Source of the DNA: Clostridiaceae bacterium
GTDB taxonomy: Bacteria > Bacillota > Clostridia > Acetivibrionales > DUMB01
Direction: 5' to 3'
Length of the DNA: 64,000 nucleotides
NCBI GenBank assembly: GCA_012840085.1
Contig: DUMB01000006.1
Coordinates: 1 to 64,000 of the forward strand
Below the pieces are notes generated by a model, which was given only the letters and a program-made list of their open reading frames with translations, was not told the DNA's origin and searched no databases. Of this stretch, positions 1 to 64,000 are shown in pieces. Positions within the stretch are counted from its first letter, which is position 1; the number at the start of each line of letters is the position of its first letter. Position numbers and translations under genes: made by a program.

Positions 1-405
1 GACAAAGCGGAAATATGCAAGGTGGAGCCCTATGTTTACTGTTCAAACATACTGGGAAGAGCAAATAACAGGCATGGAGAGGGAGCAAACTCATGGCTTA
101 CCGGTACAGCTGCGTGGACGTTTATTGTAGCAAGCCAGTATTTATTTGGGATAAGGCCGGATTATGACGGGGTATATATAGAGCCAAACCTGGCGGAATC
201 ATGGGATAGTGTTTATATTGAAAGGGTAGTGAGAGGAGTCAGGTTGAAAGTTCGAGTAAAAAGGGAAAATATGACAGATAACAAAGTTGCATCGAAAGAC
301 AGTTTAAAGAGCTTACGGTTAAACGGCAGGGAAATAGAAGGAACTAAAATACCGTACATCATGTTGGAAAACCTGCAAGAGGCAGATGTTGAAGTAATAT
401 ATTGA
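1..405 (+). CDS. GH94 family glycoside phosphorylase, C-terminal part (5' end outside window)
   Basis: The reading frame is already open at base 1 and runs to a TGA at 403-405, so this is the last 134 residues of a longer protein. The segment VEPYVYC, then HGEGANSWLTGTAAW and GIRPDYDGVYIEP, is the C-terminal signature of GH94 enzymes, which split beta-glucosides (cellobiose, cellodextrins, chitobiose) with phosphate to give a sugar 1-phosphate. The conserved H-G-E-G-x-x-S-W-L-T-G-T block belongs to the (alpha/alpha)6 barrel that forms the phosphate and sugar site. The exact substrate cannot be told from this fragment. No signal peptide can be assessed. The family assignment is secure; the specificity is unknown. 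Confidence 0.85.
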   Translation, partial: DKAEICKVEPYVYCSNILGRANNRHGEGANSWLTGTAAWTFIVASQYLFGIRPDYDGVYIEPNLAESWDSVYIERVVRGVRLKVRVKRENMTDNKVASKDSLKSLRLNGREIEGTKIPYIMLENLQEADVEVIY

Positions 406-956
406 TGATTCTTTACACCCAATCCCAATGCAGCGTATACCAGCATAAGGGCGCTGACATGGTCAGGTTCATCAACAACCGCATATATTGACTGCTTGTC
501 GCTAAGGGAAAAGTAAGTTTTCCGGATAATAATTAAGTTGAAATAAAATCAATTTGAAAAATAAGTAAAGTTGACGGATAATAATTAAACTCTAGAAATT
601 AGGATACCCAGGGATGTGATAGCGCATTTAAACCACATCTCTGGGTATGATAATCATCAGTGCCCGTATAAATACGTTTACTTTTGTATCTTTTTATAGT
701 AAAATATTCTCATTAAGTAATTATGTAAAGCTAGTTTTTATATTTATCACTAATTGATTAGTGTACATATTTTCTTATATAATACTTATATAATAATAGT
801 AACATTTTAAGTCTGGTTGTTCCAAAATACATAAAAACGCATACATTTATGTTAATATATATCACCAAATTCATGAATACATAGTGTGAGAAAAAAGGCT
901 AATAATCAGCTTGAATTTTTTAGTAGCATATTAATATCTTTCAGAGGAGCATATAA
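406..956. other. Intergenic region with a long stem-loop and an imperfect direct repeat
   Basis: No convincing gene lies here. A 15-bp stem with one G-T pair (604-618 with 634-648) follows a pair of imperfect direct repeats of about 35 bases (511-544 and 563-599) that share CGGATAATAATTAA. The stem has no T-run behind it, so it is a weak terminator candidate for the GH94 gene. A minus-strand frame of some 45 codons near 410-540 is open but unrecognised. The rest, up to the AraC gene, is very AT-rich with several TATAAT-like stretches (around 775-800) that could hold its promoter. Confidence 0.5.
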
Positions 957-3308
957 ATGAGTATTAAATCATTATATAAGAAATTGAAAAGTAACAAATA
1001 TATGCTAAGGATATACTTTTTTGTATTTATCTCCTTTTTTGTCCTCGTCACAGTTTTTTCTGCGGTAATGATCAATAATATAGGCAGTATTATCATAGAA
1101 AATGAAAACAATAATAACCAGAAAATCCTGTCTCAGTTAAAGTCCAACATTGAATTTATGGATAATACAATTAAGAATATATGTTCATATTTGTATAGTT
1201 CAAATGACGTAATATTTATTATGTATGATAATAATCCTGATATAACAGAACTTGTAGTAAGAATTAACAAGCTGAAAAAAACGCTGACATCGACAAACCC
1301 GTTCATACACTCTTTATATATTTATAATAAGAATATTAATGGTTTCTACTCTACTTACAAAGGGCTTTATTATAATGATCCTGCAGTAACTGAACAAATA
1401 AAAAGTAATAAAATTCCTATATTGAAACCTATAATGAGAAAGATTGAACAGGAGTATGGAGACGCGTCAAATTCAAAATACGTTTTTACCTATTTTATGC
1501 ATGACGGCAGCAAAGATAATGTATTAAGTGAGCTGTTGGTTGTAAATGTTAATCCGGAGTGGCTGATTGACAATATTTCGAGTATTTATAAAAATAATCC
1601 AAAGGAAGGAGAATACATTTTAATTTATAATGACAAGGGCGAATATATAGGAAACGAGCCTTATAGTCAAGATTTTATCCAAAGTATGAATGAAGCTTAC
1701 AGGGAATATATGGCTAAGTCCGATGAAATGAGAAATGATAGCGAGTATGTTATAAAGAAGGTTGGAAACGATGATTATATATATACATTTTTATACATTG
1801 ACAAATTAGATATGCTGCTTGTAAAAACCCAGAAGCATAGTGAGCTGTTTGGTTTTATTAACAGAATAAAATATAGTATTGTAATTATTACTGTTATTGT
1901 TCTGGTTTTATCCGTTGTAGTAATATTCTTTATTTCAAGAGCTATTTATAAGCCTATTGGAAGACTTGTAACATATGTTGTGTCTAAAAATCCGATAAGT
2001 GATATTTCTCCGGAGAGAGATGAAATTACATATCTAAATAATGTTTATAACAGCATTATCAATGGTCTCAATGATTATGAGATACAAAGGCTTACTTATA
2101 GGGAAGAAATGAAAAGCCAGTATATGAAAAAATTACTGTACAACTCGTTTACAGGTGATATATCCAAGTTTGCTGCAGAATTGAAGAAAAACGGTATTAG
2201 CATTAATATTGACAAAGGTATGGTAATATGTATTATCTCCATAGACAACAGCAATGAGTTTAGAAATAAATACAATTCCAAGGACAGAGGATTACTGAAA
2301 TTCTGTGTAATAAATATCTGTGAGGAAATCATATCGCCATATTTTCCAGTAAATGGAGTAGACATAGAATATAATGAGAAAGTTGTATTAATTGTTAATA
2401 CTGATGAGTCCGGTGAAGAGTTTTATAATAAGTTATGTTCTCTTATTAAAGAGTGTCAGGAGAAAATTATTAATTACCTGAAAATATCGGTAACGGTGAC
2501 AATTAGCCAGGAAATTGAGGAGTTGACAAAAGTAAACGAAGAGTATAACAATGTATTGCGCAATTCGGCATATAAGTACGTTTTTGGGAGAAATTCAATA
2601 ATAACTCCTAAAATGATTGAGAGTAACAGTAATAATCCCAATCAGGAAATTTCTTTAGAACTAAGGAGAAAGCTGGAAGAGGAGATCAGAAGAGGTAACC
2701 TTAGCAAAATAGAAGAAGTATTGGATAAGATAGCAGAGGAAATGTCCAGGCTTGACTATAGCAATATTATTGTAACATCAATCCTCATGTTCAATGTTAT
2801 AAAAGATACCGTTGATGAGACTAACAAGATGAGTTTAAAACCAATATCATTTGATTTGTCGTCAGTCAGCCATAGTATTTTAAATGCGGAAACCATAGAT
2901 GATTTTAAGATGGCAGTAATGGTTAGCCTGAAAAATATTATTGAATTAAAAGGCAACATAAAGAAAGAGGATAGACACAGGGTGCTGGTAGATAACATAA
3001 AGGATATAATTAAGTCCAATTATAGTAACAGTAGTTTATGTGTTGATGAAATTGCTTCATTGCTTAAGATGTCTTCGAGATATATTGGACGTATATTCAA
3101 AGAGACTACAGGAATGACGATAAATGAATACATTAATGATGTCAGAATCAGTGCCGCATCCGAGCTGCTCAAAAACACAACGATGAGCGTTGCTGAAATC
3201 AGTAATAATGTTGGAATTGAGAATGACACATATTTTTATAGCTTGTTCAAGAAGAAATACGGTGTTACACCTAAAGAGTACGCTATAAAATCGTCAGAGA
3301 TGCAGTAA
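957..3308 (+). CDS. Membrane-anchored AraC-family transcriptional regulator
   Basis: A 783-residue protein with an extracytoplasmic sensor region flanked by two membrane segments (about residues 17-40 and 305-328), a cytoplasmic linker region, and a C-terminal AraC double helix-turn-helix at about 680-780. The end shows the usual AraC signature, with YIGRIFKETTGMTINEYI and FYSLFKKKYGVTPKEY. Such one-piece sensor-regulators are common in Clostridia and Paenibacilli next to polysaccharide-use genes, and join an outside signal directly to DNA binding. It lies downstream of a GH94 phosphorylase on the same strand, so control of oligosaccharide use is a reasonable guess. The start has a good ribosome binding site (AGAGGAG, 9 bases upstream). 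The ligand is unknown. Confidence 0.85.
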   Translation: MSIKSLYKKLKSNKYMLRIYFFVFISFFVLVTVFSAVMINNIGSIIIENENNNNQKILSQLKSNIEFMDNTIKNICSYLYSSNDVIFIMYDNNPDITELVVRINKLKKTLTSTNPFIHSLYIYNKNINGFYSTYKGLYYNDPAVTEQIKSNKIPILKPIMRKIEQEYGDASNSKYVFTYFMHDGSKDNVLSELLVVNVNPEWLIDNISSIYKNNPKEGEYILIYNDKGEYIGNEPYSQDFIQSMNEAYREYMAKSDEMRNDSEYVIKKVGNDDYIYTFLYIDKLDMLLVKTQKHSELFGFINRIKYSIVIITVIVLVLSVVVIFFISRAIYKPIGRLVTYVVSKNPISDISPERDEITYLNNVYNSIINGLNDYEIQRLTYREEMKSQYMKKLLYNSFTGDISKFAAELKKNGISINIDKGMVICIISIDNSNEFRNKYNSKDRGLLKFCVINICEEIISPYFPVNGVDIEYNEKVVLIVNTDESGEEFYNKLCSLIKECQEKIINYLKISVTVTISQEIEELTKVNEEYNNVLRNSAYKYVFGRNSIITPKMIESNSNNPNQEISLELRRKLEEEIRRGNLSKIEEVLDKIAEEMSRLDYSNIIVTSILMFNVIKDTVDETNKMSLKPISFDLSSVSHSILNAETIDDFKMAVMVSLKNIIELKGNIKKEDRHRVLVDNIKDIIKSNYSNSSLCVDEIASLLKMSSRYIGRIFKETTGMTINEYINDVRISAASELLKNTTMSVAEISNNVGIENDTYFYSLFKKKYGVTPKEYAIKSSEMQ

Positions 3309-3334
3309 GCGGCAACTTCTTAAATCGCGTAAAA

Positions 3335-3366
3335 AAGCCCTCCGGACAAATTAGGGGGGCTTCTTT
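3335..3366 (+). terminator. Probable terminator after the AraC regulator
   Basis: AAGCCCTCC at 3335-3343 pairs with GGGGGGCTT at 3354-3362 (one T-G pair) around a 10-base loop, followed by a T-rich tail. It sits 27 bases after the AraC stop codon. Confidence 0.65.
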
Positions 3367-3440
3367 ACTTGGGGACTATTGTAAACTATCAGTTACGCAT
3401 TATTAAACATAAGTTGTATGACAGTTATTTTAAATCGTGA

Positions 3441-5294
3441 TTATCCGGCAGGATCATATCCTACTACAGTCCATATTCCAGTGGCATCTTCCCTTATAAG
3501 TTTCTTCAGATACACATTTTTTGCAGGAGTTTTTTCCCCGCTTATTTGAGCAACAGCTGTCTTGCCGTCATTGTAAACAATTTTTATTTCATCCATGCCA
3601 ACCGGGTAATTACCCACTATTCCTTCAGGATAAATCAATTGTCCTACAAATACCTGGGTCACGAATGCAGGGTCCAGCTTCCATGGAGTGTGGCCTGAGT
3701 CAACACTCTTCTGGGTGTTTCTCTCAATTTCCATGTCTACCGGAACTTCTACCTGAGGTTTTGACGGAAATGCTCCGTCAGAGGCAGGGACTTCAATATT
3801 TGTTCCGGGTATTTTGTTTGCAAATTCTATAAGCTCCTCTATACTGATGTCGCCCACTACAGCATATTCATATTTATCTTGTCTCCATCTTATTGAGCTA
3901 ATATCTGTTATTCCTGCATATGCGCCTCCTGCATCAAGTATTCCGGAACCCATTTGTACAGGAGACTGAATTTCAACATCTGCTCCATTGCTTTTTGATA
4001 AGATTGAAGACGGATTAGGTTTAAACTCTTCTTTTGGTTTACCCTCCAGTATAATAACTGTTTTACTGTCGATTCCGGTACCTGTTTTGTACTGCAGTTT
4101 AACTATTTTTTCATCAGTCACCACAGTTATGCCATCAAGATTATAACCTTCCGGTATACCTTCAGGTACTGTAACTGCAAAGCCTGCAATTTCCTGTGCT
4201 TCTTCGATATTGCTTACAGATTGTTCAGAGTAGGTTTCTATGACTTTGTAGCCTTCAGGAAACCCGGCTGAAATGAGTTCAGAAGGTATGGAATCCATAA
4301 ATTCTATATTGGTGTATGCAACTTTGTGCTGAAGCGCATTCTGCATTGCAGTCTGCTTTTGCAAAGGGAGCTTTGTTTCAGTGTCAACCCATATGCGATA
4401 GGGCAGGCCTCCTTCTGGTGTAACTTCCAATACATCAGTTTTTCTGCCTGAAACAATATCACTTCCAACATTTGTGATTTTAAGAGCATTCTTAACCTGG
4501 TCAATTTCTTTCCCAATTTCAAATACAAAGCGATATGGATCGGGGAAAGGCGCAAAGACGTAAACACTTTTTTCATCAGGACGAATCTGCCACTTTTTCT
4601 GTCCGTCATTTATTGTAATCTGGCCTTTTTGCAGCCCTTCAACGCCTTTTACAACATAATGCCCGTTTCTGTCAGCCCATATTTCAAGCCTGGTATGATT
4701 TAATGTATCGCCCTGGGCATTAGTTTCGGAAATCTCCAGCAATCCGTGGTATGCAGTTACCTTCTGATAAGCTTCCTCCATTGCATGTACAATGTTCTTA
4801 TTAAACAGAGGATATATAGAGTTTAGCATTAGCATTGCAATAATAACAACTGCTGCTGCCACTCCTGTACCCGCAATACGGGCTTTGAGCCTTGAAGCGG
4901 CATGAGTTTTGTCCATGCTGCTTTTTGTATTTTGGCTCAAGCGTTTTCCTGAATCTGAAGTTTTTGAGTCTGATATTTTTATGTGCTTAACGTTTTTTAT
5001 TTGCTTAACGTTAGTATGAGGTTGAATGGTTGAAACTTTCTTGCCAACGCTGTTTGATATACCTGAGGAGCTGTCCGATGTACCTGATTTGAGTTCGGAA
5101 GCTACCTTTTCAGCAAGGCTTTTCGCAAAGTTTTTTTGCGGGAGGGCGGGTTCTCTGAGACAGCGCACCTGCCTGACAACATCCATCAGTTCTTCCATTT
5201 CAGCGGAATTATCCGCCAATTCATGCTCTCTGGGCTTTTTTTCAGAATTAAGCTTGTCAATATAATCCGAAATGGCCTTTTCACTGTTATTCAT
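3441..5294 (-). CDS. Membrane anti-sigma-like protein with LolA-like and DUF4367 regions
   Basis: 617 residues. The first ~65 residues are a short helical cytoplasmic part, followed by a Ser/Lys-rich linker, one membrane segment (about 141-162) and a large outside region. That region first resembles outer-membrane-lipoprotein carrier-like folds (about 175-345, including the block PYRIWVDTETKLPLQKQ) and then two DUF4367-like parts. In Clostridia this architecture follows ECF sigma factor genes, and the proteins act as sigma-factor regulators. Here it is 81 bases downstream of the sigma gene, on the same strand, with its own AGGAGG site. No zinc-binding HxxxCxxC motif of classical anti-sigma factors is visible, so the binding mode is uncertain. 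The signal sensed is unknown. Confidence 0.7.
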   Translation of the reverse strand: MNNSEKAISDYIDKLNSEKKPREHELADNSAEMEELMDVVRQVRCLREPALPQKNFAKSLAEKVASELKSGTSDSSSGISNSVGKKVSTIQPHTNVKQIKNVKHIKISDSKTSDSGKRLSQNTKSSMDKTHAASRLKARIAGTGVAAAVVIIAMLMLNSIYPLFNKNIVHAMEEAYQKVTAYHGLLEISETNAQGDTLNHTRLEIWADRNGHYVVKGVEGLQKGQITINDGQKKWQIRPDEKSVYVFAPFPDPYRFVFEIGKEIDQVKNALKITNVGSDIVSGRKTDVLEVTPEGGLPYRIWVDTETKLPLQKQTAMQNALQHKVAYTNIEFMDSIPSELISAGFPEGYKVIETYSEQSVSNIEEAQEIAGFAVTVPEGIPEGYNLDGITVVTDEKIVKLQYKTGTGIDSKTVIILEGKPKEEFKPNPSSILSKSNGADVEIQSPVQMGSGILDAGGAYAGITDISSIRWRQDKYEYAVVGDISIEELIEFANKIPGTNIEVPASDGAFPSKPQVEVPVDMEIERNTQKSVDSGHTPWKLDPAFVTQVFVGQLIYPEGIVGNYPVGMDEIKIVYNDGKTAVAQISGEKTPAKNVYLKKLIREDATGIWTVVGYDPAG

Positions 5295-5375
5295 TACATT
5301 AATCCTCCTGTTATTTTTTCATGTAACCAGTTTAAAAAAATAAGGGTGCTCTATGCTAATATCTATGGCCTGGAA

Positions 5376-5906
5376 TTATTTATCATTCAGAATTGAAGCA
5401 AGCCCCTTCAATGCACGGTATTGGATTACGCGTACATTAGCCTGGGACTTTCCCGTCATTTGTGCTGTTTCAGCTACGGAATAGCCCTTGACTATTCTAA
5501 GGATAATGATGTTGCGCTGCTCTTCACTCAGCCTGTTTAGTGCTTCCTCAATCAATATCCGGTTTGCACTGGTTTCTGATGCATCATTATAAGCGGCTTC
5601 AATATGCTTTTGTTCATCAATATATGCACTTTCCTTCCAGCGCTTGTTTTTACGCCATCTGTCCCTAAGGACGTTCATGGCAACAGTTTTTAGAAAGCCT
5701 GAAAAATTTTCAGGTTCAAAATTATATTTGTACAGGCTGGAAAGAGACTTTACATATGTTTCCTGAGTTATATCTTCAGCTTCTTCCCGGTTCTGCACTT
5801 TAGAATATACAAACCGGTACAAGGGCTCCCATGTAGCGGAACATACCTTTTCAACGGCAGACGGGTCGCCTTCTTGTGCCTTTTTCAGTATCTTTTCATC
5901 AATCAT
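5376..5906 (-). CDS. ECF-type RNA polymerase sigma factor (sigma-70 family)
   Basis: 176 residues, the normal size for a group 4 sigma factor. Region 2 (about 25-90) includes NREEAEDITQETYVKSL, the core-binding and -10 recognition helices. Region 4 (about 118-170) shows LSEEQRNIIILRIVKGYS followed by a helix-turn-helix with QANVRVIQYRALKGL. It directs RNA polymerase to a small extracytoplasmic-stress-type regulon. The start is supported by ACAGGAGG. The next gene in the same direction codes for a one-membrane-pass regulator, so the two form a sigma/anti-sigma-type pair. The target promoters cannot be told from this window. Confidence 0.9.
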   Translation of the reverse strand: MIDEKILKKAQEGDPSAVEKVCSATWEPLYRFVYSKVQNREEAEDITQETYVKSLSSLYKYNFEPENFSGFLKTVAMNVLRDRWRKNKRWKESAYIDEQKHIEAAYNDASETSANRILIEEALNRLSEEQRNIIILRIVKGYSVAETAQMTGKSQANVRVIQYRALKGLASILNDK

Positions 5907-6018
5907 GGTTCCTCCTGTCCCTACCCGGGTGTGGTTTATTTCAATATTATAAACGAAACAGAAGGAATAAATGTTACATGGAAAATATATATGGGAAATA
6001 ATTTTGGGTACATAAACC

Positions 6019-6052
6019 TTAACTTGTTATGCCGGCACTTCCCCAGCAGGCA
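6019..6052. repeat. Left-end copy of the AACTTGTT dispersed element
   Basis: The stretch beginning TTAACTTGTTATGCCGGCA and ending in CAGCAGG matches the left end of the element seen in full at 30421-30600, with a few changes. No right end is seen here, so this is a solo fragment. Confidence 0.55.
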
Positions 6053-6135
6053 TTAATTTAACATTTCATGGCCATACTACAAATTAAAGTGTGATGAAAT
6101 ATGAATATATTGACAGTGGTGGAATAAAGACATAA

Positions 6136-6178
6136 AATATAGTACATGCAAATGATTTGCATTTGCATGTACTATATT
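6136..6178. promoter_or_regulatory. Nested palindromic operator candidate (Fur/Zur geometry) upstream of znuA
   Basis: Bases 6136-6154 and 6160-6178 form a perfect 19-bp inverted repeat around ATTTG. Inside, 6147-6161 reads TGCAAATGATTTGCA, a perfect 7-1-7 palindrome, and the half-site ATTTGCA occurs again at 6161-6167. A 7-1-7 repeat is the classic layout for Fur-family regulators (Fur, Zur, PerR), though the bases differ from the Bacillus Zur box. The site is about 90 bases before a zinc-type ABC operon, so a zinc-responsive operator is the natural reading. It has no T-run and no transcription enters it from a nearby plus-strand gene, which argues against a terminator. Confidence 0.6.
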
Positions 6179-6266
6179 GTTACTGATATCATTCACTAAA
6201 TTGTTACAGATACAGTTTCTATATGCAGTAATTTAGAGAATATAGCCTGGAGGAATTTTCTGGAGG

Positions 6267-7172
6267 ATGTTTATGATGAGGATGTTTATGAAGAAACTAA
6301 ATAAGAAATTAGGTTACACTATTTGTTTTGCCATAGTTTTAATCATAATTGCGGGAATTACAGGGTGCAGCACAACAAGCAGCAAAAAGGAAGACGTCCT
6401 TACTGTAGCTGTGACTATTGTTCCACAGGAGACCTTTGTAAAAGCTGTGGCAGGTGATTTGGCGGAAGTTGTGACAATGGTACCGCCGGGCAGGAGCCCC
6501 GAGAGTTATGCTCCTACGCCAAAGGAACTCCAACAGTTCAGTGATGCTTCGATTTACTTTACAATAGGTATTTCTGCCGAAGATGTCAATATACTGCCAA
6601 AGACACAGGATATAAACAAAAATCTGAAGGTGGTCAGTCTTTCAGACGAAGTTGCAAAGGTGTACCCGGACAGGGAATTTGCTCCCGGCAGCAGGGATCC
6701 CCATACCTGGCTCTCACCTAAAAGAGCAATAGTTATGGTAAGGACCATTGCCCGGGAACTTTCAGCCATAGATCCGGAAAACAGCGGTACATATGAGAAA
6801 AACGCTAATGCTTATATAGCGGAGATTGAAAAAGCAGACTCAGAGATAGCAGCTTTACTTAAAGACCTGAAAGGCAGGACCTTTATCATGTACCATCCGG
6901 CCTTCGGATATTTTGCCGACGATTACGGCCTGAATATGCTTTCTCTTGAAGAAGAAGGAAAGGAAGCAACAGCAAGGGATCTTCAGGAAATAATAGATAT
7001 TGCCAGGGCAGAAAATATAAAGGTGGTATTTTACCAGGCGGAAGATGAAAGTAAAAAGTCAAAAGCATTTGCAGAGGAAATAGGCGGTAGGGCTGAGTTG
7101 ATAAATCCTCTTGCTGCAGATTATATCGAAAATTTAAAAAAGGTTGCGAATATGTTCAAAGAATTATTATAA
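6267..7172 (+). CDS. znuA: Zinc/metal ABC transporter substrate-binding lipoprotein (ZnuA-like)
   Basis: About 300 residues with a signal peptide ending in the lipobox AGITGC, so the mature protein is a lipid-anchored binding protein of the cluster 9 (metal) family. Likely metal ligands are the His in DPHTWLSP and the His in MYHPAFGY; the C-terminal acidic ligand lies near VVFYQAEDES. The usual first His (DPHSYEPTP in ZnuA) is replaced in SPESYAPTP, so metal choice is not fully certain. Five in-frame ATGs crowd the start (6267, 6273, 6276, 6282, 6288). The TGGAGG at 6261-6266 best serves 6273 or 6276. It is followed by its ATPase and permease, and a palindrome lies upstream. Confidence 0.85.
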   Translation: MFMMRMFMKKLNKKLGYTICFAIVLIIIAGITGCSTTSSKKEDVLTVAVTIVPQETFVKAVAGDLAEVVTMVPPGRSPESYAPTPKELQQFSDASIYFTIGISAEDVNILPKTQDINKNLKVVSLSDEVAKVYPDREFAPGSRDPHTWLSPKRAIVMVRTIARELSAIDPENSGTYEKNANAYIAEIEKADSEIAALLKDLKGRTFIMYHPAFGYFADDYGLNMLSLEEEGKEATARDLQEIIDIARAENIKVVFYQAEDESKKSKAFAEEIGGRAELINPLAADYIENLKKVANMFKELL

Positions 7173-7231
7173 TTCCGTAAATAGTTTAGAATTGTTATAA
7201 TTCCGAAAAAACTCGAATAGGGGGAAATCCC

Positions 7232-7996
7232 GTGCAAAAAGCAATTGAAATAGAAAATCTCAGTGTTTACTATAACGACGTCTGTGCACTGTCAGATGTA
7301 AATCTCACGGTATTGGAAAAGGAATTTTTGGGAATTATCGGACCAAACGGGGGAGGAAAAAGTACACTAATTAAAACAATTTTAGGGCTTATAAAGCCTT
7401 CTTCAGGAAGTGTTAAAATTTATGGCAAAGAACCTGGAAGTGAACAGCGCATATTAGGGTATGTACCACAGTTTTTAAAATTTGACAGGAATTTTCCCAT
7501 AAATGTAATGGATGTTGTCCTAATGGGCAGATTGCCTGCCGGATGCCCTTTGTTCCACAGATATACAAAGGAAGACAGGGAAATTGCCGAAACCATGATG
7601 GAAAAGCTTGGTATACATGAATTAAAGGAAAGACAGATAGGACAGCTTTCCGGAGGACAACTGCAGCGGGTACTGATTGCCAGGGCACTGGCAGTACAAC
7701 CCAAAATAATCCTGCTGGATGAGCCTACGTCAAGTGTTGATTCAACATCTAAACACCAAATATATGAATTGCTTAAAAAACTGAACGAAGAAATTACTGT
7801 TATTGTTGTGACTCATGATACCGAAGCGGTTTCGTCACATATAAAAAGTCTTGCCTGCCTGAATACCAGGCTGTTTTACCACGGCGCTCCGGAGTTGGAC
7901 AATGAGACCATTCAGCAGGTATATGGATGTCCTGTTGAACTTATTGCTCATGGGGTGCCACACAGAGTATTAAAAAAGCACGAGGGGGACGAATAA
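7232..7996 (+). CDS. znuC: Zinc/metal ABC transporter ATP-binding protein (ZnuC-like)
   Basis: 254 residues with a GTG start preceded by AGGGGGAAA. The Walker A motif is GPNGGGKST, the ABC signature LSGGQLQRV, and Walker B is ILLDEPTS followed by the switch His in VTHD. It powers metal uptake together with the adjacent binding protein and permease. The 59-base gap after znuA contains a short repeated stretch (GAATTATTATAATTCCG and GAATTGTTATAATTCCG). The stop codon shares one base with the start of the permease gene, which points to coupled translation. Confidence 0.9.
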   Translation: MQKAIEIENLSVYYNDVCALSDVNLTVLEKEFLGIIGPNGGGKSTLIKTILGLIKPSSGSVKIYGKEPGSEQRILGYVPQFLKFDRNFPINVMDVVLMGRLPAGCPLFHRYTKEDREIAETMMEKLGIHELKERQIGQLSGGQLQRVLIARALAVQPKIILLDEPTSSVDSTSKHQIYELLKKLNEEITVIVVTHDTEAVSSHIKSLACLNTRLFYHGAPELDNETIQQVYGCPVELIAHGVPHRVLKKHEGDE

Positions 7997-8814
7997 TGCT
8001 TGAGGCTGTTTTTAAGTATTCATTTTTACAGAATGCTTTTATAGGATCTATATTGGCAAGTATTGCCTGTGGAATAATCGGAACAATCATTATTGAAAAG
8101 AAAATTGTAATGATGAGCAGTGGTATAGCCCACACTTCTTTTGGAGGAATAGGAATGGGATATTTTCTTGGCATAGAACCAATTATGGGGGCATTGGTTT
8201 TTGCTGTATCTGCTGCTTTAGGCATAGTAACTATCAATAGAAAGTCCCGGGAAAATACCGATGTGCTTATTGGAATGTTCTGGTCACTGGGAATGGCTGC
8301 GGGCGTACTTTTCATTGCTTTTACACCCGGTTATCCGCCTGATATATCTTCATACCTTTTTGGAGATATACTGACTGTTACACGTACGGATATATGGATT
8401 ATGCTTGTGCTCGATGCAATTATAGCTTTTACGCTTATATCTCTTTACAATATTTTGAAGGCTTATTTATTTGACAGTGAATTTTCTTCAGTCGTAGGAG
8501 TAAAAACAGTTTTTATCGAATATTTAATTTTTATAATGATAGCTCTGACAGTAGTAATTCTGATAAGGGTTGTGGGAATCATACTGATAATGGCTCTTCT
8601 TACAGTTCCACCGGCTTGTGCCAAACTCTTTACATATGATTTGAAAAAAATTATTTTATATTCCATTCTTTTCGGAATGCTTTTCTGCTTTGCAGGTCTT
8701 TGGATGTCTTATGAACTGCAAATAGCATCAGGAGCATCTATTATAATTATTGCAGGATTAATCTATCTTTTTCTCAGAATTGTAACGAGACGCAAATTGC
8801 GCAATATTGTTTAA
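7996..8814 (+). CDS. znuB: Zinc/metal ABC transporter permease (ZnuB-like)
   Basis: 272 residues with about eight hydrophobic segments and the family block SSGIAHTSFGGIGMGY near the start, typical of cluster 9 metal permeases. It begins in the TAATG overlap with the ATPase gene and makes the membrane channel of the importer. Its last four bases overlap the end of the convergent binding-protein gene, leaving no room for a separate terminator between the two operons. Confidence 0.9.
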   Translation: MLEAVFKYSFLQNAFIGSILASIACGIIGTIIIEKKIVMMSSGIAHTSFGGIGMGYFLGIEPIMGALVFAVSAALGIVTINRKSRENTDVLIGMFWSLGMAAGVLFIAFTPGYPPDISSYLFGDILTVTRTDIWIMLVLDAIIAFTLISLYNILKAYLFDSEFSSVVGVKTVFIEYLIFIMIALTVVILIRVVGIILIMALLTVPPACAKLFTYDLKKIILYSILFGMLFCFAGLWMSYELQIASGASIIIIAGLIYLFLRIVTRRKLRNIV

Positions 8815-9920
8815 GGAGTATAATTCATCAGATTTTCTATATACATTTTTATATTTTTACCGTTATCGTTGTACATCCAATTGCACTTATAGCAACAATT
8901 TTCGTTATTGTTTAAATCCACAATGGAAGAAAGGTAGTCCTGTGTTATTTTATGTTCATTTTTATTAGTTATATGTTTCAATAGATTCAGGGCAGTTAAT
9001 TTATTTTTTGATTTCATACTAAGAGCATACATTCCTGTATAATCATACCAAATTGTGCATTTGCCGTCTATTATCAGATTGATTGTTAAAGGAGTAAAAT
9101 TACATGCTGATGTAATTTTCTCTTTTTCATTCTCCATTCCGAAATAGAAGCATGCATTGCCTTGTGTAAAAGCAACCTGTGCATCGTGATAGTCGTTAAG
9201 ATATGCATCCTCCTGGAAATACGGTTTAAGAGAGCTTAGATTATTCATGGCACTCTGCCAGGGATCCTGAGTGAAAATTGAAGCCAGTTGTACTGCTATA
9301 TTTCTGATGCATAACCAACTTCTGGCACCAAGGGCAATAGGTGTAAAACCGCTTGATTTTACTTTCTTGCATATCTGTACGAATTCTTCGAAAGTGGGAT
9401 TATCTAAATTGATGCTCAATGAGGATAATATATCTTTGTTGCAGTAAATAACATAAGAGTTAATACCGGTAGGAGGAGATAAATAGTGTGAGTTTTCATG
9501 CATCAGATCATCATTTATTTGATAGCTGGAGATCATATGGTTATTAAGAGAAATTAAATCATTAGACGGAATTAAATTATCAATTACAGCCGGATGTTCA
9601 ATCATTATGATATCAGGACAGTTTGAATTAACCAGTTCAGAAGTCAACAGGTTGTAATATAGTTCCATTGGGTATGTTTCAATTTTAAGCTTGGTTCCTG
9701 GATTGTCTTCAAGAAAGTTTTCTATTTGCAGCCCTTGTAGTTCGTTATTCAGGGAATAGGAGACCACCCTCAGGGTTACAGGTGTAGAATCCTTAATATA
9801 ATCGGCATCTGATAATGGCGCAGGAAAAAAATACGTCCATGTCACAAGAAAAATTAATATAAAAATTATTGCAATTATAATAAACTCAAGTCTGGATGTT
9901 TTATGCATTACTGTATCCAC
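8811..9920 (-). CDS. Membrane-anchored extracellular solute-binding protein (probable co-sensor)
   Basis: 369 residues. The N-terminus has one strong membrane segment (about residues 13-33) and no lipobox cysteine, so the protein probably stays anchored by this helix. The rest resembles family 1 solute-binding proteins: TLRVVSY near 45, and NCPDIIMIEHPAV near 110. It is the last gene of a minus-strand operon with a YesM-like kinase, a YesN-like regulator and a 53-residue membrane peptide, and has no permease beside it. This suggests it hands a ligand to the kinase rather than to a transporter, as in other kinase-plus-binding-protein systems; that is inference. The start is backed by GAGGTGG. 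Its end overlaps znuB by four bases. Confidence 0.7.
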   Translation of the reverse strand: MDTVMHKTSRLEFIIIAIIFILIFLVTWTYFFPAPLSDADYIKDSTPVTLRVVSYSLNNELQGLQIENFLEDNPGTKLKIETYPMELYYNLLTSELVNSNCPDIIMIEHPAVIDNLIPSNDLISLNNHMISSYQINDDLMHENSHYLSPPTGINSYVIYCNKDILSSLSINLDNPTFEEFVQICKKVKSSGFTPIALGARSWLCIRNIAVQLASIFTQDPWQSAMNNLSSLKPYFQEDAYLNDYHDAQVAFTQGNACFYFGMENEKEKITSACNFTPLTINLIIDGKCTIWYDYTGMYALSMKSKNKLTALNLLKHITNKNEHKITQDYLSSIVDLNNNENCCYKCNWMYNDNGKNIKMYIENLMNYTP

Positions 9921-9931
9921 CTCAAATTGTT

Positions 9932-10093
9932 CTATCTTTTGATTAATCGTGAATCGGGAGTATCCAAAAATACAAAGATGTCAATTTCTTTTGCATCATA
10001 ATTTTGAGTCTGTTCAAACGGGAAAATCAAGAGATATGTAACTATAACGATAACAAATATCCAAAAAACTATGATCATTCTCTTCATTTTCAT
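9932..10093 (-). CDS. 53-residue membrane peptide, translationally coupled to the response regulator
   Basis: A small open frame of 53 codons. Its ATG overlaps the TGA of the response regulator (ATGA), and its stop lies 11 bases before the binding-protein start, so it fits exactly into the operon. The peptide starts with basic residues (MKMKR), has one membrane helix (about residues 7-25, rich in I, V and F), and ends in a short hydrophilic tail with EIDIFVFLDTPDSR. It might be the stub of a degraded binding protein (N-terminal anchor only) or a true small membrane partner of the kinase. I do not recognise a family. Confidence 0.6.
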   Translation of the reverse strand: MKMKRMIIVFWIFVIVIVTYLLIFPFEQTQNYDAKEIDIFVFLDTPDSRLIKR

Positions 10094-10860
10094 ATATCTC
10101 CGTCTTCCTTTCTATTTTTATTACGGAATTCCGAAGGTGTTTCCGAACACATGCGCTTGAATGCCCGAATAAACTGGCGGTAGTTATTAAAGCCCGTTTT
10201 TTCTGCGATTGTTTCTAAAGAATAATCAGTATATAACAAAAACTGAGTAGCTTTTTCAATACGGACGCCGGTCAAGTAATTTGAAAAAGTCATTCCCATG
10301 CTTTTTGAAAACAAATCAGACAGATACGATGGATTAAGGTGAAATTTTTCTGCAACAGTACCAAGGGTCAGATCGTCCTGATAATAGTCATTTATATAAT
10401 CAACTATTTCAGATATATACGTATTAACTTTCTTATCGTTAAGTGCCGTACTTATATTTGCAGGTATTTGGGTATTTGAATTCTTACTGTTGAGCTGGCT
10501 TACAGCACGAAGCAATACGCTTTCAATATTGCTTTTATCTATGGGTTTTAACAAATAATCAAAAACATTAAGTCTTAGTGCCTGCTGTGCGTAAGAAAAG
10601 ACATCATATCCTGACAGAATAATAGTGAGCACATCGGGATTCACAAGTTTATACCGTCTGATTAATTCTAAACCATCCATTCCAGGCATTCTCAAATCAG
10701 TGATAATAATATCAGGTTTTATTTCCTGGGCAAGACTATATGCTTCAATTCCATCCGTCGCAGTAGAAGCTATTTCGATGAAGAAGTTAGACCAGTCTAC
10801 GCAGCGTAAAAGACTGTTAATGACCCATTTTTCATCGTCTACAATTAATGCTTTATACAT
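10090..10860 (-). CDS. YesN-like response regulator (receiver plus AraC helix-turn-helix)
   Basis: 256 residues. The receiver domain (1-120) has the acidic pair DD at 8-9, the phospho-acceptor Asp55 in DIIITDLRMPG, and the conserved Lys in YLLKPID. The C-terminal AraC domain (about 150-250) carries HLNPSYLSDLFSKSMG and NNYRQFIRAFKRM. This is the compact YesN form without the long middle region. The gene overlaps the kinase gene by eight bases. It most likely controls the divergent transport operon starting at 13127, because that is the nearest unregulated uptake system. Confidence 0.9.
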   Translation of the reverse strand: MYKALIVDDEKWVINSLLRCVDWSNFFIEIASTATDGIEAYSLAQEIKPDIIITDLRMPGMDGLELIRRYKLVNPDVLTIILSGYDVFSYAQQALRLNVFDYLLKPIDKSNIESVLLRAVSQLNSKNSNTQIPANISTALNDKKVNTYISEIVDYINDYYQDDLTLGTVAEKFHLNPSYLSDLFSKSMGMTFSNYLTGVRIEKATQFLLYTDYSLETIAEKTGFNNYRQFIRAFKRMCSETPSEFRNKNRKEDGDI

Positions 10861-12751
10861 TATAGCCCTCCTCCTTTTCTTCCGAGTAATTCGGATTAAT
10901 AGAATCTATATATACAGTCACGGTTGTGCCACGATTAGGAGATGAGTTGATCATCAAGCCGCTTTTTTTGCCATATCGCAATTGCAAACGGGTATGTATG
11001 TTCATAAGAGCGAAACCACGATTACTGTGTACACGTGTATTTTTCAACAACAATGGATCGTTATCCTGTTGTTCGATGAATCCGTTAATACCACTTTTCA
11101 GGCTGTCCTGGATAATTTTCAGGTCTTCCTCTGAGATGCCCACACCATTATCGGTAATAGTTATTGAAAGCCCTCCGTTAGGCTTGATGGCACCGGAAAT
11201 TATTATCACTCCGCTTCCCAGTTTTGTTTCAAGTCCGTGATATATGGAATTCTCAACCAAAGGTTGAATTATAAATTTTAGAATTTTACAGTCCAAAACT
11301 TTGGGAGGCAGATCAAAAATAACTTTAAACCGGTTGTTAAAGCGCATTTGCTGTATCTTAACATAATAGCGTACGCTGGCAATTTCTTCCCGAACAGTGA
11401 CAAGTTCATTTTCAAAATGCAAAGAATATTGCAGTATTTTGCTCAGATAATGTGTTGCATCGTATATGCCGGAGAAATTTTCTTCTTCGGACATGCTTTT
11501 AATCATTTCTAGAGTATTATATAAAAAATGAGGATTTATCTTACTTTGCAAGGCGCTTAACTCAGCTTCTTTTCTTTTTATCTGTGCGGCATATTCTCTG
11601 TTTATTAATGTGTTTATACGCTGAGACATGGAAGAGAAGCTTTTCGTAAGTATACCAATTTCATTGTTTGTGTCATATACCGGAATTACATTTAAAGATG
11701 TTCTGCCAAATTCTTCAACTGCATTGGTGAGCTTCCTTATAGGATATAACAGTTGTTCGGAATACATAACTGTAACAAGAATAAGTGAAATTACGCTGAA
11801 TACCAGTATTGCTGTGGAAATCCGCTTTGCTTTGTTAATAGGCGCAAAAAGTTTGTTTAAATGAAGCAAATCAACAATTTTATAGCCACTATAACCGGAT
11901 GTTGTAGAAAATATGGCAATAGGCATGCCATTAATTGAGTTATTAATATAGTATCCTTCATTTCGTGCCAGGACAGCATTTGCAAAGAAACTGTTGATTA
12001 TTACTTTGCCAATTTTATCCCTGTCTGAGCAATAAAACACTCTGCCGCTGTTATCAGTTATAATTGTAGTATTATGGTTGTTTGAAGACAATTCAACTAG
12101 GGATTCAAATTTATCCACCTCAATGGAAAACAGGACTACACCCAAAAATTCACCTGAAAGATAATCAGTAATTCCTTTTATATATGTAAGTGTCTGAGCA
12201 TCGTAATCAACATAGCCTTCAAGCACGTTTTCGGCAAACAGCATTCCTTCATTGGGTGTCTTTTTGGCAGCAATGTACCACAGCTGCTCTTTGTAATTGT
12301 TAAGAGGCAGCAAGACATTTCCTCTTACTATTTTATAGTTGTTGCCGTTATCACAAAAGAGATAGATGCCAAGGATTTCCTGATGCGTTATCATTATCTG
12401 CTGCATATTGCTTCTTGCTAAAGTATAATTCTGTACTGCCTGGTTTTTGTTATTATAGTCAGACGGTCCGTTGGAAATATTAAAAAGTGTTTTATCCAGA
12501 GTGTATTCCAGACTTATATTATATAATTCACTCAGATAGTTATCCAGGGAAGAAGATATCTGGGATATGGAACGAAATTCGGAGGTGATAAGCTGATCAT
12601 TCAAATAATTTATGTATGAGCTGATTGTAAAAGCAAATATTAATGTAACCGGAATTACAATTACAATTATATTAAACAATATTAACTTGTATTCCAAACT
12701 TAAGTTACGGGAAAAGGTCCTTGCTTTTTCTATTATCCGCTTTATCACCAT
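10853..12751 (-). CDS. YesM-like sensor histidine kinase
   Basis: 632 residues: membrane helix at about 22-45, an extracellular dCache-like sensor (about 50-305), second helix at about 310-330, a HAMP linker (331-384), then the His-kinase domain. His408 lies in LQSKINPHFLYNTLEM, the hallmark of the LytS/YesM group, and the ATPase part has QPLVENSIYHGLE and DNGVGISEED. It is the first gene of the minus-strand operon and overlaps its response regulator. The sensor probably works with the anchored binding protein encoded downstream. Kinases of this type usually control sugar or oligosaccharide uptake. Confidence 0.92.
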   Translation of the reverse strand: MVIKRIIEKARTFSRNLSLEYKLILFNIIVIVIPVTLIFAFTISSYINYLNDQLITSEFRSISQISSSLDNYLSELYNISLEYTLDKTLFNISNGPSDYNNKNQAVQNYTLARSNMQQIMITHQEILGIYLFCDNGNNYKIVRGNVLLPLNNYKEQLWYIAAKKTPNEGMLFAENVLEGYVDYDAQTLTYIKGITDYLSGEFLGVVLFSIEVDKFESLVELSSNNHNTTIITDNSGRVFYCSDRDKIGKVIINSFFANAVLARNEGYYINNSINGMPIAIFSTTSGYSGYKIVDLLHLNKLFAPINKAKRISTAILVFSVISLILVTVMYSEQLLYPIRKLTNAVEEFGRTSLNVIPVYDTNNEIGILTKSFSSMSQRINTLINREYAAQIKRKEAELSALQSKINPHFLYNTLEMIKSMSEEENFSGIYDATHYLSKILQYSLHFENELVTVREEIASVRYYVKIQQMRFNNRFKVIFDLPPKVLDCKILKFIIQPLVENSIYHGLETKLGSGVIIISGAIKPNGGLSITITDNGVGISEEDLKIIQDSLKSGINGFIEQQDNDPLLLKNTRVHSNRGFALMNIHTRLQLRYGKKSGLMINSSPNRGTTVTVYIDSINPNYSEEKEEGYNV

Positions 12752-13126
12752 GAAAATAAATACCCCCAGCCTATTTCCATGTAAAATGATATTAAATGCC
12801 TTTATTTAATTTATAGTCTGATTTTTTTTTATTAAAGAACCTCCTGTTTACATAATGACCGACATTTACTTAGATGATACTTTATAAAGGAGCTTGATTT
12901 AAATTGAAGTCCTATTTCAAATTAGTAACAAAATCTTTCGGCGTTGTATTTTACAACTAGATGTCAGCATAATTATACAGCTAATTAGGACATAAGGCAA
13001 TGAAGATGTTGATACAAAAATTTGATACAAGGATTCCAAAAAAGGTGTATTATTCAGGAACCAACGAGACTGTATAATAAAGGAAGTTGGTATATGTAAC
13101 AACAATATCAAAAAGGAGGAAAGTCA
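12752..13126. promoter_or_regulatory. Divergent promoter region between the regulatory and transport operons
   Basis: 375 bases separate the kinase gene (leftward) from the binding-protein gene (rightward). The sequence is AT-rich. TTGATACAA occurs twice, 13 bases apart (13009-13017 and 13022-13030), next to the plus-strand gene, and could be an activator site for the AraC-type regulator or part of a -35 region. A strong AAAAAGGAGG site serves the 13127 start. No tRNA or structured RNA was seen. Confidence 0.45.
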
Positions 13127-14200
13127 ATGAAAAAGTTTCTTGCACTTCTGTTAATTGCAATCCTGGCAATTTCAATGACAGCTTGTTCAGGACAATCAAA
13201 AACTTCGACATCAGATAAAGGTAATGGGTCAAATTCTTCTTCGTCAAAAAGCGGTGATACTGCTTCTTCCGGAGAAGATGATAAGATTATTATTGGATAT
13301 GCAGCCCTTGACGATTCTCAGGAGCATCTGATACCTGTACGTGAGAATATCAAAGAAGTTGCCAAAAGATATCCAAATGTTGAGGTTATTTGTGTTGACA
13401 ATGCGGGTGACGGGGCAACTGCAGTTTCTAATGTTGACAATTTGTTACTGCAGGGTATAGATGTTTTAGCTGAGTTTAACCTTGACGCGTCTGTTAATCC
13501 TGTAATTTATGAAAAGTGCAAAGCAGCCGGTGTACCGGTTATGGCTATTGATATTCCTGTAGGTGACGCACCGTTTATGGGCGCAAATAATAGAGAAGCG
13601 GGCTTGTTATGCGGTTATGCCTTGGGAGACCTCGCCAATAAGGAATGGGGAGGAAAAGTTGACTTAATACTTATCCTCAATACCCCTGAAGGCGGAGATG
13701 TTGTTATGACTCGTATGAATGCTGTTGTTGACGGCATCAAGGAGAAAATACCCGGACTTGATACAACTAATTTAGTTGTTGAGGTTGACTATAAAGATGA
13801 TGCTATTTTAGCTCAGCAGTTGACAGCGGATGTATTGAACTCTCATCCGGATGCACGCCATATTCTTATCGGTTCAATAAATGATATAGGTGCTCAAGGT
13901 GCATTTGCAGCTATTGAAGCGGCCAAACGCCAGGATCATTGCTTTATCGTCAACCATGGTATGTCAGTTCAGACCCGTGAAAACTTATATAAGCAGATCA
14001 ATACCGGACAACTCAATTGCTGGCGCGGAGGTGTAGCATACTTCCTGGAGAGGTATGGAGAATATATAGTACCTGGTTGTATTAAACTGGCAAAAGGTGA
14101 AGAAGTAAATCCTGAAGATTTATTGATGGACCATGTATACATAGACGCTTCTAATATTGAAGAATGGTATCCTCAGGCAGAGTGGAGCCAGGCTAAATAA
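13127..14200 (+). CDS. Sugar-type (CUT2/RbsB-like) ABC transporter binding lipoprotein
   Basis: 357 residues with a lipoprotein signal peptide; the lipobox Cys is residue 20 in ISMTACSG. A Ser/Gly-rich spacer (21-50) leads to a type I periplasmic-binding fold, starting IIIGYAALDD, with NVDNLLLQGIDVLAEFN and IGSINDIGAQGAFAAIEAA typical of ribose/galactose-type binding proteins. It delivers a small ligand to the ATPase and permease encoded at 15425-17897. The ligand is not known; the neighbours suggest a compound that needs a metallo-hydrolase and two M24-fold enzymes. The gene is the first of the operon and is followed by a stable hairpin. Confidence 0.88.
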   Translation: MKKFLALLLIAILAISMTACSGQSKTSTSDKGNGSNSSSSKSGDTASSGEDDKIIIGYAALDDSQEHLIPVRENIKEVAKRYPNVEVICVDNAGDGATAVSNVDNLLLQGIDVLAEFNLDASVNPVIYEKCKAAGVPVMAIDIPVGDAPFMGANNREAGLLCGYALGDLANKEWGGKVDLILILNTPEGGDVVMTRMNAVVDGIKEKIPGLDTTNLVVEVDYKDDAILAQQLTADVLNSHPDARHILIGSINDIGAQGAFAAIEAAKRQDHCFIVNHGMSVQTRENLYKQINTGQLNCWRGGVAYFLERYGEYIVPGCIKLAKGEEVNPEDLLMDHVYIDASNIEEWYPQAEWSQAK

Positions 14201-14250
14201 TTAATCTTGCTTGATAGTATTATTTTAATCAATAGAATTATCTAAGTTGG

Positions 14251-14297
14251 TAGTATTATGTCCGATACCGGTCAAATGTGCATCGGACATAATACTA
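14251..14297 (+). terminator. Strong intercistronic stem-loop after the binding-protein gene
   Basis: A perfect 16-bp stem (14251-14266 with 14282-14297) closes a 15-base loop. There is no T-run, and the same operon continues on the other side. Such a hairpin usually protects the upstream message or partly stops transcription, so that more binding protein is made than the membrane parts. Confidence 0.65.
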
Positions 14298-14340
14298 TCA
14301 TTCCAAAACAAACTTTCGTTTTAATATGGAGGGATTGTAA

Positions 14341-15387
14341 ATGCCTGTAATGACGGTAACCGGAAAGGTAGACGCAAGTGACCTTGGCATAACTGCGCCT
14401 CATGAACACATTTTTATTGACATGGAAGTTTTTTTTTCACCACCTGCTGAAATTGGTGCAAAGAATATAGCATATGGCCCTGTTACAATTGAGAAATTGG
14501 GTATTTTAAAAAGAAATCCATTTGCAGTGCTTGATAATCTTAAGATGATGGATGAAGAAACACAGCTTTCCGAACTGAACTATTTTAAAGCTGCAGGCGG
14601 CAGGACCGTAGTTGATGCTTCAACAGTTGGTTTGGGTAGGGATCCTGAACTGCTTGCAATGGTAGCAGCCAAATCCGGTCTTAATATAATAGCCGGGGCA
14701 GGCTTTTATGTAGATGGCGCACAGACAGACGAGATTCGGGCGCTGACAATTGAAGAAATGGAAAAGCAAATTGTTCAGGAAATAGAACAGGGAATAGGGC
14801 ATACAAGAATTCGTGCAGGAATTATTGGAGAAATAGGCATATCACATGTTATGTACCCCTTTGAGAAGAAATCCCTCATTGCTGCGTGCAGAGCCCAAAT
14901 TCGCACCGGAGCCCCTCTGATGATACATATTAATCCATGGAGCACACAGGGGCTGGAAGCGATGAAAATAGTAGATGAACACAACGTGCCCCATGAAAAA
15001 GTCGTAATTTGCCACAGTGATGTGGAAAACCGGGAAGATTATATATTTAAACTTCTTGATATGGGCGTATATATTGAGTTTGATAATTTCGGGAAAGAAA
15101 TGTTCACAGACAGGTGGGATATAAAACCCGGCTCAGGAAGATTTGTTACAGACTGGGAAAGAGTGCTGCTGGTAAAAAAAATTGTAGACAGGGGATATGC
15201 AAAACAGCTGCTTCTTTCCACTGATGTATGCCTGAAGTCACTATTGCACGCATATGGTGGTTGGGGTTATGACCACATATTGACTAATATTGTTCCGATG
15301 CTGGACGAAGTTGGGGTGTCCTCTGCCGACATTGAGCAGATTCTTGTAAAAAATCCGGCTTGCTGGCTGGATTACGATGTCCGTTAA
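14341..15387 (+). CDS. Phosphotriesterase-family (amidohydrolase-fold) hydrolase
   Basis: 348 residues. Metal ligands of the PTE family are visible: His21 and His23 in PHEHIF, His196 in LMIHINPW, His225 in VICHSD and Asp295 in LLSTDVC. The bridging residue, a carboxylated Lys in true phosphotriesterase, is Glu164 in GIIGEIG, as in the E. coli PHP protein. Family members act as lactonases, carboxylesterases or phosphotriesterases on small molecules. The natural substrate cannot be named. It lies inside an uptake operon, between the binding protein and the ATPase, so it probably opens or cleaves the imported compound in the cytoplasm. No signal peptide is present. Confidence 0.88.
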   Translation: MPVMTVTGKVDASDLGITAPHEHIFIDMEVFFSPPAEIGAKNIAYGPVTIEKLGILKRNPFAVLDNLKMMDEETQLSELNYFKAAGGRTVVDASTVGLGRDPELLAMVAAKSGLNIIAGAGFYVDGAQTDEIRALTIEEMEKQIVQEIEQGIGHTRIRAGIIGEIGISHVMYPFEKKSLIAACRAQIRTGAPLMIHINPWSTQGLEAMKIVDEHNVPHEKVVICHSDVENREDYIFKLLDMGVYIEFDNFGKEMFTDRWDIKPGSGRFVTDWERVLLVKKIVDRGYAKQLLLSTDVCLKSLLHAYGGWGYDHILTNIVPMLDEVGVSSADIEQILVKNPACWLDYDVR

Positions 15388-15424
15388 AAATTCAAATTAT
15401 TTAAGAAGTAGGTGAATTTCTCCA

Positions 15425-16918
15425 GTGGGTAATATTTTACTGAATATGAAAGGTATAACAAAAAGGTTCCCAGGCGTACTTGCACTGGATAATGTGGATC
15501 TCACCTTGTACGAAGGAGAAGTGCTGGCACTTGTAGGTGAGAACGGTGCCGGGAAATCAACTCTTTTAAAAATTCTATCCGGTGCTTACACCAAGGACGA
15601 AGGGGTTATCGAATATCAGGGAAAGAAGTTATCTCAATATACTCCTCAGGAAGCCATTGATATGGGAATATCAATTATATATCAGGAACTTGACAATTAT
15701 CAGACACTGACGGTTGCTGAAAATATTCTTGTAAACCAACTTCCAAGAAAATTTAACGGTAGAGGTCCCATTGACTGGCCTGAAACATATCGCAGAGCCG
15801 AAAGCATTATTAAACAAATAACTGATGAAGTTGATGTAAAAGCATTTATGAATACTCTTTCCACATCACAGCAGCAGTTGGTTGAAATTGCAAAAGCAAT
15901 GAGCCATAACATGAAAATACTGGTAATGGACGAACCTACATCCGCTTTAACACAGGTGGAAACAAAAAGGTTGCTGAAACTGGTACGTGAACTGGCTGCA
16001 AAAGGTATAGGTATTATATATATATCTCACAGGATGGATGAAATTTTTGAGGTCAGCGACCGGATACAGGTTATGAGAGACGGCAAAAGCATTACGGTAC
16101 TAAAAACATCAGAAACAAATCAGGACGAGATAATCAATGCCATGGTTGGAAGAGAACTGAACGAGATGTATCCGCATAAAAAAATGGAAAGAGGAAAGCC
16201 TGTCCTGGAGGTTGAAGGCCTGTCAGCCGGAAAAGCTAGAAATATCAGTTTTACTTTGCACGAGGGAGAGATAGTCGGCTTGTTCGGGCTGATGGGAGCC
16301 GGACGCTCTGATTTGGCAAGAGCACTCTTCGGAGATTTACATGTAAAAGAAGGTACCATAAAAGTATGTGGCAGGAAAGTATCATACCATACACCGGCAG
16401 AAGCAATAAAAAACAATATTGCTTATGTTCCGGGAGAGCGCAAGAACGAAGGACTAATGCTCATACATACGGTTTTGTTTAATATCACCATATCAATTGT
16501 CAATCGTTTGTTTAAAAGATTAAAAATTAATAAAAAAGAGGAGCGTGCTGTTGGCGATAAGTGGATAGAGACACTGAATATACGTACGCCCTCAGCCGAC
16601 ACTGTGATACAGGAACTTTCCGGCGGTAATCAGCAGAAAGTAGTTATAGCAAAATGGCTTGAGACAAACCCTAAAATATTAATTCTCAATGAACCTACCC
16701 GTGGCATTGATGTAGGAGCTAAAGCTGAAATATACAATATCATGGAAGAATTATGTGAGAAGGGTATCGGTATTATCATGATTTCTTCTGAAATGCAGGA
16801 AGTCATATCAATGTCTGACAGAATAATCGTTATGTGTGAAGGCCGTTTAACCGGTGAAGTAGCCGTGGAAGAAGCGACTCAAGAAAATTTAATGAGACTT
16901 GCTGTTGGAGGTATATAA
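15425..16918 (+). CDS. CUT2-type sugar ABC transporter ATPase (double nucleotide-binding domain, RbsA/MglA-like)
   Basis: 497 residues with a GTG start. Two ATPase halves are fused. The first has GENGAGKST, a degenerate signature LSTSQQQLVEIAKAM and VMDEPTSAL. The second lacks a normal Walker A (GLMGAGRSD) but has LSGGNQQKV and ILNEPTRGIDVG. This pattern is normal for RbsA/MglA/XylG proteins. It energises uptake through the permease encoded next. The ligand class for this family is mostly monosaccharides, but purine nucleosides, autoinducer-2 and other small molecules are also known. Confidence 0.93.
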   Translation: MGNILLNMKGITKRFPGVLALDNVDLTLYEGEVLALVGENGAGKSTLLKILSGAYTKDEGVIEYQGKKLSQYTPQEAIDMGISIIYQELDNYQTLTVAENILVNQLPRKFNGRGPIDWPETYRRAESIIKQITDEVDVKAFMNTLSTSQQQLVEIAKAMSHNMKILVMDEPTSALTQVETKRLLKLVRELAAKGIGIIYISHRMDEIFEVSDRIQVMRDGKSITVLKTSETNQDEIINAMVGRELNEMYPHKKMERGKPVLEVEGLSAGKARNISFTLHEGEIVGLFGLMGAGRSDLARALFGDLHVKEGTIKVCGRKVSYHTPAEAIKNNIAYVPGERKNEGLMLIHTVLFNITISIVNRLFKRLKINKKEERAVGDKWIETLNIRTPSADTVIQELSGGNQQKVVIAKWLETNPKILILNEPTRGIDVGAKAEIYNIMEELCEKGIGIIMISSEMQEVISMSDRIIVMCEGRLTGEVAVEEATQENLMRLAVGGI

Positions 16919-16919
16919 C

Positions 16920-17897
16920 ATGAGTTTTGTCAAAAGTATTAGTAGTTCAACAAAAAACTTGCAAAGAAAAGTGGGCAGTGAGCTTACCATTTTACTGGCT
17001 TATATATTGATTATTCTGGCCTTTTCTATATTGTCACCTCACTTTTTTTCAATGGACAACTTTTTAAATATTGGCATATATTCAGCTGTAACAGGTATTA
17101 CAGCAACAACTACAACTTTGGCGCTGGTAGCCGGATGTATAGATATCTCTGTCGGTGGTACTATGGCACTGACCGGAATGGTTGCTTCACTTATGCTAAA
17201 GGCAGGATATTCTACATTTTCTTCTGTATTAGTTGCGTTTATTTTAGGTACTGTTTGCGGAGCAATTAACGGCCTCGCGGTCTCAAAGGGTAAGATAAAT
17301 CCCATGATTACGACTCTTGCCACAATGTCTATATTCAGAGGTATCGCATATCTGTCCAATAATGGAATATCTATTGTTGTAACGAATGAAAGCTTCAAAT
17401 GGCTCGGGCGAGGGTATGTCGGATTTATACCGTTCCTGGTTTTAGTAATGTTGCTTTGCTTCGTACTGGCATGGTATTTAGCCAAATATACTGCCTTTGG
17501 ACGAAAGGTATACGCTACCGGTTCAAATATGAGGGCTAGTTATCTTTCTGGTATTAACACTGATAATGTAGTTTTCACCGTATACCTGTTAAACGGTATG
17601 CTAGCTGGAATATCAGGGATTTTAATGGCGGCTCAGACAGGTGCCGGACTTCCTACAGCCGGAACGGGCTATGAAATGACAATAATATCTGCCTGCATTT
17701 TAGGGGGTACTTCTCTGAATGGCGGTAAAGGCAGCTTATGGGGCTCATTAATTGGTGTGCTTATGCTGACTACAATTTCTAACGGTCTGACAATGCTCGA
17801 AGTTCAGACATTCTGGCAACAGATAATAAAAGGATGCATACTTTTGGCAGCTGTATTTATAGACGTTCTCCGTTCAGGGGTGTATAAAAAGGCATAA
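16920..17897 (+). CDS. CUT2-type ABC transporter permease (RbsC-like)
   Basis: 325 residues with about nine or ten membrane helices. Typical RbsC blocks are GGCIDISVGG-like LVAGCIDISVGGTMALTG and the C-terminal GGTSLNGGKGSLWGSLIG. The start at 16920 is chosen because GGAGG lies 7 bases upstream; an earlier TTG would include that ribosome site. It begins one base after the ATPase stop. As only one permease gene is present, it probably forms a homodimer. Confidence 0.92.
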   Translation: MSFVKSISSSTKNLQRKVGSELTILLAYILIILAFSILSPHFFSMDNFLNIGIYSAVTGITATTTTLALVAGCIDISVGGTMALTGMVASLMLKAGYSTFSSVLVAFILGTVCGAINGLAVSKGKINPMITTLATMSIFRGIAYLSNNGISIVVTNESFKWLGRGYVGFIPFLVLVMLLCFVLAWYLAKYTAFGRKVYATGSNMRASYLSGINTDNVVFTVYLLNGMLAGISGILMAAQTGAGLPTAGTGYEMTIISACILGGTSLNGGKGSLWGSLIGVLMLTTISNGLTMLEVQTFWQQIIKGCILLAAVFIDVLRSGVYKKA

Positions 17898-17934
17898 TTA
17901 ATATGTACAAACAATATAAAAGGGGGAATATAAT

Positions 17935-19110
17935 ATGACTAGACCAATTATCCCAGATAGTGAATTTAAAATACGTGCGAGGAACATCCAGGAATTAATG
18001 AAACAAAAAGGAATTGATATGCTGCTTGCATACGGTAATGAGGCTGAGCCGCAGTTTGTACGCTACTTCTGTGATTATTGGCCATCATTCGAAACCGCTG
18101 GGGTGCTGTTTGCCCAGGATGGAGAGCCATTACTGCTTATAGGACCTGAAAGTATGACATATGCGTCAGACCGAAGCCGTATCCGCAATATACGTAGATT
18201 ATCAGCTTTCAGGGAATCATCAAATCCTGAATATCCAGGGCATAAGCTTGATACTTTCAGGGATGTAATCGGAGAATTACTGGATGGCAAACCGTTGAAG
18301 AATTTTGCCATTGCAGGCTACAATCTCATCGGTAAAGTGACATTTGATGCATTAGTAGATGGCCTCAAGTCATTTGGAGATGTATCAATTGTAAGCGGAG
18401 ACGACCTGGTAATGCAATTGAGAATGTATAAATCTGAAAATGAGATTCAATGCTTGCGTTATGCAGGTGAAATTACTCGGAAGACTTTTGACTATGTCAT
18501 TGAGAATATTCGTCCTGGCATGACTGAAAGCCAGGTGCGTGGACTGGCTTGTGCCAAGCTCTTTGAATTAGGCGCAGAAAGTGAATCCTACCCAATATGG
18601 GTGCTTGCCGGAAAGGGAGGAAACCAGGCTATTAGCAGAGCAAGACATAAAGTGATAGAGAAGAATGAACTTGTGCATCTTCAAATTGGTGCAAGGTACG
18701 AAGGTTATGCATCAACTATAGGAAGGCCCGTCATTCTAGGTAATCCTGAGCAGTGGATGTTAGATGCGATCAAAGCAGGTTATGAAGCACATGAAGCAAT
18801 AATAGGGCAGCTGTATGACGGAAATAATGCAGGTAATGTTGCCAATATATATTATGAAACAATGCGCAAAAATAACCATATTGATTGGTTGCTTTACGGA
18901 CCATGCCATGCAACCGGCTTAATGGAAGGAGAGCCTCCATGGATTGAGGAAGGTTCTGATTATATTTTGCGCAATAACATGACTTATGCTGTAGATATTT
19001 TTATGGGAAATAAAGACGGATATGGATTCAGAATAGAAGACAGTGTGCGCGTAGGTATTGGCAAGGCTGAAAACATGACCAATTATCCGCGGGAGATATT
19101 CATATTATAA
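17935..19110 (+). CDS. M24 (creatinase/prolidase fold) protein lacking the usual metal ligands
   Basis: 391 residues with the two-domain creatinase/prolidase layout: an N-terminal domain (1-165) and a pita-bread C-terminal domain (170-385). At the places where M24 peptidases have their metal ligands (Asp, Asp, His, Glu, Glu), this protein has Gln250, Thr261, His325, Asp354 and Glu368. The two Asp ligands are therefore gone, as they also are in creatinase, a metal-free C-N hydrolase. Calling it a Xaa-Pro peptidase would be misleading. It shares an operon with an importer, a PTE-like hydrolase and a second protein with the same changes. GGGGG upstream supports the start. Confidence 0.85.
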   Translation: MTRPIIPDSEFKIRARNIQELMKQKGIDMLLAYGNEAEPQFVRYFCDYWPSFETAGVLFAQDGEPLLLIGPESMTYASDRSRIRNIRRLSAFRESSNPEYPGHKLDTFRDVIGELLDGKPLKNFAIAGYNLIGKVTFDALVDGLKSFGDVSIVSGDDLVMQLRMYKSENEIQCLRYAGEITRKTFDYVIENIRPGMTESQVRGLACAKLFELGAESESYPIWVLAGKGGNQAISRARHKVIEKNELVHLQIGARYEGYASTIGRPVILGNPEQWMLDAIKAGYEAHEAIIGQLYDGNNAGNVANIYYETMRKNNHIDWLLYGPCHATGLMEGEPPWIEEGSDYILRNNMTYAVDIFMGNKDGYGFRIEDSVRVGIGKAENMTNYPREIFIL

Positions 19111-19220
19111 AATTTTTAAATTTATTAATTTATCAAAGTCGTTTAAATGGTTTTATTGCATGTGTACAGCTGTGAACAGTTCTCAATAAAATAGCGAAAT
19201 ATGGTAATGGGAGTGATTCT

Positions 19221-19592
19221 ATGAACGGCAAGAAGAATTGGTATATTGTAGACGGATACAGGCCTCCTGTAAATCCAGGCGAAGCTACGGATTATGAGGG
19301 TCACGAGTGTATAATGATACTTAACTGTAATGATCAGGATGCCAATATATTTATTGATGTTTATTTTACAGACCGCCCGCCAGTTGAAGGAATTCCTTTT
19401 GTTGCTCCTGCCAAACGTGTAACTGCTTTCAGAAGTAATGACAGAAAAGTGTTTGGCGACCTGTACTTGGACGTAGGTGTGCAGTACTCCCTACGTATAC
19501 GAAGTGATGTAGATGTAGTAGTTCAATATGGGAGATTAGATGTTAATCAGCCTAACATGGCTTATCTTGCAACTTTGGGGTATGGACAATAA
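19221..19592 (+). CDS. Sensory-rhodopsin-transducer-like (ASRT) small protein
   Basis: 123 residues, soluble, no signal peptide. The opening NWYIVDGYRPP, the middle HECIMILNCNDQDANIFIDVYF and the end with YSLRIRSDVDVVVQYGRLDV match the family named after the Anabaena sensory rhodopsin transducer, a beta-sandwich tetramer. Most bacteria with this gene have no rhodopsin, and the family has been proposed to bind small ligands such as carbohydrates. It sits between the two M24-fold genes, which fits a ligand-binding or accessory role in the pathway rather than light sensing. Its function here is unknown. Confidence 0.8.
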   Translation: MNGKKNWYIVDGYRPPVNPGEATDYEGHECIMILNCNDQDANIFIDVYFTDRPPVEGIPFVAPAKRVTAFRSNDRKVFGDLYLDVGVQYSLRIRSDVDVVVQYGRLDVNQPNMAYLATLGYGQ

Positions 19593-19627
19593 CATCTATA
19601 TCAATAACTAGTAAAGGGGTAGAATAT

Positions 19628-20809
19628 ATGGATAAAATCAAAATTTCAAAGGAAGAATTTGAACAAAGAATTCAAAAAATAAGAGAGCATATGGGGAAAA
19701 TGGGTCTGGATGCCATATTTGTCTATGGTGATGAATACCGTAAAGAATCCCTGAGGTATGTGTCTAATTTCTGGCCGATTTTTGAACGTGGAGCCATGCT
19801 GATGGGAATTGACACAGAACCTATTGTTTTATGCGCCCCTGAAGGACAAAAGTTAGCGGAGGAAATGAGTGTATGGCCCGATATTCGCCTTGTTCCTGAT
19901 TTTCTGTGTGTTACCGTGGCAGACGAGATAGATTATCCCTTAGCTAACTATACCAACTTTAAGGCTTTATCAAAAGAACTGAACGGCTCAAGTAAAATAT
20001 CAAAGCTTGGCATTGTTGGAATGGATGCGATGCCGGCGGCATTACTGAACACAATTGGCGAAGCTTTCGCTTGTGATATAGTGGATGCCAATTCTATTCT
20101 GTATGAATTACGCAAAGTAAAAAGCCCCAATGAAATAGCTTGTCTTAGGGAAGCAGCCCGTATTGCAGATTTGGCATTCAAAAAAATGATGGAATCTGAC
20201 CTGATAGGAAAAACTGAGCGTTATGCTGCAGGCATTGCTGAAGGAGAGGCAAGAAAGCTGGGAGCTGAAGCTGTGATATTTACAGTTTTTGGTTCTGGCA
20301 AAAGGTCTGATACAATAGTAGGACGTCCGACCGACAAAATAATAAATGACGGCGATATGATTATGTGCGCACTGGCCATTCAGTACGAAGGCTATGTGGC
20401 AACATGCGAAGTACCGTTTGCTGTGGGCAACATGAGTGATGAGACCCGCAGAGTAATTGATGTTTTGATTCGGGCTTCCGATGCAGGATTGCCTTATCTT
20501 AAAGCCGGTGTTCCTATGAAGAAGTTTGTTTCTGCTGTAAGAGATTTCTTCCGTAAAGAAGGTCTGGCTGAATATGATGTATACCCGCCACTGCATGGTA
20601 TAGGCTGTGCAGAAGCCGAGTCGCCTTATCCTGACGAGAATACGGAAGATGTGTTTACTGTCGGAATGACTGTAAACACAGATATAAGCTTATTCGGCCT
20701 GCCCGGAGGATCCAACCGTATTGAGGAAGGTTTCGTTATTACAGAAGACGGAGCGGAAACATTGGCACCTTTTGTACGTAAATATTGTGAGGAATGGTTG
20801 TCTAAATAA
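19628..20809 (+). CDS. Second M24 (creatinase/prolidase fold) protein lacking the usual metal ligands
   Basis: 393 residues, related to the protein at 17935 but clearly diverged. Its metal-site positions read Ala248, Thr259, His323 (in PPLHGIG), Asp352 and Glu366 instead of Asp, Asp, His, Glu, Glu. Both proteins share the NFWPIFERGAML / DYWPSFETAGVL block near residue 50, so they look like an old duplication. They may form a heteromeric enzyme or act on successive intermediates. It is the last gene of the operon and is followed by a good terminator. Metal-independent chemistry, as in creatinase, is the working idea. Confidence 0.85.
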   Translation: MDKIKISKEEFEQRIQKIREHMGKMGLDAIFVYGDEYRKESLRYVSNFWPIFERGAMLMGIDTEPIVLCAPEGQKLAEEMSVWPDIRLVPDFLCVTVADEIDYPLANYTNFKALSKELNGSSKISKLGIVGMDAMPAALLNTIGEAFACDIVDANSILYELRKVKSPNEIACLREAARIADLAFKKMMESDLIGKTERYAAGIAEGEARKLGAEAVIFTVFGSGKRSDTIVGRPTDKIINDGDMIMCALAIQYEGYVATCEVPFAVGNMSDETRRVIDVLIRASDAGLPYLKAGVPMKKFVSAVRDFFRKEGLAEYDVYPPLHGIGCAEAESPYPDENTEDVFTVGMTVNTDISLFGLPGGSNRIEEGFVITEDGAETLAPFVRKYCEEWLSK

Positions 20810-20869
20810 ATGGGTGCCTGATGTCTGAATAAATGAGTGTCTGAATAAGGTATAGAAGCAGAACTGAAT

Positions 20870-20924
20870 GGGACGGAAATTGTGTGCTTTTTCTAAAAGT
20901 TTCATGATTTCTGTCCCGTTTTTA
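20870..20924 (+). terminator. Terminator of the ABC/PTE/M24 operon
   Basis: GGGACGGAAAT at 20870-20880 pairs with ATTTCTGTCCC at 20907-20917 (one G-T pair), followed by GTTTTT. Just upstream, TGTCTGAATAAATG-like words repeat about three times after the stop codon. Confidence 0.8.
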
Positions 20925-21166
20925 CATTATTCTGCAAAAAAGGCTTTATTTTTAACAGTATTATGCCGACTATATAAATATGAAAGCGAAGCTTGATATT
21001 ATGCGCGTCTGCCTGTTTGCAGTACAAACAACTGGCAGGTGAAACCATATTAATTAATGGCTAAAGATGAAGATTACAAGAATAAAAGTTTGATGCCGGA
21101 TTTATCCATGGATGGGGTGATGCCTCCTATCAGGCATTAAAACTTTGACATTTGAGGAGGTTTAAT
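20925..21166. other. Leader region before motA
   Basis: GCCGACTAT at 20965-20973 resembles the -10 element of flagellar sigma-D promoters (GCCGATAT), but no good TAAA -35 element sits at the right distance, so this is weak. A hairpin-forming stretch, CTGCCTGTTTG...AACTGGCAGG (about 21008-21040), recalls similar hairpins at 37735 and 41139. No gene is seen. Confidence 0.35.
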
Positions 21167-21991
21167 ATGGATATTGCAACAATTGGCGGTTTTATTTTCG
21201 GAGTTGTGTGTATTGTTGTTTCAATTCTTCTAGATGGTACTTTAAGGAGTTTTTATAATGTTCCATCTATTTTTATTACTCTTGGAGGCGGAATTGCTTC
21301 CATCGTGATAAGTTATAGGTTATCCGAATTGGCTAAAATACCTAAATTGATTGGTAAGGCCTTTTTTAGCAAACAATCAACTCCCGAAGAGACGATAAAG
21401 CTTCTTGTAGAACTGTCACAGAAGGCAAGGCGTGAAGGACTGCTTGCTCTTGAATCAGAACAGGAGAAGCTGGAAGATAAATATATATCACAGTCATTAC
21501 AACTTATAGTTGATGGTGTTGAGCCTGATACCGTCAGAGATTCCATGGAGTTGGAACTTGCAAATCTTGAAGCAAGACATGCCAAGGGTCAGGGAATATT
21601 TAAAAACATGGCAGGCTTATTTCCTGCATGGGGAATGATTGGGACTCTCATAGGCCTTATTAACTTGTTAGGAAAAATGGACGACCCTTCTTCAGTAGGA
21701 CCTGCAATGGCTGTAGCATTGATAACTACATTTTACGGAAGTATTCTTGCTAACTTTATTTGTACTCCTATTGCCAATAAACTGGAAGTAAAGAGCAAAG
21801 AAGAGGTTTGGGAAAAGGAAATGATTATAGAAGGAATCTTGTCCATACAGGCAGGTGAAAACCCGAGAATTATGGAGCATAAGCTTAAGACATTCCTTTC
21901 ACCCGAACAAAAGAAGAAATATGATGAATTATACTTGAAAGGTGAAGAACCCAAAAGGGAAACCAGTTATGAGAGTGCTCCTGTGCAATAA
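21167..21991 (+). CDS. motA: Flagellar motor stator protein MotA
   Basis: 274 residues with four membrane helices (two near the start, two around 150-195) and the MotA block near PAWGMIGTLIGLINLL and ALITTFYGSILANF. The cytoplasmic loop between helices 2 and 3 contains the charged residues that touch FliG. With MotB it forms the ion channel that turns the flagellum. The start at 21167 follows GAGGAGG by 6 bases; an upstream TTG is not needed. The motB gene follows after 47 bases. Confidence 0.93.
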   Translation: MDIATIGGFIFGVVCIVVSILLDGTLRSFYNVPSIFITLGGGIASIVISYRLSELAKIPKLIGKAFFSKQSTPEETIKLLVELSQKARREGLLALESEQEKLEDKYISQSLQLIVDGVEPDTVRDSMELELANLEARHAKGQGIFKNMAGLFPAWGMIGTLIGLINLLGKMDDPSSVGPAMAVALITTFYGSILANFICTPIANKLEVKSKEEVWEKEMIIEGILSIQAGENPRIMEHKLKTFLSPEQKKKYDELYLKGEEPKRETSYESAPVQ

Positions 21992-22038
21992 TATTTAATA
22001 ATATTATAGAATAAACGTACGGTTTAGCGAGGTGCGGC

Positions 22039-22806
22039 ATGAGAGATAGAAGAAAAAAGAGTGAAGAAAGTGGTGGCGCAGCGGAGTGGTTGCTTACATA
22101 TAGTGATTTGGTTACACTGCTTCTGACGTTTTTTGTCATGCTTTTTTCCATGGCTTCCATTGACCAGCATAAATTCAAAGAGGTTGCATATTCAATGCGA
22201 AGCAGTTTCCTGAACATATCAGGAGGGGATAAGCTTTTGGCTAACCCTGGAGAGGCTGTTCTTCCTATACCTTATGGAACGGATTTTATAGACACAAGCG
22301 GTAATGAAATCAGTTCAGGAGATGAAGACAGCTCACAGCTTGAAGATGTAAAACTCCAGAATGTAAAAGCGCAGGTTGAAAAAGCCATAGAAAAGCATAA
22401 TTTAAAAGAATATGTTAATATTATTGAAGAGGAGCAGTCTTTAATTTTAAGGCTGGATTCTGTTATTCTGTTCGACCTTGGAAAGGCGGATATAAAGGCA
22501 TCAGGAAAGGAAATACTCAAGGAACTGGGTGGAATGTTTAAAGAGCTTGATAACGAGATAACCATAGAGGGACATACCGATGATCTGCCCATAAATACTA
22601 TGCTATTCCCGAGTAACTGGGAACTGTCCACAAAAAGGGCTACTAACGTGGTAGTTTTCTTAATAGAAAACTGTGGCCTTGATCCTAAGAAACTGACTGC
22701 TTCCGGACGTGGAGAGTTTAAACCTATAATGCCCAATGATTCACCTGAAAACAGGCAGAAAAACCGAAGGATTGACATAATTGTAAACAAATACATTATA
22801 AGATAA
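22039..22806 (+). CDS. motB: Flagellar motor stator protein MotB
   Basis: 255 residues: short basic N-terminus, one membrane helix (about 18-40) with the proton- or sodium-binding Asp23 in TYSDLVTLLLTFFVMLF, a linker, and a C-terminal OmpA-like peptidoglycan-binding domain (about 130-250) with IEGHTDDLPI and NWELSTKRATNVV. The protein anchors the stator to the cell wall. It follows motA on the same strand. The presence of motAB and a cheW at 48 kb indicates a motile organism. Confidence 0.93.
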   Translation: MRDRRKKSEESGGAAEWLLTYSDLVTLLLTFFVMLFSMASIDQHKFKEVAYSMRSSFLNISGGDKLLANPGEAVLPIPYGTDFIDTSGNEISSGDEDSSQLEDVKLQNVKAQVEKAIEKHNLKEYVNIIEEEQSLILRLDSVILFDLGKADIKASGKEILKELGGMFKELDNEITIEGHTDDLPINTMLFPSNWELSTKRATNVVVFLIENCGLDPKKLTASGRGEFKPIMPNDSPENRQKNRRIDIIVNKYIIR

Positions 22807-22842
22807 TGGCCTGGAATACTAATGATGGCACTGGAGTAAATT

Positions 22843-23601
22843 ATGAAAGATCGTCCTGAAATCAAGGAGATTATGGATATAGCACTCAGAACAGGTAAAA
22901 TACTCCTAACCAGTGGTGCTGAGATATACAGGGTAGAGGATACAATAGCAAGAGTTTGCGACAGCTATGGAGTGAAATGTGAGAATTTTGTATTGCCTAC
23001 AGGTATTTTTGTATCCATAAAGATGGCTAACGGCGATTCAGTTTCTGAAATTATGAGAATCAGGGGCCGGAATGTAAATTTGCATAAGATAGAGCTTGTA
23101 AATACATTTTCCAGAAGATTGAGGGAAGAACCTCTACCCTATGAAACAGCAAACAAAATTCTCAGTGAAATTGAAAACACACCGCAGTTTAAAATGCATA
23201 TACGCATTCTGGCAGCAGGTGTATGGGCTTTCGTATTTACACTTCTTTTCAGAGGCACGTTTTCAGAAGGATTGGTTGCTGCCATTATAGGTATGCTTGT
23301 CTATCTTATAAAGTCTAAAATATCTGAGATTGGCTTTTATGAATTTCTTGAGTTTTGTGTATCAGGTATGAATACAGCTTTAATGAGTCTTTTAGCTGTA
23401 AAATTGTTTCCCCAGATGAATGTATATAAAATTATAATAGGAGCTATTGTAATCTTTGCTCCGGGAGTGGCAATAACAAACAGTATAAATGATGCTCTAC
23501 GTGGAGATATAGTGTCAAGCCTGGCCGGAATGGGTGAAACGGTCCTTGTTGTTACTGCTTTGGGCTTAGGAGTAGGTATTGCTTTGATTGCAGGATTGTA
23601 A
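22843..23601 (+). CDS. Threonine/serine exporter, ThrE N-terminal half
   Basis: 252 residues. A soluble N-terminal part with GKILLTSGAEIYRVEDTIARV is followed by about five membrane helices. This is the ThrE/YjjP family (DUF1212), exporting threonine and serine. In Corynebacterium the two halves are fused; here the second half is a separate gene starting in the TAATG overlap at 23601. It follows motB by 36 bases and may share its transcript. Confidence 0.85.
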   Translation: MKDRPEIKEIMDIALRTGKILLTSGAEIYRVEDTIARVCDSYGVKCENFVLPTGIFVSIKMANGDSVSEIMRIRGRNVNLHKIELVNTFSRRLREEPLPYETANKILSEIENTPQFKMHIRILAAGVWAFVFTLLFRGTFSEGLVAAIIGMLVYLIKSKISEIGFYEFLEFCVSGMNTALMSLLAVKLFPQMNVYKIIIGAIVIFAPGVAITNSINDALRGDIVSSLAGMGETVLVVTALGLGVGIALIAGL

Positions 23602-24050
23602 TGGGTGTGATTGATGTGCTGCAGTTAATTATGGCTTTTGTTGGAAGTGTTTGCGCGGGAATTCTTTTCAATGTCAGAAAGGAAAAATTATTTTGGACAG
23701 GCCTTTCAGGAGCTTTAGGCTGGTTATCATATTCACTGTTCCATACAGCAACAGGTACGGTGATTATCCCGATATTTATGGGAGCGGTTGCTGTAGGGCT
23801 ATACAGTGAAAGTGCCGCCAGACTTCTTAAAACTCCTGTAACAGTATTTTCGATATCAGGTATATTTCCTCTTGTACCGGGTGTAACAGCCTATACAGCA
23901 ATTCAGTTTTTAGTTGAAAACCGTCTGGAAGAAGCCGCAGGAAAAATTGTCGAAACACTGGGCAGTGCTTTTGCCATTGCTTTTGGTCTGATGTTGATTA
24001 CTGGAATATTCAGATTTGCAAGCAGGCTGAGAGAACAAAAAAAGGCTTAG
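23601..24050 (+). CDS. Threonine/serine exporter, ThrE C-terminal half (YjjB-like)
   Basis: 149 residues, four or five membrane helices, with ISGIFPLVPGVTAYTAIQF typical of the DUF3815/YjjB half. Its ATG overlaps the stop of the first half by one base, so the two halves are translated together. After the gene comes a purine-rich, low-complexity stretch (24050-24180) in which TTAGGAGAATAAAAA is repeated. Confidence 0.85.
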   Translation: MGVIDVLQLIMAFVGSVCAGILFNVRKEKLFWTGLSGALGWLSYSLFHTATGTVIIPIFMGAVAVGLYSESAARLLKTPVTVFSISGIFPLVPGVTAYTAIQFLVENRLEEAAGKIVETLGSAFAIAFGLMLITGIFRFASRLREQKKA

Positions 24051-24225
24051 GAGAATAAAAAGTTTAGGAGAATAAAAAAAGACATGGCGAACAATAAATA
24101 AGAGAAAATAGTCATAGCGAAAAGAAAATAGGAGAACAAAAATAAGAGACAAAAATAAAGTAATAATGAAAAAAATAAAAATTGCACAATAAATTAATAG
24201 TGAATTAACGGTACGCAAAAAGCCA

Positions 24226-24315
24226 GCGGGACACTCCTTTATATGTAAAATGCAGTCTTTTAATAAGAAACATTTTATTAAAAGATGAAATCTTCTAAGT
24301 TAAGGAATGTCCCGC
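24226..24315 (-). terminator. Bidirectional terminator/structured hairpin between thrE and the Na+ pump genes
   Basis: GCGGGACACTCCTT at 24226-24239 pairs with AAGGAATGTCCCGC at 24302-24315 with one mismatch. Its large loop holds a second perfect 11-bp stem (24256-24266 with 24275-24285). On the minus strand the outer stem is followed by GGCTTTTT, making it a terminator for the leftward operon. Confidence 0.7.
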
Positions 24316-24328
24316 CAAACTTATAACC

Positions 24329-24478
24329 TTAATTTTCGTCATTCTTCCTGCTTGTTACTTTGTTTGAAATTGCCATTGTTATCCTGATTGCTACATAGAA
24401 AAGAATAAGAACCAGGAAAACACCCAGAAGTCCATAACCAGAAACTATAAGACCTTTACCTATATTCTCAAAATTCAT
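24329..24478 (-). CDS. Small OadG-like sodium pump decarboxylase gamma subunit
   Basis: A 49-residue protein with one membrane helix (about 9-35, GLIVSGYGLLGVFLVLILFY), then a short basic tail. Its ATG has TGGAGGA upstream and starts 17 bases after the stop of the beta-subunit gene. OadG-type gamma subunits have exactly this form: one N-terminal helix and a short polar end, and they stabilise the decarboxylase complex. The sequence is too short for firm family proof; position and shape make the case. Confidence 0.65.
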   Translation of the reverse strand: MNFENIGKGLIVSGYGLLGVFLVLILFYVAIRITMAISNKVTSRKNDEN

Positions 24479-24495
24479 ATCCCAGTTTCCTCCAA

Positions 24496-25605
24496 TCAGA
24501 AAAATAGTGGTACAAGAGCCAGCAGCAGGCCGCCTGCAACAATTGAACCAAGTTGTCCTGCCACATTGGCACTGATAGACTGCATTAATATAAAGTTTGT
24601 AGGATCCTCACTTTTTGCTATCCTCTGGATAACCCTGGCTGACATGGGAAATGCAGATATTCCTGCAGCACCTACCATAGGATTAATCTTCTTCTTGAGG
24701 AAGAGGTTCAGGAGCTTGGCAAAAAGGACTCCACCTGCTGTATCAAATATAAATGCAACAAGTCCCATCGCCATAATAATAAGGGTATCAACTTGAAGGA
24801 ACTTGTCTGCCTGCATTGTTGAACCTATTGTAATACCCAGAAGCAAAGTTACAAGGTTTGCAAGCTCGTTCTGAGCGGATACTGAAAGTCTTTCGAGAAC
24901 GCCGCTTTCTCTTATAAGATTTCCGAACATGAGAAGACCTACAAGTGCAACACTTATTGGAGCAATCAAACCAGCTATGATTGTAACCGCAATTGGGAAA
25001 AGAATTTTTACAATTTTAGGTACATTGACTTGTTTGTATTCCATCCTTATCAATCTTTCGTTGCGGGTTGTGAGCAGTTTGATAACAGGGGGCTGAATTA
25101 TAGGAACAAGAGACATATATGAATAAGCAGCAACAGAGATTGGCGCTACAAGCTTGTCTGCAAACTGAAGTGCAACATATATGGAAGTCGGGCCGTCAGC
25201 AGCACCTATAATACCGATTGATGCAGCTTCCTTAAGATTATATCCAAACAGCAGCGCAACCATCATAGTTGAAAAGATACCAAACTGTGCAGCAGCCCCA
25301 AAGAAAAGCATTGTCGGGTTTTGAAGCAACGGAGTGAAATCAATCATGGCGCCTACAGCAATAAATATTAAGCAAGGGAAAAGTTCAGTACGTATTCCTG
25401 CATTATATAATATTTCCAAAATACCATGTTCACCTATTGCCGAAGAAAAGGGAATGTTGCATAGAATAGCACCGAAACCAATAGGAAGAAGAAGCATTGG
25501 TTCATATTCCTTGGCGATTGCAAGATAAATTAAAACCCCCCCAATTACGAACATAACCAGATTTCCGAGTTGAAGATTAAGTATACCGTTAAATAACTCT
25601 TGCAT
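24496..25605 (-). CDS. Sodium-translocating decarboxylase beta subunit (OadB/GcdB family)
   Basis: 369 residues with about nine or ten membrane helices and the family blocks LIFIAVGAMIDFTPLL, GIIGAADGPTSIYVAL and MVGAAGISAFPMSARV. The beta subunit couples decarboxylation of a carboxybiotin carrier to sodium export. The Asp in GAADGPTS is the expected sodium-linked residue. Which acid is decarboxylated (oxaloacetate, methylmalonyl-CoA or glutaconyl-CoA) cannot be told, because no alpha subunit or biotin carrier lies in the window. A tiny gamma-like gene follows. Confidence 0.9.
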   Translation of the reverse strand: MQELFNGILNLQLGNLVMFVIGGVLIYLAIAKEYEPMLLLPIGFGAILCNIPFSSAIGEHGILEILYNAGIRTELFPCLIFIAVGAMIDFTPLLQNPTMLFFGAAAQFGIFSTMMVALLFGYNLKEAASIGIIGAADGPTSIYVALQFADKLVAPISVAAYSYMSLVPIIQPPVIKLLTTRNERLIRMEYKQVNVPKIVKILFPIAVTIIAGLIAPISVALVGLLMFGNLIRESGVLERLSVSAQNELANLVTLLLGITIGSTMQADKFLQVDTLIIMAMGLVAFIFDTAGGVLFAKLLNLFLKKKINPMVGAAGISAFPMSARVIQRIAKSEDPTNFILMQSISANVAGQLGSIVAGGLLLALVPLFF

Positions 25606-25772
25606 ATGGCATAACCCTCCTGTGTCTGAATCAATAGAATAAAATCATTTTTTGTTAACTACCTATATCAGTATAGTGATATTTTATATATAATTCAAGT
25701 AAAATTTTATGGACTATAGTAAGTGTTTTAGGGAAAGTTTTTTTCTGAAAACTTCTTCATTTTTCAATGCAG

Positions 25773-26010
25773 GATTTCGAACTTAAATTTACAGAATTAC
25801 TGGCTTTAATTTTTAAGAATTTCGGACATTAAATGTAAATAATTACTGGCTTAACTTTAGAGAATTACAAACTTTAGCTTTAAATAATTACTGGCTTAAC
25901 TATAGAGAATTACAAACTTTAACTCTAAAAAATTATGACGTTAATCTTATATAATTACGAACTTTAACTATTACAGAATTATGAATTCTTTACAGAATTA
26001 AGATTTTTAA
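25773..26010. repeat. AT-rich array with a period of about 22-23 bp
   Basis: Two alternating words, AATTACTGGCTTA and AATTACAAACTTTA (with variants), recur at 25773, 25795, 25818, 25841, 25863, 25886, 25908, 25931, 25953, 25977 and 25996. The spacing is 22-24 bases until the last step (19). The combined unit is 45 bases. It lies between the leftward sodium pump gene and the rightward parE gene. It does not look like CRISPR (no variable spacers) and has no long open frame. Confidence 0.75.
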
Positions 26011-26099
26011 TTTTAAGATTAGCCGGCATATTAATATGGAAAATATTGCAAAGAGCCGGGAATATACCATGATAATGGGCTTTGCTAAATTAATTCAAC

Positions 26100-26128
26100 T
26101 TGACACGAACATAAGTTTTCGAAATAAT
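26100..26128 (+). promoter_or_regulatory. parE promoter with a LexA-like sequence in the spacer
   Basis: TTGACA at 26100-26105 and AATAAT at 26123-26128 are 17 bases apart. The spacer begins CGAACATAAGTTTTCG, close to the Gram-positive LexA box (CGAACRNRYGTTYC) with two differences. Promoter reasonable, operator weak. Confidence 0.45.
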
Positions 26129-26171
26129 ATTATTATATGGAATATCAATTACCTGAAAGGTGGAATTACCA

Positions 26172-28151
26172 GTGGCGAAAAAAAGCAATGTCAGGGTATA
26201 TGACAATGACAGCATAGAAACCCTGAAGGGGCCTGACAGAGTTAGACTGCGTCCAAGTGTCATATTTGGTTCTGACGGTATAGAAGGCTGTCAACATTCA
26301 GTGTTTGAAATTTTATCTAACTCTATTGACGAGGCCAGAGAGGGTTTCGGGAAAGTAATAGAGGCTACCAGGTTTAAGGATAAGTCTATCATGATCAAGG
26401 ATTACGGAAGAGGTATACCTCTTGACTACAATTCCAAGGAAGAAAGGTATAACTGGGAATTGGTATTCTGCGAACTCTATGCCGGCGCAAAATACAAGAA
26501 CAATTCAGGCGAAAACTATGAATACAGCCTTGGGCTTAACGGCCTCGGATGCTGTGCCACACAGTACAGTTCAGAATACATGGATGTAACTGTTTTTAGA
26601 GACGGCTACAGATATGATTTGCATTTTGAAAAGGGTATAAACATTGGCGGACTTAGAAAAGAAAAGTTTAACTATGAAAGCACCGGTACAATTATAAAAT
26701 GGAAACCGGATATTGAAGTTTTTACGGATATAGATATACAACTTGATTATTTTCAGTCGGTTTTGAAGAAACAGGCGGTTGTGAATGCGGGACTGACTTT
26801 CAAGCTGTTTGATGAGGAGTCAGGCGAAACATATACTTACTTGTATGAGAACGGAATTGTGGATTATGTAAAAGAGATAAGCCAGGATAAAGGTATAACA
26901 GATGTGCAATTTTTTGAAACCACTGCAAAGGGAAGAGACAGAGAGGACAAGCCTGAATACAAGGTAAAAATGCAAATAGCTTTTTGTTTCAACAATGAAA
27001 TAAACCTGCTGGAATATTATCACAATTCCAGTTTTCTTGAGCACGGAGGTTCACCGGACAAAGCTGTGAGGTCGGCTTTTGTGTATGAGATAGACAAGTG
27101 CATCAAAGACAGGAATATGTACAATAAAAATGAATCCAAAATATCTTTTGTAGACATTCAGGACAGTCTCATACTGGTGACAAATTCCTTCTCAACAATT
27201 ACAAGCTATGAAAACCAGACAAAGAAGTCAATAAACAATAAATTTATTCAAGAGGCAATGACAGACTTTCTGAAGCAACAGCTTGAAATATACTTTATTG
27301 AGAATAAGGCGGATTGTGACAGAATAATTGAGCAAGTGCTGGTCAACAAGAGGAGCAGGGAGACAGCTGAGAAGACAAGAATCAATGTCAAAAAGAAACT
27401 GGGCGGAACCATAGATGTTGTAAACAGAGTAAAGAAGTTTGTTGATTGCCGTACCAAAGATGTAAGCAGGCGTGAGCTTTACATTGTGGAAGGAGATTCA
27501 GCTCTTGGTGCATGTAAATTGGGAAGGGACGCTGAATTTCAGGCAATAATTCCCGTCAGGGGAAAAATTCTAAATTGTCTGAAAGCTGAATATGACAGCA
27601 TATTTAAAAACGAAATAATTGTTGATCTGTTGAAGGTACTAGGATGCGGTGTCGAGATAAAGTCCAAGCACAACAAAGACTTAAATACTTTTGATATAAA
27701 CAATCTCCGCTGGAGTAAGATAATAATTTGTACGGATGCCGATGTAGACGGATTCCAGATACGGACACTTATTCTTGCAATGCTATACAGGCTGGTACCT
27801 ACGCTGATACATGTCGGCAAGGTATATATTGCCGAATCTCCTTTGTTTGAGATTAATACGAAAGACAAGACATATTTTGCTTATACAGAAAAGGAAAAGA
27901 ACGAAATAATATCGAAGATTAAGGGTAAATACACGATACAGCGCTCAAAAGGTCTTGGTGAAAATGAGCCTGAAATGATGTGGGAGACAACGATGAATCC
28001 CGAAACCAGGCGGCTTATCAAGGTGGTACCTGATGATATAAAGAGGACTGAGGAAGTATTTGACCTGCTTCTTGGCGATAATCTTTCAGGCAGGAAAGAG
28101 TTTATAGAAGCAAATGGCCATATGTACATGGATATGATTGATGTAAGCTGA
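26172..28151 (+). CDS. parE: Type IIA topoisomerase, GyrB/ParE-type ATPase subunit
   Basis: 659 residues. The GHKL ATPase part has the Asn/Asp motif EILSNSIDEARE, the Gly motif DYGRGIPL and SLGLNGLGCCATQYSS; the switch-Lys loop is ENQTKKSI. The Toprim part has YIVEGDSALGACK and IICTDADVDGFQI. With the next gene it makes the enzyme that unlinks daughter chromosomes or changes supercoiling. Its N-terminal region is more divergent than housekeeping GyrB, and the pair is away from a replication origin, so ParE is preferred over GyrB. The GTG at 26172 is taken as the start, 9 bases after AAAGGTGG. Confidence 0.85.
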   Translation: MAKKSNVRVYDNDSIETLKGPDRVRLRPSVIFGSDGIEGCQHSVFEILSNSIDEAREGFGKVIEATRFKDKSIMIKDYGRGIPLDYNSKEERYNWELVFCELYAGAKYKNNSGENYEYSLGLNGLGCCATQYSSEYMDVTVFRDGYRYDLHFEKGINIGGLRKEKFNYESTGTIIKWKPDIEVFTDIDIQLDYFQSVLKKQAVVNAGLTFKLFDEESGETYTYLYENGIVDYVKEISQDKGITDVQFFETTAKGRDREDKPEYKVKMQIAFCFNNEINLLEYYHNSSFLEHGGSPDKAVRSAFVYEIDKCIKDRNMYNKNESKISFVDIQDSLILVTNSFSTITSYENQTKKSINNKFIQEAMTDFLKQQLEIYFIENKADCDRIIEQVLVNKRSRETAEKTRINVKKKLGGTIDVVNRVKKFVDCRTKDVSRRELYIVEGDSALGACKLGRDAEFQAIIPVRGKILNCLKAEYDSIFKNEIIVDLLKVLGCGVEIKSKHNKDLNTFDINNLRWSKIIICTDADVDGFQIRTLILAMLYRLVPTLIHVGKVYIAESPLFEINTKDKTYFAYTEKEKNEIISKIKGKYTIQRSKGLGENEPEMMWETTMNPETRRLIKVVPDDIKRTEEVFDLLLGDNLSGRKEFIEANGHMYMDMIDVS

Positions 28152-28209
28152 AATTAACCTTGTGTGATGTGCCCCATTTACCTTGATTTACTGGAGGAAT
28201 AAGAACAAT

Positions 28210-30402
28210 ATGAATAAAAATAGACCGGTGGAACAGAGAATAACCGAAACGCTGGAAAAAAATTATATGCCCTATGCCATGAGTGTCATTGTATCAAGGG
28301 CAATACCAGAGATAGACGGCCTTAAGCCCGCTCACAGAAAGCTGCTTTATACAATGTATAAAATGGGCTTGCTCTCAGGCAACAGGACAAAGTCTGCAAA
28401 TGTGGTCGGACAAACTATGAAGCTGAACCCTCACGGAGATGCTTCCATATATGAGACATTGGTCAGGCTTACAAGAGGAAATGCTTCCTTGCTGCATCCC
28501 TATGTAGATTCCAAGGGAAACTTTGGAAAAGTATATTCGAGGGATATGAAATATGCTGCTGCCCGTTATACCGAAGTAAAGCTGGACAGCATATGTGAGG
28601 AATTGTTTGCAGACCTTGATAAGAATGCGGTTGATTTTGTTGACAACTATGATGGGACACTCAAGGAGCCTGTTATTTTGCCTGCTACATTTCCAAGTAT
28701 ACTTGTGAATTCCAACCAGGGTATCGCAGTAGGTATGGCGAGCAACATTTGCAGTTTTAATCTCCAGGAGGTCTGTGAAGCAACCATACATTATTTGGAA
28801 AACAGCGATACAGATTTTGTTAAATACCTTAAGGCTCCTGATTTTTCAACTGGCGCACAGCTTATATATAATGAAAAGGATATGCGTGAAATTTACCGGA
28901 CGGGTAAAGGCAGTTTCAAGCTGCGGGCGAAATATTCCTATGATAAGAAAAACAGTTGTATTGAGATATACGAAATACCATACACGACAACCTCGGAAGC
29001 AATAATAGATTCGATATCGGATCTTGTAAAGGAAGGAAAGATTAAAGATATTGTAGATGTAAGGGATGAAACGGATCTCAACGGCTTAAAAATTACACTG
29101 GATATAAAAAGAAGTGCCGACCCGGATGCGTTAATGAACAGGCTTTTCAAGCTTACGCCTTTACAGGACTCTTTTAACTGCAACTTTAATATTTTGATTA
29201 ACAATACGCCTAAGGTAATGGGCATAAAAGAAATACTGGATGAGTGGATAAAATTCAGAATAAATTGTATAAAGCGCCAGATAATGTTCGACATAAACAA
29301 AAAGTCTGAAAAGCTTCATCTGCTGCTGGGACTCAAGAAAATTCTGCTTGACATTGACAAGGCAATAAAAATAATAAGGGAAACTGAGCAGGATTCAGAA
29401 GTAATTCCGAACCTCATGAAAGGTTTTGACATAGACCGGGTTCAGGCGGAATTTATTGCTGAAATAAAGCTTAGAAACCTCAACAGGGAATATATACTGA
29501 ACCGCGTGGAAGAGGTGGAAACTCTCAGTAAGGATATAGAAGACCTCAGAAGCACTCATAATGATGAGAGAAAAATAAAAAAGATTATTATAAGGCAGTT
29601 GAAAAATGTTGCAAAGAAATACGGACAGCCAAGACGCACCGAGATAGTGCCCGAGGAGGACATTGAGGTAATAACAGTGGAGAAAATGATTGAAGACTAC
29701 AATCTGAAACTGTTCCTCACAGAGCAGAATTATTTCAAGAAAATACCTCTTGTTTCGCTCAGGGCCAATCCTGAACAGAAACTGAAGGATGATGACAAAA
29801 TAATACAGGAGCTGGAAACTCACAATAAAGCTGATTTGCTGCTGTTCTCAAACAAATGCACAGTATACAAGATAAAGATATACGATATTCCCGACAGCAA
29901 AGCAAGCGCTCTTGGAGAGTATCTTACAAATATGCTTGAGCTGGAACCTGATGAGAAAATCATTTACATGGTTGCTACAGATGATTACAGCGGCTATATA
30001 TTGTTTGCATATGAAAACGGGAAATTTTCAAAAATTGAGCTGAAGAGCTATGAGACCAAAACCAACCGCAGAAAGCTCGCCAATGCTTACTCGGATTTAT
30101 CGAAGCTTGTAAGTATTATGTACCTGGACAGCGATACCGACCTTGTAACTTTCAGCAGCATAAACAAAGTACTGGTATTCAATACAGCCAATATAAACCC
30201 CAAGACCACAAGAAACTCTCAGGGAGTTCAGGTAATGAAAGGAAAAAAAGGAAGCACTGTGACCAGGGTGGCAAAATTGGAAGAGTCGGGCATAACCAAC
30301 TTTGATTATTACAGGACTAAAAACATTCCCGCAGTAGGATGTTATTTAAGGCCGGAAGATGTAGAAGACAACCAGACATTGCTGGAATTTGATAAAAAAT
30401 AG
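28210..30402 (+). CDS. parC: Type IIA topoisomerase, GyrA/ParC-type cleavage subunit
   Basis: 730 residues. The catalytic Tyr is in SKDMKYAAARYTEVKL-like FGKVYSRDMKYAAARYTE, and the N-terminal block is MPYAMSVIVSRAIPEIDGLKPAHRKLLYTM. The quinolone region reads NPHGDASIYETLVRL. The C-terminal part (from about 500) is short and lacks a clear GyrA-box (QRRGGKG), which supports ParC over GyrA. The ATG at 28210 follows CTGGAGGA. It lies 58 bases after parE, probably on the same transcript. It is directly followed by a small repeat element. Confidence 0.85.
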   Translation: MNKNRPVEQRITETLEKNYMPYAMSVIVSRAIPEIDGLKPAHRKLLYTMYKMGLLSGNRTKSANVVGQTMKLNPHGDASIYETLVRLTRGNASLLHPYVDSKGNFGKVYSRDMKYAAARYTEVKLDSICEELFADLDKNAVDFVDNYDGTLKEPVILPATFPSILVNSNQGIAVGMASNICSFNLQEVCEATIHYLENSDTDFVKYLKAPDFSTGAQLIYNEKDMREIYRTGKGSFKLRAKYSYDKKNSCIEIYEIPYTTTSEAIIDSISDLVKEGKIKDIVDVRDETDLNGLKITLDIKRSADPDALMNRLFKLTPLQDSFNCNFNILINNTPKVMGIKEILDEWIKFRINCIKRQIMFDINKKSEKLHLLLGLKKILLDIDKAIKIIRETEQDSEVIPNLMKGFDIDRVQAEFIAEIKLRNLNREYILNRVEEVETLSKDIEDLRSTHNDERKIKKIIIRQLKNVAKKYGQPRRTEIVPEEDIEVITVEKMIEDYNLKLFLTEQNYFKKIPLVSLRANPEQKLKDDDKIIQELETHNKADLLLFSNKCTVYKIKIYDIPDSKASALGEYLTNMLELEPDEKIIYMVATDDYSGYILFAYENGKFSKIELKSYETKTNRRKLANAYSDLSKLVSIMYLDSDTDLVTFSSINKVLVFNTANINPKTTRNSQGVQVMKGKKGSTVTRVAKLEESGITNFDYYRTKNIPAVGCYLRPEDVEDNQTLLEFDKK

Positions 30403-30420
30403 GTAAGCAACTGATTTAAC

Positions 30421-30600
30421 TTAACTTGTTGTGCCGGCATTTCGACAGCAGGGGTTCCGAGCTCAAGAGCTGATAAGCCCGTTACAGGGCAAATCAATTC
30501 GCTTGTGTTAAAGGATATTTCCTTTAACATGGGGAATACAGAGGGGATTTCAAAGCTCTCCACAATGCTATCTGATTACCTGGCACAACAAGTTGTTTAA
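30421..30600. repeat. 180-bp MITE-like element with 13-bp terminal inverted repeats
   Basis: AACTTGTTGTGCC at 30423-30435 and its exact complement GGCACAACAAGTT at 30582-30594 bound the element. Inside is a perfect 9-bp hairpin (30507-30515 with 30520-30528). Diverged relatives lie near 6.0, 33.2 and 50.3 kb. No coding capacity is present, so if mobile it would need an outside transposase. The inner hairpin might end parC transcription, but no T-run follows. Confidence 0.65.
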
Positions 30601-30617
30601 CGGTACTGCAAGTTAAT

Positions 30618-31514
30618 CTAACTGTCTATTGCTATTGGCTGTTTGTATGCCATATTGCTTAGAATTTTTTCCGTTTCTACAATATCCAGTCCATGTATAT
30701 TCATTTGATTGATATCTCCGATACCAATCCCATTGTTAATACAGTCGTACAGGTAGTATATGGCCTGTGGTTTGAATCCCATTAAATGGGCGCCAATGAC
30801 ATCAACAGCCACAGGATCAGTTCCGCTTATAACAATACCTGTATTAATCGGAATACCTCCGGAAGGACCGGTTCCGACCATAGCGGGGCTTGCACTTAAA
30901 ATAGACAGGTCAATGGTTATTTTCTGAGCCATTGCCCGGATGAAGCCGTGGAGGTTTTTATGTATACCCATATTCTTTTTGGGATATCCGTGTTCCTGAG
31001 CAGGCGGCCAACCCATTGCTATGTTTTTTATTCCGGCTGTAATTGCAGCCTCCTGGTGAAATTTAAGCTGGGTAAAGGAAATGAGGAAGGTCATTTCGTC
31101 ATATAGTTTGTTAATACTGGTAGCGGATGGAGAGTCATGATTCAGCTCTATTCTGGTAAAAGGCCCCTTATTCAAGTCCACGAACTCAACACCTTCAGAC
31201 TGTATTACCTGAGAAAATCCTATCGCGTTCATTATTTCAACAGTATCTTTTTCGCCGGAACCTGTAGCGACGACAATTCTTCGGGGATTGTTTTTCTTGG
31301 CAAATCTTATCACTGTTCTCAGGCTTTCGGTTCCAACAACTACACCTGTGTCCGGCGTTTGCTGCTGTACCCAGTTTGGAGTTATTACCACAACGTCATT
31401 ACTGTTTATAAGATTGTCAGCCTGAATCAAATTAAGAGACTCAGTTATGGCTGCACTTTCATCCTGATTTCTTGCAATGCCGATATCAGGTGCATTTCTT
31501 CTGCGTTGCCTCAT
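30618..31514 (-). CDS. DUF362 domain-containing protein
   Basis: 298 residues, soluble. The family is recognised by NSNDVVVITPNWV near the start, the central HQEAAITAGIKNIAMGWPP and the end GTDPVAVDVIGAHLMGF. DUF362 proteins are widespread in anaerobes; some are fused to ferredoxin domains, but this one has no Cys clusters. The biochemical role is unknown. Its ribosome binding site GAGGTGA lies inside the right arm of a strong hairpin directly before the ATG, so its translation may be limited by transcription coming from the aspartate kinase gene. Confidence 0.8.
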   Translation of the reverse strand: MRQRRRNAPDIGIARNQDESAAITESLNLIQADNLINSNDVVVITPNWVQQQTPDTGVVVGTESLRTVIRFAKKNNPRRIVVATGSGEKDTVEIMNAIGFSQVIQSEGVEFVDLNKGPFTRIELNHDSPSATSINKLYDEMTFLISFTQLKFHQEAAITAGIKNIAMGWPPAQEHGYPKKNMGIHKNLHGFIRAMAQKITIDLSILSASPAMVGTGPSGGIPINTGIVISGTDPVAVDVIGAHLMGFKPQAIYYLYDCINNGIGIGDINQMNIHGLDIVETEKILSNMAYKQPIAIDS

Positions 31515-31516
31515 AA

Positions 31517-31558
31517 AAAAATCACCTCATTAATTACTTGCCCAATGAGGTGATTTTT
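31517..31558 (-). terminator. Hairpin ending lysC transcription and covering the DUF362 ribosome site
   Basis: A perfect 15-bp stem (31517-31531 with 31544-31558) has a 12-base loop and, on the minus strand, a T-run directly before the DUF362 ATG at 31514. The Shine-Dalgarno GAGGTGA is part of the stem. It can act both as a terminator and as a translational lock. Confidence 0.75.
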
Positions 31559-31673
31559 ATGCAGTTATCTTAATCATTTAATGTATTGCAATTCATTTCA
31601 TGTATTAATTGTTATTTTTTATGTTTATTTATTGTTTTTTTAATTATTATTTAAATTTATTATTTTTTAATTA

Positions 31674-33032
31674 TTAATTATTTAATTTAAAAAATTCATC
31701 GTATATTGCATTAATTGCTCTTACAAGGTCGTCAGAGTTAATACCAAGCATAATGCTAACTTCAGAAGACCCCTGATTAATGATTTCAATATTTATTCTA
31801 GCTTTTGCAAGGGCACCTGTTATCCTGTAGGCTATACCTATGGTACGCTGCATTCCCCCGCCAACTACCATAATGAGTGCCTTGTTATGCTCAACTGTAA
31901 TATCATCTACACCAAGCTCATTTTTAATTCTTTCAACAACTCGCTGTTCAGTAGCGCTATCCAGTTGATTTTCTCTAAGAATTATAGACATATGGTCTAT
32001 GCCTGATGGAATATGCTCATAGGAAAGGTGTTCATCTTCAAGTATGCCAAGTACTTTACGCCCAAATCCTATTTCCCTGTTCATAAGGTATTTGCTTATG
32101 TATATACAGCAAAATCCGGTATCACCGGCGATACCGACAACCGGTCTGGTTATCTTTTCGCGCTTGAGTACTATTGTTGTGCCGGGAGCGGAGGGATTGT
32201 TGGTATTTTTTACTCTTACAGGAATCCCTTTGCGGTAAACAGGAACCAGAGCTTCTTCGTGGAAAACGCTAAAACCTGCATATGAAAGCTCTCTCATTTC
32301 ACCATATGAAATTTCTACGATTGGCTCAGGGTTTGACACTATATTAGGGTTAGCGGAATATACACAGTCAACATCAGTAAAATTCTCATAAAGTTCTGCA
32401 TCTACTGCTGCTGCCAGTATAGAACCGGTAATATCAGAACCGCCACGTGAAAATGTTACTATATCCCCATCAACTGAATAGCCAAAGAAACCAGGGAATA
32501 TCAATATACCCTCCATGTCTTTGAGGGATTTGAGATTGTCATAGGACTCCGGAAGTACTTGTGCATTTCCGTATTCACTGCTCAAAAGAAGTCCGGCATC
32601 CTTGGGATTTACATAGCGGGCATTAGCACCGATGCTGCAAAGGTAATCAGCTACAAGCTTTGCACAATTGTCCTCACCTGCGGCTTTCATTGAATCAACA
32701 AATTTACCGCGGTTTTCAGTATCTAAAGTTAATCGGCTTTTGAGATCAGCACGTATTGTTTCAACTATATCTTCTGAAAGCCCCAGCTCTTTTGCTATTT
32801 CATCATATCTTGAAACAACAGCTTCAATTTCTTTGTCAGCATTTCCTGTTGAGAGAAAACTTTCTGCGCACGCAATAAGCATGTCGGTAACTTTAGTATC
32901 GGCTTTATTTCTCTTTCCGGGAGCTGATACCACAATGATACGGCGCTGTGGATCATCCAGTATTATTTTACATACTTTTTTTATTTGTTCAGCATTGGCC
33001 AGTGATGAACCACCGAATTTTGCAACTTTCAT
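31674..33032 (-). CDS. lysC: Aspartate kinase
   Basis: 452 residues. The kinase domain starts with VAKFGGSSLANAEQI and contains FSRGGSDITGSILAAAV. Two C-terminal ACT domains (about 300-450) give feedback control. The enzyme makes aspartyl phosphate, the first step to lysine, methionine and threonine. Homoserine dehydrogenase is encoded far away at 57.7 kb, and the split threonine exporter at 23 kb. No lysine riboswitch could be found before the start. The length and layout fit the monofunctional class common in Clostridia, where Lys or Thr is the effector. Confidence 0.92.
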   Translation of the reverse strand: MKVAKFGGSSLANAEQIKKVCKIILDDPQRRIIVVSAPGKRNKADTKVTDMLIACAESFLSTGNADKEIEAVVSRYDEIAKELGLSEDIVETIRADLKSRLTLDTENRGKFVDSMKAAGEDNCAKLVADYLCSIGANARYVNPKDAGLLLSSEYGNAQVLPESYDNLKSLKDMEGILIFPGFFGYSVDGDIVTFSRGGSDITGSILAAAVDAELYENFTDVDCVYSANPNIVSNPEPIVEISYGEMRELSYAGFSVFHEEALVPVYRKGIPVRVKNTNNPSAPGTTIVLKREKITRPVVGIAGDTGFCCIYISKYLMNREIGFGRKVLGILEDEHLSYEHIPSGIDHMSIILRENQLDSATEQRVVERIKNELGVDDITVEHNKALIMVVGGGMQRTIGIAYRITGALAKARINIEIINQGSSEVSIMLGINSDDLVRAINAIYDEFFKLNN

Positions 33033-33240
33033 ACATCAGACCTCCAATTTTATGCGGGTTAATACTTCTTTGTTAAGTAATTTAAGCTTCTTAAAAAAAC
33101 ATAATAATAAAAAAAGCATTATAAAATTCTAGTGTTCTGCAATTATATCATATTATAATTTCATTTTATTTTATTATATAGATACGACAATTTCAATAAC
33201 TTAAGAAATAAAACTTTAAAATGTTTTCCAACTGGCTCTA
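33033..33240. other. AT-rich leader of lysC
   Basis: Very AT-rich. GGAGGTCTG precedes the lysC start. No conserved riboswitch, T-box or small gene was recognised between lysC and the repeat fragments at 33240. Confidence 0.4.
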
Positions 33241-33325
33241 AAGCCCTCCACAATGCTATCTCATTGCTCAGCACAACAAAATATAATAACTTGTTGTGCT
33301 AGCATTTCGATAATAGGAGTTCCGA
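33240..33325. repeat. Joined right-end and left-end fragments of the AACTTGTT element
   Basis: Bases 33240-33279 match the right end of the 30.4-kb element (CCTCCACAATGCTATCT), and 33287-33325 match its left end (TAACTTGTTGTGCT...GGAGTTCCGA), in reversed order. The two inner ends form a hairpin, AGCACAACAA (33270-33279) with TTGTTGTGCT (33291-33300). This is what a junction between two tandem copies would leave. Confidence 0.55.
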
Positions 33326-33337
33326 TTAAATACATTT

Positions 33338-33376
33338 AGAACGTATGTTTGAATATGTATGTATTTATGTTATAAT
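33338..33376 (+). promoter_or_regulatory. uvrB promoter with LexA box
   Basis: AGAACGTATGTTTG at 33338-33351 matches the Gram-positive LexA consensus CGAACRNRYGTTYC except at its outer bases. It overlaps the -35 TTGAAT (33349-33354); the -10 TATAAT is at 33371-33376, 16 bases on. The same layout is found before uvrA. Confidence 0.7.
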
Positions 33377-33418
33377 TTCTATAGCGGTTAATGTATATTT
33401 GTTCAGGAGGATTTACAT

Positions 33419-35419
33419 ATGCCTGATTTCAAGATAGTTTCAGATTATAAATTGTGTGGTGACCAGCCGGAAGCTGTGGACAAGCTTGTAAAGGGTATAA
33501 ATATGGGATATAAGCACCAGACGCTGCTTGGGGTGACGGGTTCCGGCAAAACATTCACTATGGCAAATGTTATTGAGAGGGTTCAAAAACCCACTCTTGT
33601 TATTGCACATAATAAAACTCTTGCTGCCCAACTATGCAGTGAATTCAGAGAGTTTTTTCCGAATAACGCTGTGGAGTATTTTGTGAGCTACTACGACTAT
33701 TATCAGCCGGAGGCATATATTCCATCCACTGATACGTATATAGAGAAGGATTCTTCAATAAATGATGAGATAGACAAGCTCAGGCACTCCGCAACTGCAG
33801 CACTGTTTGAGCGTCGTGACGTCATAATTGTTGCCAGCGTTTCATGTATATATGGTTTGGGTGACCCGGAAGACTATACTGATCTGATGATTTCTCTCAG
33901 GCCGGGAATGATAAAGGACAGGGATGAGGTAATAAGGAAGCTGGTAGACATACAATACGAGCGGAACGAAATTGATTTCAAGAGGGGAAAATTCAGAGTA
34001 AGAGGAGACGTATTGGAAGTTTTTCCTGCCAATTCGTCCGAAAAGGCGCTTCGCATAGAGTTTTTCGGTGATGAAGTTGAAAGGATTACTGAGTTTGATG
34101 CACTCACAGGTGAGATTGTTGGATTAAGAAATCATATTGCAATTTTCCCGGCATCCCACTATGCAACAACAAAGGCGAAAATGGAAAGAGCCATGGCTAC
34201 CATACAGGAGGAATTAGAGCAACGCCTGGCTGAATTAAGATCTCAGGGTAAACTCCTTGAAGCACAGCGCCTTGAGCAGAGAACCAGGTATGACCTTGAG
34301 ATGATGCAGGTTACAGGTTTTTGTCCGGGCATAGAGAACTATTCCCGGCATATAAGCGGAAGGGCTCCGGGAAGTGCGCCGTTTACGCTTATAGACTATT
34401 TCCCAAAAGACTATCTAATGATCATTGATGAATCTCACGTTACTGTTCCTCAGATCGGTGCAATGTATAACGGTGACAGGTCAAGAAAAGAGGCTCTGGT
34501 GGAATATGGCTTCAGGCTTCCTTCAGCCTTTGACAACAGGCCTTTGAAGTTTGAAGAATTTGAGCAGAGAATAAATCAGGTGATTTATGTAAGTGCAACT
34601 CCTGCAAATTATGAGAAACAGCATTCGTCTCAGATAGTTGAGCAGATAATAAGGCCTACGGGGCTTATTGATCCTGAAATTGTTGTAAGGCCGGTCAAAG
34701 GTCAGATTGATGACCTCATAGGTGAAATTAATGAGAGGATTTCCAAGAATCAGAGAGTTCTGGTTACGACGTTGACCAAAAGAATGGCTGAGGATTTGAC
34801 TGAATACCTGAAGGAACTGGATATAAAGGTCACATATCTGCATTCTGAAGTTGAAACCATAGAGAGAATGGAAATTATCAGAGACTTGAGACTGGGAGTT
34901 TTTGATGTTCTTGTTGGTATAAATCTTCTCAGGGAAGGGCTGGACCTGCCTGAAGTTTCGCTGGTTGCCATACTTGATGCGGATAAGGAAGGATTCCTGC
35001 GGTCAGAGACATCACTCATCCAGACTATAGGAAGAGCAGCCAGAAATGTTGAAGGCAAGGTAATAATGTATGCTGATAATATTACTGAATCCATGCGAAG
35101 GGCGATAAGCGAGACAAACAGGAGAAGAAAGATACAGATGGAATACAACATACGGCATGGAATAGTGCCTAAGAGTGTACAAAAGGCGGTCAGGGATGTT
35201 ATTGAAGCGACAAAAGTTGTGGAAGATACCGCTAATTATTCTGCCGGAAAAGACATTGACTATATAAGCAAGGGCGAAATAAATGAGATTATCGAAAGAC
35301 TGACAAAAGAGATGAAAGCTGCAGCTGCAGATTTGCAGTTTGAACGTGCTGCCGAGCTGAGGGATAAGATTGCTGAGCTCAAGAAAAGAATTGAAGATAT
35401 GGAGAATAAAAGCAGATAA
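33419..35419 (+). CDS. uvrB: Excinuclease ABC subunit B
   Basis: 666 residues, full length. Walker A is [13 protein letters not shown], the beta-hairpin region is [21 protein letters not shown], the helicase motif II is IDESH, and motif VI is [11 protein letters not shown]-terminal UVR motif (about 625-660, [17 protein letters not shown]) binds UvrC. UvrB checks damage handed over by UvrA and recruits UvrC. A CAGGAGG site precedes the ATG. The LexA-type box in its promoter indicates SOS induction. uvrA lies 2.4 kb downstream, beyond a glutamine synthetase gene. Confidence 0.97.
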
Positions 35420-35517
35420 AAAATAAAAAGTGTAAGGTAAGGGATAGAAGCATAACAAAGCATGTGATATAATTTTTTTTATTTATTATTGATTTTTTTT
35501 TGATGATGGAGGTCAAA

Positions 35518-37446
35518 ATGAGTGAGAATATATTAAATATTTATGAACACAGTTTGCTTTATGTAATACCGGCGGGAATGTATAAAGTGGAAGAGCTGCA
35601 TTCCCTTTTGAGAAATCATCCTGAAGTGAGGTTTGTTTCTTTTGCCGGGATAGATTTAAGAGGCAATGATACCGATGAGAAAATTCCGGTGAGTGTCTTT
35701 CTAAATGATATCGAGGACTTTCTCAGTGGAGGTATACAGACTGACGGGTCAAGTGTTGTACTGCCGGGAATAGCAACGCTTAACGACGGAAAGGTTGACC
35801 TTGTTGCAGATACTTCGGTTAACTGGTATGTAGATTATAATCTTGAACATGTTATGAGCGAAAACAATTTGCCTGTTGGAACTCTCAGAATTCCTTCTTT
35901 TCTGGTACACAACGGAAGGAAAGTTGATTCACGCTCCATTCTTCAAAGAGCCATTGATAATTTCAAGACTGAAATAGTGAAACTTCTCAGGGAAAACCCG
36001 CAGTCTGCCAAGGATATTGGCATTTCTCCTGATGATATAGCGGAAATACGGCTTACAACAGCTACTGAGCTGGAATTCTGGGTAAAAACACCCGGAGACA
36101 AAGCTGTATTGGAAGAGCTGTCCGTTTCCCAGGCTTTACAGGAGCAGTACTGGAAGAGGACAAAAGGAGCCGTTCGGACTGCCCTGGAAAAATCACTGAT
36201 GATTCTTGAAAAGTACGGACTGAACCCTGAGATGGGACATAAGGAAGTCGGGGGGGTAAAAGCCAGAGTAGAAGGCGGCGGAGTGCTCAACCATATAATG
36301 GAGCAGCTTGAGATTGACTGGAAATTTGCCCAGGCCATGCAGGCTGCAGACAATGAATTAATGGCCAGGATACTTATAAAGGAAACTTTCAGAAGGCACG
36401 GACTGGAAGTTACCTTTATGGCTAAACCAATAGAAGGTGTTGCAGGAAGCGGAGAACACATCCATGTAAATGCTGTTGCCAAACTGAAAAACGGAAAGAT
36501 GATAAATCTTTTTGCCCCAACTGATATGAAGAATGATTTCCTTAGCCCAATAGGATGGGGGGCATTAATGGGCCTTTTGAAAAACTATGAAGTGGTGAAT
36601 CCCTTTATAACGTCAAGCAATGATGCATTTAACAGGCTTAAGCCGGGGTTTGAGGCACCAACCTGTATAGTGGCTTCCATCGGAAAGGATGCTGAAACAC
36701 CGTCAAGAAACAGAACTGTTTTGGTGGGACTTATAAAAGACATGGAAAACCCGCTTTCGCTTAGACTGGAAATAAGGTCCCCGAATCCGCACACCAATAC
36801 TTATCTTGCTGTAGCCTCCATATTCCAGGCTATGCTGGACGGTATAAAGTATGCAGTAAGATCAGGAAAAGCATCAAAGGAATTGGAGAAAGAGTTCTCA
36901 AAAAATGCAGGTGATGAGAGCGACTATCTTGAAAAAGACAGGGCTTACAGAAGCGAGGAAGATGTATTTGAGTATTATGATGAGGAAGAGAGAAACAGGC
37001 TTTTTGGAACTCCTCCTGCAACGGTTTGGGAGAACCTTTCAGCCATATCTAAGAATCCGCAGAAAGAATCAGTGTTAATGCAGGGAGGAGTTTTTGAAAG
37101 GGATATTCTCAACTCTTATATAAAGGCCATAAGCCTTCAGTGGACAATGGAACTGAGCGAACGCATACTGCATGAGAATTCCGAGTTTATAAGGAGCTGT
37201 AAAAAACTTCATGACAAAGAGAAGTATACCGATTATGATGAAATGATGTGGGACAAGATAGATAAATTAAGACATGAATTGATGAAGGATTCACTTGAAC
37301 AAAAGTCTCTGTTTACCAGAATAAGAAATGCCATTGAGGAAAGGGAATATGAGACGGTATCAAAACTGCAGGTAGAAATGGCTGAAAAAATAACACAACT
37401 CCAAAAAATGTATTCAATATATAAGAGAAACATTATGGAGTTGTGA
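35518..37446 (+). CDS. Large glutamine synthetase (GSI-like catalytic core with C-terminal extension)
   Basis: 642 residues, against about 440-470 for standard GlnA. The core has GSI-type motifs: ATELEFWVKT (metal Glu), GSGEHIHVNA, NRLKPGFEAPTC and LEIRSPNPHTNTYLAVASI. The last ~170 residues are a charged, helical, coiled-coil-rich extension. The enzyme would make glutamine from glutamate, ammonia and ATP; activity on other substrates is possible. Such long forms are often labelled type III in Clostridia, but the motifs are nearer to GSI. It is wedged between uvrB and uvrA without an SOS box of its own. GGAGGT supports the ATG at 35518. Confidence 0.8.
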   Translation: MSENILNIYEHSLLYVIPAGMYKVEELHSLLRNHPEVRFVSFAGIDLRGNDTDEKIPVSVFLNDIEDFLSGGIQTDGSSVVLPGIATLNDGKVDLVADTSVNWYVDYNLEHVMSENNLPVGTLRIPSFLVHNGRKVDSRSILQRAIDNFKTEIVKLLRENPQSAKDIGISPDDIAEIRLTTATELEFWVKTPGDKAVLEELSVSQALQEQYWKRTKGAVRTALEKSLMILEKYGLNPEMGHKEVGGVKARVEGGGVLNHIMEQLEIDWKFAQAMQAADNELMARILIKETFRRHGLEVTFMAKPIEGVAGSGEHIHVNAVAKLKNGKMINLFAPTDMKNDFLSPIGWGALMGLLKNYEVVNPFITSSNDAFNRLKPGFEAPTCIVASIGKDAETPSRNRTVLVGLIKDMENPLSLRLEIRSPNPHTNTYLAVASIFQAMLDGIKYAVRSGKASKELEKEFSKNAGDESDYLEKDRAYRSEEDVFEYYDEEERNRLFGTPPATVWENLSAISKNPQKESVLMQGGVFERDILNSYIKAISLQWTMELSERILHENSEFIRSCKKLHDKEKYTDYDEMMWDKIDKLRHELMKDSLEQKSLFTRIRNAIEEREYETVSKLQVEMAEKITQLQKMYSIYKRNIMEL

Positions 37447-37476
37447 TTAGATAGTTATAAAAACATTGATGGGACC

Positions 37477-37520
37477 ATTATAGAAACACTATAGAAACAT
37501 TATAGAAACATTATAGAAAC
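37477..37520. repeat. Four tandem copies of an 11-base unit
   Basis: ATTATAGAAAC occurs four times head to tail (one copy has ACT for ATT). The 11-base period is about one turn of the helix, and the run ends just before the uvrA LexA box. Confidence 0.7.
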
Positions 37521-37527
37521 ACATGGA

Positions 37528-37567
37528 CGAACAAATGTTTGAAATTTGTTTGCAATTTGTGTATAAT
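37528..37567 (+). promoter_or_regulatory. uvrA promoter with LexA box
   Basis: CGAACAAATGTTTG at 37528-37541 fits the LexA consensus at all but the last base. The -35 TTGAAA (37539-37544) overlaps its right half and the -10 TATAAT (37562-37567) follows after 17 bases. Confidence 0.75.
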
Positions 37568-37689
37568 ATACTAGGTAAACTAAAAAAGAATTTTTGAATT
37601 TAGTTATATTGATTTTTATATATTGACTTAATTACATTGAATAGTACTGTTTGACATTTTGTAGAACAAAGTGTCAAATTTATTTATTG

Positions 37690-37790
37690 ATTTTTCCGTT
37701 GCGGTCTTGCGGGATTTATTCCCGGAAGCCGCATTTGCCTGTTTGAACAGCAAATAAAAGGCAGCCGCAACATGGCAATAATTAATATTT
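37690..37790. repeat. Repeat unit in the uvrA leader, related to the 41-kb array
   Basis: TCTTGCGGGATTTATTCCCGGAA and the hairpin-forming stretch TGCCTGTTTG...AAAAGGCAG resemble units at 40978-41240. It lies between the uvrA promoter and start codon, so it would be in the 5' leader of the message. Confidence 0.45.
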
Positions 37791-37819
37791 TGTGTGAAAA
37801 TTTGTAGGTGAGTGTAAAC

Positions 37820-40645
37820 GTGGCAAGAGATAACATTTATATAAAAGGTGCAAGAGAACATAATTTAAAAAACATAGACATTGAGATACCCAGGGGAAAG
37901 TTTGTGGTAATTACAGGCTTAAGTGGTTCGGGCAAGTCCTCTCTTGCTTTTGACACCATATATGCAGAAGGACAGAGGCGCTATATGGAATCGCTTTCTT
38001 CATATGCAAGACAATTTCTCGGACAAATGGAAAAACCGGATGTGGATTATATTGAAGGACTTTCGCCTGCAATTTCAATAGATCAGAAGACCACCAGCAA
38101 AAATCCAAGGTCTACGGTAGGTACTGTAACTGAGATATATGATTACTTGAGGCTGCTATATGCCAGAATTGGCACACCTCATTGCCATATTTGCGGTAAG
38201 GAAATTGCCCAGCAGACTGTTGACCAGATGGTAGACCAGATAATGGCACTGGAAGAGGGAACCAGAATACAGCTTCTTGCCCCGGTGGTCAGAGGAAGAA
38301 AAGGTGAGTACCACAAACTTATAGAGGACACAAGAAAGAGCGGCTATGTCAGGATCAGAGTTGATGGCACAATTGTAGATATTAATGAAGAAATAAATCT
38401 TGATAAAAACAAAAAGCACACAATTGAGATTGTTGTGGACAGGCTTATTGTCAGACCTGATATTCAAAAAAGGCTCACAGATTCCATTGAGACTGTTTTG
38501 CGCCTCAGCGGAGGTATTCTTCTTGTAGATGTAATAGGAAAGGGCGAGCTTCTTTTTAATCAGAACTTTTCCTGCAGTGACTGTGGTATCAGTATAGAAG
38601 AGCTGACTCCAAGGATGTTTTCATTTAACAATCCTTATGGAGCTTGTCCTGTTTGCAGCGGTTTGGGTACTTTTATGAAGATAGACCCTGACCTGGTTAT
38701 TGACCGTTCAAAGTCTCTTATTGATGGAGCAATAAAAGCAGGCGGATGGAATATAGATAAAGAGGACAGCTATTCCAGGATGTATTTGGACGCACTGGCA
38801 AAGCACTATAAGTTTAAGCTCACTACTCCTTTTGAAAAGCTGCCGCCCCATATTGTTGACATAATATTATATGGTACAAAGGGCGAAAAGATAAAAGTAG
38901 AATACAGTAAGGATTTTGGAAGCGGTTCATTTATGGCGCCATTTGAAGGCATAATTAATACTATTGAGCGCCGCTATAAAGAAACCCAGTCGGAAAGCCA
39001 GAAAGAGTATTATGAAGAATTCATGAGCACTTACACATGCCCTGAATGTAAAGGTGCAAGGCTGAAAAAGGAAAGTCTTGCAGTTACAATATGCAATAAA
39101 AATATTTATGAGATTACATGTATGCCTGTTTCAGAGGTAAAAGCATTCTTTGACAACATTGATATTACAGAGCGGCAAAGGCTTGTAGCTCACCGTATAC
39201 TTAAAGAAATTAATGAAAGACTTGGATTTCTTATAGACGTGGGGTTGGACTATCTGACATTGTCGCGTTCATCCAGTACCTTATCCGGCGGTGAAGCGCA
39301 GAGAATCAGGCTTGCAACGCAGATAGGATCAGGACTTGTGGGTGTATTGTATATTTTGGACGAACCGAGCATAGGCCTGCACCAAAGAGATAATGAAAGG
39401 CTTCTAAAGACTCTCAAAAAACTGAGGGATCTGGGAAACACACTTATTGTTGTTGAGCATGATGAGGATACAATGTATGCAGCCGACCATATAATTGATA
39501 TGGGTCCGGGAGCTGGGGTTCACGGCGGATATGTTGTTGTGGAAGGCGACATTAACAAAGTAAAAGAATGTGAACAGTCACTTACAGGTCAGTATCTCAG
39601 CGGAAGAAAGAAAATTGAAATTCCTGCCCAAAGAAGGAAACCCAACGGCAAATGGCTTGAGATAGTTGGAGCAAGAGAAAACAATCTGAAAAATATAAAC
39701 GTAAAAATACCCCTTGGAACACTGGTGTGTGTTACAGGTGTATCAGGCTCGGGAAAAAGCTCTCTTGTCAACGAGATTCTGTATAATAAGCTGGCAGCAG
39801 AGCTGAACAGAGCCAGGACAAGAGCAGGAGAGCACGACTTTATAAAAGGAATTGAGTATCTGGACAAGGTTATCAATATAGACCAGTCCCCAATAGGGAG
39901 GACACCGAGGTCCAATCCGGCAACATATACGGGATTGTTTGACCATATCAGAGAGGTGTTTGCAAACACTACTGAGGCTAAGGTAAGGGGATACAATCCG
40001 GGACGTTTCAGCTTTAATGTGCGAGGCGGCCGGTGTGAGGCCTGCTGCGGTGACGGTATTGTAAAAATTGAAATGCATTTTCTACCTGATGTTTACGTGC
40101 CCTGTGAAGTTTGTAAAGGTAAAAGATATAACAGAGAGACCCTTGAAGTAAAGTATAAAGATAAGAATATTAACGATATTCTTAATATGACGGTAGAGGA
40201 TGCGCTGGAATTTTTCAAGAACATTCCGAAAATACAGAGAAAGCTGCAAACTCTTTATGATGTCGGTCTTGGTTATATTAAGGTGGGACAGCCGTCCACT
40301 ACTTTGTCAGGTGGAGAAGCTCAGCGTGTGAAGCTGGCCACTGAACTTTCCAGACGAAGTACCGGCAAGACTCTTTATATATTGGATGAACCGACTACAG
40401 GCCTTCACATTGCTGATGTCCACAGGCTTATAGATATTCTTCAAAGGCTTACTGAATCCGGCAACACTGTTGTAGTAATAGAGCACAACCTTGATGTAAT
40501 AAAAACAGCGGATTATATCATTGACCTTGGTCCTGAAGGCGGAGATAAAGGCGGATATGTTATTGCAGAAGGTACACCTGAGCAGGTGGCGGAAAATAAA
40601 CAGTCATATACAGGTCAATTCCTTAAAAAGATATTAAAAGAATAA
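37820..40645 (+). CDS. uvrA: Excinuclease ABC subunit A
   Basis: 941 residues. Two ABC ATPase halves are present: Walker [15 protein letters not shown] near 35 and [14 protein letters not shown] near 640; signatures [16 protein letters not shown] and [16 protein letters not shown]. Zinc clusters include CSDCG...CPVCSG and [27 protein letters not shown], the latter in the damage-sensing region. UvrA finds bulky DNA lesions and loads UvrB. The GTG at 37820 is taken as the start because AGGTGAG lies 8 bases upstream and the alignment to other UvrA proteins begins with [17 protein letters not shown]. Confidence 0.97.
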
Positions 40646-40739
40646 AGAAAATATTAAAGGCATAAAGATATTAAAGGCAAGCAAGACTGGGGTGAAATAA
40701 ACCCAGTCTCGTGCTGATTTTAGCTTGAAAGGTTTTACG

Positions 40740-40862
40740 TTAATTTGAATCGCAATATCCTCCGAAGCCATCAAATAAAAGAAGGAATACCAGTATAAAG
40801 AATAATATGGAGCAATTGTTGTTAAAAAGTCCGGCAAAAGGACTATATCCTTTGTTACCCAT
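40740..40862 (-). CDS. 40-residue YjcZ-like small membrane protein
   Basis: MGNKGYSPFAGLFNNNC followed by a strongly hydrophobic helix (SILFFILVFLLLF) and the tail DGFGGYCDSN. An excellent AGAGGAGG site precedes the ATG. Small Gly/Tyr-rich proteins with one such helix occur in many Firmicutes, often as spore-coat or sporulation proteins of the YjcZ type. The match is by shape only. Convergent with uvrA, 94 bases from its stop. Confidence 0.65.
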   Translation of the reverse strand: MGNKGYSPFAGLFNNNCSILFFILVFLLLFDGFGGYCDSN

Positions 40863-40977
40863 GAAGATACCTCCTCTTTTCGGCAATAAATTTGCTGTGT
40901 TGGTATATAATATTCTTTTTAAGTAAAATCTGTGACATATGGAATTCAATATCTGAAACCAGATTCTTTCGCTGTGG

Positions 40978-41240
40978 CCTTGCGGGATAATTTTCGAAAG
41001 CTCCAATGCGGCAGCATATTACCTTGCAGAATTTATTTCTGAAAGCTTCAATGCCGCAGTTTATTGCCTTGCAGAATATATTTCCGAAAACTGTAACGTG
41101 CAAGTTAATATTCAAGCTTTGCTTGAATATTATGCATAACTGCCTGATTGTGAAGCAAACAAAAGGCAGGGCATTAAAAAAACTTAATTGCCATGCTGCG
41201 GTATTGCAGAATTTATTTCCGAAAACTGCAACATAGCAGC
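40978..41240. repeat. Repeat array with a 45-bp period upstream of clpE
   Basis: CCTTGC(A/G)G(A/G)AT followed by TTATTTC(T/C)GAAA recurs at 40978, 41022, 41067 and 41202; the last gap is three periods (135). Between them sits a hairpin, ACTGCCTGATTG...AAAAGGCAG (about 41138-41168), and a 9-bp stem TATTCAAGC...GCTTGAATA (41109-41130). A 76-codon frame crosses it because 45 is a multiple of three, giving a 15-residue pattern (ALQNIFPKT); I do not think it is a gene. Confidence 0.65.
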
Positions 41241-41519
41241 TTATATATGCATAGAATTGAATATGATAATAGTAATCCTGGCAATAAATATTAAGTATAA
41301 ATACGTTATTTTGCTATAATTATTTGGGTAAATATTTTATGGAGAGATGATAGGTTAGACCTGAAGATTTTTATGTGCTATACTAAAAAGTATAAAATAC
41401 CAAATTACGGATTTATATACGGAATAAGTATTTGCATAGCACTATAATGACATATATACTATGGTTAAGTAATTAATTATAACTGATAATTATAACTGAT
41501 TCGCGGTTATGGACAGGAG

Positions 41520-43868
41520 ATGACAACTATGATGCTGTGTTCTATTTGTAAGGAAAATTATGCGGTAGTTTTTATCACTAAAATAATAGATGGGAAACAG
41601 ACTCAGGAAGGATTGTGCCTTTCATGTGCAAAAAAGCAGGGCATTGCGCCCATTAACCAGTTGATTGAGCAAACAGGCATGACTGATGATGATATAGTTA
41701 ATCTAAATAAACAGGTTGGAGATTTTTTTGAGAACTTGGACATTGATGAAATAGGAAACGATTTAAATACCACGCAAAGTCCCGGTTTTACTGATGGTGG
41801 GAATCCTTTTTTTAATTTTATTAACAGAGCATTTCCCAAGAATGGGTCAGCTGGCAATACATCAGCAGGACGAAAAGACCATGATGAGGATAAAGACGGG
41901 CGAAATGGAACCAAGGTTAAAACTCAGGAAAAGAAAGGTAAAAAGAGGAGATACCTTGATACGTATGGCTCTAACCTCACAGACATGGCAAGAGATAATA
42001 AAATTGACCGCGTAATAGGAAGACAGGCGGAGATTGACAGAGTTATACAAATTTTAAACAGGAGGACAAAGAATAATCCAGTACTTGTAGGCGAGCCGGG
42101 AGTTGGAAAGACTGCCATTGCTGAAGGCCTGGCAGTAAAGATTGCCAACCGTCAGGTTCCTGCCAAATTGTTAAATTCAGAGATATATTTACTTGATATG
42201 ACAAGTATTGTAGCAGGAACGCAGTTCAGAGGCCAGTTTGAGAGCAGGATGAAAGGAATAATTGAAGAGGCCAAAAACCTTGGAAACATAATACTTGTGA
42301 TAGATGAGCTTCATAATATTATGGGAGCAGGTGAAGCCGAGGGGGCGATGAATGCCGCCAATATCCTGAAACCTGCACTTACAAGAGGAGAAATACAGGT
42401 AATTGGTGCTACTACTCTCAATGAATACAGAAAGTACATTGAGAAAGATTCTGCCCTTGAGAGAAGATTCCAACCTGTAATGGTTGAGGAACCTTCTGTG
42501 GAAGAGACAATCGAAATTCTTAAAGGGATAAAGGATTATTATGAAAACTATCACAGGGTTAAGATATCTGACGAAGTAATTAAGGCAGCTGTTATATTTG
42601 CAGAAAGGTATATAACCGACAGATTTCTGCCTGATAAAGCTATAGATGTTATAGACGAGGCGGGATCCATGGTAAACCTGAAAAACGTTACCCTGGTGGA
42701 ATTGGATCTGTTGAAAGAAGAACTTAAGAAAGTTCAGGAGGAAAAGGAATCAGCTGTATCTGCAGATTCTATAGAAGATTACCAAAAAGCTGCTGACCTG
42801 AAAGTTCGTGAATGCAAACTGATTGAAAAGATAAAGAGCATTGAGGAGAAAAGCAAGGATATAGAACTTACTGTAGATGATGTGGCTCATGTAATTGAAT
42901 CATGGACCAAAATCCCGGTTCAAAAGTTGACTGAAGTTGAAGCGCAAAAGCTTTTAAATCTGGAGGAAAGATTGCATAAGCGTGTTATTGGGCAGGATCA
43001 AGCTGTCAGCAGTATAGCAAAGGCAATAAGAAGAAGCAGATCAGGATTCAGAAAGAAAAAGAGACCGGCTTCATTTATATTTGTCGGACCTACGGGTGTT
43101 GGAAAAACTGAACTTGTCAAGGCTCTTGCCGAAGAATTGTTTGGCAGTGAGGAAGCCCTCATACGGCTTGATATGTCTGAATACATGGAGAAACACACAG
43201 TTTCCAAGCTCATTGGTTCACCACCGGGATATGTGGGATACGATGATGGCGGACAACTGACAGAAAAGGTTAGAAGAAAGCCATATTCAGTAATATTGTT
43301 GGACGAAATTGAAAAAGCGCATCCCGATGTATTTAACATGCTGCTGCAGATACTTGAAGACGGTAGACTCACGGACAGTCACGGAAAAGTGGTAAGCTTC
43401 GAGAATACTATAGTGGTTATGACGTCTAATGCCGGCACAAGCCTTAAAGCTAATGGTATTGGTTTTGGAAATGAAGGATATCAAGCCATGGAGAATAGAA
43501 TTCGCGAAGTAATGAAGGAAACTTTCCGTCCGGAGTTCCTCAATAGAATAGACGATATAATAATTTTCAACGAGTTAAGCAAAGATGAGCTTAAACAAAT
43601 AATTGACCTGATGCTCAATGAGATTCTGGAAGAAGTTGAAGCCAAGGACATGAAAATTACAATTACAGATGCAGCCAAAGAGTTCATTCTTGAGAAAGGT
43701 TATGATCCTAAATACGGAGCAAGACCTATAAGGAGAACGATACAGAAGTTTATTGAGGATAAACTGGCAGAACAGTATCTCAGAGGCGCAATCAGGGAAG
43801 GAAACAATATTGTGATTGATGTTGAAAATGGGGAAATAGTATTTAAGAAAGCAGAAAGCGGGATTTAA
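41520..43868 (+). CDS. clpE: ClpE-like AAA+ unfoldase (Clp protease ATPase with zinc finger)
   Basis: 782 residues. The N-terminus has a C7xxC10...C33xxC36 zinc finger (CSICKEN, CLSCAKK), which marks ClpE rather than ClpC. Next come the first AAA+ module ([15 protein letters not shown]), a short coiled-coil middle domain with a UVR-like motif (about 400-440) and the second AAA+ module ([20 protein letters not shown]). It unfolds proteins for ClpP, mainly after heat or stress. No clear CtsR operator (GGTCAAA repeats) was seen upstream. The start has GGACAGGAG. No mcsA or mcsB lies next to it. Confidence 0.9.
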
Positions 43869-43942
43869 AATATTTTTAAATTACAAAAAAAATAATTAAT
43901 TTAAATATTTTTATTATTAAAAAAATTTATTTTTTAAAAAAG

Positions 43943-43970
43943 GACAGGCAAGATGCAGCCTGTCTCTTTT
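43943..43970 (+). terminator. clpE terminator
   Basis: GACAGGC (43943-43949) pairs with GCCTGTC (43958-43964), followed by TCTTTT and preceded by an A-run. It stands in a very AT-rich 255-base gap. Confidence 0.85.
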
Positions 43971-44123
43971 GATGCTGAAAAGAAAATAGCTGAATAATGT
44001 GAAAACTTTAACATGAATTATTATGCAATAAAAAAATGGTTGCCATATTGTTATTTTAAATATAAAATGTTATAATGGAAATGTTTTTGCGTTATTTATT
44101 TTAATAGATGAGGAGCTGATTTT

Positions 44124-46214
44124 ATGCAGTACAGTATCTACTTTTTCATTGTAGTATCAATTATTATTTCCGCATTGTCTTTTATTTATGCGGCTGTTCT
44201 ACATAGGTGGGTAAAAAAGCAGCCATCTTCAAATAAGCGAATTGCGGAGGTAGGAGGATTAATCAGACAGGGAGCTGATACCTTCTTAAAGAAGGAATAT
44301 ACAGTCCTTGCGAAGTTTGCCGGCGTTATCGCTCTTTTGATACTAATCTTCTTGCCAACTCCAATTTGGAAGGGCACTTTTACCACTAACCTTACAATGG
44401 CCATTGCATATATATGCGGTACAATTTTTTCCGGAATTGCAGGGGTTATTGGTATGCGTGTTGCAACCCTTGCTAATGTAAAGACAGCAGAAGCAGCGCA
44501 AAAAGGAATTAAGCCTTCTTTCCTGTGCGGCTTCAGAGGCGGTGCTGTAATGGGTATGGCAGTTGTTGGCAGCACATTATTGGGTGTTGCACTTGTTCTG
44601 CTACTTACCAATGACACTACACCGTTGTTAGGCTTCAGCTTTGGCGCAAGCTCAATGGCTCTGTTTGCAAAAGCTGGTGGAGGAATTTATACAAAAACAG
44701 CTGATGTCAGTGCTGACCTGGTTGGTAAGGTTGAACTCGGAATTCCTGAAGACGATCCGAGGAATCCTGCTGTTATCGCTGACAATGTTGGCGACAATGT
44801 AGGTGACGTCGCCGGTATGGGTGCAGATTTGTTTGACTCAAACGTTGCTTCTATGGCAGCTGCACTTGTAATGGGTATTTCTCTTGACAGGGTTTCCGGT
44901 GGTATGGTCAATGCCTCAATGGTGCTTTGCTATGCAGCATCTGGTTTGCTTGCATCAATTATTGGTGTTGCTATGGCACGTATGGGTAAGAACGGAGATC
45001 CTACCAAAGCATTAAATAACAGTACATATATTACTACTGCTATTTTTGCTGTATTAACTGCTATTGCAACTTGGATTTTCAATTTCCAATGGCGTATCTG
45101 GGGCGCAAGTATAATAGGCCTGGCCGTTGGTGTTATTGTAGGAATTGCAACCGACTACTTCACAAATGACAATAAGAAACCGGTTCAACAGGTTGCAAAG
45201 GCTTCCGAATCAGGTCCTGCATTCACAATTTTGTCTGGCGTTTCTTATGGCTTTATCAGCACACTTCCTGCTCTCGTTGGAATTGCAATTTCAGCTCTCC
45301 TCGCATACAAAATTTGCGAACCTATAGGACCAGGTTATGCAATGTTTGGTATCTCAATGGCTGCAGTAGGTATGCTTTCAATTGTAGGAATGATTATTTC
45401 AAATGACGCTTACGGCCCGATTGTTGACAATGCCAGAGGACTTGCAGAAATGGGCGGTTTAGGCGAAGATGTTATTGAGATTGCAGATACACTCGACAGC
45501 GCAGGAAATACCGTTAAAGCTGTTACAAAAGGTTTTGCAATCGGTGCGGCAGGTCTGACTGTTATCTCACTGCTTGGTGCTTTCATCAGCGAGGTAAATG
45601 TTGCTGCTGCAGAACATAATTTACAAGGTATAACAGGATTTGACATTGTCAACCCCGTTGTATTCTTTGGCTTGCTTGTTGGAACAGCGGTACCTGCAGT
45701 ATTTTCTGCAATGTTAATGCTGGGTGTTGACCGCAATGCTCAAAGAATGGTTGCTGAGATTCACCGCCAGTTTAATGAGATTGTAGGTCTCAAGGAAGGA
45801 AAAGAAGGCGTTGTTCCTGAATACAGCAAATGTATAGAAATTGCTACAAATGGTGCATTAAAAGAGTTAATTCCAGCCGGATTGGTGGCAATAGTTATTA
45901 CGCTCCTTGTTGGCTTTATCGGTGGAGTAGAAGCCATAGGAGGATACCTTGCAGGTAATATTGTTACCGGTTTGCTGTTAGCACTGTTTATGAGTAACTC
46001 AGGAGGATTGTGGGACAATTCCAAGAAATATGTTGAAGCCGGAAATAACGGAGGAAAAGGCTCAGTGGCTCACAAGGCTGCGGTAGTTGGTGATACTGTA
46101 GGCGATCCGTTCAAGGATACTGCAGGTCCATCCATAAATACACAGATTACAGTTGTTTCTCTGGTTTCTTCACTGATGTCAACAATTTTCCTGACAATGT
46201 CATTGTTTAAATAA
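44124..46214 (+). CDS. hppA: Membrane-bound, ion-pumping pyrophosphatase
   Basis: 696 residues with about 16 membrane helices. The pyrophosphate site reads DVSADLVGKVELGIPEDDPRNP, followed by VIADNVGDNVGDVAGMGADLFD. The segment GNTVKAVTKGFAIG has Lys and Thr at the positions that decide potassium need (Ala and Gly in the K+-dependent class), so this should be a potassium-independent, proton-pumping enzyme. It conserves energy from pyrophosphate made by biosynthesis, common in anaerobes. Its ATG has GAGGAG upstream. Confidence 0.95.
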   Translation: MQYSIYFFIVVSIIISALSFIYAAVLHRWVKKQPSSNKRIAEVGGLIRQGADTFLKKEYTVLAKFAGVIALLILIFLPTPIWKGTFTTNLTMAIAYICGTIFSGIAGVIGMRVATLANVKTAEAAQKGIKPSFLCGFRGGAVMGMAVVGSTLLGVALVLLLTNDTTPLLGFSFGASSMALFAKAGGGIYTKTADVSADLVGKVELGIPEDDPRNPAVIADNVGDNVGDVAGMGADLFDSNVASMAAALVMGISLDRVSGGMVNASMVLCYAASGLLASIIGVAMARMGKNGDPTKALNNSTYITTAIFAVLTAIATWIFNFQWRIWGASIIGLAVGVIVGIATDYFTNDNKKPVQQVAKASESGPAFTILSGVSYGFISTLPALVGIAISALLAYKICEPIGPGYAMFGISMAAVGMLSIVGMIISNDAYGPIVDNARGLAEMGGLGEDVIEIADTLDSAGNTVKAVTKGFAIGAAGLTVISLLGAFISEVNVAAAEHNLQGITGFDIVNPVVFFGLLVGTAVPAVFSAMLMLGVDRNAQRMVAEIHRQFNEIVGLKEGKEGVVPEYSKCIEIATNGALKELIPAGLVAIVITLLVGFIGGVEAIGGYLAGNIVTGLLLALFMSNSGGLWDNSKKYVEAGNNGGKGSVAHKAAVVGDTVGDPFKDTAGPSINTQITVVSLVSSLMSTIFLTMSLFK

Positions 46215-46251
46215 TTGCTTAAATAAAGATTGAAAGATTGAATAGAGAATT

Positions 46252-46292
46252 AACAGCCCATCAGCAGCTTTCGCTAATGACGGGCTGTTTTT
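46252..46292 (+). terminator. hppA terminator
   Basis: AACAGCCC (46252-46259) pairs with GGGCTGTT (46282-46289 region) with extra pairing inside, followed by TTTTATT. Confidence 0.8.
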
Positions 46293-46306
46293 ATTATAGG
46301 CTGTTT

Positions 46307-47095
46307 TTAATTAGTGGGTTGTTTTAATTGTATTATAAATTCCGTTCCTGTGCCAACCTGGCTTTCTACCCGAATATCTCCGCTATACAGGTTGACGATA
46401 TGTTTTACAATGGACAAACCGAGGCCTGTGCCGTCCATACTTCTGGAACGGCCTTTATCAACCTTGTAGAACCTCTCAAATATTCTGTCTGTATGTTCAG
46501 AAGGTATGCCTATGCCGGTATGTTTTAATGAAGCCCACTTGTACTCCTTTGGGACAGCTCGCAGGGCAGCTTCTGATATATTTATAATGGTTGGAAGTAT
46601 CATAATCCCTAGTATAATAATTACTGCCAGCAGGCTGTTTCCTACACCTCCGAAATATTTGCTGATCAGCGGTACTATTACAATAAGGCCAAAGAAACCA
46701 TAAACTACTGATGGTATTCCCGCCATAAGCTCAATTGCTGGATGAAATATTTTTACCAACCAGTTTGGTGCAATTTCTGCAAGAAATACAGCCGTAAAGA
46801 TTCCAATACATGTTCCTGTCGCAAGTGCTCCGGCAATTCCCAACATTGAAGCAACAATCATAGGTAAAATGCCGAACTGCTCCGAGCCGGGAGCCCATTC
46901 CATGCCAAGTATGAATTGAAAAAAACCAATTTTAAATATGGCCAGCGACCCGTTTACAAATATATAAATCGTTATAATAAGTACAGAAAGAACAGATACA
47001 CAAGCACACAGGAAGAAAAGTTTCTCTGCTGTGCCTGATGCCATGGCAAATGTATTTGTCTTGAATCTTCTAATGTTGAATTGCCTCGGTGCCAT
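46307..47095 (-). pseudogene. In-frame fusion of pstC (N-terminal part) to the end of a PhoR-type kinase
   Basis: 262 codons without a stop. Residues 1-190 are a PstC phosphate permease: basic start, helices near 27-48, 75-105 and 125-170, with HPAIELMAGIPSVVYGFFGL and ALRAVPKEYKWASL. Residues 191-262 suddenly change to the ATPase end of a histidine kinase: TGIGIPSEHTDRIFERFYKVDKGRS, GTGLGLSIVKHIVNLYSGD, GTGTEFIIQL. The joint is near base 46526. PstC is cut before its last helices and the kinase lacks its His, so neither can work. The simplest reading is a deletion that removed pstA, pstB, phoU, phoP and most of phoR. A strong TAGGAGG site remains, so it may still be translated. Confidence 0.85.
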
Positions 47096-47148
47096 GCTTT
47101 ACCTCCTAAGATATTATCTCTGAAATATTATCTAAGTTTAAAATAGTC

Positions 47149-47273
47149 TATTGTACCGGTTTGACGCTAATATCCATCTTGCCTGTAATTTTGTTTGTTG
47201 CTTTTGATAATGCAGGTATATTTATCACTTACCTGGCACTTAAATACCACTGTTCTTCAACAATTTTCTGACC
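47149..47273 (-). pseudogene. Possible remnant of a pstS phosphate-binding protein
   Basis: On the minus strand 47273-47232 reads GQKIVEEQWYLSAR then stop, much like the EGQKIVE...GY segment near the end of PstS proteins. After a frame change, 47228-47149 reads a short piece with TNKITGKMDISVKPVQ then stop. There is a stop just before the first piece too. It lies directly before the pstC fragment, where pstS is expected. The similarity is short, so the call is tentative. Confidence 0.4.
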
Positions 47274-47422
47274 TTATTCCTGTAACATGATTGGCTGGGC
47301 AGAATATTATTGTATTAAGGAAAGCATGCCGGTGAGTACTGTTCTTGGTGAGCACTGTCGATTAAGGCTTTCAGGGTGCATAGAGGAGAGGGATATAGCA
47401 AATAAATTTTCAGGAGGTAATA

Positions 47423-47941
47423 ATGGATTTTTGGATACCCAGATTGCAGGTGTTTCCCTATAACAGGGGAAAAGCAGTTGAGTATGCCCACAGATGGGCT
47501 TTCGGAAGAAATCCGGCTTATTACGACTTTGAAAAAATAGGGGGGGACTGCACTAATTTTGCATCTCAGTGTATATATGCCGGAAGCGGGGTTATGAACT
47601 ATACTCCGGTATACGGCTGGTATTACAGAAGTTCCTATGACAGAACACCATCCTGGACGGGAGTAAACTTCCTGTACAAATTTCTTGTCAATAACAATGG
47701 GCAGGGGCCTTTTGCCCGGGAAGTTGATATAAGCCGGATAATGCCCGGCGATATTGTTCAGCTATCTTTCAGCGGAGATGGCTCTTTTCAGCACTCTCCC
47801 GTAGTAGTGGCTGTGGGAAATCCGCCTCATATAAGTAATATTCTTGTCGCGGCCCATACCGAAGACCGTGATAATTACCCTCTGGCAGACTATAACTGGG
47901 CAGATATAAGATTCCTGCACATTGAGGGAGTAAGGAAATAG
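47423..47941 (+). CDS. Amidase_6-type (NlpC/P60-like) amidase-domain protein
   Basis: 172 residues without a signal peptide. The catalytic Cys lies in GGDCTNFASQCIYAGS, and a His in FQHSPVVVAV is the likely partner; AHTEDRDNYPLADYNW matches the end of the Amidase_6 domain. Usually this domain is at the end of a larger, secreted protein in Firmicutes (spore or cell-wall related). Here it stands alone and starts MDFWIPRLQVFPYNRGKAVEYA. AGGAGG precedes the ATG. The substrate is unknown, probably a peptide bond in wall material or a small amide. Confidence 0.8.
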   Translation: MDFWIPRLQVFPYNRGKAVEYAHRWAFGRNPAYYDFEKIGGDCTNFASQCIYAGSGVMNYTPVYGWYYRSSYDRTPSWTGVNFLYKFLVNNNGQGPFAREVDISRIMPGDIVQLSFSGDGSFQHSPVVVAVGNPPHISNILVAAHTEDRDNYPLADYNWADIRFLHIEGVRK

Positions 47942-48033
47942 CAGTCCTTAGTCTTAGTAACGAACAATTAAACAGCTGTCACAGTATCGAGCTATAAGTG
48001 ACGGGCCATAATTAATAATGGCGGTGAATACAA

Positions 48034-48068
48034 ACAGAGCGGTGGATAAATTTACCGCTCTGTCTCTG
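48034..48068. terminator. Hairpin between the convergent amidase and cheW genes
   Basis: ACAGAGCGGT (48034-48043) pairs perfectly with ACCGCTCTGT (48054-48063). The T-run is poor on both sides, but the position between convergent genes fits a shared terminator. Confidence 0.6.
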
Positions 48069-48138
48069 TATATATTACCATATTATTTACTGTTTACTTC
48101 TCACTGTATATTTTGACTGTCATATTTAACTTTAGCTA

Positions 48139-48615
48139 TTAATTTGATGCAGTAGCAGACTGCAATCTCATTGGTGAATAAGCATTTTCTTCAGGTTCGA
48201 AAATAACTGCGTTTAAATCCACAAGCATTATTACTCTCTCATTAACCTTTGCAACACCGTTTACAAACCTTTTCCTGTTTCCGTTTAATACAGACGAGGT
48301 ATCTTCAATATCTGCATCGTCAACCTTGATTATTTCACTGACTGCATCTACAATAAATCCTACAATAGAAGAGTTTGCAGATACCATAATTATTTTGGTG
48401 AGATCGTCAAATTCTTTTACAGGGAGATTAAATCTTTTCCGGAGGCTGATGACGGAGTATACTTTTCCCCTTAAATTAATAAGTCCTTCAATATATTCAG
48501 GAACATTCGGGATTTTGAATATTTTAAGAGGCCTTTCAATTGAATTGACATAACTTATATCAACTCCGAATTCCTCATCCCCTACATTAAAAATTACCAG
48601 CTGACGACTTGCCAT
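48139..48615 (-). CDS. cheW: Chemotaxis coupling protein CheW
   Basis: 158 residues from the ATG at 48615, which has GGGGGAGGAG upstream; an earlier ATG is not needed. The sequence QLVIFNVGDEEFGVDISYVNSIERPLKIFKIPNVPEYIEGLINLRGKV contains the full CheW core with the typical NLRG. It links chemoreceptors to the CheA kinase. The gene stands alone, away from a che operon, so it may be a second CheW. Confidence 0.92.
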   Translation of the reverse strand: MASRQLVIFNVGDEEFGVDISYVNSIERPLKIFKIPNVPEYIEGLINLRGKVYSVISLRKRFNLPVKEFDDLTKIIMVSANSSIVGFIVDAVSEIIKVDDADIEDTSSVLNGNRKRFVNGVAKVNERVIMLVDLNAVIFEPEENAYSPMRLQSATASN

Positions 48616-48839
48616 TAAATCTCCTCCCCCGAATAATTGTAGACAGCACAAAAATATAAATATTAATAAAAATAATAATATTATTGAAATAATAAAATTA
48701 TACCATTTTTTTCTGTTTACTACAATGGGGAAAGGACTATTATTAACTTTAACTTCTCAAAATACAATTTAAGCCGTCTCTTATATAAGCTTGTCCAAAC
48801 TTATATAAGAACCGGCTTAAAAATCAATGTAAACTTGTG

Positions 48840-50045
48840 CTATGACCTGTAGCTGCCGTTTATTTTAACATAATCGTATGAGAAGTCACAGGTCCACATT
48901 CTGTCGGAAAACTCACCATTATTGAGTTTGATATATATTTTTATTTCATCCCTGGCAAGGGTCTTACTTGCTTCCTCTTCATCGAAAGGTACAGCGGCCC
49001 CATTCCTGCAAACAGCAATATCACCAATGTTTATATCTATTTTCTGTGGATCTATGTTTGCTCCCGAATATCCCACCGCGGTAATAATTCTACCCCAGTT
49101 TGCATCTTCACCGAAAATTGCTGTTTTTACAAGGGGAGATTTTGCAACTGCACTTACAACTTTATAGGCATCGTCTTCACTTGAAGCTCCTTCTGCAATA
49201 ATTTCAATAAGCTTGGTTGCACCTTCGCCATCTTTAGCTATCAGGCGGGCAAGATAAGTGCAGACAAATTCAAGGGCTTTTTTAAATTCGTCATAATCTT
49301 TGTCTTCAGCAACTATTCCCGGATTATCGGCAAGACCGTTCGCAAGTGCCAGAACCATATCACATACACTCGTATCGCCATCTACCGATATTCTATTGAA
49401 CGTGCGCTTTACGACATCTTTAAGGGCTTTTTCAAGAAGTTTGCGGGATATATTGACATCAGTAGTTATAATTCCAATCATGGTGGCCATATTTGGATGT
49501 ATCATTCCGGAGCCTTTTGCCATGCCGCCTATAACTACTTTTACACCTTGTATTTCAAATTCTACTGCAATTTCTTTTGGAATTGTATCAGTTGTCATTA
49601 TTGCTTCAACGGCATCGTGGCCTCCATCAGGCTCCATACCTGAAACAGCTTCATCAATTCCGGTCAGAACAGCTTCCATATTTAAAGGAACACCTATTAC
49701 TCCGGTAGAACCTATAAGAATTTCCTCAGGACTGCATTCCAGAAGCTCTGAAGCATATCTTGCCATCTCCTTGGCATTTTTGTAACCTTCTTCACCTACG
49801 CATGCGTTGGCATTTCCGCTGTTGATTATTACTGCACTGGCATAGCCGTTCTTTATATGCTCCATTGTTACCTGGAGAGAATGGCCTTTTACTGCATTGG
49901 TAGTAAATACGCCGGCTACTGCGGCACTGTCTTCTGAACAAACGATGGCCAGGTCTTTCTTGCCATTTTGTTTAATACCACAAGCCACTCCTGTTGCAAA
50001 AAATCCTTCAGGATAAGTTACTCCGCCACCTTCAATTACACGCAT
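48840..50045 (-). CDS. argJ: Glutamate N-acetyltransferase / amino-acid acetyltransferase ArgJ
   Basis: 401 residues from the ATG at 50045, preceded by GAGGTGA; an upstream ATG in the longer frame has no ribosome site. KGSGMIHPNMATMIGIITTD holds the self-cleavage site, where Thr becomes the nucleophile and splits the protein into alpha and beta chains. The enzyme moves acetyl from N-acetylornithine to glutamate in arginine synthesis and may also use acetyl-CoA. No other arg gene is in the window. Confidence 0.93.
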   Translation of the reverse strand: MRVIEGGGVTYPEGFFATGVACGIKQNGKKDLAIVCSEDSAAVAGVFTTNAVKGHSLQVTMEHIKNGYASAVIINSGNANACVGEEGYKNAKEMARYASELLECSPEEILIGSTGVIGVPLNMEAVLTGIDEAVSGMEPDGGHDAVEAIMTTDTIPKEIAVEFEIQGVKVVIGGMAKGSGMIHPNMATMIGIITTDVNISRKLLEKALKDVVKRTFNRISVDGDTSVCDMVLALANGLADNPGIVAEDKDYDEFKKALEFVCTYLARLIAKDGEGATKLIEIIAEGASSEDDAYKVVSAVAKSPLVKTAIFGEDANWGRIITAVGYSGANIDPQKIDINIGDIAVCRNGAAVPFDEEEASKTLARDEIKIYIKLNNGEFSDRMWTCDFSYDYVKINGSYRS

Positions 50046-50249
50046 TATATTCACCTCAATTATAAGATTAACTGCCGCTGCCATTTGCAGTTTCAGGGAA
50101 TCAATCCCGCAATGCTGCATCAGAAGAATCAATGGAAGCAGAGCAGCAATTTATGATAAGTCTGTTGTGACCAAAGAGCTGTCACCATTTATCTCATTTT
50201 CAACTAGCAAATACAAATTTTGCAATTATAATTGTAGAACAACTTTCTG

Positions 50250-50360
50250 TTAACTTGTTTTGCCGGCATTTTAACAACTGGAATTCCGGGCTTAAAAACT
50301 TATAAAAACCGGTTCTGAAGCTTTCCACAATGCTGTCTGTTAACTGGTACGACAAATTAA
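50250..50360. repeat. Shorter copy (about 110 bp) of the AACTTGTT element
   Basis: It begins TTAACTTGTTTTGCCGGCA and ends GGTACGACAAATTAA, with the CTTTCCACAATGCTGTCTG module inside. Both ends match the 30.4-kb copy, but the centre is about 70 bases shorter, and the terminal repeats have diverged. Confidence 0.6.
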
Positions 50361-50576
50361 AGTAAATTCACAAATCTATAATAATTAAAAGCACAATCAA
50401 ATCGACGAAACAAATAATTCCAGTATTGCAAGAAATAGCAACAAATTTAAACATAAAACTGTAGTAAGAATATTTAAATTATAACAGAATTAATTTAAGG
50501 TATTCAATAAATAATTATTTTAATTTGCATTGCATATTTTTGCCATGATGCATTATGAAGTGTGTTTTCTTTGCTC

Positions 50577-50605
50577 TTGACACATTTCTCAAATTTTTAT
50601 AATAT
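50577..50605 (+). promoter_or_regulatory. Promoter of the T-box/valS operon
   Basis: TTGACA at 50577-50582 with TATAAT at 50598-50603 (15-base spacer) or TAATAT at 50600-50605 (17 bases). Confidence 0.55.
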
Positions 50606-50630
50606 TGATTTAAATGAAATATTTACAATG

Positions 50631-50912
50631 TGAAAGACGATGAGTAAGAGGAGTAGGCAGTGAATTCCGCCTTAAGAGAGGGAAAGCCGTCGGCTGCAAG
50701 CTTCCCGGTTTGGAGACTGCTGAAGGTAGCTTATGAGTTCTGCATTCGAAAAAGAGACTTATCAAAGAGTCTCTTGTAAGTAGTTTGCAGCGGTAAGAGC
50801 CGTTATTTCAATAAGATGCCCTTTAAGCCTTATATCAGGGCTTGGGGAATTTTGGTGGTAACGCGGAAAGTATGCCTTTCGTCCAATATGTGTGATGGAA
50901 GGCTTTTTTGAT
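50631..50912 (+). ncRNA. T-box leader (tRNA-sensing riboswitch), probably valine
   Basis: The leader has the AGAGGAGTA motif of stem I (50647 region), a long stem I, and the T-box sequence TGGTGGTAACGCGG at 50853-50866, which pairs with the free ACCA end of uncharged tRNA. Then follows the terminator GCCTTTCGTC (50874-50883) with GATGGAAGGC (50894-50903) and six Ts. A GTT in the 3' side of stem I (50708-50710) is a possible valine specifier; I could not fold the RNA to prove it. The first large gene downstream is valS, which fits. Confidence 0.88.
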
Positions 50913-51053
50913 TTAGTAAAATGTTTATTTTTGTGAATGATTATTATAATGATTATTATGTAGATGTAAGCATTTATGAAAGATTACATAATATGAATGA
51001 TTATATTTATGAATGGTAATATACAGAATGAAAAGTAAGGAGAGTTGATATTA

Positions 51054-51293
51054 TTGTTTTTAAAGGTTATAGGCTTTATTTTTCTTATACCGGGAGTACT
51101 GATGGTTTTTGCCTCACGCTGGCTGGTCAGCAAGTACCGGCTTGATAATAATATTAAATGTGATTTTGAAAATGTGTTTAGCGAGGAGGAGCTTAAAGAA
51201 TATAAGTTCAACAAAGCTGTCGTAAACCTGAAGATGTTGGGAATGCTGATTGCTTTACCCGGGATAGCCCTTATTTTAATTGCATTCAGATAG
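51054..51293 (+). CDS. Small membrane protein in the valS operon
   Basis: About 79 residues, using the TTG at 51054, which lies 11 bases after AAGGAG; another TTG at 51045 is too close to that site. One helix at each end (residues 4-22 and 58-77) flanks a charged middle with FENVFSEEELKEYKFNKA. No family is recognised. It lies between the T-box terminator and valS, so its expression probably responds to uncharged tRNA. It is followed by 329 AT-rich bases without a recognisable gene. Confidence 0.55.
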   Translation: MFLKVIGFIFLIPGVLMVFASRWLVSKYRLDNNIKCDFENVFSEEELKEYKFNKAVVNLKMLGMLIALPGIALILIAFR

Positions 51294-51622
51294 GTTTATT
51301 GCGTAAAAATGTATTTTGTGCACTAAGTTAAATTAATACTGCGTTAAACTTGATACTGCATTTGAATAATAAAAAAGATGCTTTACTGCTGTTGCAATAT
51401 TAGTATAAACATTAATATAAGAACTTAATTTACTGCATTTAGTGTATCATAAATAAATCAGTGAATTAATAAAATGACAGCATTAAGCTGATTGAAAATA
51501 ATTGTACTGGTTTATTAATTGGCTTATTAATTAATTTGTTTATTAAATTATTAAAATTATCTATAAATGATACTTTGTATTATTCTAAAAGGGACATATG
51601 ATTTTTAACGGGAGGAGAATAT
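51294..51622. other. AT-rich gap before valS
   Basis: No gene, terminator or conserved RNA was recognised. The sequence is rich in TTAATTTG/TTATTAA words. valS could be read through from the T-box promoter or have its own promoter here. Confidence 0.35.
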
Positions 51623-54274
51623 ATGGAAGCAAAAAAGAATATTGCTAAAACTTATGAACCAAAGCAGGTTGAGGATAGACTGTATAAAGAATGGATGGAC
51701 AAAGGTTATTTTCATGCCCGGATTGATTACAGTAAAACACCATTCACCATTGTTATACCACCACCAAATATTACCGGGCAGCTTCATATGGGACATGCCC
51801 TGGACAATACTCTTCAGGATATCCTGATAAGATGGAAAAGAATGCAGGGATTTTGTGCACTTTGGCTTCCGGGAACGGACCATGCCAGTATTGCCACTGA
51901 AGCCAAGATAGTTGAGACAATGGCAAAAGAGGGCTTGACAAAAGAAGATATCGGAAGGGAAAAATTTCTGGAAAGAGCATGGGAATGGAAGAGGGTTTAT
52001 GGAGGAAGAATTGTTGAACAGCTGAAGAAACTCGGAAGTTCCTGTGACTGGGAGAGAGAAAGATTTACAATGGATGAGGGCCTTTCTGAAGCGGTAAGAG
52101 AGGTGTTTATCCGTCTTTATAAAAAAGGGCTTATATATAGAGGAGAGAGAATAATAAACTGGTGTCCTAAATGCAACACTTCCATTTCAGATGCGGAGGT
52201 TGAATATGAAGAACAGGAAGGACATTTCTGGCATATCAAGTATCCTGTAAAGGATAGCAATGAGTTTGTTGTTGTTGCTACAACAAGACCTGAGACCATG
52301 TTGGGTGATACTGCTGTGGCAGTGCATCCTGAAGATGAAAGGTACCGCCATTTGATAGGAAAGACAGTTATACTTCCGTTAGTTAACAGAGAAATTCCGG
52401 TTATTGCAGATGAATATGTTGAAAGAGACTTCGGTACAGGAGTTGTCAAGATTACACCGGCTCATGACCCGAACGACTTTGAAGTTGGTTTACGCCACGG
52501 TCTTGAACAAATAAAAGTTATGAATGACGATGCGACTATGAACGAAAATGCCGGTCAGTATGAAGGACTGGACAGGTATGAGGCAAGAGAGCAGATAGTA
52601 AAAGATCTTGAAAGCCTTGATTTACTCGTGAAAATTCAGAAACACACTCACAATGTAGGTACCTGCTACAGGTGCAACACCGTAATAGAGCCGATGATAT
52701 CAAAACAATGGTTTGTTCGCATGAAACCTCTTGCAGAACCTGCAATTGAAGTTGTCAAAAACGGCACAATAAAATTTGTACCGGACAGATTCTCAAAGAT
52801 TTACTTTAACTGGATGGAAAACATTCAGGATTGGTGCATATCAAGACAGCTCTGGTGGGGACACAGAATTCCTGCATATTATTGCAAGGAATGCGGCCAT
52901 ATGATGGTTGAACATGAGGCACCGGATATCTGCCCTGAATGTGGAAGCTCAAATATAGAACAGGATCCTGACACACTGGACACCTGGTTCAGCTCAGCTT
53001 TGTGGCCTTTTTCAACATTAGGATGGCCGCATGAAACTGAAGATCTGAAGTATTTTTACCCAACAGATGTACTTGTAACAGGCTACGATATTATTTTCTT
53101 CTGGGTCGCAAGAATGATATTCTCCGGGCTTGAACACATGGGCAAAGAACCTTTTAAATATGTATTTATTCATGGTATTGTAAGAGATGCTCTGGGGAGA
53201 AAGATGAGCAAATCTCTTGGCAATGGTATTGACCCTCTTGAGATAATTGACAAATATGGTACGGATGCATTAAGGTTTGCCCTTACAATCGGAAATTCAC
53301 CGGGGAATGATTTGAGATTTTCTGATGAAAAAGTTGAGTCCAGCAGGAATTTTGCAAACAAGATTTGGAATGCCTCCAGATTTGTTCTGATGAACTTTGA
53401 TGACGAAATTGATTTCTCAAAAGTGGACAAAGAAAAATTCACAACTGCTGACAGATGGATACTGAGCAGAGTAAATACAATTACAAAAGAAGTTACTGAG
53501 AACCTTGAAAAATTTGAGCTGGGAATAGCCCTGCAGAAGATATATGAATTCATTTGGGAAGAATTTTGTGACTGGTATATTGAGCTTGTCAAACCCAGAC
53601 TTTATGATAAAGAGAATGACACGAGACTTGAAGCCCAGTATGTATTAAATCATGTACTGGGTACGGCCATGAAGCTGCTGCATCCATTTATGCCGTTTGT
53701 TACAGAGGAAATATACAGACATCTTATAAATAACGATGAAAGCATTATGATTTCAAAGTGGCCTGAGTATGACGAAAGCATGCATTATCCTGAAGATGAG
53801 AAGAAAATGCACCTGATAATGGATGCTATTAAAAACATTAGAAATATCAGAGCAGAGATGAACGTACCGGCATCCAGGAAGGCAAAGGCAATATTTGTTA
53901 CGTCCTCTGAGGATGTGAGAAATACTCTTATTAAAGAAATCAGCTTTATTGAGAGACTTGCAGGAGTTGCCGGAACTGCGGTACAAACAGATAAATCCGG
54001 AATATCACCAAATGCAGTTGTTTCAATTATACCGGGCGCAGAAATATACATGCCCCTTGAAGATCTTGTAGATATAGAAAAGGAAATTGAAAGACTTGAA
54101 AAGGAAAAAGATAATCTGGAAAAAGAATTGCAGCGGGTAAACGGAAAACTCAGCAACGAGGGCTTTATATCAAAAGCTCCTGCCAAGGTTGTTGAGGAGG
54201 AAAGAGCAAAGAAGGTCAAGTACCAGGAAATGTACGACAAAGTTGTTGAAAGGCTGAACAGCCTGAAGAGGTGA
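51623..54274 (+). CDS. valS: Valyl-tRNA synthetase
   Basis: 883 residues, normal length. The HIGH motif is [14 protein letters not shown], the KMSKS loop is [11 protein letters not shown], the editing domain (about 190-330) has [18 protein letters not shown] zinc-type cluster [11 protein letters not shown]...CPECG is present, and the C-terminal coiled coil (about 815-883) grips the tRNA elbow. It charges tRNA-Val. A GGGAGGAG site precedes the ATG. The upstream T-box fits control by valine supply. nadE follows after four bases. Confidence 0.97.
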
Positions 54275-54278
54275 GTAT

Positions 54279-56237
54279 ATGAATTACGGCAACTATGGCT
54301 TTGTGCGTGTTGCTGCGGCGGTTCCACGCCTTAAAGTTGCAGACTGCAAGTATAATTCGGAAAATATTAAAGAGATGATAAATAAGGCAGACAAGCTTGG
54401 TATCCAGTTTGTTGTATTCCCCGAGCTTTCAATTACTGCCTATACATGTGGTGACCTGTTCCACCAGCAGCTGCTGCTGGAACAGGCTGCCAGGCAGCTT
54501 GGCGAGATACTTTCCGGCACAGGGGAATCGGATATAGTGGCAATAGCAGGAATGCCTCTGATGACAGACAATCAGCTTTTCAATTGCGCTGTTGTTATGC
54601 AAAAGGGAAGAATTATCGGAGTAGTTCCAAAGGAATATATACCGGGCTACAGCGAATTTTACGAGGAAAGATGGTTTGCACCCGGATCCAACAGTTTCAG
54701 CACTGTGATTAATCTTTGCGGGCAGGATGTACCTTTTGGCCAGGACTTACTCTTTGAATGTGAGGAAGACAAAAGGTTATGCTTTGGCGTTGAGATTTGT
54801 GAAGATTTGTGGGTTCCCATACCTCCCAGTTCTTATCAGGCTATTGCAGGTGCAGTACTTCTATTTAATTTGTCTGCAAGCAATGAAGTGGTGGGGAAAT
54901 ACAGCTACAGAAAAGATCTGGTAAAACAGCAGTCAGGCAGATGCATTGCAGGGTATGTCATGGCTTCAAGCGGAGTCGACGAATCTACCACTGATGTGGT
55001 ATTCAGCGGCCATGCAATTATTGCTGAAAACGGAGAGCTCCTGGCTGAGTCTGAAAGGTTTAAGAGACAAGGAAGTTTAATATTTGCAGATATTGATGTT
55101 GAAAGGCTTATAAGCAGCAGATTGAAAAATACCAGTTTTATGAGCGGAGTATCAAACAGAAAATTCAGAAGAATAGCTTTCAATTTAAAGAAGATGGCTT
55201 TGGAGAAGGTTTCCAGGCATATAGATCCACATCCCTTTGTGCCTTCAGATGAGGCCTTAAGGAACAAACGCTGCAGTGAAATATTCGCAATACAGACGAC
55301 AGGGCTTGCAAAGAGATTGGAGCATACAGGCGCCAAACATGCAGTCCTGGGTATTTCGGGCGGACTTGATTCTACCATGGCATTGCTTGTAACGGTTAAG
55401 ACTTTTGATCTTCTCAATCTGCCTAGGGAGAATATACTGGCTATTACTATGCCGGGTTTCGGCACTACGGATGTGACTTACAGCAACGCTTTAAAATTAA
55501 TTAGTTCCATGAAAGTCGGTTTCAGAGAGATTAACATAAAGGATGCGTGTCTGAAGCATTTTGAAGATATCGGACATGATCCCGATATTCATGATACCAC
55601 CTATGAGAACGTTCAAGCCCGTGAACGCACACAGATTCTTATGGATATTGCCAACAAGATTGGCGGGCTTGTGGTGGGCACAGGTGATTTATCTGAGCTT
55701 GCGCTTGGTTGGGCTACTTATAATGGAGACCACATGTCCATGTACTCTGTAAACTGCGGAGTACCAAAGACGCTCATAAAATATCTTGTCAGGTGGGTAG
55801 CTGAAAATGAACAGGATGATGAGACGAGGAGAGTATTGCTTGATATAATTGATACACCTATTACACCGGAATTGCTTCCACCTGATGCAAGCGGCAGGAT
55901 AAAACAAAAAACGGAAGATATAATAGGGCCCTATGAACTTCACGATTTCTTTCTCTATCATATGGTAAGGTATGGGGCTTCACCTAAAAAGATATTGTTT
56001 TTGGCAAAACAGGCATTCCAGGGCATTTATACAGGTGAAACCATAGCAAAATGGCTGGATGTATTTTGCAGGAGGTTCTTCAGCCAGCAGTTCAAGCGTT
56101 CATGTTTGCCTGACGGGCCAAAGGTGGGAACAATAAGCCTTTCACCCAGAGGCGACTGGCGGATGCCAAGTGATGCTCAGGCGCGGTTATGGCTGGAGGA
56201 ACTGAAAGAGACAGAGGACTGGAAATATCGTGGATAA
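54279..56237 (+). CDS. nadE: Glutamine-dependent NAD+ synthase
   Basis: 652 residues in two domains. The N-terminal nitrilase-type glutaminase has the Glu in VVFPELSITAY (residue 49), a Lys in VVPKEYIPGY, and the Cys in GVEICEDLWVP (about 175). The C-terminal synthetase has the ATP loop GISGGLDSTMALL (about 358). It makes NAD from deamido-NAD, ATP and glutamine. It begins four bases after valS, so it is probably co-transcribed under T-box influence, though the functional link is not obvious. The form resembles the long bacterial NadE of Mycobacterium type. Confidence 0.95.
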   Translation: MNYGNYGFVRVAAAVPRLKVADCKYNSENIKEMINKADKLGIQFVVFPELSITAYTCGDLFHQQLLLEQAARQLGEILSGTGESDIVAIAGMPLMTDNQLFNCAVVMQKGRIIGVVPKEYIPGYSEFYEERWFAPGSNSFSTVINLCGQDVPFGQDLLFECEEDKRLCFGVEICEDLWVPIPPSSYQAIAGAVLLFNLSASNEVVGKYSYRKDLVKQQSGRCIAGYVMASSGVDESTTDVVFSGHAIIAENGELLAESERFKRQGSLIFADIDVERLISSRLKNTSFMSGVSNRKFRRIAFNLKKMALEKVSRHIDPHPFVPSDEALRNKRCSEIFAIQTTGLAKRLEHTGAKHAVLGISGGLDSTMALLVTVKTFDLLNLPRENILAITMPGFGTTDVTYSNALKLISSMKVGFREINIKDACLKHFEDIGHDPDIHDTTYENVQARERTQILMDIANKIGGLVVGTGDLSELALGWATYNGDHMSMYSVNCGVPKTLIKYLVRWVAENEQDDETRRVLLDIIDTPITPELLPPDASGRIKQKTEDIIGPYELHDFFLYHMVRYGASPKKILFLAKQAFQGIYTGETIAKWLDVFCRRFFSQQFKRSCLPDGPKVGTISLSPRGDWRMPSDAQARLWLEELKETEDWKYRG

Positions 56238-56304
56238 AGTTAGTGGTATTGTGGAATAACTGCATTAAACATAAACCATGCTTTGAATAGAAATAAAAGT
56301 ATTG

Positions 56305-56383
56305 AATTTCATTATAGTGAGATGATTCATTTTATCTCACTATAATGTAATTTATTTTTATTTATTTCACTATAATGAAATTT
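56305..56383 (+). terminator. Alternative hairpins after nadE
   Basis: ATTATAGTGAGA (56311-56322) pairs perfectly with TCTCACTATAAT (56335-56346). The left arm can instead pair over 16 bases (56305-56320) with a third copy at 56367-56382. The three copies allow two exclusive structures, followed by T-rich DNA. It may be a terminator or an attenuator; the first is simpler. Confidence 0.5.
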
Positions 56384-56502
56384 ATTTTATTTATTTTACT
56401 ATAGAGATGATGAGATTTGTATTATTGCGGAGAAAACTCAAGGGGATTAGGTGGATTTTAAACGCTGATTAAAAAAAATAATGTAAATGACATAATTTGT
56501 TC

Positions 56503-56531
56503 TTGACAAAAAGTTTTATCTGTCTTAAAAT
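56503..56531 (+). promoter_or_regulatory. Strong promoter of the tRNA operon
   Basis: TTGACA (56503-56508), a 17-base spacer, then TAAAAT (56526-56531). About 150 bases of leader follow before the first tRNA, with the hairpin GCAGGCATCGGTATTGATGCC near 56578. Confidence 0.7.
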
Positions 56532-56684
56532 AGCTTTGTGCCTTTTCGAGAGAAAACAATAAAATCTTGTGAAGGCGTGCAGGCATCGGTATTGATGCCG
56601 GCAGGATGATTCCTTAATGAGGTCTATGGACATTGTTATTAAAAAGATGTTACCCACCTTGTAAGGAATGTTTGATATGTGAAT

Positions 56685-56762
56685 GGTGGATATAGCTCAG
56701 TCGGTTAGAGCGCCAGGTTGTGGCCCTGGAGGTCGTGGGTTCGAATCCCACTATTCACCCCA
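56685..56762 (+). tRNA. tRNA-His (GTG)
   Basis: Acceptor stem GTGGATA pairs with TATTCAC, with the extra G at -1 facing C73 that is special to tRNA-His. The anticodon GTG lies in GGTTGTGGCCC. The T arm is GTGGGTTCGAATCCCAC and CCA is encoded. Confidence 0.97.
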
Positions 56763-56780
56763 ATAAATTTTTTAAATTAT

Positions 56781-56856
56781 TGGGATGTAGCCAAGTCGGT
56801 AAGGCACGGGACTTTGACTCCCGCATTCGTAGGTTCGAGTCCTGCCATCCCAGCCA
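56781..56856 (+). tRNA. tRNA-Gln (TTG)
   Basis: Acceptor TGGGATG pairs with CATCCCA; the anticodon TTG lies in GACTTTGACTC; T-loop GTTCGAGTC; CCA is encoded. It is 18 bases after tRNA-His. Confidence 0.97.
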
Positions 56857-56859
56857 TTT

Positions 56860-56935
56860 GAGCCATTAGCTCAGCAGGCAGAGCACTTGACTTTTAATCA
56901 AGGTGTCCGGCGTTCGAGTCGCCGATGGCTCACCA
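56860..56935 (+). tRNA. tRNA-Lys (TTT)
   Basis: Acceptor GAGCCAT pairs with ATGGCTC; the anticodon TTT lies in GACTTTTAATC; T-loop GTTCGAGTC; CCA is encoded. It is three bases after tRNA-Gln. Confidence 0.97.
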
Positions 56936-56938
56936 AAA

Positions 56939-56969
56939 ACCGCTTATCATTAAGATAAGCGGTTTTTTT
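56939..56969 (+). terminator. Terminator of the tRNA operon
   Basis: ACCGCTTATC (56939-56948) and GATAAGCGGT (56954-56963) form a perfect 10-bp stem with a 5-base loop and seven Ts after it. Confidence 0.92.
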
Positions 56970-57111
56970 GTAAATGACTTTGAATCCTGATCATTGTTCT
57001 GTCAATTCCATATTTTGCAGCTAGAATATCATAACCGCCTGTATGACTGCCTAAATACTCTTTTACTATAGCATATTTGAATTCATTGGAATATTTCTTT
57101 TTCCATGACAT
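56950..57111 (-). pseudogene. Truncated IS3-family transposase OrfA
   Basis: On the minus strand the ATG at 57111, with GGAAGGAG upstream, opens MSWKKKYSNEFKYAIVKEYL, the start of IS3/IS150-type OrfA helix-turn-helix proteins. It continues through GGYDILAAKYGID for about 40 residues, after which the similarity stops and the frame runs into the tRNA terminator, ending at 56950. The rest of the element, including OrfB, is gone. It is probably the scar of an insertion next to the tRNA operon. Confidence 0.65.
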
Positions 57112-57242
57112 TAGAAAACTCCTTCCGGTAGTTTTTTGTCAACTTTTATAAAAAATATATTGAACTCTAGTGCGAAATGTGCTAATATTTCACCATAGAT
57201 ACACAAATGTGCATGAGCTATGGACACAATTGTGGAGGATTT

Positions 57243-57686
57243 ATGAAAAAAGACACTACTTTTTTTCTTGTGGATTCTTCAGTTCTGCCTGAAGTGTTTT
57301 CTAAAGTAATTGAGGTTAAGAAAATACTTGGAAAGGGAACTGTTAAGACAGTAAATGACGCTGTCAGAGAAGTAGGAATAAGCCGCAGTGCTTATTACAA
57401 GTATAGAGATTTTGTATTTCCTTTTTATGAGACATCAAGAGGAAAGGTTATTACACTTTACTTTACTCTGGAGAATTTTTCAGGAATACTGTCAAGGATT
57501 ATCAATGAGATAGCTTTGGCAAAGGCAAATATTTTGACGATAAACCAGAACATACCTATTAATAACCTTGCTGATGTAACTATATCTATTGAGACCACTG
57601 ATATGATAATAGACATTAAAGAATTGATGGATAAAATAAGTAAAATAGATGGTGTTCGAAGGCACGAAATACTTGCCAGGGAATAG
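57243..57686 (+). CDS. ACT-domain protein, PheB/UPF0735 family
   Basis: 147 residues from the ATG at 57243, 7 bases after GGAGG. The first half has a helix-turn-helix-like stretch (TVNDAVREVGISRSAYYKYRDFV); the second half is an ACT domain (KVITLYFTLENFSGILSRIINEIALAKANIL). Such proteins lie directly before hom or pheA in many Firmicutes and are thought to bind an amino acid and regulate. Here it precedes homoserine dehydrogenase by 13 bases. Whether it controls transcription or the enzyme is not known. Confidence 0.85.
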   Translation: MKKDTTFFLVDSSVLPEVFSKVIEVKKILGKGTVKTVNDAVREVGISRSAYYKYRDFVFPFYETSRGKVITLYFTLENFSGILSRIINEIALAKANILTINQNIPINNLADVTISIETTDMIIDIKELMDKISKIDGVRRHEILARE

Positions 57687-57699
57687 GGAGGTAATAATT

Positions 57700-58950
57700 A
57701 TGGCGAATGTTGCAGTATTAGGCTATGGAGTTGTTGGCTCAGGTGTTGTAGAAGTTCTGAAAGAAAACAGTGTTAGCATTTCAAGAAAGGCTGGAGAGGA
57801 AATAAGAGTAAAAAAAATTCTCGATATCCGTGATTTTCCTGACAGCCCAGACAGAGATCTTATAACTCATAATCCTGATGATGTTTTTGAAGATGATTCA
57901 ATAAATATAGTAGTTGAAACCATCGGTGGTGTCGGTATTGCCCATGAGTATACCAGGAGGGCATTTCTTAAAGGCAAACACGTGGTTACATCCAATAAAG
58001 AACTTGTTGCTACACATGGTCCTGAGCTTATGAAACTGGCCAAAGAATGTGGGGTTAATTATTTATTTGAGGCAAGCGTTGGGGGAGGTATACCAATAAT
58101 ACGGCCACTCAATCAATGCCTTGCAGCTAATGAAATTGTGGGAATAACGGGAATTCTTAATGGAACCACAAATTATATACTTACTCAGATGAAAAGAGAA
58201 GGCAAGAATTTTGACGAAGCCCTTAAAAGTGCGCAACAGAATGGATATGCTGAAGCAAATCCGGCTGCAGATATAGAAGGACACGATGCATGCAGGAAGA
58301 TAGCCATACTGTCTTCAATTGCGTACAATGAGTTTGTTGACAGTAAGAATATATATACTGAAGGAATTTCAAACATAACATTAGCTGATATGGAATATGC
58401 TGAAGCCATGAACTCCGTAATCAAGCTGCTGGCCATCAGCAAGAAGGTAGGCGATAAAATATTTGCAAGAGTAAGTCCTGCCATTATTAGTAAAAATCAT
58501 CCGGTGGCAAATGTTGAAGATGTTTTCAATGCAATTATTGTAAAAGGAAATGCTATCGGAGATGCCATGTTCTATGGAAAAGGTGCCGGAAAACTTCCTA
58601 CGGCAAGTGCTGTTGTAGCTGATGTAATTGATATAGTAAGACATATAGACAGTAATGGCAGAACTGTTTGGAAAAGAAAAGACTATAACAATATTATTGA
58701 CATAAATGAAAGCACTACAAGATTTTTCATAAGGGTATCTGCAAACAACAGTGAAGAAGCTGAAAATTATATCAAACAGGTCTTTGGGGATGTTGAGTTC
58801 ATAAAAGCCGCCAGAGACAGCTATAAAGATGAGGTTGCTTTTGTAACGGCTAAAGCAAAAGAAGGTGAGCTCGTATCCAAGAAGGAAAGCTTAAAAGCTT
58901 CAGCTTCAATAAATGATATTATAAGTGTAATAAGGGTGGAAGAAGAATAA
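57700..58950 (+). CDS. hom: Homoserine dehydrogenase
   Basis: 416 residues from the ATG at 57700, with GGGAGGT before it. The Rossmann start is VAVLGYGVVGSGVVEVL; the catalytic domain has TSNKELVATHGPELM, GGGIPIIRPLNQ, ITGILNGTTNYILTQM and the Lys/Asp region GYAEANPAADIEGHDACRKI. The C-terminal ACT domain (about 345-416) gives threonine feedback. It reduces aspartate semialdehyde to homoserine, on the way to threonine and methionine. The preceding ACT-domain gene is probably in the same operon. Confidence 0.95.
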   Translation: MANVAVLGYGVVGSGVVEVLKENSVSISRKAGEEIRVKKILDIRDFPDSPDRDLITHNPDDVFEDDSINIVVETIGGVGIAHEYTRRAFLKGKHVVTSNKELVATHGPELMKLAKECGVNYLFEASVGGGIPIIRPLNQCLAANEIVGITGILNGTTNYILTQMKREGKNFDEALKSAQQNGYAEANPAADIEGHDACRKIAILSSIAYNEFVDSKNIYTEGISNITLADMEYAEAMNSVIKLLAISKKVGDKIFARVSPAIISKNHPVANVEDVFNAIIVKGNAIGDAMFYGKGAGKLPTASAVVADVIDIVRHIDSNGRTVWKRKDYNNIIDINESTTRFFIRVSANNSEEAENYIKQVFGDVEFIKAARDSYKDEVAFVTAKAKEGELVSKKESLKASASINDIISVIRVEEE

Positions 58951-59063
58951 AGAAATAAATGCTATTGCAATATTAGCAATTATTATATATACTAATTTTA
59001 TTAATAAGTTGCGAAACTGTTTGCAAAAATAGTTGATGATTACAACAGAATATCTTGCGTAAG

Positions 59064-59334
59064 AATACAGGTTCAATCCGTGGAAATACATTTTCCCGGA
59101 TATAGGGAAGTCGGGTTTCAATCCCGCGCGGTCCCGCCGCTGTGAAAGTGGAGCCTCTAAATGAAGCGTAGTCAGGTAAAGTTGGATTCATGTACAGGTA
59201 AAGATATTCAGAAAAGGTTATAATCTAATTTAAACCTGACGAAACTATGCCACTGGAGATAAAGCCAAATGGCACAAACTCTCTGGGAAGGCCTTAGAGG
59301 TGATGATGCTTGAGCCAGAAAACCTGCCTGTATT
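59064..59334 (+). ncRNA. Cobalamin (B12) riboswitch
   Basis: The leader shows the core features: ATAGGGAAGTCGGG, then CGCGGTCCCGCCGCTGTGA (about 59136-59154), the B12-box-like ATGCCACTGG (59248 region), TGGGAAGGCC and the closing GAGCCAGAAAACCTGCC (59312-59328), whose end can pair with the 5' ATACAGGTT to form P1. It senses adenosylcobalamin and lowers expression when B12 is plentiful. The genes downstream (adenosyltransferase and a B12-type importer) fit. Confidence 0.93.
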
Positions 59335-59404
59335 TGTACACCGCAAGCTCTACGGGAGATAGAGGAGGTGTTAATGTGTGGAAATATATTGGTGTGATTA
59401 TTGC

Positions 59405-59436
59405 AAACCTCTAACCTGCTGGCTAGAGGTTTTTTT
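59405..59436 (+). terminator. Riboswitch-controlled terminator
   Basis: AAACCTCTA (59405-59413) pairs with TAGAGGTTT (59424-59432), followed by more Ts. It lies 70 bases after the riboswitch and can act as its expression platform. Confidence 0.85.
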
Positions 59437-59592
59437 AGCGTCTCTGGCACTTTCTGATAAAGAGTTGTAGCATTACATATTTGCATAATAACCTAAGGCG
59501 ATTAGATTTAGGATTGGCTGGAATTCAGAACGGTTAGAATATTTATTGGAATTTAATTTATCCGGAATATTATAAAAAAGGCAGGTGCAACT

Positions 59593-60120
59593 ATGCAAGG
59601 TTTGGTGCACATATATACCGGAAATGGCAAAGGTAAGACTTCTGCTGCCGTTGGTCTTGGAATAAGGGCATGTGGCAGAGGTTTCAAGGTATTGATGGTG
59701 CAGTTTCTCAAAGGAACGGAAACAGGGGAGGCAATAACTATAGAAAAGCTTGCTCCCATGTTTACTATTCACAGGGGGAAATCAACCGGAAAATTCACAT
59801 GGCAGATGAGCAGTGAGGAAAAAGAATATGAGAAGAATGTGCAGAATGAACTTCTTGATTATGCACGGAAAGCTGCTGCAAGCGGCCAGTGGCAGATGGT
59901 GATTCTCGATGAAATTATGGCTGCTATAAAAAGTGAAATGGTAAAAGTAGAAGATGTGGTAAGCCTTATAAAAGACAGGCACAGGGACGTTGAGATTGTG
60001 CTTACAGGCAGAAACGCGCCTAATGAGCTTATAGAGCTTGCTGATTATGTGTCTGAAATAAATGAGGTCAAACATCCGATGAATAAGGGCATTGCTGCAC
60101 GCAAGGGGATTGAATTTTAA
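59593..60120 (+). CDS. cobO: Cob(I)alamin adenosyltransferase, CobO/BtuR type
   Basis: 175 residues. The P-loop GNGKGKTSAAVGLGIRA near the start, VLMVQFLKGTETGEA, the central WQMVILDEIMAAIK and the end LTGRNAPNELIELADYVSEI define the CobO family. The enzyme attaches the adenosyl group to corrinoids, making coenzyme B12. Control by the preceding riboswitch is expected. The next gene encodes a corrinoid-type binding protein, so salvage of imported corrinoids is likely. Confidence 0.95.
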   Translation: MQGLVHIYTGNGKGKTSAAVGLGIRACGRGFKVLMVQFLKGTETGEAITIEKLAPMFTIHRGKSTGKFTWQMSSEEKEYEKNVQNELLDYARKAAASGQWQMVILDEIMAAIKSEMVKVEDVVSLIKDRHRDVEIVLTGRNAPNELIELADYVSEINEVKHPMNKGIAARKGIEF

Positions 60121-60149
60121 GTTCCGGAGATTGAGTTTTAACCTTTGAT

Positions 60150-60240
60150 TTATTTTTAAGTTAAATTTAAGTTGAAGTTTAACTTTAAGTTTAAATTTTA
60201 CATTAAGTTTAAGTTTTGCTTTAAATTTATCTTATGCAAT
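60150..60240. repeat. Low-complexity AAGTTTAA/TTAAATTT tract
   Basis: Between cobO and the binding-protein gene, short words of the type TTAAGTTTAA and TTTAAATTT repeat about ten times without strict period. No gene or terminator with a clear stem was recognised in the 229-base gap. Confidence 0.5.
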
Positions 60241-60349
60241 GCCTTATCGGCAAACAAATGATTTGTTTACTGTTATAAATATTTTGAAATAGTTATGACA
60301 GGAGAAAAAATATCAGGAACAAGAATATGATAGGAGAGTGTAATAAACT

Positions 60350-61411
60350 ATGAAAAAGATTTTAAAAAACACGGTAATACTTTTGGTTATAATGGCGTTA
60401 TCCATGATGTTGTTTTCAGCATGCGGGAAATCCAAGGACAAGGATGACAATTCTGCAAACGGCGTTGAAGACGTACAGAACGGCGGTCAGAAGAATGATG
60501 AAGCATCAAACGGGAATTCACAGGATAATGGTTCTCAAAGTGACAATTCAGTTGCCTACCCGCTGACAGTTAAAGATGCAAACGGTTATGAAATGACAAT
60601 TGATAAGAAGCCTGAAAAGATAATTTCGCTTACATTAGGTACGGATGAAATTCTGCTGGAGCTTGTGGATAAGAACAGAATAGCTGCTTTGTCAGACCTG
60701 GCTGATGATAAAGGACTTTCAAATGTAGTGGATGAAGCTGAAGGCTTTACACTTCTGGCAGCGGCAGATGTTGAAAAGTTAATTTCCCTCCAGCCTGACA
60801 TGGTATTTGTTGCCAGCTGGACAGATGCTAATATTGTACAGCAGCTAAGGGATGCAGGCATAAATGTTTATGCTTATATGGCAGCTAACAATATTGATGA
60901 GCAGAAGAAGGTAATTGAGGAAATAGCCTACGTCACTGGTGAAGTGGAAAAGGGAAAAGAAATAATAGCGCAAATGGACAGCAAGCTGAAATATGTTGAA
61001 GAAAGGGTTAAAAATTTGAAAGCAGAAGAAAAGCTTAAAGCTTTATCTTGTGATTCATTTTTCTATACTTACGGCAAAAATACCACCTTTGATGACCTGG
61101 CATCTTATGCAGGTGTAATTAACCTGGCCTCAGAGTTGGGTATGGAAGGATGGGTGCAGATATCCAAGGAAAAAATAATAGAACTTAACCCAGACATATT
61201 AGTTCTTCCAAACTGGTCATATGAAGGTTTTAATGCTGAGGAATTTTACAATGATATAAAAAATGATAAAAGTCTTCAGAATGTAAGTGCAATTAAGAAT
61301 AACAGAGTATTTTCATTACCGGAATCTCATACTACAGCTCTTTCACAATATATAGTTCTTGGCGTTGAGGACTTGGCAAAGGCTGCGTATCCTGAACTTT
61401 TTAAGGAATAA
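60350..61411 (+). CDS. ABC transporter binding lipoprotein, cobalamin/siderophore class (BtuF-like)
   Basis: 353 residues with a lipobox (LFSAC, Cys25) and a long polar spacer (26-70, rich in Asn, Gln, Ser and Asp). The fold is class III: PLTVKDANGYEMTIDKKPEKIISLTLGTDEILLEL, then VEKLISLQPDMVFVASW and a C-terminal LPNWSYEGFN. These proteins bind corrinoids or iron chelates. The riboswitch and adenosyltransferase upstream, and the permease and ATPase downstream, favour corrinoids. Confidence 0.88.
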   Translation: MKKILKNTVILLVIMALSMMLFSACGKSKDKDDNSANGVEDVQNGGQKNDEASNGNSQDNGSQSDNSVAYPLTVKDANGYEMTIDKKPEKIISLTLGTDEILLELVDKNRIAALSDLADDKGLSNVVDEAEGFTLLAAADVEKLISLQPDMVFVASWTDANIVQQLRDAGINVYAYMAANNIDEQKKVIEEIAYVTGEVEKGKEIIAQMDSKLKYVEERVKNLKAEEKLKALSCDSFFYTYGKNTTFDDLASYAGVINLASELGMEGWVQISKEKIIELNPDILVLPNWSYEGFNAEEFYNDIKNDKSLQNVSAIKNNRVFSLPESHTTALSQYIVLGVEDLAKAAYPELFKE

Positions 61412-61529
61412 ATGAGTTAGTTTAAAATATGCTGAAAAATTGAGTTACACAGGGGTGCATTTTCAGATAAACAGATAAATAATAGAAAGAACATGCATCC
61501 CTGTTATACATTATGCATGATAATGGGGT

Positions 61530-62627
61530 ATGAAAATGTTCAATAAAAGAGAAACAGGGATGAGAGCGAAAGAGGATTTTTCAGGGGACAAGCCAAAGCA
61601 CAATGCCAAGAAAAAAATTGTGCTTCCGGTTATGCTGGGAGTACTTGCGCTGGTGCTTGTACTTGCAACGGCAATAGGTGCTGTATATGTACCTTTTGGA
61701 CAAACGGCCAGAATAATATTAAAAAATATTGGTATTCTTAAGAATGCCACTTTTCAGGAAGGACATGAGGAAATAATATTTTATGTACGTTTCCCGGGTG
61801 TACTGGTTGCAGCCCTTGTAGGGGCAGGACTTGCTACATCGGGAGTTGTCATGCAGGGAATGTTCAGGAACCCCATGGCTGACCCAGGTATATTGGGCGT
61901 GTCCAGCGGTGCCGGCCTTGGAGCGGTAATAGCAATTGCCCTTAGGCTTAATTCAAAGAGCGTATTTTTCCTCCCTGTTTTTGCTGCCGTTGGTGCCCTT
62001 GCAGCATCTTATGCGGTTTTTAGGTTATCAAAGAGAGGCGGAAAAATTCCGGTACTCACCCTCGTATTGTCAGGTATAGCTGTCAGCATGTTTCTTGGAG
62101 CTATGACATCAATTGTGCTGACCACGATTCATGGAGACCAGATAAAGGAATATCTTTTCTGGACTACTGGAGGACTTACTGCAAGAAGGTGGGAACACGT
62201 CGCAATGGCTGTGGTTCCTATTATTACATGTATTGCGATACTTCTTGCCTATTCAAGAGACCTCAACATACTTCTGCTTGGTGAAGAAGAAGCTCAGGCG
62301 GTGGGATTGAATTCAGCAAAAACTCGGAAAATACTGCTTGTGCTCACATCAATTGCTACAGCTGCGGCAGTAAGTGTCAGCGGCAATATAAGCTTTGTAG
62401 GCCTGATTGTGCCCCATATTATGAGGCTTATTGTAGGTCCCGACCATAGAATACTTATACCTGTAAGTGCCGTTGGCGGTTCAATATTTCTTGTGGCATG
62501 TGATCTTATAGCAAGGGCAATCCCAAATCCAAGAGGCATTGGCGTTGGAATAGTTACTTCATTAATAGGTGCTCCTTATTTTCTGTTTTTACTGATTAAA
62601 ACAAGAAAAGGGGGAGATGCCGTATGA
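61530..62627 (+). CDS. FecCD/BtuC-type ABC transporter permease
   Basis: 365 residues with about ten membrane helices. Typical blocks are [44 protein letters not shown] near 85-130 and [22 protein letters not shown] near 285. A polar N-terminal part (1-35) precedes the first helix. It forms the importer channel with the ATPase, whose start overlaps its stop (ATGA). The ribosome site before the ATG at 61530 is weak (GGGGT); the ATG at 61536 is also possible. Confidence 0.92.
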
Positions 62628-63856
62628 CTGCAGGTTACGGAGATTATTCAGTCCTGATTAAGGATCTTCACTATTCAATAGACGATGTTGAAATTCTTAA
62701 AGAAATAAACTTGTGTGTAGGCAAAGGTGAGCTTGTAGGCCTTATAGGCCCTAATGGCGCGGGCAAATCTACGCTTTTGAAATGTATCAGCGGTATATAC
62801 AGCTGTAATAATGGGGAAATTTATGTGAATGGCATGGATATAAAACGTACTGATTGTAAAAAGATTGCACGTGAAGTAGCACTTATGCATCAGAATACGA
62901 ATGTCACATTTCCATTCCCTGCAATAGATGTTGTTCTTACCGGAAGGTATCCCTACCTTAAAAGGTTCGAAACAGAAAGCAGTGAAGATTATAGAATAGC
63001 CAGAAAGCACATGAGCTACACAGACACTTTAAAATTTGAATCCAAGCCTGTTACCAACATGTCAGGGGGAGAAAGGCAGAGGGTTCTGTTTGCAAAGGTG
63101 CTTACGCAAGAGACTCATTTGATTCTGCTGGATGAGCCTACTGCAAGTCTTGACATATCATATGAAGAACAGATTTTTAAGTATTGCTGTGAGTTAGTTG
63201 CAAACGGAAAGACTGTCATTGCAGCAGTGCATGATCTTAAACTGGCATCGCGTTATTGCTCGAGGCTTGTGCTGATGAAAGACGGTAAAATACTATCCGA
63301 TGGAAGCGTTGAAGAGGTACTGACCCCTGAAAACCTTTCTGTGGCATATGGTGTCAGGGCAGTTGTTTATAGAAACAGAATAACCGGATTATTGGATTTT
63401 TACACTCACAAGCTGGAGCAGGGAAAGCCCGGAAAGAAAATACATGTCATCGGTGGAGGGGGCTCAGCATCCGGCATAATGAGGCAGTTGTTTGAATATG
63501 GGCATGAAGTTTCAACAGGAGTACTGTTCCCCGGTGACAGTGATTTGCAATGTGCGGATGTTTTTGGAATAAAGGCTGTTGTAACTGAGCCTTTTAATGG
63601 GATAAATGAGCAATACTTCAACAAAAATGTTGAGTTAATAAAGAATGCCGATCTGACAATACTTTGCAATATGCCCTTTGGAATTCAGAATATAAGAAAT
63701 CTCGAAGCTGCTTCCTATGCGCAAAATCTTGTCATAGTGGAGGATGACCCGCCGATGGGCAGAGACTATACAGGCGGACAGGCATTGGAAATATATAATA
63801 AATTAGCAAAAAAAGCAATTATAACTACTTCCGCAAAGGTACACGAAGTAATATAA
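62624..63856 (+). CDS. BtuD/FecE-type ABC ATPase with an extra C-terminal domain
   Basis: 410 residues. The first ~260 are a normal ATPase: GPNGAGKSTLLKC, MSGGERQRVLFAKVL, LILLDEPTASLD and AAVHDL. The last ~145 residues form another domain with HVIGGGGSASGIMRQLFEYGHEV, a Rossmann-like glycine loop, then VTEPFNGIN and VIVEDDPPMGRDYTGG. This extension occurs in some clostridial and archaeal cobalamin-type ATPases; its role is unknown, perhaps regulation by a nucleotide or handling of the corrinoid. It is translationally coupled to the permease (ATGA overlap). Confidence 0.9.
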   Translation: MTAGYGDYSVLIKDLHYSIDDVEILKEINLCVGKGELVGLIGPNGAGKSTLLKCISGIYSCNNGEIYVNGMDIKRTDCKKIAREVALMHQNTNVTFPFPAIDVVLTGRYPYLKRFETESSEDYRIARKHMSYTDTLKFESKPVTNMSGGERQRVLFAKVLTQETHLILLDEPTASLDISYEEQIFKYCCELVANGKTVIAAVHDLKLASRYCSRLVLMKDGKILSDGSVEEVLTPENLSVAYGVRAVVYRNRITGLLDFYTHKLEQGKPGKKIHVIGGGGSASGIMRQLFEYGHEVSTGVLFPGDSDLQCADVFGIKAVVTEPFNGINEQYFNKNVELIKNADLTILCNMPFGIQNIRNLEAASYAQNLVIVEDDPPMGRDYTGGQALEIYNKLAKKAIITTSAKVHEVI

Positions 63857-63968
63857 CCTGTTTTGTCTCATTTTGGTCAGCAGAAATATCTTCGAAGCGG
63901 TGAAAATCTATTACCAGGCAAAAGTAAACATCTTCTTCAGAAAAGTATGTCCATTTTCCAAATATCTC

Positions 63969-63997
63969 TTGACAAAAATAACATTCCCCCCTAAAAT
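63969..63997 (+). promoter_or_regulatory. Promoter at the window end
   Basis: TTGACA (63969-63974), 17 bases, TAAAAT (63992-63997). It would drive a gene beyond the window. The 112 bases before it, after the ATPase gene, hold nothing recognisable. Confidence 0.6.
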
Positions 63998-64000
63998 ATT

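Follow-up and report, generated by a model that had tools for sequence, protein, structure and literature searches.

M24-fold proteins A and B are encoded within a seven-gene, same-strand unit (13127-20809) of the window, by which we mean the whole 64,000-nucleotide stretch analysed (Clostridiaceae bacterium, GenBank assembly GCA_012840085.1, contig DUMB01000006.1, positions 1 to 64,000 of the forward strand). In order, the unit encodes a binding lipoprotein, a phosphotriesterase-family (PTE) hydrolase, an RbsA-type ATPase, an RbsC-type permease, protein A, a protein of the Anabaena sensory rhodopsin transducer (ASRT) family, and protein B (Table 1). The nearest solved relatives of the PTE hydrolase are 3k2g and 9efa (phosphotriesterase-related protein; phmmer 4e-60 and 7e-58, respectively). 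The operon starts downstream of a divergent response regulator/histidine kinase pair, which, from its position, is probably the regulator of the operon; motA/motB and ThrE genes lie beyond its end. The probable terminator following the gene for B was read by eye: terminators were not above chance in a promoter/terminator scan, and the loop of this hairpin is too long for that scan. Elsewhere in the window, the minus strand carries a gene for a lone OAD_beta protein (Na+-transporting decarboxylase beta subunit) at 24496-25605. The host genome is 4.09 Mb in length, behaves in searches like one of the class Clostridia, and also encodes canonical M24 proteins with the ligands D, D, and H.

Table 1. 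Genes and features of the operon encoding A and B, with the divergent two-component system
Feature	Coordinates	Strand	Evidence
Two-component system, divergent: AraC-type response regulator and dCache histidine kinase	10090..12751	-	Pfam
ABC transporter substrate-binding lipoprotein (Peripla_BP_4, sugar type)	13127..14200	+	Pfam 88 bits; galactose-binding protein is a weak phmmer match
Phosphotriesterase-family (PTE) hydrolase	14341..15387	+	Pfam PF02126 247.6 bits
RbsA-type sugar ABC ATPase	15425..16918	+	Top NCBIfam match ribose RbsA, 561 bits, under model cut-off 745
RbsC/AraH-type sugar ABC permease	16899..17897	+	Pfam BPD_transp_2 141.8 bits
M24-fold protein A, 391 aa	17935..19110	+	Pfam Peptidase_M24 102.7 bits (cut-off 23) and Creatinase_N
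ASRT family protein, 123 aa	19221..19592	+	Pfam PF07100 113.6 bits (cut-off 25)
M24-fold protein B, 393 aa	19628..20809	+	Pfam Peptidase_M24 98.6 bits (cut-off 23) and Creatinase_N
Probable operon terminator	20869..20921 (approx.)	+	GGGACGGAAAT...ATTTCTGTCCC hairpin then GTTTTT; read by eye

As judged from AlphaFold models (pLDDT 90.9 for A and 89.0 for B), both proteins belong to the M24 (pita-bread) fold superfamily. The structural matches, to prolidases, creatinase, and ectoine hydrolase, are full-length, with Z scores of 34-40 across 336-370 residues. The A model scores 39.8 with prolidase 5cde, 39.6 with the ectoine hydrolase DoeA (6yo9), and 38.7 with creatinase 7yto; for the B model, the corresponding scores are 38.0 (5cde), 37.0 (6yo9), and 37.1 (7yto). 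As these values are about tied, likeness of fold picks none of peptidase, creatinase, or DoeA. These full-length matches, along with the sequence alignments, place the columns of the lost aspartates where an earlier sequence-only reading of this DNA had placed them by eye.

Residue columns were assigned from phmmer alignments to solved prolidases (2zsg, 4rgz, and 3q6d) and from a 150-row alignment that takes in canonical M24 proteins of the same genomes. Canonical rows from these and related genomes carry D, D, H, E, and E at the five ligand columns; A carries Q250, T261, H325, D354, and E368, and B carries A248, T259, H323, D352, and E366. Together with the ORF list, these alignments confirm both reading frames and every residue named in the sequence-only reading, including its central observation that the same two metal-binding Asp are missing from both proteins (Gln250/Ala248 and Thr261/Thr259). 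The loss of peptidase machinery extends well past these two positions. In the column of the catalytic His (MetAP His79, creatinase His232), A has I233 and B has V231, and the second His, which precedes the E-x-P motif, has given way to G332 and A330, respectively; both proton-shuttling His of M24 peptidases are thus gone from A and B, including the one that creatinase uses. An extra Glu has been gained (E331 in A, E329 in B) that is invariant in the family and that M24 peptidases lack. The pocket set retained by the family, in the numbering of A, consists of His325, Asp/Cys354, Glu368, Glu333, Arg366, and Tyr258, in addition to the new Glu331. In M24 peptidases, metal 1 is coordinated by four ligands: the second Asp, the His, and the fourth and fifth ligands. 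Three of these four metal-site-1 ligands (His, Asp/Cys, and Glu) are kept, which is more than in creatinase or ectoine hydrolase. The proposal that A and B are metal-free is only one possibility, as the invariant His/Asp-or-Cys/Glu set of metal site 1 could hold one metal.

Relatives of A and B were gathered from whole-genome searches and from one scan of genome contigs (358 relatives, 80 kept). The contig-scan relatives come from Clostridia, Spirochaetes, Chloroflexi, Armatimonadetes, Zipacnadia, WS1, Kiritimatiellia, Verrucomicrobia, Caldatribacterium, Desantisbacteria, and one archaeal metagenome-assembled genome (MAG); most are from MAGs, and single odd placements may therefore be contamination. 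None of the 103 aligned family members has Asp at site 1 (Q, N, G, A, C, S, or T) or at site 2 (S, T, A, V, G, or N). The site His is present in 103/103, Glu331 and Glu333 likewise, and the last Glu (102/102) and Arg366 wherever a row has a letter in that column. Position 354 is Asp in 85 members and Cys in 18, and the residue in place of the catalytic His is I or V or, in rare cases, L or M. The N-domain residues E36, F52, E53, P71, E72, and Y100 are jointly conserved and are missing from canonical rows. Such strict conservation, with exchange only between Asp and Cys at 354, argues against decay. This exchange would fit a metal ligand, a nucleophile, or an acid/base residue, and so does not choose among them. 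Cys at 354 occurs in a subset of A proteins (e.g. loci L100-L104, L106-L109, L111-L113, and L115), often with B in the operon.

In a FastTree phylogeny of 140 M24 proteins, the 113 members that lack the two Asp and carry the His/Glu331 signature all fall into one clade (SH 0.998), which divides into A (85 members) and B (28 members); the window holds one of each. An IQ-TREE C20 analysis of 57 rows recovers the family (100/99), A (100/99), and B (92/81), and places as sister to the family (100/99) a small group that keeps both Asp and has Lys as fourth ligand. DoeA rows form a separate branch (99/97) and creatinase another. The trees thus indicate that the Asp pair was lost once, ahead of the A/B split, and that the two genes in the window inherit this one event; the idea of two independent losses within one operon was rejected in view of the single clade. 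A lineage shared with creatinase is disfavoured, although the penalty for forcing creatinase into one group with the family, 12.5 log-likelihood units (AU p = 0.057), does not amount to a firm rejection. Since creatinase and DoeA lie on other branches, the M24 fold seems, from these sequences, to have lost the ligands more than once. The parallel with creatinase drawn in the sequence-only reading is sound for the two missing Asp (Asn and Ala in creatinase), but creatinase sits on a separate branch of the tree, keeps His232, and is without the last Glu.

The sequence-only reading also took A and B as a possible pair. The two are encoded together in 16 loci, often adjacently (L073, L074, L101-L103, and L106-L108), but many A genes accompany a PTE gene without B, and some genomes hold A alone or B alone. 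An obligate A-B heterodimer was rejected as a general rule, as most PTE-linked A genes are without B in the fetched stretch.

The genomic context of the family is carbohydrate catabolism. Among 107 family genes in the stretches retrieved, RbsA, RbsC, and sugar-binding protein genes each share the directon of 33, PTE genes that of 24, and ASRT genes that of 17; these counts are lower bounds, as many contigs are short. Same-strand ABC sugar genes adjoin about a third of members. Other neighbours encode CUT1 permeases, glycosidase-like proteins, a polysaccharide-deacetylase-like protein, FGGY sugar kinases, and Zn-dependent dehydrogenases close to polyol and inosose dehydrogenases. Creatininase-family proteins recur beside the M24 gene (L048:10343-11077, L142:12310-13050, and others), one of them nearest to IolN, a 3-dehydro-scyllo-inosose hydrolase; these neighbours give a hint of cyclitol or keto-sugar substrates. 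A 266-aa protein with no Pfam or PDB match (L099:11207-12007; its cluster occurs in 12 loci) adjoins PTE and A.

The family is also linked to ASRT. Among 291 Clostridia-class genomes, ASRT is present in 27 of the 34 that bear the family, versus 6.5 expected (Fisher p 2e-16, a value that ignores shared descent). In the same genomes, 28/49 family genes lie no more than 300 bp from a same-strand ASRT gene, and 27/71 ASRT genes have a family M24 gene within 300 bp. The ASRT protein of the window reads GHECIMILN against the ligand motif SHExhChhN, keeping the His and having Met at the usual Cys, and is predicted to be a small-molecule- or sugar-binding protein. ASRT proteins have been proposed to bind sugars, and their occurrence in monosaccharide ABC operons was noted (De Souza 2009, PMC2739507); by the terms searched, no M24, peptidase, or PTE gene is named in that text. 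Linkage between M24 and ASRT genes appears to be new. A literature search for this family, for M24 with ASRT or PTE, and for the catalytic residues of creatinase found no described function for the family.

Taken together, these data favour a reading in which A and B are non-peptidase M24-fold enzymes of carbohydrate-type catabolism, to which we assign a probability of roughly 0.7, with metal-bound and metal-free versions counted together. A compound would be imported via the RbsABC-type transporter, and the PTE-family hydrolase, A, and B would process this carbohydrate-like compound, with ASRT probably sensing or binding a ligand of the pathway. In creatinase, the dimer shapes the active site. 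The same holds for DddP (PMC4108388). By analogy, A and B may form dimers in which one chain closes its N-domain (E36, F52-E53, P71-E72, and Y100) over the pita-bread pocket of the other. Catalysis, dimer geometry, and substrate class are what we infer here: the retained half-site (His325, Asp/Cys354, and Glu368) and the new Glu331 would carry out the reaction, in which a molecule derived from a sugar or polyol is probably hydrolysed or undergoes elimination. The half-site could be either a single-metal site (site 1 minus the bridging Asp, perhaps weaker) or a set of bare acid/base residues, the latter because DoeA and creatinase demonstrate that the fold works without metal.

The metal-bound version of this reading, in which His325, Asp/Cys354, and Glu368 would hold a single metal with Ser/Thr261 or Gln/Asn250 as neutral ligands, is a serious candidate at somewhat under even odds. 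The three ligands are invariant apart from the change of Asp to Cys at the fourth position, both of which are possible metal ligands, but creatinase has two of the three columns as His and Glu without a metal, and a nucleophile or acid/base residue would fit the Asp/Cys exchange too. We consider it unlikely that A and B are metal-free C-N hydrolases working like creatinase, as the sequence-only reading had proposed. Creatinase has lost the same two Asp and is matched by fold as well as prolidase is, and Asp354 of A falls in the column of creatinase Glu358. The neighbouring PTE hydrolase is near the phosphotriesterase-related protein, and PTER is an N-acetyltaurine hydrolase (PMC11374699), so an amide-type pathway step is conceivable. 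Against this, creatinase His232 is missing from all family members, the last Glu that creatinase lost is kept, creatinase branches separately, and the setting is one of carbohydrate uptake, with signs of nitrogen-compound pathways only in a minority of loci.

More speculative, and in our estimate decidedly unlikely, is an undescribed enzyme class in which a sugar-derived substrate would be turned over at a single His/Asp-or-Cys/Glu metal site, A and B would be paired or hetero-assembled, and ASRT would be an allosteric partner; if true, the paired A/B and ASRT allostery would give the ASRT family a general bacterial role. It is improbable that the proteins are catalytically dead, serving as binding, scaffold, or regulatory proteins or as sensors together with ASRT. 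SPT16 and Ebp1 are non-catalytic proteins of M24 fold, and the loss of both bridging Asp and both catalytic His, with a predicted sensor gene closely linked, would suit such a role; however, the pocket residues do not vary among members that span about ten phylum-level groups and are about 30% identical, and many loci hold a family gene and PTE without ASRT. Finally, that A and B are ordinary Xaa-Pro peptidases whose metal site has shifted, as the fold, automatic annotation, and M20-type peptidase genes close to a few members might suggest, is very improbable and was rightly doubted at the outset, as two-metal chemistry relies on two bridging Asp and two catalytic His that are all gone, every NCBIfam peptidase model falls far short of its cut-off (the top ones score 65 and 94 bits versus 630), and the context is sugar uptake. 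The probability left over by these readings goes to other kinds of chemistry.

A and B represent a new, unnamed subfamily, old and widespread, whose fold is known, whose members are very probably not peptidases, and whose genomic setting is clear. The family shares its two-domain, full-length fold with aminopeptidase P/prolidase (MEROPS M24B; 2zsg, 3q6d, and 5cde) at about 19-26% identity, as well as the His, the last Glu, Arg366, Tyr258, and the E-x-P Glu. It differs in having lost both bridging Asp as well as the catalytic and second His, and in its Asp/Cys fourth ligand, extra Glu331, N-domain motif, and sugar operon. The label Xaa-Pro peptidase, which databases will give to members from Clostridia of the gut and rumen and from Spirochaetes, Chloroflexi, Armatimonadetes, and others, is very probably wrong. 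Creatinase (1chm, 7yto, and 1kp0) resembles the family in its fold, in the lost Asp pair, in keeping the His324 column, and in the acidic residue of the Glu358 column; with respect to His232 and the last Glu the two are reversed, and the substrate of creatinase is creatine. Ectoine hydrolase DoeA/EutD (6twk and 6yo9) also matches in fold (Z 36-40) and has likewise lost metal ligands, but in its case all five (the columns hold E, P, Y, M, and T), with the catalytic His kept; the DoeA/EutD model TIGR02993 (NCBIfam) gives 65.7 bits for A and 34.2 for B, both under the cut-off of 613.

The unnamed sister group (Leisingera WP_264214299 and Priestia WP_241097379) shares E36 and occurs in sugar or sugar-acid operons, but keeps both Asp and has Lys at the fourth ligand. 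Its genes at L145:8001-9158 and L179:4995-6167 lie beside galactarate genes and a TRAP transporter (Leisingera) and beside sugar ABC genes (Priestia). The DMSP lyase DddP (4b28) uses the same fold for a non-peptidase reaction with its full two-metal site kept. The family of A and B, as non-peptidases in which half of the metal site is invariant, would mark another exit of the M24 fold from peptide chemistry. The 123-aa protein of the operon is itself a member of the ASRT/ASRAH family, which is known mainly from one cyanobacterial rhodopsin, and the linkage between M24 and ASRT genes offers a route to the ASRT ligand.
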